Assembly: GCA_016177615.1 (NCBI GenBank)
Contig: JACOUX010000018.1
Location: forward strand, 1 to 47,510
DNA length: 47,510 nucleotides
Direction of reading: 5' to 3'
DNA from: Candidatus Woesearchaeota archaeon
GTDB lineage: Archaea; Nanobdellota; Nanobdellia; Woesearchaeales; GW2011-AR4
In this document: piece after piece, positions 1 to 47,510 of the stretch
Layout of the letters: each line of letters begins with the position of its first letter
Position numbering within the stretch: the stretch's first letter is position 1
Notes under the pieces: model-generated
The model's database searches: none
The model's input: only the letters and a program-made list of their open reading frames with translations
What the model was told of the DNA's origin: nothing
Translations under genes and position numbers: made by a program

Positions 1-2229
1 AATGATGTGACTGAAACATTCCTGGAGCAGTGGTTTTTCAAAATTACCGATTATGCTGAAGAGCTGCTGAAAGACATAGAAAAGCTGGAGCACTGGCCTG
101 AAAGGGTAAAGGTGATGCAAAGAAACTGGATTGGGAAAAGCGAAGGTGTAACTGTAAAGTTCAAGGTCAAGGATATGGACATTCATTTCGAGATGTATGA
201 CTCTGTCCCGCAGACTTTCATGGCCCAGACTTTTACAGTAATAGCTCCGGAACATCCAATGGTAAAAGAGCTCGTGAAAGGGACTGAACACGAAAAGCCC
301 GTTATGGAGTTTGTGGAGAACATCAAGAAGAAGAAAGCTTCGGACAGGTTTGAGCTGGAAAAGGAGATGGAGGGAGTATCTACAGGAAAATACATTGAAT
401 ATGAGATTGGAAACAGATTGCTTCCTGTTTGGGTCGCTTCTTTTGTCATATATGAGTATGGAAGCGGTGTTGTCAATTGCAGCGCCCATGATTTAAGGGA
501 TTTTGAATTTGCGAAAAAGTATAACATTCCGCTGCATCCGGTTATGTTTCCTCCTGACAAAGAAGAGGCTGAAAAAGTCAAAAATCTTGAATATGCATAT
601 GTGAAAGACCCGGAAGGGATATTGCAGGAGCCAAAAGAGTTTAAGGGAAGAAAATGGGGAGAATCCCGTGAAGGTATAATAAAATTCATAGAAAAAACTG
701 GTTATGGGAAAAAAACAGTCAATTTCAAACTAAGGGACTGGCTCATATCAAGGCAAAGATATTGGGGTACGCCAATTCCAATCGTATATTGCGCCAAATG
801 CGGCACTGTGCCTGTACCATATGAAGACCTTCCTGTCAAGCTTCCAAAGCCTGAAAAATGCAGATTCACAGGACAAGGAAATCCGCTGGAGACGTGCAGG
901 GAATTCGTGGAGGTGAAATGCCCTAAATGCCATGGAAAGGCAAAGAGGGATACAGATACAATGGACACTTTTGTTGACAGCTCCTGGTATTTCCTGAGGT
1001 ATTGCAGCCCAAAATATGACAAGGCTCCTTTTGAAAAGGAAAAGGCAGACTACTGGATGCCGGTCGACCAGTACATCGGAGGAATAGAGCATGCAATCCT
1101 TCATCTTCTTTATGCAAGATTTTTTGTTAAGGCATTGAGGGATTTGGGATTGGTTGCAGTTGATGAGCCGTTCAGCAGGCTTTTGACGCAGGGAATGGTA
1201 ATCAAAGACGGGGCCAAGATGTCAAAGTCTTTGGGAAATGTAGTTGATCCTGCTGAGATAAGCGAGAAGTACGGGCCTGATACAGCTAGACTGTTTATTC
1301 TATTTGCCGCATTGCCTGAGAAAGAATTAGAATGGAGAGACAAAGGAGTCAACGGCTCTTTCAGGTTTTTGAACAGGGTTTATAACCTAATTCAAGAGAA
1401 CCTAAACAATGTTTCCTTGAGGCATTATGACGAAAATAAGCTTAATGACAAAGACAGGTACGTAATAAGCAAGATGCACATGACCATAAAAAATGTAACG
1501 GAACACATTGAAAACTTTGAATTCTCGCTTGCAATCGGAAAGCTCATGGAATACTTTGATGTGCTGCAGAAATACAGGGAAAAATCCTTCAGAAACAAAG
1601 TTTCTGGGGAACTTGAAAATCAAAAATTTTCAAGTAATAAAGAGATGTTTGGAGAAGCCATAAAAAATCTTGCGCTTATGATGCTGCCTTTCACGCCCCA
1701 TTTAAGCGAGGAGATATGGCACATGATTAAAGCAGAGGGGTTTGCCTCATTGCAGAGATGGCCCGCTTATGATGAAAGAAAGATAGACAGGCGCGCAGAG
1801 GCAGTTGCAGCTCTTGCCGCAAATACAAGAAAAGACATAATCGAAATCCTGAGGCTGTCGAAGATTGAAAAGCCGCAGAAAATAAGGATGTTTGTAGCTG
1901 ATAAATGGAAATATGAGCTTATGGAAATTCTAAACAGGGAAATGAAAGCTACTCGAAATGCCGGCGAATTAATAAAAAAGGCCGTATCAGGAGATTTAAA
2001 GCTGCATGGGCAGGAAATATTTAAGCTGATTCCAAAATTATTAAGCGATGAGGCAAGAATACCCCAGGTTATTTTGAACCAGGAAATAGAGTTTCTCTGT
2101 TTAAGCGATTCTTTAGATGGCTATAAAAAAGAGTTTGGCTGCAGCATAGAAGTAGTCCTTGCCGAGAAATCAAAAGAGAACAAAGCAAGGCAGGCAATGC
2201 CGTCAAAGCCCGCAATCCTGATAGAGTAA
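1..2229 (+). CDS. leuS: Leucyl-tRNA synthetase, bacterial-type, 5' truncated by window edge
   Basis: Frame is open to base 1; CP1 editing-like segment ([30 protein letters not shown]), [38 protein letters not shown] and [12 protein letters not shown] motifs. Confidence 0.95.
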
Positions 2230-2230
2230 T

Positions 2231-2779
2231 CTATTTTTTCTTTTTTATCGAATGTTGGTGCTCACTTACCAAAGCCTGCCGGTCAAAATTAAAAATGCTT
2301 CTTAGCCTCTCCCAAATGCCTTTCGTATGATATTGGAATTTTATTTTGCCTATCTGCTTAAGCCAGAATTCTTCCCTCACTTCAACAAAATGGGAAGCAA
2401 GAAGGGACAACCCATACAGCGCCATTCCAACGCCCAAAAATACATAGATTATGGTAAATATCTTCCCTAAGTCTGTTTTTGGGACGAAATCGCCGTATCC
2501 CACTGTTGTCAATGTGTATGATGAGAAATAAAGGGCATCAAGATAGCGCCATCCCTCCACATAATGGTAGAAAATGGCTCCTCCAAATAAGACAAGCAGA
2601 ATGACGATGAAAACATATATCAGCCTTTTGTGGTATTTCCTGTGCTCTTCTTCCTCCATCTGCTTGATCTCTTTTGCAGTAACCATAGAAACTGTTATTT
2701 TTCCGCCATTTATATTTCTTTCTGATGCTGGGCGGCATTGAAAAGTTCTCGCCTTGCTCGGGTTGCCATCCGTTCGCAT
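2231..2779 (-). CDS. Two-TM potassium channel (ion_trans_2-like); true start may be an internal Met (MVTAKEIKQ)
   Basis: Selectivity filter TTVGYGDF between two hydrophobic helices. Confidence 0.85.
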   Translation of the reverse strand: MRTDGNPSKARTFQCRPASERNINGGKITVSMVTAKEIKQMEEEEHRKYHKRLIYVFIVILLVLFGGAIFYHYVEGWRYLDALYFSSYTLTTVGYGDFVPKTDLGKIFTIIYVFLGVGMALYGLSLLASHFVEVREEFWLKQIGKIKFQYHTKGIWERLRSIFNFDRQALVSEHQHSIKKKK

Positions 2780-2967
2780 TTTAAATTAAATATGTATAAT
2801 CACAATTCCCACAATTTCCTTGTGATGTGAATTTGTTGCCTGATAATACTCACAAATTGAGATGACAACCTCAACTTTTCAGTTCCGCCTGATGCTGGAG
2901 AGAACAAAAATAATTTATAGAGAATTTTGATATGCCATTAATTTATATATTTCGGCGAATCAGCTGG

Positions 2968-3945
2968 ATGAAAATGAGAATAATAGTGCTTGGCGCAGGC
3001 GCGATAGGAAGCTTTTATGGGGCAAAGCTTTCAAAGCTGAATGATGTACTGCTGGTCGGAAAAACGGAGCATGTTGAAAAAATCAACAAAAGCGGCTTGA
3101 GAGTAATTGGACTGGATAATAATATTTATAGGCTAAAGGCGGAAACTAAAATTGATGAAATCGGCGATGAATCATTAATTCTGCTTACAACCAAAGTTCA
3201 AGACAGCAGAGCTGCTATAACCGGCATTAAAAAACTGCTGAAAAAGGACACCATTATAATGTGCCTTCAAAACGGCCTTTACAGCGAGAACATTGTCAGG
3301 AGAATTATTGGCAAAAAATGCATGGTTCTTCGCGCTGTCACAAACTTCGGAGCTATTTTCCTGAAGCCAGGAGTTGTCAGCTATACCGCTTACAGCTACA
3401 CTTCAATTGAAAAAAACCCGAAAAGCAATGAGATTGCGGAAAACTTTTCCAGATGCGGGCTTAATGCCCATGTTTCCAATAATATCAAGCACGATGTGTG
3501 GAAGAAGCTCGTGCTCAACTGCATGCTTAACCCGGTGACTGCCATATTAAAAATAGAAAATAGTGGAATTTGCGATGCAAGGCTAAACCCATTAAAGCGT
3601 CTTATTTCCGATGAGTGCCGAATGGTTGCTGAAAGAGAGGGTATAAAATTTGATTTCGATTTTGTTGAGAAGGCAAATAAGGATTTCAGATATTCTCGAA
3701 ATGTCTCATCAATGCAGCAGGATTTGATTAAGGGAAAGAAAACAGAGATTGATCATCTGAATGGTGCTGTGGCGGAGCTTGGAAAAAAGCTTGGAGTAAT
3801 GTGCCCGGTGAATGAAGCCTTGGCAGAAATTATCAGCCATTTGGAAGAAAAAAGGGATAATTCGGCTTATATAGGAAATAACTTTGGAATTCTGTCACCC
3901 AATCCTTATTCTAACGCTGCCATTTGCCTCTGTTATTCTGGTTAA
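2968..3945 (+). CDS. panE: 2-dehydropantoate 2-reductase (ketopantoate reductase family)
   Basis: N-terminal Rossmann GAGAIGSFYGAKLS; KLVLNCMLNPVTAIL region typical of ApbA/PanE. Start moved from ORF 2932 to 2968 or 2974 because TTTATATAT at 2942-2950 lies inside the longer ORF. Confidence 0.85.
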   Translation: MKMRIIVLGAGAIGSFYGAKLSKLNDVLLVGKTEHVEKINKSGLRVIGLDNNIYRLKAETKIDEIGDESLILLTTKVQDSRAAITGIKKLLKKDTIIMCLQNGLYSENIVRRIIGKKCMVLRAVTNFGAIFLKPGVVSYTAYSYTSIEKNPKSNEIAENFSRCGLNAHVSNNIKHDVWKKLVLNCMLNPVTAILKIENSGICDARLNPLKRLISDECRMVAEREGIKFDFDFVEKANKDFRYSRNVSSMQQDLIKGKKTEIDHLNGAVAELGKKLGVMCPVNEALAEIISHLEEKRDNSAYIGNNFGILSPNPYSNAAICLCYSG

Positions 3946-4911
3946 GCGACCCACTTGGTTTTCCAACTGAAATTCAGCGGGCTGCTGGACCTGCCACCAT
4001 CCGGGCTGAACGAACACGAGTATCTTTTTGGCATTTGACCCTTCATCGTAGTTTTCCATTGCGAACCCGATAATCCTTCCTGATTTTGTTGCTTTCGCCG
4101 CATACCCTTTTTTGCTTGATGATGTCAATGGGTCTCCGATATTTATTGCTCCGTTTTCCAATGAAACCTTGACAGGAACCCTTCCTACAAGCGCAATCGG
4201 GACAGTATTTGTTTCTTTCAGCTCGCTCCCGAATCCCATAACGAATGCAGGGTTGGATGATACAACTCCTATGATATTTGGGTCATTTTGCTGGTCAGTT
4301 AATTTAACTATTGCTGCTTTTGCCGCAATCAGCTTGTCTTTTCCAGTCGATGTCCTGATTTCCGAGTCTTTTTCCTCTAATTTATTTTTTATTTTTTCCT
4401 CCAGATCCTCATTCGATAATTGCTCAAGGTTTTCTTCTGGCTCCCCATTTCCAGTGCCTGCCTCATTTACCACGTTGCCAGTGATTAAATTAGGTGTTGA
4501 ATTCTCATTTCCTCCTGTTTCATTTAATGAGCTGTCTTCTTCATTTACGCCGCTTGAATTATTTGAATTATTCTTATCGTTATTCAGAGCTTCGCTATTT
4601 CCACTTTCATCACTATTTGCAATTTCAGCAAGCTTGGAAGCATCGTTCAGCCGCATCTTTTTAATAACTTCCTTAACTTCGCTTTCATCCAACCCAAGCA
4701 CTTCGGATGCAATCCTCTCGTCTATTTTTGTCTCAGACAGAACTACAACATCCCCTGCTTCAAGAGTCTCCAATGTTGAGAATCTTTCTGCAACATCATA
4801 GGCGTGGGCTTTAATGTAGCTATCGTACACTGGAATAGTAGATAGCAGCCCTGCCAATAAAAGCAAGAACATCATAGCCAATTTTTTCATTTTCTGGATC
4901 ACCAGCAACAA
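3895..4911 (-). CDS. Secreted protein with N/S/E-rich linker and C-terminal GVVSSNPAFVMG...VPIALVGRVPVKVS domain resembling bacterial/CPR surface-fibre proteins
   Basis: N-terminal hydrophobic signal; AERFSTLETLEAGDVVVLSE and GRVPVKVSLENGAINIGDPLTSSSKKGYAAKATKSGRIIGFAMENYDEG motifs. Confidence 0.7.
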   Translation of the reverse strand: MLLVIQKMKKLAMMFLLLLAGLLSTIPVYDSYIKAHAYDVAERFSTLETLEAGDVVVLSETKIDERIASEVLGLDESEVKEVIKKMRLNDASKLAEIANSDESGNSEALNNDKNNSNNSSGVNEEDSSLNETGGNENSTPNLITGNVVNEAGTGNGEPEENLEQLSNEDLEEKIKNKLEEKDSEIRTSTGKDKLIAAKAAIVKLTDQQNDPNIIGVVSSNPAFVMGFGSELKETNTVPIALVGRVPVKVSLENGAINIGDPLTSSSKKGYAAKATKSGRIIGFAMENYDEGSNAKKILVFVQPGWWQVQQPAEFQLENQVGRLTRITEANGSVRIRIG

Positions 4912-4953
4912 TCAAATATATAAATTTAATGAATTATTCAGAGTTCTCTATAC

Positions 4954-6705
4954 TTATCCCTTTAAGTTGACTATAACATCCCCATTTGAATCTATCAAAA
5001 GCTGGGTTGAGCTGCTGGTGATATTTGCGGTTCCCTGCACTGTAAAAGTCTGTGCTGGAACAGTCGTGTTTATGCCGACGTTGCCTCCATTGGGATTAAT
5101 GTAAGTGTCTCCGCTTCCTTCTGGCGCAATGAAAACATCTGTTCCATTCAGAACAATCTTAGGAGTCAATAAGCCATTAGCAGCCCTTGTATAGAATGAT
5201 AAAGCACTTGCTTCGCTTCCATTAACGGCATTAACAAGCGTAGCATTAATGAAGGAGACATTAACCAATTCAGAGTCATTATTGACTGCCCTGAACAAAA
5301 TGCCAATTCCAATGCCTCCAGTTGAATTAGCTGGATTATTCAGGCCATGGTCAAGGGTAATCAGGTTAGTAACAGACCTGTTATAAGAGTCAGTCATATT
5401 CAGGTGCAATAATCCAGGTTGTGCCAAATTAGCATCAGCATCTGTCCCTCTAATAGTTAACCTATTGTCCGGGGTTATTGTGCCTATTCCAACAAGATCA
5501 TCGATAAACTTAAGGTACACATTTGAGCTGCTCCTGTTCCACAATGAAGAATTCTGGGCATTCAAGTTAGAGGTGAAGTTTCCAAGATTATAAACCGCAT
5601 TTATGGTCTGGACTAAGTTGGTGCCCTGCCTTATCTCAGTTGCATTGATGAATGTCGCATTCAGCGACCCTAACGCAACAACAGAGCCAATCACAGTAAG
5701 TGTATCAGACGGGAGCGTTGTTCCTATGCCTATCTTTTGATTGGAAGCATTGGCAAAGAAAACAGAAGAGCCGCTTGAATTGTCAATCCTGAATGAGCCG
5801 TTTACGGTTAATTTCTCTCCTGAAAAGTTTGTGCCTATCGCTACATTGTCAGTGTGCGTTACCAGCCTTATAAGGCTTCCATCATCGGTCCAGCCGCCAC
5901 CGGAAGAAGGAGATGGAGTTGCGCATGTTATTGCATCATCTATAGTAGTTACAAACTGGCCTGAAGGGCATGCGCTTGGATAGCCAGTAAGGTTAGTCCA
6001 CCCAAGTGGAAGATGAACCACCGATAAGTTTGTTGTGGTTATATTAACAGCGGATATAGTTCCTGATACCTGGACATCTCCTGTTACGTTCAAGGACCCT
6101 GTTAGCCTGAGCCATCCGCTGACCAGATTGTCAATGACCTGGCCAAGCCTGAAACGGGCTTGGTCTCCTAGAGTTATGTTGCTTGCCAGGCTTATCGCTC
6201 CGATTGTGGTAAGGTTAAAGGTTTGGGTGCTTACCTCCAGGAAGGTTGAACCTGCCCCTATTGTTGCGTTTCCTCTTACGCTTAAGTTATTTACAAAATA
6301 GCTGGCATTGGGATTTAACGATTCGCTTACGTTGGCCCTGAAGGAATAAGGAGAAGAAGTCAAATTTACTCTTGGAGAGCTTTCTCCATCTGCATTGACT
6401 TCAACGCTTAAAAAGTAGGCATCTGCAAAGCTCAGGTTTACCCCGGCAAGCACAATATCATAGATTCCGTTTGCATCAGTGCTGATGCTGTTGTTAGGGG
6501 ATAGCCAGAGCAGGCTGCCAGAGGTATATGCATCATAAATTCTGAAGGTAAAATTAAAGGTGCCCTGCTGCGGAGTCCCGGCAGTATTTGTCAGCTTGCC
6601 CTGCAAGGTTATTGAATTTGGTATCGCAAGGGCAATAGAAGAGACTAAGAGCAATGCAGATAATAAAAGCAAAGGCTTCAGTAATTGTTTTTTATTGCTT
6701 GTCAT
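4954..6705 (-). CDS. Secreted fibre/adhesin-like protein with repeated VGIGT-x-P-x-x-LT motifs
   Basis: Signal peptide; NSITLQGKLTNTAGTPQQGTFNFTFRIYDA; IGIGTTLPSDTLTV, VGIGTITPDNRLTI, VGINTTVPAQTFTV repeats; many N-x-S/T sequons. Confidence 0.7.
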   Translation of the reverse strand: MTSNKKQLLKPLLLLSALLLVSSIALAIPNSITLQGKLTNTAGTPQQGTFNFTFRIYDAYTSGSLLWLSPNNSISTDANGIYDIVLAGVNLSFADAYFLSVEVNADGESSPRVNLTSSPYSFRANVSESLNPNASYFVNNLSVRGNATIGAGSTFLEVSTQTFNLTTIGAISLASNITLGDQARFRLGQVIDNLVSGWLRLTGSLNVTGDVQVSGTISAVNITTTNLSVVHLPLGWTNLTGYPSACPSGQFVTTIDDAITCATPSPSSGGGWTDDGSLIRLVTHTDNVAIGTNFSGEKLTVNGSFRIDNSSGSSVFFANASNQKIGIGTTLPSDTLTVIGSVVALGSLNATFINATEIRQGTNLVQTINAVYNLGNFTSNLNAQNSSLWNRSSSNVYLKFIDDLVGIGTITPDNRLTIRGTDADANLAQPGLLHLNMTDSYNRSVTNLITLDHGLNNPANSTGGIGIGILFRAVNNDSELVNVSFINATLVNAVNGSEASALSFYTRAANGLLTPKIVLNGTDVFIAPEGSGDTYINPNGGNVGINTTVPAQTFTVQGTANITSSSTQLLIDSNGDVIVNLKG

Positions 6706-7250
6706 TTTCGTATCTCTTTATCTTTAATCATCTTCTTTTTTGCCCTGTGGTAGGCAGTCCAAACATTTGCCGAGTTCTTGTTGAGCAGCTGGGCAATCTG
6801 CTTGTTACGCATCCTCTTTACATCCTTTAAGTAATTCACCAAAGATTCCAAAACGCTTCTCTCAGGAGTGAATATAGAAACAGGCACGCTTACCCCATTA
6901 CTAATCTGGAATGGCCATGGCATTTTTTTAGCTGCCCTTTTGTAGTTTGACCAGATGCTGCTCTTGCCCCTGCCTATCAGTCCGGAAATATCGCGAAACC
7001 CAAGGTTATAGTTTTCTTTCAGGAATTTTGCAAGCGCTTCTGCGGGGCTCAGCTTTCCGGCAAAAATGGCAACAGGCACCTGAAAAGTGTCGTGGCTGTT
7101 CCACATTTTCATAATTTCCTCGTCAGAATAGCTGTATTTATGCTTCAATCTTCCTGATATTTTGCTAAACATATCAACCAGAAATTTCTCTTCTGCATTG
7201 TCTTCTAGGCCAAATGCGCCAAAATCCTCCCTTTTCCTGATAAATTCCAT
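6702..7250 (-). CDS. Tandem helix-turn-helix protein, paralogous to 9591..10142
   Basis: Two internal repeats: PVAIFAGKLSPAEALAKFLKENYNLGFRDISGLIGRGKSSIWSNYKRAAKKM and PVSIFTPERSVLESLVNYLKDVKRMRNKQIAQLLNKNSANVWTAYHRAKKKM. Confidence 0.7.
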   Translation of the reverse strand: MEFIRKREDFGAFGLEDNAEEKFLVDMFSKISGRLKHKYSYSDEEIMKMWNSHDTFQVPVAIFAGKLSPAEALAKFLKENYNLGFRDISGLIGRGKSSIWSNYKRAAKKMPWPFQISNGVSVPVSIFTPERSVLESLVNYLKDVKRMRNKQIAQLLNKNSANVWTAYHRAKKKMIKDKEIRK

Positions 7251-7363
7251 CTTTTTAGAGTATATTTTTATATCTAAATATACTAATTTCTATACTAATA
7301 TATAAATATTTTGTTTTAACTAGGCAAAACTCGTATTATGTATTCTAAAATTAAGAATTTGTG

Positions 7364-9604
7364 TTATTCAAATGCGACATTTTGTGTGATAATTCCCTTA
7401 AGAAACAAGCTGCCTGTGCTGTTGAAATAGGCAATCGTCACATTATTCTTATCTTGTATTATAAATGAGCTTTCTGTAGCATTAAGCGAGCCAAGGCCTT
7501 CTGTTAGGATTCCCCTGAGAATTAGGTTGCCTTCTGGATTTTTTATCGCTGCTGTGGCCAATCCAGAATTGTTTTGAATTGCAAAATCATTTTCATCAGC
7601 AGACACCTCAGAATTTTGAATTAAGGTGCCTTTAATGTTCAGATTGCCAAAACCGTCAATTACCGCAAGTCTTGCATTGCCTATTATCTCAAAAGATCCA
7701 AAAGTAAGGTTGATTGTTGGGGCATTGAGCTTTTTGGGAGTGATATTAATCAGAAATACATCAGATATCACAAATTTCTCAGAATCATTCGCAATAATGT
7801 AGGAGAACGCAATTCCTTCAAAATCCATATCAGGGGCTATTGTTGCGGTATTATTTTCAAAATATATTGTTATATTATCGGGCTCGTAATAGCTGTATTT
7901 TAATCTGTCATTGTCTGCATCAGAAAAATATTCGCTTAAGTTTATTGTTGCATTCCTGCCTTTAGTTACGTTAACAACAGATATGTTTTTCAGCAATATT
8001 GGCGCATTATTTTGAGCTTCAGAGTCTATAGAGTAATGCAATCTGCCGATTTTCAGAACAGCATCGCCTTCTATTTCAAATACAAGCGTGTAAGAGCTTC
8101 TGTTCAGGCCTTCCAGAGAGCATGTTTCGGCACAGGCATCTGCAAATTCAATTTCATCCTTGTAATATTTAACGCTTAAGTTTGCCCATTCTGAAAGGTA
8201 TATTTCAGATTTCAAATTATCCGGGCTAAGGTTAACATTGTAATAAGCAACCCGTGCATAAACAGCATTATCATATCCTGCGCCATCTTTGCCGAATGCC
8301 GAATAATAAGTGTCATTCCATAAATCTTCTGTTGGCAGCAGCTCCCCAAATGCGCAGCATTGCGAATTGCCGTTGCAGAATTTTGTAAGTTTAGCATCAT
8401 CTATTGACTGGACACGCCAAAATGTGCACAGCCTGCTTTTTTCAACGTCCCAATTAAATGAGGTTTGCCCTACTGTAAGATCGACAACTCCATTTATGGT
8501 CTCTTCACCATTGTCATTCACATCATAGATTGTGCCTGAGCCGTATGATAGGCTGATGCTCATAGTTTTGTTTTGCTCCAAAGTTTCATTGCTGATAATA
8601 GTCGCGTTAGCAATATAAGCCAGAACAATTATCCTGATTTCTTTGCCAAAAGATGACTTGTTGTCAGAAGCGGTTATATTCAGCGTTGTGTTGAAATCAT
8701 AAGCCTCTGTGCTCAAAGCCAGAATTGAGCCATTAAAACTTTCATTTATGTTTTCTGCATCAGAAACGCTGAATGAAAGTTGATCATTGTCCAAATCAAG
8801 GAAGTAATCCAGCAGGTTGATTGCCAGCGTCTTGTTGAGCACAAAATAATCTGTGTCAGAATTCCATTGGGGCGCATTGTTCTTCTTTTCTGTAAGATTT
8901 GTTTCATTGGCCGGCTCTTCACTTGGCACTTTCAAAACTATCAGTCTTACTACCCTGCTTGTGCTGTCAATTCCATCCGATGCTATGAAGGCGATAGTTG
9001 TGTTGAAGTCATTGCCATTCTCATTGACCAAGACAGCAATTTCATTTGCAACTGATACGTTAAGCCCTTCTGCTTCATCAGCGAAATATACAAGCGCATC
9101 ATTATCTTTGTCAGAAAAATGCAGCGACAGGTTTATTGCTGCTGTGCCGTTTACCTCAAATTCATCCTGCTCTGACGACCATTTTGGTTTGTTGTTTTTT
9201 ATTTTATTGTCCTCGTCGCTTTCATTTTTGTCTTTTTCCTTGCTGTCTTCTTTGACAGCAAAACCACTTATCTGGAGAGCGCTGGAATCTTTCGCTGTTT
9301 TATTCACGAACTGGGAACTGTCAAGCACAAGATACTTGATTCCATTGCTTTCGAGATACACTTTTGCCTTGCCGTATATTGTCACGCTCCCGTCAATTTT
9401 CAGTGATTTTAAGGAGCCTTCATTTTCGAGCTTCCATGTGTAATTTCCGCTTGATGTTATAACCAGATTTACCTCATCTGCATGGTAAAATTCCCTTATA
9501 ACAAATCCTGTCAGAGAGGGGCCAAAATAAAAAGCCATGGCTATGGCAATGACAGCCAGTAGCAGCATCAGCAGCCTTGCTCCCTTTTTCTTATGGCCTG
9601 CCAA
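7364..9604 (-). CDS. Large secreted protein with cadherin/dystroglycan-like repeats and C-terminal repeats
   Basis: N-terminal TM; three NxAPxW/L...INLSxYFSDxDNDxLxY repeats; high N-x-S/T density. Confidence 0.7.
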   Translation of the reverse strand: MAGHKKKGARLLMLLLAVIAIAMAFYFGPSLTGFVIREFYHADEVNLVITSSGNYTWKLENEGSLKSLKIDGSVTIYGKAKVYLESNGIKYLVLDSSQFVNKTAKDSSALQISGFAVKEDSKEKDKNESDEDNKIKNNKPKWSSEQDEFEVNGTAAINLSLHFSDKDNDALVYFADEAEGLNVSVANEIAVLVNENGNDFNTTIAFIASDGIDSTSRVVRLIVLKVPSEEPANETNLTEKKNNAPQWNSDTDYFVLNKTLAINLLDYFLDLDNDQLSFSVSDAENINESFNGSILALSTEAYDFNTTLNITASDNKSSFGKEIRIIVLAYIANATIISNETLEQNKTMSISLSYGSGTIYDVNDNGEETINGVVDLTVGQTSFNWDVEKSRLCTFWRVQSIDDAKLTKFCNGNSQCCAFGELLPTEDLWNDTYYSAFGKDGAGYDNAVYARVAYYNVNLSPDNLKSEIYLSEWANLSVKYYKDEIEFADACAETCSLEGLNRSSYTLVFEIEGDAVLKIGRLHYSIDSEAQNNAPILLKNISVVNVTKGRNATINLSEYFSDADNDRLKYSYYEPDNITIYFENNTATIAPDMDFEGIAFSYIIANDSEKFVISDVFLINITPKKLNAPTINLTFGSFEIIGNARLAVIDGFGNLNIKGTLIQNSEVSADENDFAIQNNSGLATAAIKNPEGNLILRGILTEGLGSLNATESSFIIQDKNNVTIAYFNSTGSLFLKGIITQNVAFE

Positions 9605-10142
9605 CTTTAATTCCCCTCTTCTTTTTTACCTTATCATATGTTGCCCAGATTGTGCTGTCATCCAGCCGCAGCATAACAGCAATTTCATGATTTGAATAGC
9701 CAATGTCCTTTATGAAGCCTACAACGCTTTCAAGGGTTGAGAATGACCTGTCTGCTATTGCTGAAGCTGGAATCAGAATCTCTTTTGAGACTATTCCAAA
9801 AGGAGATGGCATTTTTTTTAATGCATTATGGTAAGTTGACCAAATTGTCTTGTTGCTTCTGTTCAGAAGCTTTGCAATCTTGGAAAATTTTAGCCTCTCA
9901 TTTTCCTTGAGATACTTTACAATCGCCTCCAATGAGCTTAATTCATTGCCAAAAACCCCGATAGGGATCATTATCTCCTTTTTTCCAATAATTTCCTGCT
10001 CACTTATGTTATGCAGCCTCTTGAGCTCTTTAATGAGATAGAATATTGTCCCTATTTTATCTTCTTTTGATAAGTCTCCAAATCTAGAAATAATGTCATC
10101 TATTATTATGCTGTCATCCCCTGATTTAGGTATTATGCGCAA
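9591..10142 (-). CDS. Tandem helix-turn-helix protein, paralogous to 6702..7250
   Basis: Repeats IPIGVFGNELSSLEAIVKYLKENERLKFSKIAKLLNRSNKTIWSTYHNALKKM and IPASAIADRSFSTLESVVGFIKDIGYSNHEIAVMLRLDDSTIWATYDKVKKK. Confidence 0.7.
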   Translation of the reverse strand: MRIIPKSGDDSIIIDDIISRFGDLSKEDKIGTIFYLIKELKRLHNISEQEIIGKKEIMIPIGVFGNELSSLEAIVKYLKENERLKFSKIAKLLNRSNKTIWSTYHNALKKMPSPFGIVSKEILIPASAIADRSFSTLESVVGFIKDIGYSNHEIAVMLRLDDSTIWATYDKVKKKRGIKVGRP

Positions 10143-10470
10143 TTTATTCCTATTATTTAAGTAAGTTATATATAAAACATTCTATTTATCTTAAAAATTA
10201 CAATCAATAAACCTTATTTATTCTTATTAATAAAGTTTTATTTCCTATTATATAATTTTTTATCTTATTATATATTATTAATATCTTATTTTTATAGAAC
10301 TTTTTATTAAAATTACCTATTTTATAATATTTTTATCCTATTTTATTATTCTTTTTCTGGTTTTATAAGTAAAAAATCTTATTATTCAAGTTTATTAACT
10401 TAAATTATAATATTTAAGTCAAATCAGAGAAACAAATAATTTTATTAAGCTCCAGCCCATATTTCATAAA
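10143..10470. other. Extremely A+T-rich divergent intergenic region
   Basis: Almost entirely A/T, with recurrent CTTATT/CCTATTTTAT/TATTA words, between divergent genes. Confidence 0.75.
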
Positions 10471-11370
10471 ATGAAGCATTCACTCAAAGTTACAATATCG
10501 CTTATTGTGCTTTTCCTGCTTGCCCAGGTTATAGGGCTGCTTGTTGTGAACCAGTACATTGACCATCAAAAAACTACTGAAACAAAAGAAATATCCTACA
10601 AGCCGTTGCCATATGACTTGGAAAGGCCCGAGATCAAAAACCAGTCTTATTCTTTTCTTTACCTTTCAGCAGCAATAATAACAGGCACACTTTTGATTTT
10701 AATCCTGATAAGGTTCAATAAAGTATTCATCTGGAAGTTTTGGTTTTTTGCTACAATATGGGTTACACTTTCGGTTGCTTTTGCAGCGTTCATAAGCAGC
10801 TTTGCAGCTGCTATGATTGCATTGGCTTTCTCGCTTTTAAGGCTATACAAGCCTAACTTTTTCGTGCAGAATGTTTCCGAAGTTTTTGTGTATGGGGGGT
10901 TAGCAGCGATATTTGTGCCAATGATGAACATGTTTGCAGCATTCGCGCTCCTTATAGTAATTTCGGTTTATGATTTTATTGCAGTGAACAAGACAAAGCA
11001 CATGATTAAGCTTGCAAATTTCCAGTCAAGCTCAAAGGTTTTTGCTGGGCTGCTTATAAATTACGGCAAAGAGAAGACGCAAAAGCAAAAGTACAGGCAA
11101 GATACAGGCGCAAAAAGCGAAAAGCGGGTTGCCGTCTTGGGGGGCGGAGACATCGGATTCACATTGCTTTTTGCAGGCGTTGTGATGCAGGAATTGATGC
11201 TGAAGGAAGCGGTAATATTCGGATTTCTTAAGACTCTTGTAATCCCACTTTTTGCCTCAATCGCTTTGCTAATGCTTCTTGTCAAGGGGAAGAAAGACAA
11301 GTTTTATCCTGCAATGCCTGCTTTAAGCGCAGCTTGCTTTTTGGGGTATTTAGTTGTATGGATAATTTAA
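10471..11370 (+). CDS. Presenilin/signal peptide peptidase-family intramembrane aspartyl protease
   Basis: Multi-TM; YDFIAV (YD motif) and GGGDIGFTLLFAGVV (GxGD-type motif). Confidence 0.85.
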   Translation: MKHSLKVTISLIVLFLLAQVIGLLVVNQYIDHQKTTETKEISYKPLPYDLERPEIKNQSYSFLYLSAAIITGTLLILILIRFNKVFIWKFWFFATIWVTLSVAFAAFISSFAAAMIALAFSLLRLYKPNFFVQNVSEVFVYGGLAAIFVPMMNMFAAFALLIVISVYDFIAVNKTKHMIKLANFQSSSKVFAGLLINYGKEKTQKQKYRQDTGAKSEKRVAVLGGGDIGFTLLFAGVVMQELMLKEAVIFGFLKTLVIPLFASIALLMLLVKGKKDKFYPAMPALSAACFLGYLVVWII

Positions 11371-11419
11371 AATTATTCTAACAGTTAAACTTTTAAAAGG
11401 CGTAATCATTCTGCATACT

Positions 11420-11709
11420 GGAGGACTTTTCCGGGAAGCCAGCACTCTCCTGTAAGCGCAAATGTGCTTAGGTGCGGAGAAGCATGGGAAGCAGCTTGGG
11501 CTTTTGCAACTTAGTCTTGCTTCTGGCGTCGAAGCTCTGCCCCATAGGACTTATGTTTTTGAAAATCCGTCAGGTCTGGAAGGAAATCAATAAAAAATTG
11601 ACCTAAGGCAGCGGTAATCTTAGGCATTGGTGCTTATGGATCACAGAGTGGAGCTGGAAGTGAGGTTGCTAATTGCAACTGCTTTTGCCCATTTTCAGGC
11701 GCGTCCTCC
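11420..11709 (+). ncRNA. ffs: Archaeal signal recognition particle (7S) RNA with apparent 22-nt insertion in helix 8
   Basis: Terminal helix GGAGGAC/GTCCTCC; Alu-domain TCCTGTAAGCGCAAATGTGCTTAGG; S-domain CCGTCAGGTCTGGAAGGAA...GCAGCGG; TGGATCACAGAG; upstream TTTTAAAA box. Confidence 0.9.
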
Positions 11710-11722
11710 TTTTTAATACAAA

Positions 11723-12694
11723 ATGAACCTAATTTATAATAAAATATTTTTAGAGCATAAATCTGAAGGCCATCCTGAAAGGCCGGAGAGGCTTCTTGCT
11801 TTTGGCAATATTGAAGAGTCTGAAATCGAGAATGGGGAGAGATACTTGAGCTTATTATATGGCAATAATTATATTGAATTAATTAAAAACTCTTCTGCAA
11901 AAGAGATGAATCTGGATGCGGACACTTATACAAACTCAAAGAGCTATGATGTTGCCTGCTATGCAGTCGGTGCAGCAATAAAAGCCGCAAGGCAGAATGA
12001 TTTTGCGTTAGTAAGGCCGCCAGGGCATCATGCAACTGCAAAGAAAGCAATGGGTTTCTGCCTGTTCAACAATGTTGCAGTTGCATGCAAGTGGCTGAAT
12101 GAGAGAGGGAAGAAAGTTTTGGTAATAGATTTTGACGGCCATCATGGAAACGGGACGCAGGATATTTTCTATAATACAGACAAAGTGCTTTACTTATCAA
12201 CGCATCAGCTTCCAGCATTTCCTGGAACCGGTTGGATTAATGAAATAGGCGAGGGAAAGGGGAAATATTTCACAATAAACATTCCAATGCCGCCTTATTC
12301 TTCTGATGACATTTTTATAGATATGTTATCGAGAATAATTCCTGTAATAAAAGAGCAATACAAGCCTGATGTTGTCGCTGTTTCAGCGGGATTTGATGCA
12401 CACAAAGGGGATCCCTTGCTTCAGCTTAATCTAACAATTAATTCATATTATGAAATCGGCAGGCTCCTATCAAATAATTTTAATAATATATTTGCCTGTC
12501 TGGAAGGTGGTTATAATGTTGAAGCGCTTCCTCATTGCGTTTCTGTATTCCTCATGGGCATAAATAAGGAAAAATCAATGCTCGAGTTCAAGGAGCAGAG
12601 AACAACTTCAGCGGCGAATGTGCAGAGAGAATTTGAAGCGAGGATGAAAAGCCTAAAACTTGAGCTGTTCGAGTATTGGAATTTTGGAATCTAG
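11723..12694 (+). CDS. Histone deacetylase-superfamily protein (HDAC/AcuC/Aph-like)
   Basis: RPPGHHATAKKAMGFCLFNNVAVA, DFDGHHGNGTQDIF, SAGFDAHKGDPL, LEGGYN motifs. Confidence 0.92.
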   Translation: MNLIYNKIFLEHKSEGHPERPERLLAFGNIEESEIENGERYLSLLYGNNYIELIKNSSAKEMNLDADTYTNSKSYDVACYAVGAAIKAARQNDFALVRPPGHHATAKKAMGFCLFNNVAVACKWLNERGKKVLVIDFDGHHGNGTQDIFYNTDKVLYLSTHQLPAFPGTGWINEIGEGKGKYFTINIPMPPYSSDDIFIDMLSRIIPVIKEQYKPDVVAVSAGFDAHKGDPLLQLNLTINSYYEIGRLLSNNFNNIFACLEGGYNVEALPHCVSVFLMGINKEKSMLEFKEQRTTSAANVQREFEARMKSLKLELFEYWNFGI

Positions 12695-13662
12695 ACCCTT
12701 AGCCTCCTGAAATGATCAAACCCGCTTTCAATATTTTGCTTTTTGTTATCTCTGATTAATTTAATCCCATATTTTTTATCAACAATCTCTCCAATCATAG
12801 TGACATCAAGTTTTTTCATTTTGTTTAACTTGCTTTTGTCTGCAGTAAACACCAGCTCAAAATCCTCCCCGCCGTAAAGCGCAAAATCAACAGCGTCTTT
12901 TTTCAATTTTTTTGAATCAATTATTGTATCTTTTGAAATTGGAAGCTTACCAGAGTAAATAACCGCGCCAACATTAGACTCTTCGCAAATGTGCTTGACT
13001 TCAGATGCAACTCCATCGCTTACATCAATCATCGAATTGATTCCGACCTTTACAAGCTTCCTTGCCAGCTCAAGCCGGCATCTTGGCTCAAGATGGCTTT
13101 TGACAGAATTTCCTTTAAGATTATGCCTTAATAATTCTAATCCTGCAGTTGAGCTTCCGACATCTCCGGAGCAAAATATCGAGTCACCTGCTTTTGCGCT
13201 GCTTCTCAATGCCAGAAATTTCTTTTCAACAAAACCTAATAAAGAAACATTAACAATAATCTTTTCTGAATGTGTTATATTGCCTCCAACAATGTTTATT
13301 TTATGTTTTATTGCCTTTTCATTGATACCCCCATATAATTTATCAACAAATTCTACGTCAATATCACTGGGCAATGCCAATGAAATAATTGCAAATCTTG
13401 GAATGCCGCCCATTGCAGCTATATCGCTCGCATTTTGTTCTATTGCCAGCTTTCCAATTTGCTCAGGTGTCCAATATTTTTGAGAGAAATGGTCATTTTC
13501 CACAATCATGTCTGTTGTAAAAAGAATATAATTGTTTTTATCATAGTTTAAAACAGCAGCATCATCACCGATGCCAACAACAACATCATCGGAAAATAGT
13601 TTTATCTTATCCTTAATCTTTTTAATCAGCCCGAATTCCCCTCCAATGTCTTTGATTTGCAT
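12691..13662 (-). CDS. thiL: Thiamine-monophosphate kinase
   Basis: GIGDDAAVL, TTDMIVENDHF, NASDIAAMGG, GGNITHSEKIIVNVSLLG, ALYGGEDFELVF motifs. Confidence 0.9.
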   Translation of the reverse strand: MQIKDIGGEFGLIKKIKDKIKLFSDDVVVGIGDDAAVLNYDKNNYILFTTDMIVENDHFSQKYWTPEQIGKLAIEQNASDIAAMGGIPRFAIISLALPSDIDVEFVDKLYGGINEKAIKHKINIVGGNITHSEKIIVNVSLLGFVEKKFLALRSSAKAGDSIFCSGDVGSSTAGLELLRHNLKGNSVKSHLEPRCRLELARKLVKVGINSMIDVSDGVASEVKHICEESNVGAVIYSGKLPISKDTIIDSKKLKKDAVDFALYGGEDFELVFTADKSKLNKMKKLDVTMIGEIVDKKYGIKLIRDNKKQNIESGFDHFRRLRV

Positions 13663-13700
13663 TTGTCAATAAATTATTTTTTATACTTATTTAATTTTGG

Positions 13701-14600
13701 TCAAACATAAGCCAGCCATTTCCTGTATTTTTTATCCCTTCCTCTTACAACATCATAAAATTTACCCATTATCTTTTTTGTAACAGGGCCAATCTCTCCT
13801 TTGCCAATCTTCTTTCCATTTAAAGAGATTATTGGAGCTATCTCCATCATGGTGCCGCAAAAAAATGCCTCGTCAGCGTTTTTGGCTTCGTTTAGCTTAA
13901 TCTCTTTCTCAAATGCATTTATCCCCATATCATTGCTTATTTTTAATATAGTGTCTCTTGTAAGCCCGTGCAAGGCGCTCCTGCTGCCAGGAGTCATCAT
14001 TTTTCCGCTTTTTACGATAAAGAGATTTTCAGCCGGGCCTTCTGCAACGTATCCCCTGTAATCAAGCATTAGCGCCTCATCATAGCCTTTGATTCTCGCA
14101 TCGCGCATAGCAAGTATGGAATTGGCATAATTGCCGCTTATCTTGACGCCAAAAATGCTTGATTTTTCAGAGTGCCTCAGGTATTTGGATACAACAACAT
14201 TGAGATTTTTTGAAAAATATTTTTTCCATGGGATTGCAGCTATGGCAATATCAGCAGGAACATTTGCAGGATAGACTCCAATGCTTCCGTAGCCGTAATA
14301 CGCCATTGGCCTTATATAGCCGTCATTAATACTGTTTTTTTTAATAATCGCCTTAACCGCTTTTTTTAGCTGCGGCTCTGAAAATTTGACATCCATTCCA
14401 AACGATCTTGCAGAATGAAAAAGGCGCCTTAAATGGTCGTCCAGCCTAAAAACAGCAGTGCCATTTTCTGTTTTGTATGAATGAATGCCCTCAAACACAG
14501 CGCTGCCGTAAAGCAAGGCGTGCGCCAGGACATGGACTTTAGCATTATTCCACTTGATAAATTTTCCATTCATCCATACAAACTTCGATTTTTTAAACAT
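13701..14600 (-). CDS. ilvE: Branched-chain amino acid aminotransferase (class IV PLP)
   Basis: VFEGIHSYKTENGTAVFRLDDHLRRL, GYDEALMLDYRGYVAEGPAENLFIV, G-T-M-M-E motif. Confidence 0.92.
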   Translation of the reverse strand: MFKKSKFVWMNGKFIKWNNAKVHVLAHALLYGSAVFEGIHSYKTENGTAVFRLDDHLRRLFHSARSFGMDVKFSEPQLKKAVKAIIKKNSINDGYIRPMAYYGYGSIGVYPANVPADIAIAAIPWKKYFSKNLNVVVSKYLRHSEKSSIFGVKISGNYANSILAMRDARIKGYDEALMLDYRGYVAEGPAENLFIVKSGKMMTPGSRSALHGLTRDTILKISNDMGINAFEKEIKLNEAKNADEAFFCGTMMEIAPIISLNGKKIGKGEIGPVTKKIMGKFYDVVRGRDKKYRKWLAYV

Positions 14601-14618
14601 AAAAATTCTACTTCCGTA

Positions 14619-14830
14619 TCATAAGTGGTTTATGGTGCAGTAAAAAATTGCATGGAATTTGGATGTGCTCAAATGTCGAAAATTATCAATTTTCGAGCAC
14701 CTCGAAAATCCTATTGATTTTCGCTGAATCACCATCAAATAAGTGGAATTTTGTAGTGTCCAAAACCACGCAATTATTAACATAGTGTAAGCATGCCAAC
14801 CATCTCTGATGGGTGATTTTTGACATTTAG
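14619..14830. mobile_element. Possible non-autonomous/relict IS200/IS605-like element (hairpin cluster)
   Basis: Hairpins TCGAAAATT-ATC-AATTTTCGA (14676-14696) and CGAAAATC-CTATT-GATTTTCG (14703-14723); terminal CAACCATC-TCT-GATGGGTG then ATTTTTGACAT, near-identical to the locus at 36631. Confidence 0.45.
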
Positions 14831-14840
14831 CCATTCTACA

Positions 14841-15629
14841 CTAGAACCATACTATCTTAAGATGATTGCTTGAAAGCCGGATTGCTGCAACACTTCCATT
14901 CTTCAGGCCGTATTCTTTGCCTACGGAATCTGCTATTAAAATTCCATCCATCATCTCTGAAATGATGCTGATCCCCTGGTGATCATTCAGCACGCCGTAT
15001 TTTAGCTGATAATTCCTGAAAACCTTGCCTTCATAAGGCTCCCTTACTATGAACTGGAAATTGCTTGAGTCAAGCGGCAGCTTTTTGGAGTGGCATGCGC
15101 TCGCCCACGCATAGCTTCCTGCAGGAGTCGTTACAAGAATCCCGCTGCTCTTTTGCCTTTCGCTTTTGTCATTCATCTTTATGATGTATTTTGCGGCATG
15201 ATAGGATTTTCTTGGGCCTATGAAGAACTCATTAAGCGCAAGAGCGCCTGTTTTTTTCCCGTCGATCGAGGCCTCAAGCCTTGGGAACTCCTTGATTTTG
15301 AAATTACCATCCAAAATTTTTTCAAGCTTCTGGCTGAAATTTCTTTTATCAGATTTAAGAAAGAAGCCCTCTTTATTTCTGTAATCGGAATTCACTCCAA
15401 GAATAATCTGGCCATCCACAAACTGGGCTGCCCTTAGGAAGGTGCCGTCTCCGCCAACAGTTATTATCATGTCCTTAGCCTTAAATTGATAGGGGTTAAG
15501 CATGTCCATATTAGCCAGGTGGCAGCTTATTTTATTTTTTTTTAATGTCATTTGGACCAGGCTGAAGCATGACATTTCCTCTTTCGCCCTTGGAGGCGTG
15601 TAAACCAAAAGCACATTTTTTATTTTCAT
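14841..15629 (-). CDS. nadK: NAD(+)/NADH kinase
   Basis: TVGGDGTFLRAAQFVDGQIILGVNSD; downstream NEFFIGPRKSYHAAKY and SSGILVTTPAGSYAW. Confidence 0.88.
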   Translation of the reverse strand: MKIKNVLLVYTPPRAKEEMSCFSLVQMTLKKNKISCHLANMDMLNPYQFKAKDMIITVGGDGTFLRAAQFVDGQIILGVNSDYRNKEGFFLKSDKRNFSQKLEKILDGNFKIKEFPRLEASIDGKKTGALALNEFFIGPRKSYHAAKYIIKMNDKSERQKSSGILVTTPAGSYAWASACHSKKLPLDSSNFQFIVREPYEGKVFRNYQLKYGVLNDHQGISIISEMMDGILIADSVGKEYGLKNGSVAAIRLSSNHLKIVWF

Positions 15630-15670
15630 ACAGGAGAATAAGCTGAAGCAACTTATAAACCTTACCAGAA

Positions 15671-16321
15671 TTAACCCAAATTAACCGCATTTACAATTGC
15701 ATCTCTGGAATAGTCATAAATAATCAGCCTTGTCTGGTACCTTAACAGGAAGTCGCCGACTTTTGCATTTGCATACACTTCAGGGAACTGCTGCTTTAAC
15801 GTATTTAACGATGCCGCGTCCAGCTGGCCGCCCACAGGCTGCTGGTTTTGAAGCCCCTGGAGCTCGCTATGCTTGTTTAATTTTTCGAAAAAATCCTGCG
15901 GCAATTGGCCTTGCTGCGGTTGCTGCAGGCTTACTATTCCCCTAAACTTGTCATTGTCGTAGTCGTAAACAACAATTCTATCGGTATACTGCACAACGTA
16001 GTTCCCTATGAATGATACGTCCAAGCCGCTTATTTGCGCCTGGAGGTTAGCATAATTTGCATTATTTATCTGGATTATATTAAGCGGCGCAATTCCAACA
16101 AGGGATTTCATTTCGTCATGGGAAGTCAGCTTTTTCAGGAAGTCCTCAATACTCACAGTCTTTGGTGTTGCTGTTTTTTTCAGCTCATTTATTCTCATTA
16201 AAGAGATAATAGAAACTGTTAAAGTTGCTAATACCAGTATAATCAAAATATAGTGGTATATTGGCCTGCTAAAGAGGGATTCAGAAGAGCCAGCAGATCT
16301 AAAAATGTCCACCCTTGCCAT
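15671..16321 (-). CDS. Single-TM protein with two related domains, unknown function
   Basis: TM near N-terminus; repeat pair IGNYVVQYTDRIVVYDYDNDKFRGIVSL / VGDFLLRYQTRLIIYDYSRDAIVNAVNL; start moved from 16333 to MARVD on the TATA-like box about 26 nt upstream. Confidence 0.6.
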   Translation of the reverse strand: MARVDIFRSAGSSESLFSRPIYHYILIILVLATLTVSIISLMRINELKKTATPKTVSIEDFLKKLTSHDEMKSLVGIAPLNIIQINNANYANLQAQISGLDVSFIGNYVVQYTDRIVVYDYDNDKFRGIVSLQQPQQGQLPQDFFEKLNKHSELQGLQNQQPVGGQLDAASLNTLKQQFPEVYANAKVGDFLLRYQTRLIIYDYSRDAIVNAVNLG

Positions 16322-16415
16322 GCAAACAATCAATCTGCGCTTGTATTTAAGATTTACGCTTAAGCAATTAAGTTAATCAAGAAAGGTTTAAAAATATGCC
16401 AAAAATTCGAATCAG

Positions 16416-19058
16416 ATGCCAATTGTACTTGGATTCCATAGCCATAATCTTACCGGCGCTGCGCTGCTCAGGGATAAAAAAATTATTTCTGCAGTGAGTG
16501 AAGAAAGGCTTGACAGGGTGAAGAACAGCCAGGCCTTTCCTGAAAAGTCCATAAAAGAAGCGCTCCGTGAAGGAAAGCTAAACGATAACGAAGTAGACAT
16601 TATAGCATTAGGCGATCTCCGCTATAATTTTCCGATTGTCTCTGAGTACTTTAAAAGAATGCCTGAGACTTCTCCAAAATACTACTATTACCTTTTGGGA
16701 AGGATAAAGCACGTGCGCAATATGCACTTAAATTGCTCTAATGCAAATTATGGCTATATCAGAAAACATTTCACCAATAAGACTGTTGAATATGTCGAGC
16801 ATCACTTAAGCCACGCGGCTTCTGCCCATTTTACAAGCGGCAACGACAAAAATCTTATAGTCACAATTGACGGCTGGGGCGACAAGCTTTCAAATGGCGC
16901 CTATATGGGCAGCAGGGAAAAGATAGAGAGGCTATACAGCTCATGCGACTTGGATTCATTGGGGTATTTTTACAGCAGAATAACTATTGCTTTGGGATTT
17001 AAGCCGCACAGGCACGAGGGCAAAATAACAGGGCTTGCAGCTTACGGAAAGCCAACAAAGGAGCTGATGGACATAATGAACAGGATGGGGCATTTCGACA
17101 GGAAGAACATGAGGTTTAGGTTCAACCTGGGAAAGACTTATTTTCCAACACTTGATGTAGACAGGAATTTTATAAGCATGATTTCCAAATTCAAGCGTGA
17201 AGATGTAGCAGCTGCGGCGCAGAAATTTCTGGAAGACACGGTTAGGGAATATATAGTTGCTTTGGTCGACAAGGAAGGAAGCCATCATTTTGTGCTTGCA
17301 GGAGGCACATTTGCAAATGTCAAGCTTAATCAGGCTGTTAAGAGTGTTAATGGGGTAAAGAGCATATTCATCCATCCTGGAATGGGAGATGAAGGGCTGT
17401 GCTTGGGAAGCGCCTTGCAGGCTTACAACGATAATTATGGATATATGAATGCAAAGCTCAAGGACGTTTATTTTGGTCCTGAGTATTCAGGCCAGGAAAT
17501 CAAAAATGAGCTGGACAAGGCAAATGTCAGCTATATCCAAGCCAAGAATATTGAGCTTCAAGTTGCCGAGCTGCTTGCAAAGGGCAAGGTTGTCGCAAGA
17601 TTTAATGGAAGGATGGAATATGGCCCAAGGGCGCTTGGCAACAGGACTATCATGTACCAAACCCAGGATAAAAGCGTTAATGACTGGCTGAATAAAAGAT
17701 TGCATAGATGCTATGACGAAGAGACTGAAATCCTGACTAATGAAGGATGGAAGCTTATTAAGGGCATTTCGGATAATGAGGTTGTGGCAACACTTAACCC
17801 AAAAAAGGACACCATCGAATTTCAAAATATCATCAAAAAAGTTTCATATGATTATAATGGTCAGATGTTTAAGATTAAAAACCGCAGAATAGACTTAGTT
17901 ATAACTCCAAACCATAATTTGTGGGTAAAGAAGAAACATGGCCAGAATTATTCATTCATGAAAATAGATGATGCTGCAAAAATAAAAACTTACCATTATC
18001 AAAGAAAAAGCTGTGGCAATTGGAAAGGTAAGAAACGCGACAGCTTCAGATTAGGCAAGAGCAAAATACGCATGGAAATTTGGCTGGAATTTTTAGGGTA
18101 TTATATTTCTGAAGGCAGTTTCTATTATGACGGTTATGGCCGTTATAAAATTTCCATTGCGCAATCAAAGAAATCCATATATTTTAACCCTATTAAAAAA
18201 TGCTTAGAAAAACTTTCTTTTAAATTTCATTATTCTATAAAAGAGTTTATAATATATAACAAAGGGCTATTTGAATATTTAAAAAAACTTGGGAAGGCAG
18301 GCAATAAGCATGTCCCTAGGGAATTTATGTCTTTATCGAAGGAACAGCTTATGATTTTATTCAAGGCTTTAATTGACGGGGATGGCAATATAAGAGGGAA
18401 TGGATACAGGTATGCCACTACTAGCAAGCTTTTGGCTGATGATGTTCAGGAGTTGGCATTTAAATTAGGATTTAGCGCATATCTGTCTATGCAGAAAAAA
18501 AGCATAAACCCAAATCACCATCGGCTGTACATGGTTAGGATAGGAAGAAGCTCTGTAACTACGGTCAGGGCCAGCCATATTAGCAAAATGCCCTATCATG
18601 GGAAGGTATATTGTGTCACAGCCCCAAATCACATAATCTATGTCAGGCGCAATGGAAAGAGTGTTTTTTCAGGAAATACGGAGTTCATGCCTTTCGCTCC
18701 TGTTACATTGTCAGAGCATGCCAATAAATGCTATAAAGACATAAAGGGGGCAGAGTATACAGCCAAGTTTATGACAATCACCTTTGACTGCACGGACTGG
18801 ATGAAAGAGAATTGCGCAGGAGTTGTCCATATTGACGGCACCGCAAGGCCCCAATTAATTGATAAGGAAACAAACCCGGGCTATTACAGGATAGTGGATG
18901 AATACAGGAAAATCACAGGAATACCCTGCTTGATAAACACGAGCTTTAACATGCATGAAGAGCCGATAGTGTGCAGCCCTTATGATGCAATCAGGGCTTT
19001 TCTAGACGGAGGCCTTGATTATTTGGCGATAGGGGATTTTTTGGCAAAGAAAAGATGA
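16416..19058 (+). CDS. NodU/CmcH-family carbamoyltransferase containing an in-frame intein
   Basis: GFHSHNLTGAALL, SEERLDRVKNSQAFP, EHHLSHAASAHF, NGRMEYGPRALGNRTI, TEFMPFAPVTL; intein interrupts LNKRLHR/TEFMPFAP. Confidence 0.93.
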   Translation: MPIVLGFHSHNLTGAALLRDKKIISAVSEERLDRVKNSQAFPEKSIKEALREGKLNDNEVDIIALGDLRYNFPIVSEYFKRMPETSPKYYYYLLGRIKHVRNMHLNCSNANYGYIRKHFTNKTVEYVEHHLSHAASAHFTSGNDKNLIVTIDGWGDKLSNGAYMGSREKIERLYSSCDLDSLGYFYSRITIALGFKPHRHEGKITGLAAYGKPTKELMDIMNRMGHFDRKNMRFRFNLGKTYFPTLDVDRNFISMISKFKREDVAAAAQKFLEDTVREYIVALVDKEGSHHFVLAGGTFANVKLNQAVKSVNGVKSIFIHPGMGDEGLCLGSALQAYNDNYGYMNAKLKDVYFGPEYSGQEIKNELDKANVSYIQAKNIELQVAELLAKGKVVARFNGRMEYGPRALGNRTIMYQTQDKSVNDWLNKRLHRCYDEETEILTNEGWKLIKGISDNEVVATLNPKKDTIEFQNIIKKVSYDYNGQMFKIKNRRIDLVITPNHNLWVKKKHGQNYSFMKIDDAAKIKTYHYQRKSCGNWKGKKRDSFRLGKSKIRMEIWLEFLGYYISEGSFYYDGYGRYKISIAQSKKSIYFNPIKKCLEKLSFKFHYSIKEFIIYNKGLFEYLKKLGKAGNKHVPREFMSLSKEQLMILFKALIDGDGNIRGNGYRYATTSKLLADDVQELAFKLGFSAYLSMQKKSINPNHHRLYMVRIGRSSVTTVRASHISKMPYHGKVYCVTAPNHIIYVRRNGKSVFSGNTEFMPFAPVTLSEHANKCYKDIKGAEYTAKFMTITFDCTDWMKENCAGVVHIDGTARPQLIDKETNPGYYRIVDEYRKITGIPCLINTSFNMHEEPIVCSPYDAIRAFLDGGLDYLAIGDFLAKKR
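17709..18677 (+). mobile_element. Intein with LAGLIDADG (DOD) homing endonuclease, 323 aa
   Basis: Block A CYDEETEILTNEGWKLI; block B RIDLVITPNHNLWV; DOD motifs LGYYISEGSF and LFKALIDGDGNI; C-terminal VYCVTAPNHIIYVRRNGKSVFSGN|T. Confidence 0.92.
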
Positions 19059-20041
19059 AGATTCTGGTTACAGGCGGTGCAGGATACGTTGGAAGCCAAT
19101 TGGTCAAAAGATTAGCCGAGGCTGGCTATGGGACAGTCGTATATGACAATCTTTCAGAAGGCCACAGGCAGGCTGTTGACAAAAATGCTGTTTTTATTAA
19201 AGGCGACTTAAAGGACAAGGTGAGCCTTGATTTTGTTTTCAAAAAGCACAAGATAGCAGGAATAATGCACCTGGCTGCTTACGTATCTGTAGCGGAATCT
19301 GTAGCCAATCCAGAAAAATATTATGCGAATAATGTAGAATGCGGCGCAAACCTTTTGGAAGCAATGAAAAGGAACAATGTAAATTTTATTGTGTTCTCCT
19401 CGTCTTCAATTGTTTATGGGGCAAAGGCAACGAGGCCATCTTCAGAAAGCGATAAAACAGAGCCTGGAAATCCTTATGGCGAAACAAAGCTGGCTTTTGA
19501 AAAAATGCTCAGAGAGGCTGATAAGGCAGGAATAAAGTCAATTTCCTTAAGATATTTTAATGCAGCAGGGGCAGACCCAAGCGGCTGTATCGGCGAAGAC
19601 CACAGGCCAGAGACGCACCTCATTCCCAATGTGCTGAAAGCAGCCATGGGAAAAAGTAAGGAGATAAGCATTTACGGAAACGATTACCAAACAAAAGACG
19701 GAACTGCGGTTAGGGACTATGCCCATGTAATGGATTTGTCAGATGCCCACATCCTTGCACTTGATGCCCTGCTTAATGGGCATAAGACAGACATTTATAA
19801 TCTGGGAAGCGAGAAGGGCTATTCAGTTTTGGAAGTAATAAGGGCTGCAGAAGAAGTTACAGGAAGAAGAATTCCAACTAAAATAATGGAAAAGAGGCCA
19901 GGCGACGTGCCATTCATTATTTCAAATTCGGCCAAAGCAAGAAAATCCCTTAAATGGAAGCCCAAATATACGGACATAAAAACTATTATTTCAACTGCTT
20001 GGAACTGGCATAAGACGCATCCAGATGGTTTCAGTGAGTAG
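19055..20041 (+). CDS. galE: UDP-glucose 4-epimerase
   Basis: GGAGYVGSQLVKRL, HLAAYVSVAESV, NPYGETKLAFEK, RYFNAAGADPSGCIGEDHRPETHLIPNVL; ATGA overlap with upstream gene. Confidence 0.93.
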   Translation: MKILVTGGAGYVGSQLVKRLAEAGYGTVVYDNLSEGHRQAVDKNAVFIKGDLKDKVSLDFVFKKHKIAGIMHLAAYVSVAESVANPEKYYANNVECGANLLEAMKRNNVNFIVFSSSSIVYGAKATRPSSESDKTEPGNPYGETKLAFEKMLREADKAGIKSISLRYFNAAGADPSGCIGEDHRPETHLIPNVLKAAMGKSKEISIYGNDYQTKDGTAVRDYAHVMDLSDAHILALDALLNGHKTDIYNLGSEKGYSVLEVIRAAEEVTGRRIPTKIMEKRPGDVPFIISNSAKARKSLKWKPKYTDIKTIISTAWNWHKTHPDGFSE

Positions 20042-20123
20042 GCCGTAACTTGACGCAGAATTCTTCGATAGCACGCTTGCAACAGAAATATTTTTAAGGA
20101 AGCCAAAAACCCGAGCATTAAAA

Positions 20124-20954
20124 ATGGCCAAGGAAAAGGTGACTTTCTCATTTGGGGAAAACTTCAAGGACTATCTTAAAAGATACTATAACGAAGAGAG
20201 GCTAAGGATTGCCATGGAATCCGTGCAGCAGAGCATTCATCTCAAAAATCTAAAAGGAAAAATTTTCCTTGATGTCGGGTGCGGCTCTGGCCTTGCATCC
20301 TTATGCGCCTATAAGATGGGTGCAAAGAGAATAATCAGCTTTGATGTGGACAAAAACTGCATTGACTGCTCAAACTACATGAGAGGCAAAGAGTCAAATC
20401 CTGATAACTGGGAAATTCATTTTGGCTCCGTACTGGATAATAAATTTTTGTCAAAGCTGCCTGATGCAGATGTTGTGTATTCTTTCGGCGTGCTGCACCA
20501 CACAGGCAGCGTGTGGAAGGCAATTGAAAATGTGGCAGGAAAAGTCAAGAAACACGGCTATTTTTACTTCACATGCCTGAACAGGAAGCCAGGAATAAGG
20601 GGCTCTGAAAACCAGATAAAGCTGAAGAGGCTGTATAACCGGTCTCCTGATGCGGTGAAGAAAATGCTGGAGTATGCGCTGATAGGAAACTTTTTTTTCC
20701 AGAACCTGCTGCGCCTCAAAAACCCCAACAAAATTATAAGGGAGCAGGAAAGGCATCCCTTAAGCAGGGGTATGACATTCAGGACAGGAATTGTTGACTG
20801 GCTCGGCTCCCTTCCTTATGAGTTTGCAAGGCCTCAGGAGGTTTTTGACTTCTGCACAAAAAAGCTTGGGCTGCAGCTCGTCGATATGATTTTGGTTGAT
20901 GAAAGAAACATGCTTGGCAACAACCATTTTCTTTTTCAGAAGGTGCGAATATAA
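20124..20954 (+). CDS. Class I SAM-dependent methyltransferase
   Basis: FLDVGCGSGLASLCAYKMGAKRIISFDVD motif I. Confidence 0.8.
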   Translation: MAKEKVTFSFGENFKDYLKRYYNEERLRIAMESVQQSIHLKNLKGKIFLDVGCGSGLASLCAYKMGAKRIISFDVDKNCIDCSNYMRGKESNPDNWEIHFGSVLDNKFLSKLPDADVVYSFGVLHHTGSVWKAIENVAGKVKKHGYFYFTCLNRKPGIRGSENQIKLKRLYNRSPDAVKKMLEYALIGNFFFQNLLRLKNPNKIIREQERHPLSRGMTFRTGIVDWLGSLPYEFARPQEVFDFCTKKLGLQLVDMILVDERNMLGNNHFLFQKVRI

Positions 20955-20957
20955 AAA

Positions 20958-22907
20958 ATGAAACGAAGCAAATTCAGGGATAATCTGCTGATATTGGGAA
21001 TTTTGTTCATCCTCACGGCATTTTCTATAGCTATTAATGGGTATTTCTTCGGCATAGAGGTTCATGGAGAAGTGTTTCCCATAATAAAAACCAGCATTGA
21101 TGGTTCCCTTTATAAAAATGAGATTATGATTAAATTTATTCCTTATTATGGTACTTATTTCTACAAGTTGCTGTCAATTCCGACAAGGATTTTTGGGCTT
21201 GAAAATTCCTTTTTTTACATATATGTGCTTAACGTCTATTTATTGCATGTTGTAATTTTTTATATAGCCAAGCTTCTGTTTAAGAAAAATATAATCGGAT
21301 ATTTGTCAGTTCTGCTTTATTTAATTGACAAGACTTTCCCCGGCAGCGAGCTTAAGCCTTTCTACGTAGTTCCAAGATTTTTTGTCCTCCCCTTCCTTTT
21401 CTTGGCAGTTTACCTATTTCTCAGAAAAAGATATGTCCTATCCTTCTTTTTCATAGGATTGATGATGAACATACATCTCACCAGCGCCCATCAATTGTTT
21501 CTGATGATGCTGCTTTATTTTGCATTGAATTACAAGGCTGTTGGGCTTAAGGCCATAATCCAATGCTTAATGGTCTTTTTCATTGTCTCAGCTCCGGTTT
21601 TATATACGGGATTCGCCAACAATACTATACCGCTTTTTCCGCCTGAAAGATGGTTCGAAATGGTCAAGATAAAAAATAGCCATCATTTTGACCCATTATT
21701 TTGGGGATTCAACAATTGGATTAGCCAGATGACTTTTGTTTTTGTATTTATGCTGTCGCTGGGGTTAATATCGCTAAAGGACGAGAAACATAAGAAAATG
21801 ATAACACTTGCAGCAGGAGTAGTCCTGCTCGATATATTCGCCACTATATCATATTACTTTTTCCCTATATCGGCATTGCTTACAGTTCAATGGTGGCGAA
21901 GCGGCATATTTCTGGGCATAATAGCGCTAATATATTCAAGCAATTACCTTTTTGAGATGTACAAGAAAAATCTCAGCCATAAAATTGCCGCTGTGGGGCT
22001 AGGAGCATCTATAATATTGTCGAATTTTAAGGGCGTTCTGCTTTTCCTTATCCTGATTGCGGCATTAAGCTTAAGAAAAAGGCCTTTAGTCTTCAAAGCG
22101 CTCATAGCGGCTTTTTTGTCGCTCTCAGCCTTGTCAGTTTACAGCAGCATAGCACCAGGAGTTCCAAGCAATATTTATGCATTGAAAATAGGATTTGTTC
22201 CATTCATATTGGTGTCATTAGCCATTGTGCTGACTATGCTGTTTGAATATTCAAAGAAGAGATTTACGCAGCTTAATAAAGTGATTCTTGGTTATTTTAT
22301 GGCATTCCTGTTTCTTATAGCTATGTTAGCAGGCTCCCTTCTCATTAGGAACTTATCCATTTGGCCAAGTGGAAAATTGCATGAGCATATGATGTACAGC
22401 TACATTTACGAAGGAAAACCCACAGTTACATATTCCTCGTTATCCAGGCTGATGAGCAATCCGCTGGGTTTTATAAGGCATAATGTTTACTTGCCCGGCT
22501 ACCTTGAAGAGAATGACTGGAGGTCATTGCAGTATTGGGCGAGAGACAATACCCATAAGGATGCATTGTTTATCACTCCCCCTTATATTGATTCTTTTCG
22601 GGCATTTTCAGAAAGAGCTGCACTGATAGAATGGATAGACATTGGGCTTGTAAATTTTGACATAGAGCTTGCAAACCAGCTGTGGGAGAGAATAACTGAT
22701 GCATGCGATTCAAGATTGTTTGGTGAATGCAGGGAGAATTCATGCATTGACCTATGCAAAAAAAATTACAATAATCTAGATGAATCCGACTTTTTGAGGC
22801 TATCGAGAAAGTATTCAGCGTCCTACGTGATTGTTGAGAAGCCAAAAGTGCTGAAACTTACTTTGGCATACGAGAATAATTCATTTCTGGCATACAAGGT
22901 TAAATGA
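20958..22907 (+). CDS. Polytopic membrane protein (putative GT-C-like glycosyltransferase)
   Basis: Many TM segments with C-terminal extracytoplasmic domain; glycan-cluster context. Confidence 0.5.
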   Translation: MKRSKFRDNLLILGILFILTAFSIAINGYFFGIEVHGEVFPIIKTSIDGSLYKNEIMIKFIPYYGTYFYKLLSIPTRIFGLENSFFYIYVLNVYLLHVVIFYIAKLLFKKNIIGYLSVLLYLIDKTFPGSELKPFYVVPRFFVLPFLFLAVYLFLRKRYVLSFFFIGLMMNIHLTSAHQLFLMMLLYFALNYKAVGLKAIIQCLMVFFIVSAPVLYTGFANNTIPLFPPERWFEMVKIKNSHHFDPLFWGFNNWISQMTFVFVFMLSLGLISLKDEKHKKMITLAAGVVLLDIFATISYYFFPISALLTVQWWRSGIFLGIIALIYSSNYLFEMYKKNLSHKIAAVGLGASIILSNFKGVLLFLILIAALSLRKRPLVFKALIAAFLSLSALSVYSSIAPGVPSNIYALKIGFVPFILVSLAIVLTMLFEYSKKRFTQLNKVILGYFMAFLFLIAMLAGSLLIRNLSIWPSGKLHEHMMYSYIYEGKPTVTYSSLSRLMSNPLGFIRHNVYLPGYLEENDWRSLQYWARDNTHKDALFITPPYIDSFRAFSERAALIEWIDIGLVNFDIELANQLWERITDACDSRLFGECRENSCIDLCKKNYNNLDESDFLRLSRKYSASYVIVEKPKVLKLTLAYENNSFLAYKVK

Positions 22908-22954
22908 GGGAAAAGCAAATAAGAAATAAATTCATTAGCAACAATACGTAATCC

Positions 22955-24259
22955 TTATTTAGCGTTATCGGACCGTATCTCCGCAAATTTCACAATATTT
23001 CTTTCGCCTATGACGCCTACAAGATAATTTTTCCACTTTATTATCTGCTGCGGATTTTGATGCAAATAAGCCGCATCTTCCTCGGTTCTTTTCCCGATTG
23101 TGTGGTAATATTCGAATGTAGTCTCCTTGTCAATAGGGAAATTATACCTTTCAGGGTCATTCCAGATCTGGCCTCCGGGCAATGGCACGAAGATATGCAT
23201 GCCGAAGCTGTCTGCAGGCGCCTGCCTTATGAATTCGGCTGTCTCCTCAACAGTCTCTTCAGTCTCTCCTGGCAATCCAACAATCATCTGGGCCCTTACT
23301 TTTATTCCTGCAGCCTTGGCAATTTTAATTGCATTCAGGTTTTCCTGCACTGTGGTCTCTTTTTGTATGATGTCAAGGATCTTCTGGCTTCCGGTCTCTA
23401 TCCCATAAGTTACCTGGCTGCAGCCTGCTTGCTTCATTATCCTAAACAATTCCGGGTCAGTCCTGTCAGCCCTTGTCAAGCAGTGCCAGTCATAAAGGAT
23501 GCCCTGATCATGAATTTCTTTCAGCCCAGCACACAGCTTGATAACCCTTCTGTCATCAACAATGAAAGTGTCATCAAAGAAATTAACCCTGTCTACACCA
23601 TAAGTGTAATGGACATATTTTATCTCATCTATAACCCGCTGCACGCTTTTATATCTCATCCTTCGCTTGCTTATAGCGGCTTGTGCGCAGAATGCGCAGT
23701 CAAACGGGCAGCCTCTTGCCGACAATATCTTTGCTTCCTTGTTATTTGGGGTAGGCCCTATCACTGAATTAGTTCCCATCTTGACATAATCATGCATATC
23801 AATCAGGTCCCAGGCAGGCATCGGTATTTCATCAATGTTCTCAACAAGAGGAGCTGTTACAATTTTATCCCTTTTGCCGTTCACAATATCGAGCAATGCC
23901 TGCTCACCCTCTCCCCTAATCACTATATCACATTTTGTGTCCCTTAAAGTCCTCTCAGGTTCAACTGAAGGGTGGAATCCACCCAATACGACAAGCGCGT
24001 TTGATTGCCTTGCCTTTAGCTTAGCAACAATCTTAATGACTATAGAATAGTGGGGCGTTGTGCATGAAACTCCGTAAATATCTCCGTGAGGGATAAACCA
24101 GTATTTTTCAGGAAAGCCATTAAGGTCGCAAAACTGTATGTTAACGCCCTTCTCCCTTAAGAAAGATGCTATGGTCAACAGATTGTCCGGAGGATGCTCC
24201 CTGTCTGAAAGGAGCCAGGGGCTGGGCGGGTTTATTAAAACCACTTTTGGGTATTTCAT
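22955..24259 (-). CDS. B12-binding domain/radical SAM protein, paralogue A
   Basis: N-terminal B12-binding-like domain; SARGCPFDCAFCAQ (CxxxCxxC). Confidence 0.85.
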   Translation of the reverse strand: MKYPKVVLINPPSPWLLSDREHPPDNLLTIASFLREKGVNIQFCDLNGFPEKYWFIPHGDIYGVSCTTPHYSIVIKIVAKLKARQSNALVVLGGFHPSVEPERTLRDTKCDIVIRGEGEQALLDIVNGKRDKIVTAPLVENIDEIPMPAWDLIDMHDYVKMGTNSVIGPTPNNKEAKILSARGCPFDCAFCAQAAISKRRMRYKSVQRVIDEIKYVHYTYGVDRVNFFDDTFIVDDRRVIKLCAGLKEIHDQGILYDWHCLTRADRTDPELFRIMKQAGCSQVTYGIETGSQKILDIIQKETTVQENLNAIKIAKAAGIKVRAQMIVGLPGETEETVEETAEFIRQAPADSFGMHIFVPLPGGQIWNDPERYNFPIDKETTFEYYHTIGKRTEEDAAYLHQNPQQIIKWKNYLVGVIGERNIVKFAEIRSDNAK

Positions 24260-24305
24260 ATCCAGATACCATTTAGAATATTATTTAAATGTTTCGGTTT
24301 ACTTT

Positions 24306-26756
24306 TTAGGGTTTTTTCCTCGTCCAAAATATAACAGCCAAATAAACAACTACGAAGAATGATGCGGCAAGTGTAATCCGCAATCCTATCTTGAAGGATA
24401 CAGGATCATAAATGAAATCTATCTGATGCTTGCCTTTATCCAAATATATTGACCTTAATATGTAGTCAGCCCTGTAAATCTCAACTTCTTTCCCGTTATC
24501 AAAAGCTTTCCAGCCGGGATACCATGTTTCACTCAGAACTAGAAATCCGGGCGAATCCGCATAAGCGCTTACTTTAATCTTGTTAGGAGAATAATATTCA
24601 ATCTGCGCTTCTTTGTACTCCCCATCGTTAAGCAATGGCTTGCTTATGCCCTTTTCCATCAAAACAGTTTCTTTGGGATTGAAATCTTTGTCTTTTAGCC
24701 TCTGTAAGATGCCCTCCCTATCAAGGACAATTGCCTTTGGGATAAAAAATGCGCGGGGAAGATAATTATTGTTCAGATAAATATAAAAATTTTGCTTTCT
24801 GATAAACTCATAAGGGTACTGCCCTAATTCAAATTCGCTTATATAATACACTCCATAAGCCAAATAAATATTGTTAGAAAAACTATATACAAGCTTGTAT
24901 CCCGGTCTGCTCAGAGGCTTATCGGAAATTATATACTTTACATTCAATAAATCAAGCATTTTTGGATATGCGATCTCTTTGAGGGAAATTACGGCAGCCG
25001 GCATAAGGGTGAAATTTCCCATGACAGAAGCATATTTCTGGTAATCCTCATAAATCAGGCCGTCGAATCCCTCCATTTTGAACAGTCTGGTGCCAATTAG
25101 CCTTTCCTGCCTTAAAATATCAAAATTTATATCAACAAACCTAAAAAAATCCTTATCGCTGGCCATAAAGCTGACCAGCTTGTTTTCGGGATAAGCCTCT
25201 GAAATACTTTTTACCTGAATCAAAGGCATTGAGTGCACGCCGAGATCCATTAAAATCACAAAAAATATCAGCGCTTTAATGAATTTAACATTTACATTAT
25301 TTATTTTCAGCTTTAATATGATGACTGACAGGAGCAGGAATATGCTGAATAACAGAACATCAAGGACTATATGATTATAGATGCCTGGCAATTTATCATG
25401 ATAAAACTCATAAGAGTTTACAGAAACGGAATTTGCTGATAATTTATTTTTTAAAAAGCCGCTTCCAATCATTAAAATCCTATCCTCAAATAAAAATACA
25501 AATGCCAGTCCAGCGAGAGAAAACACCAATAAAATTGCGGCTCCTCTGAGCATTATTGACAGCTTCCTGGAATTTAGCTTATATAAGAGCAAATCAAGGC
25601 CAAATCCAGCCAATAATATCAATGAAAAATTAAAAAAAAGCAGCAGTTTGGCGGGAATCCTGAAAATGGTGAGCAATGGAACGTATTTATACAAAAAGTA
25701 GTATAATGGAGTGTACTTTCCCATGGAGAATATTAATGAGATCACTCCAAGGAGAATGAAAAACCTGGAATATTTGTTTGTTTTATATATGTTCATCATA
25801 ACAAATATCAAAGAAAGAATCCCTATATACAAAGCCATTTTCCAAAAGGCAAAAATTCCCCAGTATGTGCCATCAAAGTAGGAGCCAAAAAACTCAGGAA
25901 ATAAAAGCGTTATCAGATAGTGCGGCGGGTAGGAGCCGACACTTGATGAGACGAAATCAAGACCTTCCAGCCTGCTGACTTTGGATACAAATTCCAATAG
26001 CGGGAATAGTTGTGCTGCTGAAATCATCAAAACAAGCGTACTCATTAAGAAAAATATCCCAATATACTTAATTGCATTGCGGAAGCTTACCCTCTCCCTT
26101 TCTATGACAAATGCCCTGTAAATGTAGTACAAGAATACAACAAGCCATGAGTAGAGAAAAATCTGATTGTGGTCCCCGAAAAACTGAAAAGCCGATGCCA
26201 CGGACGCCGCAATCAAATAGACACTCTTCCTGCTTTGAAAATAGCACTCAATCAAATAAAAAAGCAGAGGCAAAATGAGCATAGTCACTTCCCTGCCGAC
26301 AAATCCGGCAAAGACATAATAGCTGTATTTCAGGCATAGAATATAAATAACCGATGAGATAAAGGAACTGAACTTGCTGACTCCGATTTTATTCATAAAC
26401 AAATAAAGAAAAACGCCTCCCAGGAAAAAATGCAGCAGGAAAACGTACCCGTACAGCTTCAAAGAAGGCACGAATAAATAAAGAAGGTTTGTCGGATAAA
26501 GCAATTTTGACCAGTGATTCCCTATGAACGGATAGCCGGAAAAAGTGTACGGTGCCCACAGGGGAATTTCACCATAGTCCCTCATAGACTCATGCCTGAA
26601 ATTGTCCCAATAGGCAATATCCGTGACCAGTTCAGATACCGGAGACCAAAGGACATGATTGGGCGATAAAATGATTTTCCAGAATAAGGCCAATGCAACA
26701 GCAAACAAAAGTATTATATATTTAATATCGGTTTTTTTATCATAAACAACTTTCAT
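24306..26756 (-). CDS. YfhO-like polytopic membrane protein
   Basis: Many TMs; C-terminal PGFLVLSETWYPGWKAFDNGKEVEIYRADYILRSIYLDKGKHQIDFIYDP typical of YfhO family. Confidence 0.75.
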   Translation of the reverse strand: MKVVYDKKTDIKYIILLFAVALALFWKIILSPNHVLWSPVSELVTDIAYWDNFRHESMRDYGEIPLWAPYTFSGYPFIGNHWSKLLYPTNLLYLFVPSLKLYGYVFLLHFFLGGVFLYLFMNKIGVSKFSSFISSVIYILCLKYSYYVFAGFVGREVTMLILPLLFYLIECYFQSRKSVYLIAASVASAFQFFGDHNQIFLYSWLVVFLYYIYRAFVIERERVSFRNAIKYIGIFFLMSTLVLMISAAQLFPLLEFVSKVSRLEGLDFVSSSVGSYPPHYLITLLFPEFFGSYFDGTYWGIFAFWKMALYIGILSLIFVMMNIYKTNKYSRFFILLGVISLIFSMGKYTPLYYFLYKYVPLLTIFRIPAKLLLFFNFSLILLAGFGLDLLLYKLNSRKLSIMLRGAAILLVFSLAGLAFVFLFEDRILMIGSGFLKNKLSANSVSVNSYEFYHDKLPGIYNHIVLDVLLFSIFLLLSVIILKLKINNVNVKFIKALIFFVILMDLGVHSMPLIQVKSISEAYPENKLVSFMASDKDFFRFVDINFDILRQERLIGTRLFKMEGFDGLIYEDYQKYASVMGNFTLMPAAVISLKEIAYPKMLDLLNVKYIISDKPLSRPGYKLVYSFSNNIYLAYGVYYISEFELGQYPYEFIRKQNFYIYLNNNYLPRAFFIPKAIVLDREGILQRLKDKDFNPKETVLMEKGISKPLLNDGEYKEAQIEYYSPNKIKVSAYADSPGFLVLSETWYPGWKAFDNGKEVEIYRADYILRSIYLDKGKHQIDFIYDPVSFKIGLRITLAASFFVVVYLAVIFWTRKKP

Positions 26757-26795
26757 TTTGGCTTTCGGTTAAATACTCCATTTAAAAATTTTACT

Positions 26796-27557
26796 ATGGT
26801 TAAAAAAAGAATGCAGAATGCAGGCGATATTTCGCTGGTTATACCTGTCTACAATGAGTCCAAGGTAATTGAAAGGGTCGTTAGGTCATACTATGATGTT
26901 ATCCGGAAATGCAAAAATTCAGAGTTTATCGTTGCCGAGGACGGGAGCAATGACGGAACTAAGCAAATATTAAAAAAGCTGAGAAATAAAATACCATTCA
27001 GGCTTGTAACGAGCAATGAGCGAAAAGGGTATGTAAACAGCGTAAGAGATGCATTAAAGCTGGCGAAAAAAAAGTATATATTCTTCAGCGATTCCGGCGG
27101 AGGCCATGACCCGAATGACTTTTGGAAGCTCGAAAGGTTTATTAAGAATTATGACATGGTGATAGGCTATAAGAAAATAAGAAAAGACCCCCTTAACAGA
27201 ATTATCCTGTCTCGCGGATATAACCTCATGATAGGGCTGATTTTTAATATATGGTTTAAGGACATAGATTGCGGATTTAGAATTATAAAAAGAGAAGTTA
27301 TTGATAATATGCTGAAGGATACTAAAACCCTAAAATATTGCATTTTTTCTGAATTTACAATCAGGGCTTGCAAGAATGGCTACAAAGTCAAGGAATGCCC
27401 TGTCCAGCATTTCCGAAGGCACATTGAAAAAATAAAGACGTTTGCGCCTTTGAAATTGCCAAAGATAATAATCTCCCTCTTTATAGGATTATTGCGGATA
27501 AGGTTTGAATTATTTATAAAGTCCCCAAATCTTAAATCCCTAAATTCTTCCAGCTAA
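26796..27557 (+). CDS. Glycosyltransferase family 2
   Basis: SLVIPVYNESKVIERVV; AEDGSNDGT; DSGGGHDPNDF. Confidence 0.85.
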   Translation: MVKKRMQNAGDISLVIPVYNESKVIERVVRSYYDVIRKCKNSEFIVAEDGSNDGTKQILKKLRNKIPFRLVTSNERKGYVNSVRDALKLAKKKYIFFSDSGGGHDPNDFWKLERFIKNYDMVIGYKKIRKDPLNRIILSRGYNLMIGLIFNIWFKDIDCGFRIIKREVIDNMLKDTKTLKYCIFSEFTIRACKNGYKVKECPVQHFRRHIEKIKTFAPLKLPKIIISLFIGLLRIRFELFIKSPNLKSLNSSS

Positions 27558-28109
27558 ACTCTTTCTCAGCCTGTTAACAATTAAATGCTCAAGCAGCAGA
27601 TGCACGCTTTCCACCAAGCCAAAATCCTCATTTTCAACAATGACACATTCGTCTGCAATGTTCTTTAAATTCCCACCTTTAAATCCAAGAAACGCAATCG
27701 TTTTTGCCCCTAGCCGCTTTGCGGCTTTCACGGCTTCCACGACATTGGGAGAATTGCCGCTTACGGAAAAAGCAACAATAAGGTCGCCGTCATTTGCAAG
27801 ATTATAAAGCTGCTCTGAAAACACCTTGTCATAGCCCATATCGTTTGCCAAGGCTGTTATAGTGGATATATTGTCGGCTAGCGATACTGCCCTAAATCTC
27901 TTTTGGCCCTTCACGCTGCAAAATTTTATAAGATCATTTGCAAAATGGCTTGATGTAGATGCGCTCCCCCCATTTCCAAAGATAAATATTTGCTTTTGCC
28001 TTTTATGGGCATCCAGCAGCATGCTGACAGCACTGTCTATTTGTGTCCTATCAAGCCCGTCTATTATTTTTTTCGCCTCATTCAGGTAATATTCGTTAAA
28101 ATCAGCCAT
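27540..28109 (-). CDS. gmhA: Phosphoheptose isomerase (SIS domain)
   Basis: IFGNGGSASTSSHFANDLIKF; AFSVSGNSPNVVEA; ESVHLLLEHLIVNRL. Confidence 0.82.
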   Translation of the reverse strand: MADFNEYYLNEAKKIIDGLDRTQIDSAVSMLLDAHKRQKQIFIFGNGGSASTSSHFANDLIKFCSVKGQKRFRAVSLADNISTITALANDMGYDKVFSEQLYNLANDGDLIVAFSVSGNSPNVVEAVKAAKRLGAKTIAFLGFKGGNLKNIADECVIVENEDFGLVESVHLLLEHLIVNRLRKSLAGRI

Positions 28110-29084
28110 TTAATCACCAACATAAATTATTCTGCTGCCTTGCTGCTCAAAACTGAACGGAAATTCCCTTAACCGGCTCAAGGCTTTTCTAACTTCATAC
28201 TGCTTATTTTTTTCGCAGTATATCAATAAAAAACCGCCGCCTCCGGCCCCTAATAGCTTGCCTCCAGATGCTCCTGCATTTATGGCTTTCTCATAGTACT
28301 TATTTATTTTGTCATTGGTGATGCCTGAAGCCAATTGTTTCTTATGATTCCACCCTTCAAGCAGTATTTTGCCAAATTTATCTATGTAGTTATTATTTAA
28401 TAAATCTTTCATTTCGTATGTAAGCCCGGTCATCTTATCCATAATCGCCTTTTTATGAGGTACATTGCTGACTTGTTCGGATAATATCGTATTGGATCTT
28501 CGCAAAATTCCGGTATAAAACATCATTAAATTGTCTTGCAGCTTATCAACGGTATTCTTATTGCATATTATATGGTTGACAAGGACAGTATTATCCTGGT
28601 TGAATATAATGTGCTGAAATCCTCCGTAAGCGCATATATACTGGTCTTGCTTGCCTATCGGCTCTTTTAATATGTCAATCTCTATTTTGCAAGCATCCTC
28701 TGCCAGCTGTTTAGCTGACTTATGGTGGCCCTTATAAGCATACAAAGCATTAAGCAAGCCTACAGTAAATGCACTTGAAGAGCCCAACCCCGTGCCATGC
28801 GCAGGCACATCCGCAATTGAAGTTATCTCAACACCCTTTGTTATGCCAACAGCCTTCATAGTCTCTCTGACTATATCATGCTTGATTTTATCAACGTTGT
28901 TTGTTATTTCAGTCTTTGAGTAGCTTACCCTTATAGTGTCATCAAACCTCTTATTGATTGTGATGTATACATACTTATTTATGGCTGTACTTATGACTGA
29001 GCCCCCGCTTAATTCATAATAGTTCCTGATATCAGTGCCTCCTCCGACAAAACTTATACGAAGCGGAGTCCTTGAAATTATCAT
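28110..29084 (-). CDS. hddA: GHMP kinase, D-glycero-D-manno-heptose 7-phosphate kinase-like
   Basis: RTPLRISFVGGGTDI; HGTGLGSSSAFTVGLLNAL; GASGGKLLGAGGGGFLL. Confidence 0.82.
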   Translation of the reverse strand: MIISRTPLRISFVGGGTDIRNYYELSGGSVISTAINKYVYITINKRFDDTIRVSYSKTEITNNVDKIKHDIVRETMKAVGITKGVEITSIADVPAHGTGLGSSSAFTVGLLNALYAYKGHHKSAKQLAEDACKIEIDILKEPIGKQDQYICAYGGFQHIIFNQDNTVLVNHIICNKNTVDKLQDNLMMFYTGILRRSNTILSEQVSNVPHKKAIMDKMTGLTYEMKDLLNNNYIDKFGKILLEGWNHKKQLASGITNDKINKYYEKAINAGASGGKLLGAGGGGFLLIYCEKNKQYEVRKALSRLREFPFSFEQQGSRIIYVGD

Positions 29085-29773
29085 TCCCTGACCTCTTTAA
29101 AAATCTTCAGCCTTTGCATTGTACCGATATCATAAAACATGTTCCTGCTTTTGAAAGCGAATAACTGCCATCTTTTTATAAGTTTAGGAAAAATATCCTC
29201 TTCAAGCGATACTTTTTTGTTTTTCTGTATAAGTCCAAGGACAGACTTTTTGAAGACTGAGACTCCCGCATCAACATATTTCGCATTGTAATTCCTGCCT
29301 TCCTTGTCATATTTGGTTACATATCCTCTGCCGTCAATCTCGATATTATTGTTTGCAAATGACTTGCTTTTATTGTTATAGGCGGCAAGCAGACCCTCCT
29401 TCTTCATTCTTTTATGCACATGCATCATCTTTTTGTAGTCCAATTCAAGGTAAGAATCGCCGTAGATGACAAAAAAATCATCCTTTATATATTTTTCAGC
29501 GAGTTTCAAGGCTCCGCCCGTGCCCAGCAGATTTTTCTCAACCGAATATTCTATCTTGACCCCAAATTTATTTCCGTCCCCGAAATAATCAGCAATTTTT
29601 TCCCATAAATAGCCCACGCAAAGGACTATTTCATCGATGCCATTTCTTTTCAGCATCTTTATCAGGTGCTCAAGAAATGGTTTTCCGCTTATTTTAACCA
29701 TATGTTTCGGAATCTTATAGGTTATTGGCCTCAGCCTCGTTCCCAAGCCGCCTGCAAGAATTACAGCCTGCAT
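29081..29773 (-). CDS. hddC: Sugar-phosphate nucleotidyltransferase, heptose 1-phosphate guanylyltransferase-like
   Basis: AVILAGGLGTRLRPITYKIPKHMVKISGKPFLEH; overlaps hddA-like start. Confidence 0.78.
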   Translation of the reverse strand: MQAVILAGGLGTRLRPITYKIPKHMVKISGKPFLEHLIKMLKRNGIDEIVLCVGYLWEKIADYFGDGNKFGVKIEYSVEKNLLGTGGALKLAEKYIKDDFFVIYGDSYLELDYKKMMHVHKRMKKEGLLAAYNNKSKSFANNNIEIDGRGYVTKYDKEGRNYNAKYVDAGVSVFKKSVLGLIQKNKKVSLEEDIFPKLIKRWQLFAFKSRNMFYDIGTMQRLKIFKEVRE

Positions 29774-29782
29774 TTTTGTAAT

Positions 29783-30718
29783 TTAACCATGCTTAAGATA
29801 TTCGGTCACGGCTTTCCTCACTGCCCCGTCTGATGTGAAGCGAGGCTTCCAGCCCATTTTTTTCATTTTGGATGTGTCATAAGCTACGAGAGCAACATCA
29901 CCGGGCCAGCCTCTTTTGCCTCCGGTATAGCATAATCTTACATTATTTAGCTTAATCTCCTCTATTATAATTTTTGCTATCGTGTTGACGTCGGTATTGC
30001 CGTCGCAGCCTAGGTTGAATATATTGACCTCTTTATCAGAGTGCTCAAAGCCGAAAATCATTCCGTCCGCGCAGTCTTTGACATAAAGATAGGGCTTTCT
30101 CTGATGCCCATCCCCAAGTATCTGAAGCTCTTTTGGATTTTTCCTCAATTTTTTCACAAAATCGTACATTGCTCCATGGGTGCTTCTTTCTCCTATCACG
30201 TTTGCAAAGCGGAATATCCACGACTGCATCCCATAAAGGTGGCAGAAAGCGGAAATCAGCCCTTCCCCTGCCAGCTTGCTGGCGCCGTATAGGGATATTG
30301 GGAGCTTAGCCCCGTAATTTTCCGGCGTTGGCATTATTTCAGCCTCGCCGTAGACAGCAGATGTTGAAGCAAAAACAATTTTTTTTATATTGTTAAGCCG
30401 CATTGACTCAAGCACATTGTACGTTGCGATTATTCCCTGCTTCAAATCGACATCTGTATTCATCGTGCCAAGAGCGATGTCAGAATTGGCAGCCATGTGA
30501 AAAACAGCGTCATGATCCTTCATTGAGACTTTTAATTTACCGAGGTTAAGCAAGTCCTCCTTTATGAATTTAAATCCTTTTTTTGAAAGGTGGCTTTCAA
30601 TGAATTCTTTTTTTCCCAAAGAAAGATTGTCGTAAACAGTGACATCGCCTTTTTCTGCAAGCATGTCTACCAAATGGCTTCCTATAAAACCTGCTCCGCC
30701 TGTGACAAAAAATTTCAT
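29783..30718 (-). CDS. NAD-dependent sugar epimerase/dehydratase (SDR)
   Basis: VTGGAGFIGSHLVDML; SLYGASKLAGEGL. Confidence 0.85.
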   Translation of the reverse strand: MKFFVTGGAGFIGSHLVDMLAEKGDVTVYDNLSLGKKEFIESHLSKKGFKFIKEDLLNLGKLKVSMKDHDAVFHMAANSDIALGTMNTDVDLKQGIIATYNVLESMRLNNIKKIVFASTSAVYGEAEIMPTPENYGAKLPISLYGASKLAGEGLISAFCHLYGMQSWIFRFANVIGERSTHGAMYDFVKKLRKNPKELQILGDGHQRKPYLYVKDCADGMIFGFEHSDKEVNIFNLGCDGNTDVNTIAKIIIEEIKLNNVRLCYTGGKRGWPGDVALVAYDTSKMKKMGWKPRFTSDGAVRKAVTEYLKHG

Positions 30719-30724
30719 TCTATT

Positions 30725-32029
30725 TTATTCCGCCGCCATGCTTGGGTTGTTATTTATTTTCCTGGCAAGATCGAACGAATGCCTTATAACAGCATCAGTG
30801 TTGAGGTACTCAAACTCTGCGAATCTTCCGCATAGATGAATCCCTATTGAGTCGAAATATTGCCTGATTGTTTTAAGCGTGTCAAGGTATCCTATTGTGT
30901 TCACCACATAGCCGTATCTCGCATTAACAATGTCAGTTTCAACCACATCCCCTGAATCTATGAACCCTTCCTGCTCCATGGTACTGATAACATGCCTTAT
31001 CAGCTCCTCACTGGACATCCTTGAGATTTTATCGCCGGGGAAATAAGTCAGTTCGGCAGTGACCGTGTGCTTACCGGGAGGAGCGTGATCTGCATGAAGG
31101 AAAGTGTAAAAGCAGAGCCTGTGGTACAAAATATCCTCATCAACTACATAAACTGCGAACTTGTCTGTGAATTTAATCTTGTTCAGGCCTATCATGATCA
31201 CAATGACCCCGTTATACCTTAATGAGTTTATGGCATCTATTATGTTTTTCGGCACATTGTCCAGGCATCCAAGAAGCTCTGGCAGTGGCATAGTAGAGAC
31301 AATGCTGTCATAACACCTTTCATCCTTTCCATTTGATGCAATCCATCCGCTTTGGGTTTTCCTGATTTTTTTTATTTTATAGTTTAAAATAATCTTTTTA
31401 ACGTCCTTTCCCAAAACTGCAACCAAAGACTCGATGCCCCCCCTTCCAGGATACCAGAAATTCAGCTGGTGGGTATATCCCTCCGTATTCATGCCTATGG
31501 CAGATTTTATGATGTCCTCTGCAGGAGGCTTAGGGACCCTTCCTTCAACCCAGTCAAGCCCGAGGTTTTCCGGATCAGTCTTCCATATTTTTTTATTGTA
31601 AGGTATGAGGTATTTTTCCGCAATCCCTTTTCCGAACGTGTAGTATATCCACTCCTTAAAATTAGTCTTTGGCTTCCCGTAGCTGTTATTGACAAAATAA
31701 TAAAGGCATTCAAAAATATCCTCCTTATCCAATGCATGCAATCCATTTTCAAATGGGTACTTGACAAACCTCTTCTTAAACCAGATCTGGTTGTTCCTGT
31801 AATAGCTTTTTATGTTGCCTTCGAGCTTCTTAAGCATAAAATTAAGAATCTCCTTGTCCCTTGAGAATATTATATGGCCCCCCATGTCATAGCTGAAGCC
31901 GTTTTTCTTTTTCGTCTTGCAGTGCCCTCCAATCCTGCTGAACTCCTCAAGAACCTCACAGTCATGGTTTTTCAGGAAATATGCAGAGGACATGCCTGCC
32001 AGGCCCCCACCAAGAACTCCTATCTTCAT
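30725..32029 (-). CDS. FAD/NAD(P)-binding protein, UDP-galactopyranose mutase/protoporphyrinogen-oxidase-like
   Basis: GVLGGGLAGMSSAYFLKNHDCEVLEE; HCKTKKKNGFSYDMGGHIIF. Confidence 0.7.
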   Translation of the reverse strand: MKIGVLGGGLAGMSSAYFLKNHDCEVLEEFSRIGGHCKTKKKNGFSYDMGGHIIFSRDKEILNFMLKKLEGNIKSYYRNNQIWFKKRFVKYPFENGLHALDKEDIFECLYYFVNNSYGKPKTNFKEWIYYTFGKGIAEKYLIPYNKKIWKTDPENLGLDWVEGRVPKPPAEDIIKSAIGMNTEGYTHQLNFWYPGRGGIESLVAVLGKDVKKIILNYKIKKIRKTQSGWIASNGKDERCYDSIVSTMPLPELLGCLDNVPKNIIDAINSLRYNGVIVIMIGLNKIKFTDKFAVYVVDEDILYHRLCFYTFLHADHAPPGKHTVTAELTYFPGDKISRMSSEELIRHVISTMEQEGFIDSGDVVETDIVNARYGYVVNTIGYLDTLKTIRQYFDSIGIHLCGRFAEFEYLNTDAVIRHSFDLARKINNNPSMAAE

Positions 32030-32050
32030 ACATTAAAGTAATCACAGCAG

Positions 32051-32065
32051 CTTTAAAAATGTTTC
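32051..32065 (-). promoter_or_regulatory. BRE/TATA box GAAACATTTTTAAAG for 32029 (-) operon
   Basis: Box centred about 26 nt from start codon (leaderless spacing). Confidence 0.55.
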
Positions 32066-32110
32066 AATTTTGGTTAGGCGTTGTTGAAAATCTCAAGATT
32101 TAATAACCCA

Positions 32111-32150
32111 AGCAGCCGTTAGGCTGCTGGGGGTGGGGAGCACGCCCCAC
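32111..32150 (+). promoter_or_regulatory. Two tandem GC-rich stem-loops directly 5' of transposase ATG
   Basis: AGCAGCC-GTTA-GGCTGCT and GTGGGG-AGCACG-CCCCAC, the latter ending 1 nt before ATG. Confidence 0.7.
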
Positions 32151-32151
32151 C

Positions 32152-32970
32152 ATGAAAAAGGAAAAAAGACTGGTAAATAAAGTTAAGCGATTGATAAGAA
32201 AGGCAGGATTGCCAAGATACCTGCATAGATACGGCCCAAAGAAATACGAGCTTTGGCAGCATTTGATTGCCTTGCTGGTAAAGCAAGAGTGTAAGCTGAA
32301 TTATCGTCGAGCAAGTAATTTGCTCAATGATTTGGGACTAGAAGTCCCAACTTATTCTGCACTTGCAAAGTTTGCCTACAGAATGCCACTTTTTATTTGG
32401 CAAACTTTGCTTGCTGCCACAGCAAGCATGAAAGTAAATATAGCTACAATTGATTCGACAGGAATGTCAAGGGCTTTGCCAAGCCCTTATTACTACAAAA
32501 GAATTGACAAGCCTTATCCCGTTGGCATTCCCATAAAAATTTCTCTTGCTGTTGACACAAAAAGCAAGAGAATTCTTGCTCTTAGGACAAGAGCAAGAAA
32601 ATCGCATGACATAAAAGATGCAGAATATTTGATTAAAAGGTTTGCAAAATTTCCTAGAAAGATAGTTGCAGATTCTGCATACGATTCTGAGAAATTCTAC
32701 GAATTTCTGTGGGACAATTCCATTGTCCCAGTCGTCAAAGTAAGAAAAAATGCCTTCAGGGGTTTTGTAAGGCATAAAGTCATAAAAAATTTCAAGAAAA
32801 GAGTTTACAACAGAAGAAGCATTGCTGAATCAGTTATCTTTTCAATGAAAAGAAAATTTGGAGCTAGCGTCAGCTCTTTGAAGATTAAATCTCAAAGAGC
32901 TGAGATGTATTGTAGGGCTATCGCCCACAATACAATTTTATGTTTTAGAGATTATTTTCAACTAGTCTAA
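32152..32970 (+). CDS. DDE transposase (IS4/IS5-like)
   Basis: IDSTGMSR, VADSAYDSEKFYEFL, NRRSIAESVIFSMKRKFG fit D/D/E triad. Confidence 0.9.
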   Translation: MKKEKRLVNKVKRLIRKAGLPRYLHRYGPKKYELWQHLIALLVKQECKLNYRRASNLLNDLGLEVPTYSALAKFAYRMPLFIWQTLLAATASMKVNIATIDSTGMSRALPSPYYYKRIDKPYPVGIPIKISLAVDTKSKRILALRTRARKSHDIKDAEYLIKRFAKFPRKIVADSAYDSEKFYEFLWDNSIVPVVKVRKNAFRGFVRHKVIKNFKKRVYNRRSIAESVIFSMKRKFGASVSSLKIKSQRAEMYCRAIAHNTILCFRDYFQLV

Positions 32971-32979
32971 TTTTGGTTA

Positions 32980-32994
32980 GAAACATTTTTATAT
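32980..32994 (+). promoter_or_regulatory. BRE/TATA box GAAACATTTTTATAT for 33016 gene
   Basis: Centred about 26 nt upstream of ATG at 33016. Confidence 0.55.
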
Positions 32995-33015
32995 CTGATG
33001 GAGTCGCATTGGCCC

Positions 33016-34485
33016 ATGAGTAAGGAAATTCTTCTTGTACAGCCCAAGGCCGGAGCGTGGGAAAATCTTGGCATCAGACCCCCCGACGGTTTGCTGACTA
33101 TAGCCGCCATACCAAGCCAGAGAGGCTACAATGTAAAAATAGTCGATTTAAGAGTTGAATCAGATTGGAAATCTGTAATGAAACAGCATCTGGAGAAGAG
33201 CCCTTTGTTTGTGGCAACCTCGTGCATGACCGGCCCCCAAATAGGCTATGCACTGGAACTTTCAAAATTTGTCAAGCAGCATGACAAAAATATACCAGTA
33301 ATATGGGGAGGCGTGCACCCAACCTTTAACCCCCATCAGACTCTTGAAAATGAAAATATAGACATTGTTGTGATAGACGAGGGCGACCTTACATTTGTTG
33401 AGCTGATTGAAAAAATAGGGAAAGGCGAAAGCCTAAAGGATGTTTTAGGCATTGGCTACAAGGAGCACGGGAAAATTACAATCAACCCAAGAAGGCCCTT
33501 GATAGAGGATTTGGACTCGTTGCCAAACCTTCCCTATGAATTGATAGATACGAAAAGATATTATGGCTTCGATACTGATGATGATTCAGCCTCAATTGCA
33601 TTCAGCACTAGCAGGGGCTGCCCTTTTAAGTGCACATTCTGCTATGACACAAATTTTTTTGGCAACAGGTTCAGGGCTTATTCCGCAAAAAGGACTATTG
33701 AAATTGTGAAAAATGTTGTGGAAAAATTTAAGATAAGGAACATATATTTTGCCGATGACAATTTTTGCACCAATCTAAAAAGATACAGGGATATCGTGGA
33801 TATGCTGCTTCAGGAAAATCTTGACATTAGGTGGGGCATTTCCGGAGTCAGGATGGACACGCTGCAAATTATGGATCACGATTTGCTCTCAAAAACCGTA
33901 AAAGCGGGATGCACAAACCTGAACTCAGGAGTAGAGTCTGGCTCTGAGAGGGTACTTAAATTGATCAGGAAAGGCATTACTGTTCAGCAAGTCGTAGACA
34001 CGAACAAGAAGCTTGGGCAATATCCATTTAAAGTCAAATATACTTTAATTAGTGGCTTTCCAACAGAGACAGAAGATGAAGTGAAGGAAACTGTCAACCT
34101 TGCCTTAAGGATGGTCAAAGACAATAAGAATGCTTATACTTCGTTTAGCGTATACTGCCCTTATCCTGGAGTTGAATTATGGAACATTGCAAAGCAGCAT
34201 GGGGTATATGAGCCAAAATCATTGGAGGAGTGGATCAATTTCAACCAGGATAGTGTGTTCGATAACCTGCCATGGCTTGACTCCAAGCGGAAAAATATGA
34301 TAAAAAACCTGGTTTTTACTTCTAACTTTGCAAATAAAAATATAAAGTATAAGATAGGGAAAAAATACCTAAAATTATTGTTCGACCTGTACTATCCAGT
34401 TGCAAAATTAAGGTTCAAATATAACATATACCAATTCCCAGTTGACAGGCTTATGGCCAATTCAATCGCAAATGCCCTGTATTAA
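33016..34485 (+). CDS. B12-binding domain/radical SAM protein
   Basis: SRGCPFKCTFCYD; start moved from 32998 to 33016 on leaderless promoter spacing. Confidence 0.82.
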   Translation: MSKEILLVQPKAGAWENLGIRPPDGLLTIAAIPSQRGYNVKIVDLRVESDWKSVMKQHLEKSPLFVATSCMTGPQIGYALELSKFVKQHDKNIPVIWGGVHPTFNPHQTLENENIDIVVIDEGDLTFVELIEKIGKGESLKDVLGIGYKEHGKITINPRRPLIEDLDSLPNLPYELIDTKRYYGFDTDDDSASIAFSTSRGCPFKCTFCYDTNFFGNRFRAYSAKRTIEIVKNVVEKFKIRNIYFADDNFCTNLKRYRDIVDMLLQENLDIRWGISGVRMDTLQIMDHDLLSKTVKAGCTNLNSGVESGSERVLKLIRKGITVQQVVDTNKKLGQYPFKVKYTLISGFPTETEDEVKETVNLALRMVKDNKNAYTSFSVYCPYPGVELWNIAKQHGVYEPKSLEEWINFNQDSVFDNLPWLDSKRKNMIKNLVFTSNFANKNIKYKIGKKYLKLLFDLYYPVAKLRFKYNIYQFPVDRLMANSIANALY

Positions 34486-34506
34486 TTGTTTAGTGTATAA
34501 ATCAAA

Positions 34507-35859
34507 ATGAAGATAGCAATAATACGCCCCAGGTATCGCTCGTTTCTTATTGCACCGCCATTAGGCATGGGTGTCCTATCTTCTTACCTCAAAAGTAAGG
34601 GGCATACAACCAAGATTATAGATGGATTAAATCTTGATTTACCCAATGATGAGATAGTTGATATGTGTTTAGATGAAGGTGCTGAGCTAGTAGGAGTTTA
34701 CTGCCTTAGTGCTTTTTTCCTGGATGCAAAAGACCTCATAAATAAACTCAAAGCAAAAGGAATAAAGGTAATGGTTGGCGGCATGCAATCGACATTTATG
34801 CCACAGTATACTCTTGAAAATACAATGGCAGATTTTGTTATTGTTGGTGAGGCAGAGGAAACTGTAGATGAACTAGCTAAATCTTTAGCTAATGGAAAAC
34901 CTGTTGATAACATACAAGGAGTATATACATCCAGCACAAAAAGCTTTACAGAAAGACAAGTAATAGAAGACCTTGACTCTATACCTTTCGCTGATTGGGA
35001 GCAGATAGATCCTAGAACTTATAAAAAAGCACCGCATGGGGGATTTATCAAGAATTTTCCTTACGCTCCTATTTCTGCAACAAGGGGTTGCCCCTATAGA
35101 TGCACTTTTTGCGCCAGCCCCGCTTTTTCAAAAAGAAGAATAAGATTTAGGAGTCCTGAAAATGTAGTAAATGAAATAAAGTATTTAATCAAGAATTTTG
35201 GTGTAAAAGAAATACATTTTGAAGACGATAACCTTACTTTAAAACGAGATTTCATGGTTTCAATCTGCAATTTGCTTATCCAAGAAAAAATCAGGATAAC
35301 ATGGGCATGTCCTAATGGAGTGAGGGCGGATAAAGTGGATTATGGATTGACTAGTCTAATGAGGAAATCAGGATGTTATTATCTTGCTTTTGGCATAGAA
35401 TCTGGCAGCCAACAAATATTAGATAATGTAAAAAAGGATATAACCCTGGAAAAAATAGAAGAAGGTGTAAAAGCGGCAGCCAAAGCAGGTATAATGACGC
35501 AAGGATTTTTTATTTTTGGTTTACCTGGAGAAACAGAAGAAACAATAGAGGAAACAATAAAGTTTGCAAAAAAACTGCCATTAACGAGGGCACAGTTCCT
35601 CAATTTAGATGTTATGCCGGGTACAGAGATTTTTGAAACCCTTAAATATGAAGAGAAAAGGGATTGGACAAAGCAAAGCTATCACGATGTAACATGGGTA
35701 CCAAATACTGTAAGCGAAGAAGTACTCAAAGAAGCACCTGCTCGGGCTTTGAAAGAGTTTTATTTTAGACCCAAACAATTACTTTCAATGATAAGGTATG
35801 TAAGACCCACGCAACTAACTATTCTCTTGAAGAGACTAAGATTTGCGGGCATAGTTTGA
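34507..35859 (+). CDS. B12-binding domain/radical SAM protein
   Basis: TRGCPYRCTFCAS; GLPGETEETIEETIKFAKKL. Confidence 0.85.
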   Translation: MKIAIIRPRYRSFLIAPPLGMGVLSSYLKSKGHTTKIIDGLNLDLPNDEIVDMCLDEGAELVGVYCLSAFFLDAKDLINKLKAKGIKVMVGGMQSTFMPQYTLENTMADFVIVGEAEETVDELAKSLANGKPVDNIQGVYTSSTKSFTERQVIEDLDSIPFADWEQIDPRTYKKAPHGGFIKNFPYAPISATRGCPYRCTFCASPAFSKRRIRFRSPENVVNEIKYLIKNFGVKEIHFEDDNLTLKRDFMVSICNLLIQEKIRITWACPNGVRADKVDYGLTSLMRKSGCYYLAFGIESGSQQILDNVKKDITLEKIEEGVKAAAKAGIMTQGFFIFGLPGETEETIEETIKFAKKLPLTRAQFLNLDVMPGTEIFETLKYEEKRDWTKQSYHDVTWVPNTVSEEVLKEAPARALKEFYFRPKQLLSMIRYVRPTQLTILLKRLRFAGIV

Positions 35860-35868
35860 CAATCAAGG

Positions 35869-36597
35869 TTATTCTCTCCAAAATCTAAATCGCATCCTAG
35901 CCATGCTTGTTAAATATTCAGCAACAGTCTTAAGAATTCTTACCTTGCTTTTTTTTCTTTCTATCCATCTTATCGGAGCTTCAAATATTTTGTACCTGTT
36001 GCGCTCTGCAAGCAGAAGCAGCTCAGTGTCAAAAAACCAGTTCTGATCCCTTGTCATTGGAACAAGCTCCTGTGCAACTTCCCTCTTCATTGCCTTAAAA
36101 CCGCACTGCGCATCTGTAAACCTGTGCCTGAAAGAAATCTTGAGCAGGATGTTGTAGCCTACCGAAAGCAGCTGCCTCTTTAGTCCCCTCCGGACAACAG
36201 AACCCTTTTGCAGCCTTGAGCCGACGGCAAGGTCATAGTTATCCTTGACAATTGCATCGACTATCTCGATGAAGTGCTCCAGATTTGTTGACAAATCCAC
36301 ATCCATATAGCTCACAATGTCTGCTTTGCTCGCCATCCATGCCTTTTTTAGCGCCCTTCCCCTCCCCTTTTGCTCCAAATTTGTGCATGAAATATTTGGA
36401 AATTTTCTTGAAAGCTGTTTTGCTATTCTTAAAGTGCTGTCTGTGGATGCGTTGTTTGCGATAATGATGGAATACCTGTGCTTGAAATTTTTCTTTAAGA
36501 AATCATCCAGCTTGATGGTATTTTTCTCCAGCTCTGCCTCTTCATTATAGACTGGAATCACTATGTCAACTTTGACGCCTTTCCCGCTTAATCTCAT
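35869..36597 (-). CDS. Glycosyltransferase family 2 (dolichyl-phosphate glucose/mannose synthase-like)
   Basis: DIVIPVYNEEAELEKN; ANNASTDSTL; DVDLSTNLEHF. Confidence 0.85.
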   Translation of the reverse strand: MRLSGKGVKVDIVIPVYNEEAELEKNTIKLDDFLKKNFKHRYSIIIANNASTDSTLRIAKQLSRKFPNISCTNLEQKGRGRALKKAWMASKADIVSYMDVDLSTNLEHFIEIVDAIVKDNYDLAVGSRLQKGSVVRRGLKRQLLSVGYNILLKISFRHRFTDAQCGFKAMKREVAQELVPMTRDQNWFFDTELLLLAERNRYKIFEAPIRWIERKKSKVRILKTVAEYLTSMARMRFRFWRE

Positions 36598-36630
36598 CTT
36601 AATCTCGTCTTTAGAGTCTTTTGGCTTTTA

Positions 36631-36796
36631 TGTCAAAAACCACCCATCTATGACGGGTGGCATGATAGGCTGAAAGCCACATAATCCATCCCGTACAGCG
36701 ATGGTGGTTTTTGAGCACAGTCGGAATTCCACAATAATATTTGTGGTTGAGTTTATGAAGCCACCACTCATAAAGATGGTGGAATTCCGATGTTTA
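36631..36796. repeat. Complex palindromic element with IS200/IS605-end-like hairpins and nested inverted repeats
   Basis: TGTCAAAAACCACCC-ATCTATGAC-GGGTGG; CCATC...GATGG-TGGTTTTTGAGCAC; TCGGAATTCCAC (36721) / GTGGAATTCCGA; CCACAA-TAATAT-TTGTGG; CCACCA...TGGTGG. Confidence 0.7.
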
Positions 36797-38081
36797 AAAT
36801 TTTTTCTACTATCTCCCCTCCAAGCTGGACAGACTTGGCCACGCTTCTCTCGGGGTAGCTGTTGAACATACCGCCAATAAAAACATTCCGTATAGGGGTC
36901 TGCACCTCAGGTATGAGGCTTGCTATTCCTTTTTTATAGATTAATCCTGTGTTGAAGTCCCTTGAAACCCTGAACCATTTGACATTCTTAAGTGTAATGT
37001 GCGGAAAAAGCCTTGTCAAGTCCTGAAAATATCTTTTGAAAACCTCTTCTTCAGGGGCGCGCATAAGCCTGGAGCTTTTTTCGACATAGCTTGCAAGATA
37101 GGCAATATTGGTCCCATTATACAATTCTGCCGGAATCAGGTTTGTATGCTCTACCATGGCCCCGAATGAATTGCTATCTTTCATTATGTTTACCCAATAA
37201 AACTTTTCGGTTACTTTCCTGTCTAACCCAATCAACACGCAAATAGCCGGCTGGTATTCCAGCTGATTTAACCGGATTTCATACCGCTCCGGAAATTTAA
37301 TCAGATTTGTCAAAATGAACGGAGGAATTGAAGAGATAACATAATCACAGTCCGTTTTTTTATTGTTATATTTTACATAAATGGCTTTGTTGCCTTTAAC
37401 TGCTATTTCATTTACACTGGCTTTCATGATAATTTCTCCCTTATTCTGAATAAGTTTATTTTTCAGAATTTCTATAAGTTGGCTAAACCCTCCTTTGAGA
37501 TATCCGAGCTTTTCTCCGTTCTTGTCAACGTGGCTTCTAAGATTTATCCTCTCGACGAACCATGCTGCTGATGCCTTTTCATGGTTTTCGCCGAACTTGC
37601 TCCTCAAAAGCACCTTAAAGAGGTTTTCATAAACATATTTTCCGGCAACTTTTGTAATCCATTCCTTTGCAGTGTACCTGTCTAGTTCTTTTGGATTTTT
37701 CAGGAGCTTGATTCTTGCCATAAGCAAGCCCAGCTGAAATTTTCCTGTGAGGGACAGGGGCCTAAACCCTATCAAATCCGAGGGCATTAAAAGCGGATAG
37801 ATTCTTCCTTTATGATAAAAACCGTTTGTGGCATAATTAAACAAAATCTTATCTTCTAACCCAAGCTCCTTGAAAAGCTCTACAAGCTCGTTGTCTATTG
37901 TGAAAAAATGATGGTAGAACTGCTCAATGTCATAGCCATCGATATGGTAAGACCTTAATGCGCCTCCGAGAAAATCGGACTTTTCCAGAAGCGTGACATC
38001 ATAATTTTCTTTTGCAAGCCTGTAAGCAGTATACAAGCCAAGAATGCCTGCACCCAAAATAACCACTTTTTTCATTGCCAC
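36768..38081 (-). CDS. FAD-dependent oxidoreductase (amine oxidase/protoporphyrinogen oxidase-like)
   Basis: VVILGAGILGLYTAYRLAKENYDVTLLEKSDFLGGALRSY. Confidence 0.8.
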   Translation of the reverse strand: MAMKKVVILGAGILGLYTAYRLAKENYDVTLLEKSDFLGGALRSYHIDGYDIEQFYHHFFTIDNELVELFKELGLEDKILFNYATNGFYHKGRIYPLLMPSDLIGFRPLSLTGKFQLGLLMARIKLLKNPKELDRYTAKEWITKVAGKYVYENLFKVLLRSKFGENHEKASAAWFVERINLRSHVDKNGEKLGYLKGGFSQLIEILKNKLIQNKGEIIMKASVNEIAVKGNKAIYVKYNNKKTDCDYVISSIPPFILTNLIKFPERYEIRLNQLEYQPAICVLIGLDRKVTEKFYWVNIMKDSNSFGAMVEHTNLIPAELYNGTNIAYLASYVEKSSRLMRAPEEEVFKRYFQDLTRLFPHITLKNVKWFRVSRDFNTGLIYKKGIASLIPEVQTPIRNVFIGGMFNSYPERSVAKSVQLGGEIVEKILNIGIPPSL

Positions 38082-38150
38082 AAAGCAAAATAAATCTATT
38101 TAAAAAGCTTATCAGTAATGTTTATATATGTGCCAAAAATGCCGAAACGC

Positions 38151-38909
38151 ATGGCTCATATGTCCTTATCCGTCGTTGTTCCAGTCTATAACGAGCAGGA
38201 TGTCATAGAGAAGGTCGTCAGATCCATACATAAAAACATAATAAGCAAACTTAAGGACAGCGAGCTCATACTTATAAATGACTGCAGCACAGACAGCACG
38301 CTTCAAGTCCTGAAAAAATTGAGCAGAAAGCTTGACAAAATAAGGGTTATAACCCCCTCTAACAACGGAGGGCACGGAAAAGCCATACGCCTGGGATTTC
38401 TCAATTCGAAAAAGGAATGGGTTTTCCACATTGACAGCGATAACCAGTTCGATTCAGCAGATTTCTGGAAATTATACAAATTTATAGATAATTATGACTA
38501 CATTTACGGCTACAGGAAAAAGCGCCATGATCCTGTGCACAGGAAAGTGCTCACTATGATGATAAGGTCAGCCAACATGCTTGTATTTGGCACATTCCTG
38601 AAAGATACGAACTCAGCGTTTAAGCTAATCAAGAACAGGGCATTGCAGCAGATATTAAGGATTGTGCCAGAAGACGCATTTACCCCGAGCATAATGATCA
38701 CTTTGCTCGCAAAAAAGCTTGGCTACAGGATAAAAATAATCCCTGTCGAGCACCGCGAAAGAGAGACAGGAAAAGTATCGATACAGGGAAGAAAACTGGT
38801 AAAAGTGTGCATTAGAGGGGCTAAAGAAATGATTAATTTTCGGCTGAAAAATTTCAATATACCTGAAAAAGAATTCAGGCTGGCTCAGGAGATTAGGGAA
38901 AACAATTGA
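38151..38909 (+). CDS. Glycosyltransferase family 2
   Basis: SVVVPVYNEQDVIEKVV; NDCSTDSTL; DSDNQFD; start moved from 38118 because TTTATATATG overlaps the longer ORF start. Confidence 0.85.
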   Translation: MAHMSLSVVVPVYNEQDVIEKVVRSIHKNIISKLKDSELILINDCSTDSTLQVLKKLSRKLDKIRVITPSNNGGHGKAIRLGFLNSKKEWVFHIDSDNQFDSADFWKLYKFIDNYDYIYGYRKKRHDPVHRKVLTMMIRSANMLVFGTFLKDTNSAFKLIKNRALQQILRIVPEDAFTPSIMITLLAKKLGYRIKIIPVEHRERETGKVSIQGRKLVKVCIRGAKEMINFRLKNFNIPEKEFRLAQEIRENN

Positions 38910-38940
38910 TATTAACATTAAATATTAACATTAATGCAAG

Positions 38941-40275
38941 CTAAGTTTCTGATGCCCTTATCTCCGCAAATTTCACAATATTTCTGTCAGCAATGACTTT
39001 AACCAAATAATCCCTCCACTTGATTATTTGCTGAGGATTCTGGTGAAGGTAAGCGCCGTCAACCTCCCCTCTCTTGCCTATAGTATGGTAATATTCAAAT
39101 GTAGTTTCCTTGTCAATCGGGAAATTAAACCTTTCAGGGTCATTCCAAATCTGGCATCCTGGAAGCGGTATGAAGATATGCATGCCGAAGCTGTCTGCAG
39201 GCGCCTGCCTTATGAATTCAGCTGTCTCCTCGACAGTCTCTTCTGTCTCTCCTGGCAATCCAACAATCATCTGGGCCCTTACCTTGAGGCCTGCTGCCTT
39301 AGCAATCTTCACAGCATTTAGGTTTTCCTCTGCAGTAGTCTCTTTTTGTATGATGTCAAGGATCTTCTGGCTTCCGGTCTCTATTCCGTAAGTTACCTGC
39401 CTGCATCCTGAGTCGCGCATTATCCTGAACAATTCCGGGTCAGTCCTGTCGGCCCTTGTGAGGCAGTGCCAGTCATATAAAATCCCTTGCTCATGGATTT
39501 CCTTTAATGCGGCACATAGTTTTACGACTCGCTTGTCATCAACTATAAAAGTGTCATCATTAAAGTATATTCTGTCACAGCCGTACCTTGAATTAAGGAA
39601 CTTGATTTCTTCAATAACTCTTTCGACAGTCTTGTATCTCATCCTTCTTTTGCTGACGGCAGCCTGCGCGCAGAATGCGCAGTCAAACGGGCAGCCCCTT
39701 GCCGACAATATCTTGCCTTCCTTGTTGTTAGGCGTAGCTCCTATCACCATATTGGTCCCCATCTTGACATAATCATACATGTCGATCATGTCCCACGCCG
39801 GCAATGGTATCTTGTTAATGTCTTCCACAAGAGGGCATGTGATAATTCTTTCCCTTCTGCCATTCACAATGTCAATCATTGCCTGCTCACCTTCCCCCTT
39901 TATGACCATATCGCATTTTGTGTCCCTTAATGTTCTCTCCGGCTCTACAGTCGGGTGGAATCCCCCAAGCACGACAAAAGCGTCTTTCTGCCTTTCCTTG
40001 ATCTGCTTGACAATCTTTATCACTAATGGATAATGGGGGGTTGCGCATGTTATTCCATAAATGTCAGCATCCGGAATGAACCAGTACTGCTGCGGCAAGC
40101 CAGCCAAGTCGCAAAAAGTCACATTGATGTTATTCACTCTCAAGAAAGACGCAATTTCCAGCAATCCAAGCGGAGGCACTTCCCTGTCTGACAAAAGCCA
40201 CGGGCTAGGCGGATTAATTAAAACAACTTTAGGATTATCACCAATTTTGCCCGGATTTGTGGTTCTATCAACCAT
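38941..40275 (-). CDS. B12-binding domain/radical SAM protein, paralogue B (close copy of 22955..24259)
   Basis: SARGCPFDCAFCAQAAVSKRRMRYK; near-collinear with paralogue A. Confidence 0.87.
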   Translation of the reverse strand: MVDRTTNPGKIGDNPKVVLINPPSPWLLSDREVPPLGLLEIASFLRVNNINVTFCDLAGLPQQYWFIPDADIYGITCATPHYPLVIKIVKQIKERQKDAFVVLGGFHPTVEPERTLRDTKCDMVIKGEGEQAMIDIVNGRRERIITCPLVEDINKIPLPAWDMIDMYDYVKMGTNMVIGATPNNKEGKILSARGCPFDCAFCAQAAVSKRRMRYKTVERVIEEIKFLNSRYGCDRIYFNDDTFIVDDKRVVKLCAALKEIHEQGILYDWHCLTRADRTDPELFRIMRDSGCRQVTYGIETGSQKILDIIQKETTAEENLNAVKIAKAAGLKVRAQMIVGLPGETEETVEETAEFIRQAPADSFGMHIFIPLPGCQIWNDPERFNFPIDKETTFEYYHTIGKRGEVDGAYLHQNPQQIIKWRDYLVKVIADRNIVKFAEIRASET

Positions 40276-40388
40276 AAAGATTGATTAATTCTCTCTTTTT
40301 TAAATGTTTCTTTTTTGTATTTATCTGAGCTGAAATCTCCTGAGTGCATTTACTGCATAGTGTTTCGGAAGTTGGAAGATCCGAATTC

Positions 40389-41858
40389 TCATCCGGTATA
40401 ATATATTACCACACTTTTGGACGGATCATTGCCAAATTCTTTAACTTTGGTCCATTGTCCGGAAATTTTTTCAATTTGCTTAAGGAAGTCCAACTTCTCA
40501 CCCGCAGCCATGCGGTTGGATATCATGCGGTTATTAATGACTACATAAGAATCTCTTAAGCTATTTAAGCTCTTTGTGTATGATTCCATATCAACCAAAT
40601 TCACTGAATTACCATAGCCTGAGAGGTATTCGATGGCAAGCTTGCTTTTGGAATCGGTGAAGACAGGCTTATCGAGCGATTTAATGAAAGGATAGGATTC
40701 TTTGAGAGTGCCAAGCTGATTTCTAAAATCATCCAAATATGCGCTGCCTAATGAAACGCAAAATAAGAATATCAAAGAAAAAGGCAAGACGACCTTTCTT
40801 ATTATTGTATTTTTTTCCATCAAAAATGCTGCCAACAATAGTATGCCGGGAACAGTAACTATGCTAAGGTATCTTGCAACTGCCAGGAAAGGAGCATATC
40901 TGGAAATACTGGACGTCCCATAGTTGAAATAAATAATAATTAGCAAAAGCCAAATAACCAAATAATTTGTTACTTTTTTCCTGTTGATGATCCAGTAGAA
41001 TGCAGCTAGCCCTATGAATGCGTAAAAATAACCTAATTGAATATTGGCAAAAATGACATATGGCCATGCAAGAAAGAAATTTAAAAGATGTACCCTGCCA
41101 TAAAAGTTGTCCTGTACGAGGGCATTCACATAAAAGCTACTCAGGGAACTAAAGCGATAAAGAGGATTTCCGGTTTCAGCATAGAAAAAAAGCATTTCCA
41201 ATGACAGCACCAGCATGAAGCCTGCCATTAATATGAAATGGCCGGATTTCAACCGCTTTTGGTATAGGGCATATGCCAAAAAAACCAAAATTGCCAAGGC
41301 TGCCATCTCTCTAATAGAAAATGCTATGCCTAACGATAACCCTGAAAAAGCATAAAGAGAGATGGGTATAGACTTTCTGCTTGAAATCTCCGCCTTTAAA
41401 AACAAGAATATTGATAATGCCACAAAAAAAGATGAAGGCGCATCAGACAAAAATTTTGTTGAATAAATAACATCAAGCGGGAAGAATGACAGCATAAAGG
41501 CAGACAATAGTCCGATTTTATCATCAAAAAGCAAACTGCCAAAAAAATATATCATCACTATTCCCGCCAATGATGTGAGCAGCACCAAAGCAGTTGACGT
41601 ATAATCATTTACTCCGAAAGCGGAATACATCATGGCCACAGGAATTAACAGCCCAATGCGCGAATTGGCATGGTTTTGAGTTGTGGGAAAAACGCCCCTT
41701 GATATGTCAAATGAATACTTTGTGTTAAAAAGGCCGTCAGAAGTGTCTATGCCGCTGAAAAAGGCCAGCCTGACAAATAAGCCAAAAGCCACAATCAATG
41801 CCAACAGTAAAAAATTTCTCTTCTTCGAATTGGCAGGAGCCATTATTTTGGTGTGCAT
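40389..41858 (-). CDS. Polytopic glycosyltransferase (GT39/ArnT-like)
   Basis: Multi-TM; N-terminal D-containing first loop (GIDTSDGLFNTKYSFDISRG); cluster context. Confidence 0.6.
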   Translation of the reverse strand: MHTKIMAPANSKKRNFLLLALIVAFGLFVRLAFFSGIDTSDGLFNTKYSFDISRGVFPTTQNHANSRIGLLIPVAMMYSAFGVNDYTSTALVLLTSLAGIVMIYFFGSLLFDDKIGLLSAFMLSFFPLDVIYSTKFLSDAPSSFFVALSIFLFLKAEISSRKSIPISLYAFSGLSLGIAFSIREMAALAILVFLAYALYQKRLKSGHFILMAGFMLVLSLEMLFFYAETGNPLYRFSSLSSFYVNALVQDNFYGRVHLLNFFLAWPYVIFANIQLGYFYAFIGLAAFYWIINRKKVTNYLVIWLLLIIIYFNYGTSSISRYAPFLAVARYLSIVTVPGILLLAAFLMEKNTIIRKVVLPFSLIFLFCVSLGSAYLDDFRNQLGTLKESYPFIKSLDKPVFTDSKSKLAIEYLSGYGNSVNLVDMESYTKSLNSLRDSYVVINNRMISNRMAAGEKLDFLKQIEKISGQWTKVKEFGNDPSKSVVIYYTG

Positions 41859-42607
41859 TGGTACACTTTATATAATGATAGTGAATCTGGAAGATAGTTT
41901 GAAAACATTTTCTTTGAGAGCTTAATCTTGAAATGCTTGGAAATGGCTGCTTCAATCTCATCCATGTCGGAAAAATGCGGATCCTGGTACTTGTTTCTTT
42001 TGTACGATTTTGGAGAGAGCAGTTTTCCGGACATGAGATTGTCCTTAAAAGCAAGCAATGAAAAAAGCATGTTGACAAGAAACCTTTCCACGGGAATGCC
42101 CACTATTAGGATTCCGTCGTCTTTTATTATGCGGCGCAGCTCTGCCATGACCTCATCAACATTCTTGACATGCTCTATGACGCTTAAGGCGTTGACAAGG
42201 GAAAACCGCTTGTCGGCAAACGGAAGGCGAGAAATATCCCCGTTCACGAAATTCGCAGCAATCTCATTTCCATGGCTCATAGTCTTTGCCTTCTTCAAGA
42301 ATTCAAACTCAAAATCAAGCGCAGTTACCTTTCCATTCCTGGACAATGTCGGCAGCATTATGCCGCATCCTGTCCCGATGTCAAGAACTCTGCCTTGTCG
42401 GATTTTTCTTTCAGGGATGCACGATGCAGCCAGCCTCAGCCTCTGCAGGAATACCCACTTCAGGAAAGGATTCCTGCCAAAATATGCAAAAGAGCAGTCA
42501 TGCTGCACAATCCCAATTCCAGAATATTTTTTTGGAAATATAAACTTCATCTTGGCTCTAAATTCCAGCTCACGAGCATAATATATAAATCTTTTTGATG
42601 CCCCCAT
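41843..42607 (-). CDS. Class I SAM-dependent methyltransferase
   Basis: GRVLDIGTGCGIMLPTLSRNGKVTALDFE; NALSVIEHVKNVDEVMAELRRIIKDDG. Confidence 0.82.
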   Translation of the reverse strand: MGASKRFIYYARELEFRAKMKFIFPKKYSGIGIVQHDCSFAYFGRNPFLKWVFLQRLRLAASCIPERKIRQGRVLDIGTGCGIMLPTLSRNGKVTALDFEFEFLKKAKTMSHGNEIAANFVNGDISRLPFADKRFSLVNALSVIEHVKNVDEVMAELRRIIKDDGILIVGIPVERFLVNMLFSLLAFKDNLMSGKLLSPKSYKRNKYQDPHFSDMDEIEAAISKHFKIKLSKKMFSNYLPDSLSLYKVYQCTPK

Positions 42608-42705
42608 ATTTAAATACTAGAGCTTAATGCCATAAAAAATCATGCAGGACAAAAAGCATACATAAAGTTTTATATTTTCGGCCAAATAACGAAAATTTAA
42701 CGCTT

Positions 42706-43422
42706 ATGGAAAAAAAAGAAGCCAGCGACAAAAAAAATGCAATGGATTTATCCATATTAATGCCGTGCTATAATGAAGAGTACAACATCAGGGAATGCCT
42801 TGGAAGGATTCCAAAAATGCCATGGAGCACTGAGGTGGTACTAATAGACGACGGAAGCATAGATGATACTGCTGAAATTGCGAAAAAATCAAAGGCAAAA
42901 AATACAAGGGTTATAAGCTACAAGCCTAACAGGGGCAAGGGTTATGCTGTTAGAATGGGAATAGAGGAGGCAAAAGGCAGGTTTGGAATAATCCTTGACG
43001 CAGACATGGCAACGCAGCCTGAGGAAATACCGATTGTTGTAAATCCATTGTTTGAAGGAAAAGCCGATTTCGTCAATGCCACAAGGTTTTTTTATGCAAT
43101 GGAAGAGAGTTCAATGAAGTTTCTTCACCAGCCCGGAAACAGGGTTTTTGCCATTCTGGTTTCAATGATAATAGGGCAAAAGCTGACCGACACATTGTGC
43201 GGCTTTAAGGCTTTTAGGATAGCCCCATTCAGGGGAAAATTAAAGGAAAACATGTGGCCTGATTTTGAATTGATAATCAAGGCAAAGCGCATGGGCATGA
43301 GGATTAAAGAAGTGCCTATCCACTACAAGAAGCGCACTGCAGGAGTCTCCAAAATGAAGACATTCAGGCACGGCTACAGCATGCTGAAAATGCTGATCAG
43401 AAGCATGCGAAGGGATTACTAA
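42706..43422 (+). CDS. Glycosyltransferase family 2
   Basis: SILMPCYNEEYNIRECL; DDGSIDDT; DADMATQPEEIP. Confidence 0.87.
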   Translation: MEKKEASDKKNAMDLSILMPCYNEEYNIRECLGRIPKMPWSTEVVLIDDGSIDDTAEIAKKSKAKNTRVISYKPNRGKGYAVRMGIEEAKGRFGIILDADMATQPEEIPIVVNPLFEGKADFVNATRFFYAMEESSMKFLHQPGNRVFAILVSMIIGQKLTDTLCGFKAFRIAPFRGKLKENMWPDFELIIKAKRMGMRIKEVPIHYKKRTAGVSKMKTFRHGYSMLKMLIRSMRRDY

Positions 43423-43428
43423 TATAAA

Positions 43429-44859
43429 TTAATGCCCAGAAGCATTTTTCTTGCCATTTGGGGTAAAAATCCCCTTAAGAAGAGGCATTGACATCCCAAT
43501 CGTCCATTTTAGTTCTCTAAGTGAGCGTATTGTCAAAGCCAGCTCCAGCATCTTCTTCGGCCTAAAGTAGAATTTCTTGTATGCTTTTTTCTGTATCGTA
43601 AGCACATCTTCAGGCTTCAAGTCTCCCATGCTGTAATGGCCTCCTTTGATTGAATAATATCCTGTTGTTATCCCTTCCTGCGTGTCTTCAATTAGATGGC
43701 CTCCGTCTTTTAGAGTCTTGTATAGTTGAGTGCCGGGCAAAGGGACTGTAACCCCAAAATTAGCGTAATGTGGGTCAACCTCATTGGCGAATTGTATAGT
43801 TTCTTCCATGGACGCCATGTCCTCTCCCGGAAGCCCGAACATGAAAAATCCGCACACTATTATACTCTCTTTCCTGAACCATTTAATGCATTCCCTCACA
43901 TGCTCAAGCTTCAGCGATTTTTTGATGCCGTCCACAATAGACTGCCTGCCTGACTCTATTCCTATTCCTACCCTGTATACCCCTGCAAGCTTCATCTTGT
44001 GCACTAAATTCTCTGTAAGCCTGTCTGCCCTTACCCCATTCGGAAAAGATATTGCTATCTTCCATTTTTTCTCGATTATCATGTCAAGTATCTTTTCTGC
44101 CCTCTTGAATTCAAGCGTGAAATTATCATCCAGAATGTCAATCTGCTTTACTCCATATTTCTCAACAAGCATTTCCATTTCTTTTAGGACGTTTTCAGGG
44201 CTTCTTGGGCGCCAGCCGGTGTTTGCGCTTAAGCAGAATACGCAGCTGTAGGGGCATCCGCGGCTGGTTACAATTGTAGCAACAGGGTGCTTTCTTGACC
44301 TGCTGCGGTAAAGCTTTAAGTCAGGCAGCAGGTGATAGGCTGGAAAAGGTATGGCGTCAACATCCTTGATCAGTTCTTCTTTTGGGTTTGACACAACAAT
44401 TCCATCCTTCATAAAAGAGATGCCTTTTATATCCTCAAGATTTTTCGCATTATTGCTCACAACATTCCAGAATACATGCTCTCCTTCTCCCCTTACCATA
44501 CAGTCTGCCAGCGAGTTGCCCAGGAGGTAATCAAGATTTCCCAATGAAGAAGGGCCTCCGAGTATAACTGTTTTGTTAAGCCTCTTTTTTATGTCCTTGG
44601 ACAGCCTGATGACTTCTTTTATGAATACTATATTGACAGATATTCCAACAATGTCAGGATTGTATGCTTCAACTTTGGAGAACATTTCTTCATGGCCTAG
44701 CTTGTAGAGGTTTGCATCCAATATGCTGCATTCCACGCCTTTAGATTCCAGATAGGCTGCGACGTATGCAAGGCCTACTGGAGGAAATTGGGTAGGCTCA
44801 TTAATTTCCTTGGCCGTATACGAATACGGGCTTACCAGCATTACTTTTGCCTTTGCCAT
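43429..44859 (-). CDS. B12-binding domain/radical SAM protein
   Basis: TSRGCPYSCVFCLSA; start moved from TTG-initiated 44889 to MAKAKVMLVSPY. Confidence 0.85.
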   Translation of the reverse strand: MAKAKVMLVSPYSYTAKEINEPTQFPPVGLAYVAAYLESKGVECSILDANLYKLGHEEMFSKVEAYNPDIVGISVNIVFIKEVIRLSKDIKKRLNKTVILGGPSSLGNLDYLLGNSLADCMVRGEGEHVFWNVVSNNAKNLEDIKGISFMKDGIVVSNPKEELIKDVDAIPFPAYHLLPDLKLYRSRSRKHPVATIVTSRGCPYSCVFCLSANTGWRPRSPENVLKEMEMLVEKYGVKQIDILDDNFTLEFKRAEKILDMIIEKKWKIAISFPNGVRADRLTENLVHKMKLAGVYRVGIGIESGRQSIVDGIKKSLKLEHVRECIKWFRKESIIVCGFFMFGLPGEDMASMEETIQFANEVDPHYANFGVTVPLPGTQLYKTLKDGGHLIEDTQEGITTGYYSIKGGHYSMGDLKPEDVLTIQKKAYKKFYFRPKKMLELALTIRSLRELKWTIGMSMPLLKGIFTPNGKKNASGH

Positions 44860-44872
44860 AAGATTCCAGATA

Positions 44873-44886
44873 TTAACGTACGTTAA
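44873..44886. promoter_or_regulatory. Perfect 14-bp palindrome TTAACGTACGTTAA between TATA-like box and start codon
   Basis: Self-complementary sequence in the 5' region of the 43429..44859 gene. Confidence 0.45.
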
Positions 44887-44909
44887 CAATGATGGCGTTA
44901 AATATAAAC

Positions 44910-46007
44910 TTATCTCTTTTTCTTTTTGAAGTAGTCAATTTCCTTAAGCTTTACAGAAAGCTTCAATGTTTTTATGAAATAATCAATGATTTCATTGAAT
45001 ATGTAATCCAGGTCTTTGGTTATTCTCCATGACGGATAGTCATTTCTGAATTTGGACATATCAGATATCCACCACAAATGGTCTGACTCCCTTTCTGGAG
45101 CTTCCTCAAAGTCGAGCAGGATTCCTGTCTTGGCTTTTATGGCGTCAATGGTCTCAAATATAGAGATTGAATTCTGCCTTTCCCCTCCAAGATTATATGA
45201 CTTCCCGTAAATCCCTATATTGCTTGGCTTTGGCTTTTTTATGAACTCATATAATGCAGATGCCACATCAGAGCTGTGAATCTGGTCCCTGACCCTGTAG
45301 CCCCCTCCATATATATAGTACTTTTTCTTTGTCAGCGCGCATTTGATTATATAAGGAAGATAGCCGTGCATTTCAACAGCCCTTGAGTTTTTGCCTGTGA
45401 GGCAGCCTCCCCTGAATGTCGCTGTCTTCAGCCCATAATTGATGGCGTATTCCTGGGTATAGATGTCTGCCGCAAGCTTAGAAGCCCCGAAAGGAGTGTG
45501 CCCGCACCTGTCAACAGGCAGTTCCTCATTGAAGGAATCCATCACAACATTTTCATACCTTTTCCCCATGATCTTATAGCTGAAAAAATTTGGATAATCT
45601 CCGTAGACTTTATTGGTGGACATGAATGCAAATGGAATCTTTGGATTAAGCTGCCTTGCAAGCTCCAAAAGCTGGACAGTTCCAAACGCATTTATCTGGA
45701 AGTCTTCAATTGGGATTTTAAGGCTTTTCGGATGTGATGGCTGGGCTGCAAGATGGACAATTGCATCGGCTTTTTTCACAAGCGTGGACATCAGTTCCTT
45801 GTCCCTTATATCTCCATCAACAAGCTCAAGTTTCCTGCTCTTAAAGAAATCATTTTCCTTGATGTTTGCTTTGTTGTTGCCCTTATCGCCAAAAAGGGAT
45901 TCTCTTGTGTTGTTATCAACGCTAATAACTTCATGCCCTTCCTTTAGGAAAAGCTCGCAGCATGCGCTTCCTATAAGCCCTATTCCGCCGGTTACTAGAA
46001 TCCTCAT
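44910..46007 (-). CDS. NAD-dependent epimerase (CDP-paratose 2-epimerase-like)
   Basis: VTGGIGLIGSACCELFLKEGHEVISVDNNTRESLFG; HLAAQPSHPKS; NKVYGD. Confidence 0.82.
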   Translation of the reverse strand: MRILVTGGIGLIGSACCELFLKEGHEVISVDNNTRESLFGDKGNNKANIKENDFFKSRKLELVDGDIRDKELMSTLVKKADAIVHLAAQPSHPKSLKIPIEDFQINAFGTVQLLELARQLNPKIPFAFMSTNKVYGDYPNFFSYKIMGKRYENVVMDSFNEELPVDRCGHTPFGASKLAADIYTQEYAINYGLKTATFRGGCLTGKNSRAVEMHGYLPYIIKCALTKKKYYIYGGGYRVRDQIHSSDVASALYEFIKKPKPSNIGIYGKSYNLGGERQNSISIFETIDAIKAKTGILLDFEEAPERESDHLWWISDMSKFRNDYPSWRITKDLDYIFNEIIDYFIKTLKLSVKLKEIDYFKKKKR

Positions 46008-46010
46008 CCT

Positions 46011-47294
46011 TTATGACCTTCCGATGCCATGATATGTGATCCCCATTGATTTTATCTTTTCCTTGTCAAGGCAGTTTCTGCCGTCAATTACAGCATAAAT
46101 TCTCTTTTCCTTCAGCTTTTTTAAATCCATCTCCCTGAACTCTTTGTGATCAGTCACTAAAACAATATAATCGCTTTTTCCCAAAAGCTCGTCCAGATCA
46201 TTTACATTGCTTCCCGGCTTCACATGGGGATCAAATACAAACACATCCGCGCCTTTTGCCTTGAGGATATTAATCACTTCATGCGCCGGGCTTTCCCTTG
46301 TGTCATCGACATTTGCCTTGTATGCCAGTCCAAGAACACCGACTTTTGCGCCTTTCAGGGATTTTTTTAATTTTTTAAGCTCATTTTCAAGAAGCTCAAC
46401 TGTATAATGCGGCATGCTGTTGTTTATTTTACGGGCAAGCTTTAGAAATTCATGATTAAATCCGAGCTGCTTCCCCCTTTCTATCATGTAATATGGGTCT
46501 TGGGCAATGCAGTGCCCTCCCACCCCGGCACCTGGATAATGCGGCATAAAGGCAAATGGCTTTGTTGAAGCGACCTGAATGACTTCCATAATGTCAATCC
46601 CGGCTTTATCAAAGCTCTGCGCCATCTCATTCACGAATGCGATATTTATGTCTCTGAATGTGTTCTCCATTATTTTGGTCGCTTCAGCAGTTTTCAAATT
46701 GCTCACTTCAGTAACATTGGCTTCAATAATGGACCTGTAGAATTCCGCAGCCTTTTTTGCAGCTTCTTTTGTTATTCCGCCAACTACCCTTGGCAAATTA
46801 TTCACCCTAAATTTTTTATTGCCCGGGTCGATTCTTTCCGGGCAATGCGCCACAAGCAAATCGTTTTTCAGCGCATTGAATTTTTCCTTTTGCAAAATTG
46901 GCAAAACAACCTCTTCTATTGTTCCGGGATAGATTGTTGACTCTATGACTAGCAGAGAGCCTTTCTTTATGAATTTTGAGATTGTGGAGGTTGCATTCAT
47001 CACTGCAGTCAAGTCCGGAAGGTTATTGCGGTCCACTGGCGTTGGAACGCAGACAATTACCACATCAGACTTTGGGATACACTCCATGGGATCTGCTGTA
47101 GCGTGAATTTTATTCTTCAGGGATTTCAGCTTGCTGGCAATATACTCATCTTCAATAGGGCTTTCATTCCTATTGACAGAGTCTACCCTCTTCTTATCAA
47201 GGTCAAGTCCGTATACCTCAAGGTCCTTCTCAGCGCACAGGCATGCAAGCGGCAGGCCAACATAGCCCAAACCCACAATAGTAACAGTTGCCAT
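46011..47294 (-). CDS. Nucleotide-sugar (UDP-N-acetylhexosamine) 6-dehydrogenase
   Basis: VGLGYVGLPLACLCAEK; ESTIYPGTIEEVVLP; PGAGVGGHCIAQDPYY; start moved to MATVTIVGLG. Confidence 0.88.
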   Translation of the reverse strand: MATVTIVGLGYVGLPLACLCAEKDLEVYGLDLDKKRVDSVNRNESPIEDEYIASKLKSLKNKIHATADPMECIPKSDVVIVCVPTPVDRNNLPDLTAVMNATSTISKFIKKGSLLVIESTIYPGTIEEVVLPILQKEKFNALKNDLLVAHCPERIDPGNKKFRVNNLPRVVGGITKEAAKKAAEFYRSIIEANVTEVSNLKTAEATKIMENTFRDINIAFVNEMAQSFDKAGIDIMEVIQVASTKPFAFMPHYPGAGVGGHCIAQDPYYMIERGKQLGFNHEFLKLARKINNSMPHYTVELLENELKKLKKSLKGAKVGVLGLAYKANVDDTRESPAHEVINILKAKGADVFVFDPHVKPGSNVNDLDELLGKSDYIVLVTDHKEFREMDLKKLKEKRIYAVIDGRNCLDKEKIKSMGITYHGIGRS

Positions 47295-47417
47295 AGGCAA
47301 AACTAACTGCGGATGGTTTATAAAATTTTCTGGTTTACTAAAACTAAGCAAGAACCAAATTTAACCTGACTGTGTTATCCCATAATTATTTTCCTTCGTC
47401 AAATTAATCCGTTTCAT

Positions 47418-47510
47418 TTATTTCCTCATTTTGCGCAGGAAAGCCTGCCAAGGCGTCTCGAGCCTTGAAAAGTCAAGGCTCATGTGGGGTCTTACGTTAT
47501 TGTACCAATG
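47418..47510 (-). CDS. C-terminal end of an integrase-type (IS3/IS481-like) transposase, 5' end outside window
   Basis: Minus-strand frame HWYNNVRPHMSLDFSRLETPWQAFLRKMRK* matches the YN..RPH.SL...TP motif; not in supplied ORF track. Confidence 0.75.
   Translation of the reverse strand, partial: HWYNNVRPHMSLDFSRLETPWQAFLRKMRK

Follow-up and report, generated by a model that had tools for sequence, protein, structure and literature searches.

The SRP RNA gene in the 47,510-nt stretch of Candidatus Woesearchaeota DNA analysed here (the window) is interrupted within its SRP54-binding core by 22 nt that very probably represent a bulge-helix-bulge (BHB) intron of the SRP RNA precursor. EndA is predicted to cut out this segment, joining of the exons would then yield a canonical core, and like introns appear to be present in other lineages. 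For the Woesearchaeota SRP RNA inserts as a group, removal as BHB introns by the tRNA-splicing machinery is the most likely reading of the sequences compared.

The SRP RNA gene and its interrupted helix 8

The Rfam archaeal SRP family (Archaea_SRP, RF01857) matched positions 11419-11710 of the forward strand over model positions 1-317 of 317, with a score of 79.7 bits (E about 2e-18 to 3e-18). This value lies below the family's gathering score of 96.5, a shortfall in line with the presence of the 22-nt insert, and the window gave zero matches at the Rfam gathering threshold. No family besides SRP was matched within 11300-11800 at E values up to 1. A profile search of the window's assembly (G000, 1.54 Mb, estimated to be 99% complete, with the window on contig C61) identified the gene as its sole archaeal SRP RNA match. 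The complete match is colinear, with no 3' part encoded ahead of the 5' part. Downstream, on the same strand (11723-12694), a histone-deacetylase-like protein is encoded, with RPPGHHA and DFDGHHGNGTQ motifs recognized by eye. The features of the locus, all on the + strand, are listed below; here and throughout, ^ marks a junction, an insertion point or a predicted cut.

11392-11398, +, TATA-box-like TTTAAAA about 25 nt upstream of the RNA start, putative promoter element (read from the sequence)
11419-11710, +, SRP RNA gene of archaeal type, precursor including the intron (RF01857 match)
11567-11585, +, 5' exon part of helix 8, CCGTCAGGTCTGGAAGGAA (sequence)
11580-11583, +, exon strand of the central helix, AAGG (BHB register, covariation)
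11584-11586, +, 5' bulge AA^A, predicted cut after 11585 (BHB register, covariation)
11586-11607, +, candidate 22-nt BHB intron, ATCAATAAAAAATTGACCTAAG (sequence; absent in congeners G004, G005, G010 and G012)
11587-11591, +, 5' strand of the intron stem, TCAAT (5/5 pairs change on both sides among relatives)
11597-11601, +, 3' strand of the intron stem, ATTGA (covariation)
11602-11605, +, intron strand of the central helix, CCTA, with an outermost A.A mismatch in the window (BHB register, covariation)
11606-11608, +, 3' bulge AG^G, predicted cut after 11607 (BHB register, covariation)
11608-11614, +, 3' exon part of helix 8, GCAGCGG (sequence)

The preliminary description had placed a 22-nt insertion at 11586-11607 in the SRP54-binding core, and the split of helix 8 is found exactly there, with the letters it quoted in agreement with the sequence. 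Its claim that removal of these 22 nt restores a canonical core is likewise borne out: deletion gives CCGUCAGGUCUGGAAGGAA^GCAGCGG, a core that agrees with those of uninterrupted congeners, and the spliced RNA adopts a canonical helix 8 in its predicted fold. At 22 nt, compared with several hundred nt for the catalytic core of group I and group II introns, the insert is not of the self-splicing type.

While the boundaries proposed earlier are judged the best, the structure drawn around them does not stand. With a three-pair AGG/CCU helix and the bulges AAA and AAG, excision would leave a surplus nucleotide, which none of the intronless congeners sharing this stem has. When the register is read instead as four positions, AAGG/CCUA, the bulges become AA^A and AG^G, and the surplus G turns out to be a register artefact. 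Three of the four positions form standard pairs in the window, the outermost being A.A. The four-position register is backed by three more distant genomes (G251, G210 and G342), in which a central helix AATG/CATT with 4/4 pairs and the same bulges, AA^A and AG^G, gives the exact product, and by an outermost A-U pair in congener G014. In the predicted ensemble of the window precursor the central helix and the intron stem dominate, with probabilities of 0.87-0.99 for standard pairs. All 5 pairs of the inner stem covary, and the outer helix past the 3' bulge is weak or replaced by alternatives in predicted folds. No separate helices were assigned to two further pairings that had been suggested, AGGTC/GACCT and CCTAAG/CTTAGG.

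These features can be combined in a minimal splicing model. The 3' part of the intron would pair with exon letters at the tip of helix 8, the intron hairpin would stack on top, and two 3-nt bulges would flank the four-position helix, as covariation suggests. EndA would cut each bulge after base 2, after which an RNA ligase, represented in congeners by RtcB, would seal the exons into a seamless canonical SRP54-binding core. Like introns at the same site or at GUC^AG would occur in other Woesearchaeota lineages, with clean loss in part of the genus.

Inserts at the same and neighboring sites in relatives

SRP RNA was obtained from 16 of the 20 genomes sampled from the window's genus, and 12 of the 16 (G000, G001, G002, G003, G006, G009, G011, G013, G014, G016, G017 and G019) carry an insert at the identical point. 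The alignment with close relatives that had been proposed as a check reveals no conserved length, the inserts of the genus ranging from 22 to 77 nt and the core being uninterrupted in the remaining four (G004, G005, G010 and G012; e.g. GGTCTGGAAAGAAGCAGCGG). No insert was found in most of the remaining genera of the family. This position, GGAANGAA^GCAGC (site 1), is also occupied in G251, G210 and G342, one genome from each of three other families. A second position in the same core, GUC^AG (site 2), holds inserts of 21-49 nt in 10 more genomes of the order: G025, from the window's family, and G151, G148, G301, G343, G104, G171, G169, G170 and G255. The insert of G025, CTGG-TC^A-CACGC..GCGTG-CCAG-AG^A, serves as an example. 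All four central positions pair in 9 of the 10 site-2 inserts, G.U counted, and one central pair in G170 is A.A. In G367, from another order of the class, site 1 is displaced by 1 nt (GGGAACAG^AGCAGCC) and the central helix has 4/4 pairs.

A single excision rule, in which two 3-nt bulges flank a central helix of four positions and each bulge is cut after its second base, restores the canonical core (GGAAGGAA^GCAGC or equivalent) in 26 of 26 genomes; three of these (G343, G255 and G367) were missed by a strict script, placed by eye and then scored. Insert lengths across all carriers are 21-77 nt. Long SRP matches were chosen by length within the order and part of the class and then read; the counts are lower bounds, since this selection did not extend to matches that were unlisted, truncated at contig ends or missing. 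A search of the named genomes for the exact site-1 pattern returned 10 Woesearchaeota; four matches elsewhere (L117, L120, L121 and L123) are chance matches in other sequence. The relatives thus lend strong support to the micro-intron reading first suggested for the window, at the level of sequence comparison.

Several individual loci are of separate note. Identical 22-nt SRP introns occur in G251 and G210 (L125 and L126), which belong to different families, and site-2 introns from three families (L024, L106 and L128) have a common core resembling GCGTCAGAAxCGGAGATTC. In a 98%-complete genome, the SRP RNA at L135 (G060:C24) looks broken or rearranged past the 5' domain and could be divergent, split or permuted. 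At L133 (G183:C80), near a contig end, a fuller copy of the SRP RNA gene is preceded by a tandem repeat of its 5' part.

Covariation was assessed on an alignment (A1) of 12 distinct site-1 sequences. The BHB structure paired 92.6% of cells, compared with 69.8% in shuffles, and 27 cells were changed on both sides, compared with 7.9 in shuffles; the sequences are related, and not all of these changes are independent. Support fell to near zero in slid-register controls. The exon-intron columns 16 and 38 vary in step, being A-U in seven sequences, U-A in three and G-C in two, a pattern that a free-standing hairpin would not need. The helix 8 tip stem UCU/GGA also pairs and covaries in A1, and there column 16 covaries with column 11. 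Column 16 is thus under two constraints, and the intron appears to track exon changes. Within the genus, a weak tree implies about three events for the A-to-G change. When insert letters were shuffled with the exons kept and slides allowed, the window gave p = 0.0002, and the 24 distinct inserts gave p values of 5e-5 to 0.017 each, 5e-5 being the floor of 20,000 shuffles. In this test, which was devised after the pattern had been noticed, splice points were set by core restoration and leftover slides settled by the BHB rule, and inserts within one genus are non-independent. A thermodynamic model gave a central-helix probability near zero for G019, G343, G104 and G170, and the BHB is not favored there.

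The same comparisons bear on the possibility that the mature RNA keeps the insert as an additional hairpin, an expansion loop of the kind known from basidiomycete helix 8. Such retention has a precedent in Cryptococcus, where the RNA of purified SRP still has its helix 8 loop insertion (PMC4605306); moreover, the intron hairpin would by itself covary likewise, and the helix 8 tip stem could still form alongside it. Against this stand three insertion points that all fall within a near-invariant core, exon-intron pairing in the BHB register with seamless excision 2 + 1 across each bulge, lengths that range from 21 to 77 nt, and four congeners in which the same core is present and the insert cleanly absent. 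Retention is therefore improbable, and much less likely than a BHB intron.

Splicing machinery and inserts in rtcB

A BHB intron would call on an endonuclease and a ligase. The window's assembly encodes an EndA of about 201 amino acids (C21:87735-87995, minus strand) with both the N- and C-terminal domains (PF01974 and PF02778). Its nearest PDB entry is the tRNA-splicing endonuclease 3iey, chain A, the partner chain being Nanoarchaeum NEQ261. EndA gave a single match in almost every genome searched, which is compatible with a homotetramer. A search for RtcB gave no match in the 99%-complete G000 assembly and a match in 15 of 19 congeners; its absence from G000 is most simply explained by an assembly gap. 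Several tRNA genes of G000 are interrupted by introns, for which automatic BHB scoring gave no clean picture and found four central pairs solely in tRNA-Leu. Two of these genes (L083 and L074) have oddly formed introns, perhaps more than one per gene or at unusual positions.

The presence of EndA without a detected RtcB in G000 could be taken to mean that the precursor is cut and the exons not plainly joined, to leave an SRP RNA in two pieces or in circular form. The SRP RNA of T. tenax is indeed matured by EndA and circularized from a permuted gene (PMC4731332). Here, however, the gene order is unpermuted and the RNA complete (positions 1-317), most congeners have RtcB, and the tRNA introns of G000 need a ligase as well, making this outcome very improbable. 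Lastly, although the gene comes from a metagenome assembly, is a single locus and scores under the Rfam gathering value, an assembly error, a decaying gene or a chance hairpin is scarcely credible, because homologous inserts with different but compensating stem letters occur in the assemblies of 11 congeners, which rejects a local assembly error, and the remainder of the RNA matches Rfam end to end.

BHB-type inserts are also found in the rtcB genes of the genus. In G003, G009, G001, G010 and G012 (L167, L168, L170, L173 and L174, respectively), an insert of 30-33 nt with the form GGGG-AT^T-..-CCCT-TG^A introduces an in-frame stop or a frame change, and its excision yields GHWGYGFPIGG or an equivalent. 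In G010 and G016 (L173 and L172), a further insert, TGAC-AT^T-..-GCGAA-GTCA-CG^T, precedes NCGMR and has 4/4 central pairs. The rtcB reading frame needs the insert to be removed, so that these genes point to BHB splicing being active in the genus on transcripts other than tRNA, as judged from sequence. The RNA ligase would then have to assist the splicing of its own mRNA. Other rtcB inserts were noted. In G006, G011 and G016 (L169, L178 and L172), a BHB-like insert read by eye splits GH^WGYG and has a G.A mismatch at its outermost position; further inserts of unassigned form occur in G001 and G006; and in G019 and G025 (L175 and L180) the NC of the active-site motif is the site of an in-frame insertion, roughly 1.5 kb long, that is probably an intein.

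Evolution and comparison with known systems

SRP RNA is, to our knowledge, universal, and the 5' CAGG and 3' AGCA strands of its helix 8 form the platform to which SRP54 binds. Sites 1 and 2 both split this platform; thus, SRP54 would not be expected to bind the unspliced RNA in the normal way. The most economical history for the window's genus has a single gain and some three clean losses, with four changes on the best tree. Among 80 SRP RNAs, the best tree calls for about eight changes at each site, of which well-supported branches force five or six; resolution in trees of the SRP exons is too poor to date the gains. Transfer between lineages is possible, given the identical introns of G251 and G210 and the shared site-2 core.

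A broader proposal, which we advance tentatively and regard as rather doubtful, is that tiny BHB introns have repeatedly targeted the SRP RNA of Woesearchaeota, being gained, relocated and lost with no homing gene involved, and that they always split the SRP54 core. Assembly of the secretion machine would then depend on RNA splicing, whose ligase gene has like introns in the genus. Inserts at a functional center recall the anticodon-loop introns of tRNA and bear on the preference of BHB introns for the most conserved spots, for which the removal of integration targets is one example of a possible reason. In practical terms, the inserts explain the sub-threshold Rfam scores of some SRP RNAs, and annotation pipelines may miss such genes.

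In the literature covered, which left most subscription papers and preprints outside, no report of an intron within an archaeal SRP RNA was found, such an intron having been postulated for an ancestor only. BHB introns are known in tRNA, rRNA and cbf5 mRNA (PMC2738675, PMC7714728), and SRP RNA would be a new host for this type of splicing. The present inserts resemble those introns in their four-position helix, their 3-nt bulges on opposite strands, the predicted cut after base 2, the occurrence of EndA in the genome and clean presence or absence among near relatives. They differ in host, in being very short and lacking a homing gene, and in that the outermost central pair is mostly A.A in the window's genus.

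Among SRP RNAs themselves, the closest comparison is with Thermoproteus, where the preliminary description had mentioned BHB processing of a permuted RNA. This is confirmed by Plagens et al. (2015, PMC4731332), in whose work the permuted SRP RNA is circularized and its BHB-containing precursor processed by the tRNA-splicing endonuclease. The two systems share a BHB in the SRP RNA precursor, predicted here from sequence; by contrast, the present gene is colinear, and its BHB lies within the SRP54-binding core around an internal segment. Plagens et al. considered an ancestor with a simple BHB intron plausible for permuted genes (PMC4731332), a postulate that becomes testable with the candidate simple BHB introns in the SRP RNA of a different lineage. 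The helix 8 loop insertions of basidiomycetes similarly add sequence to helix 8 of the SRP RNA. Their retention in purified mature SRP is evidence against an intron in that case (PMC4605306), whereas the Woesearchaeota inserts bear a BHB register together with exon-intron pairing.
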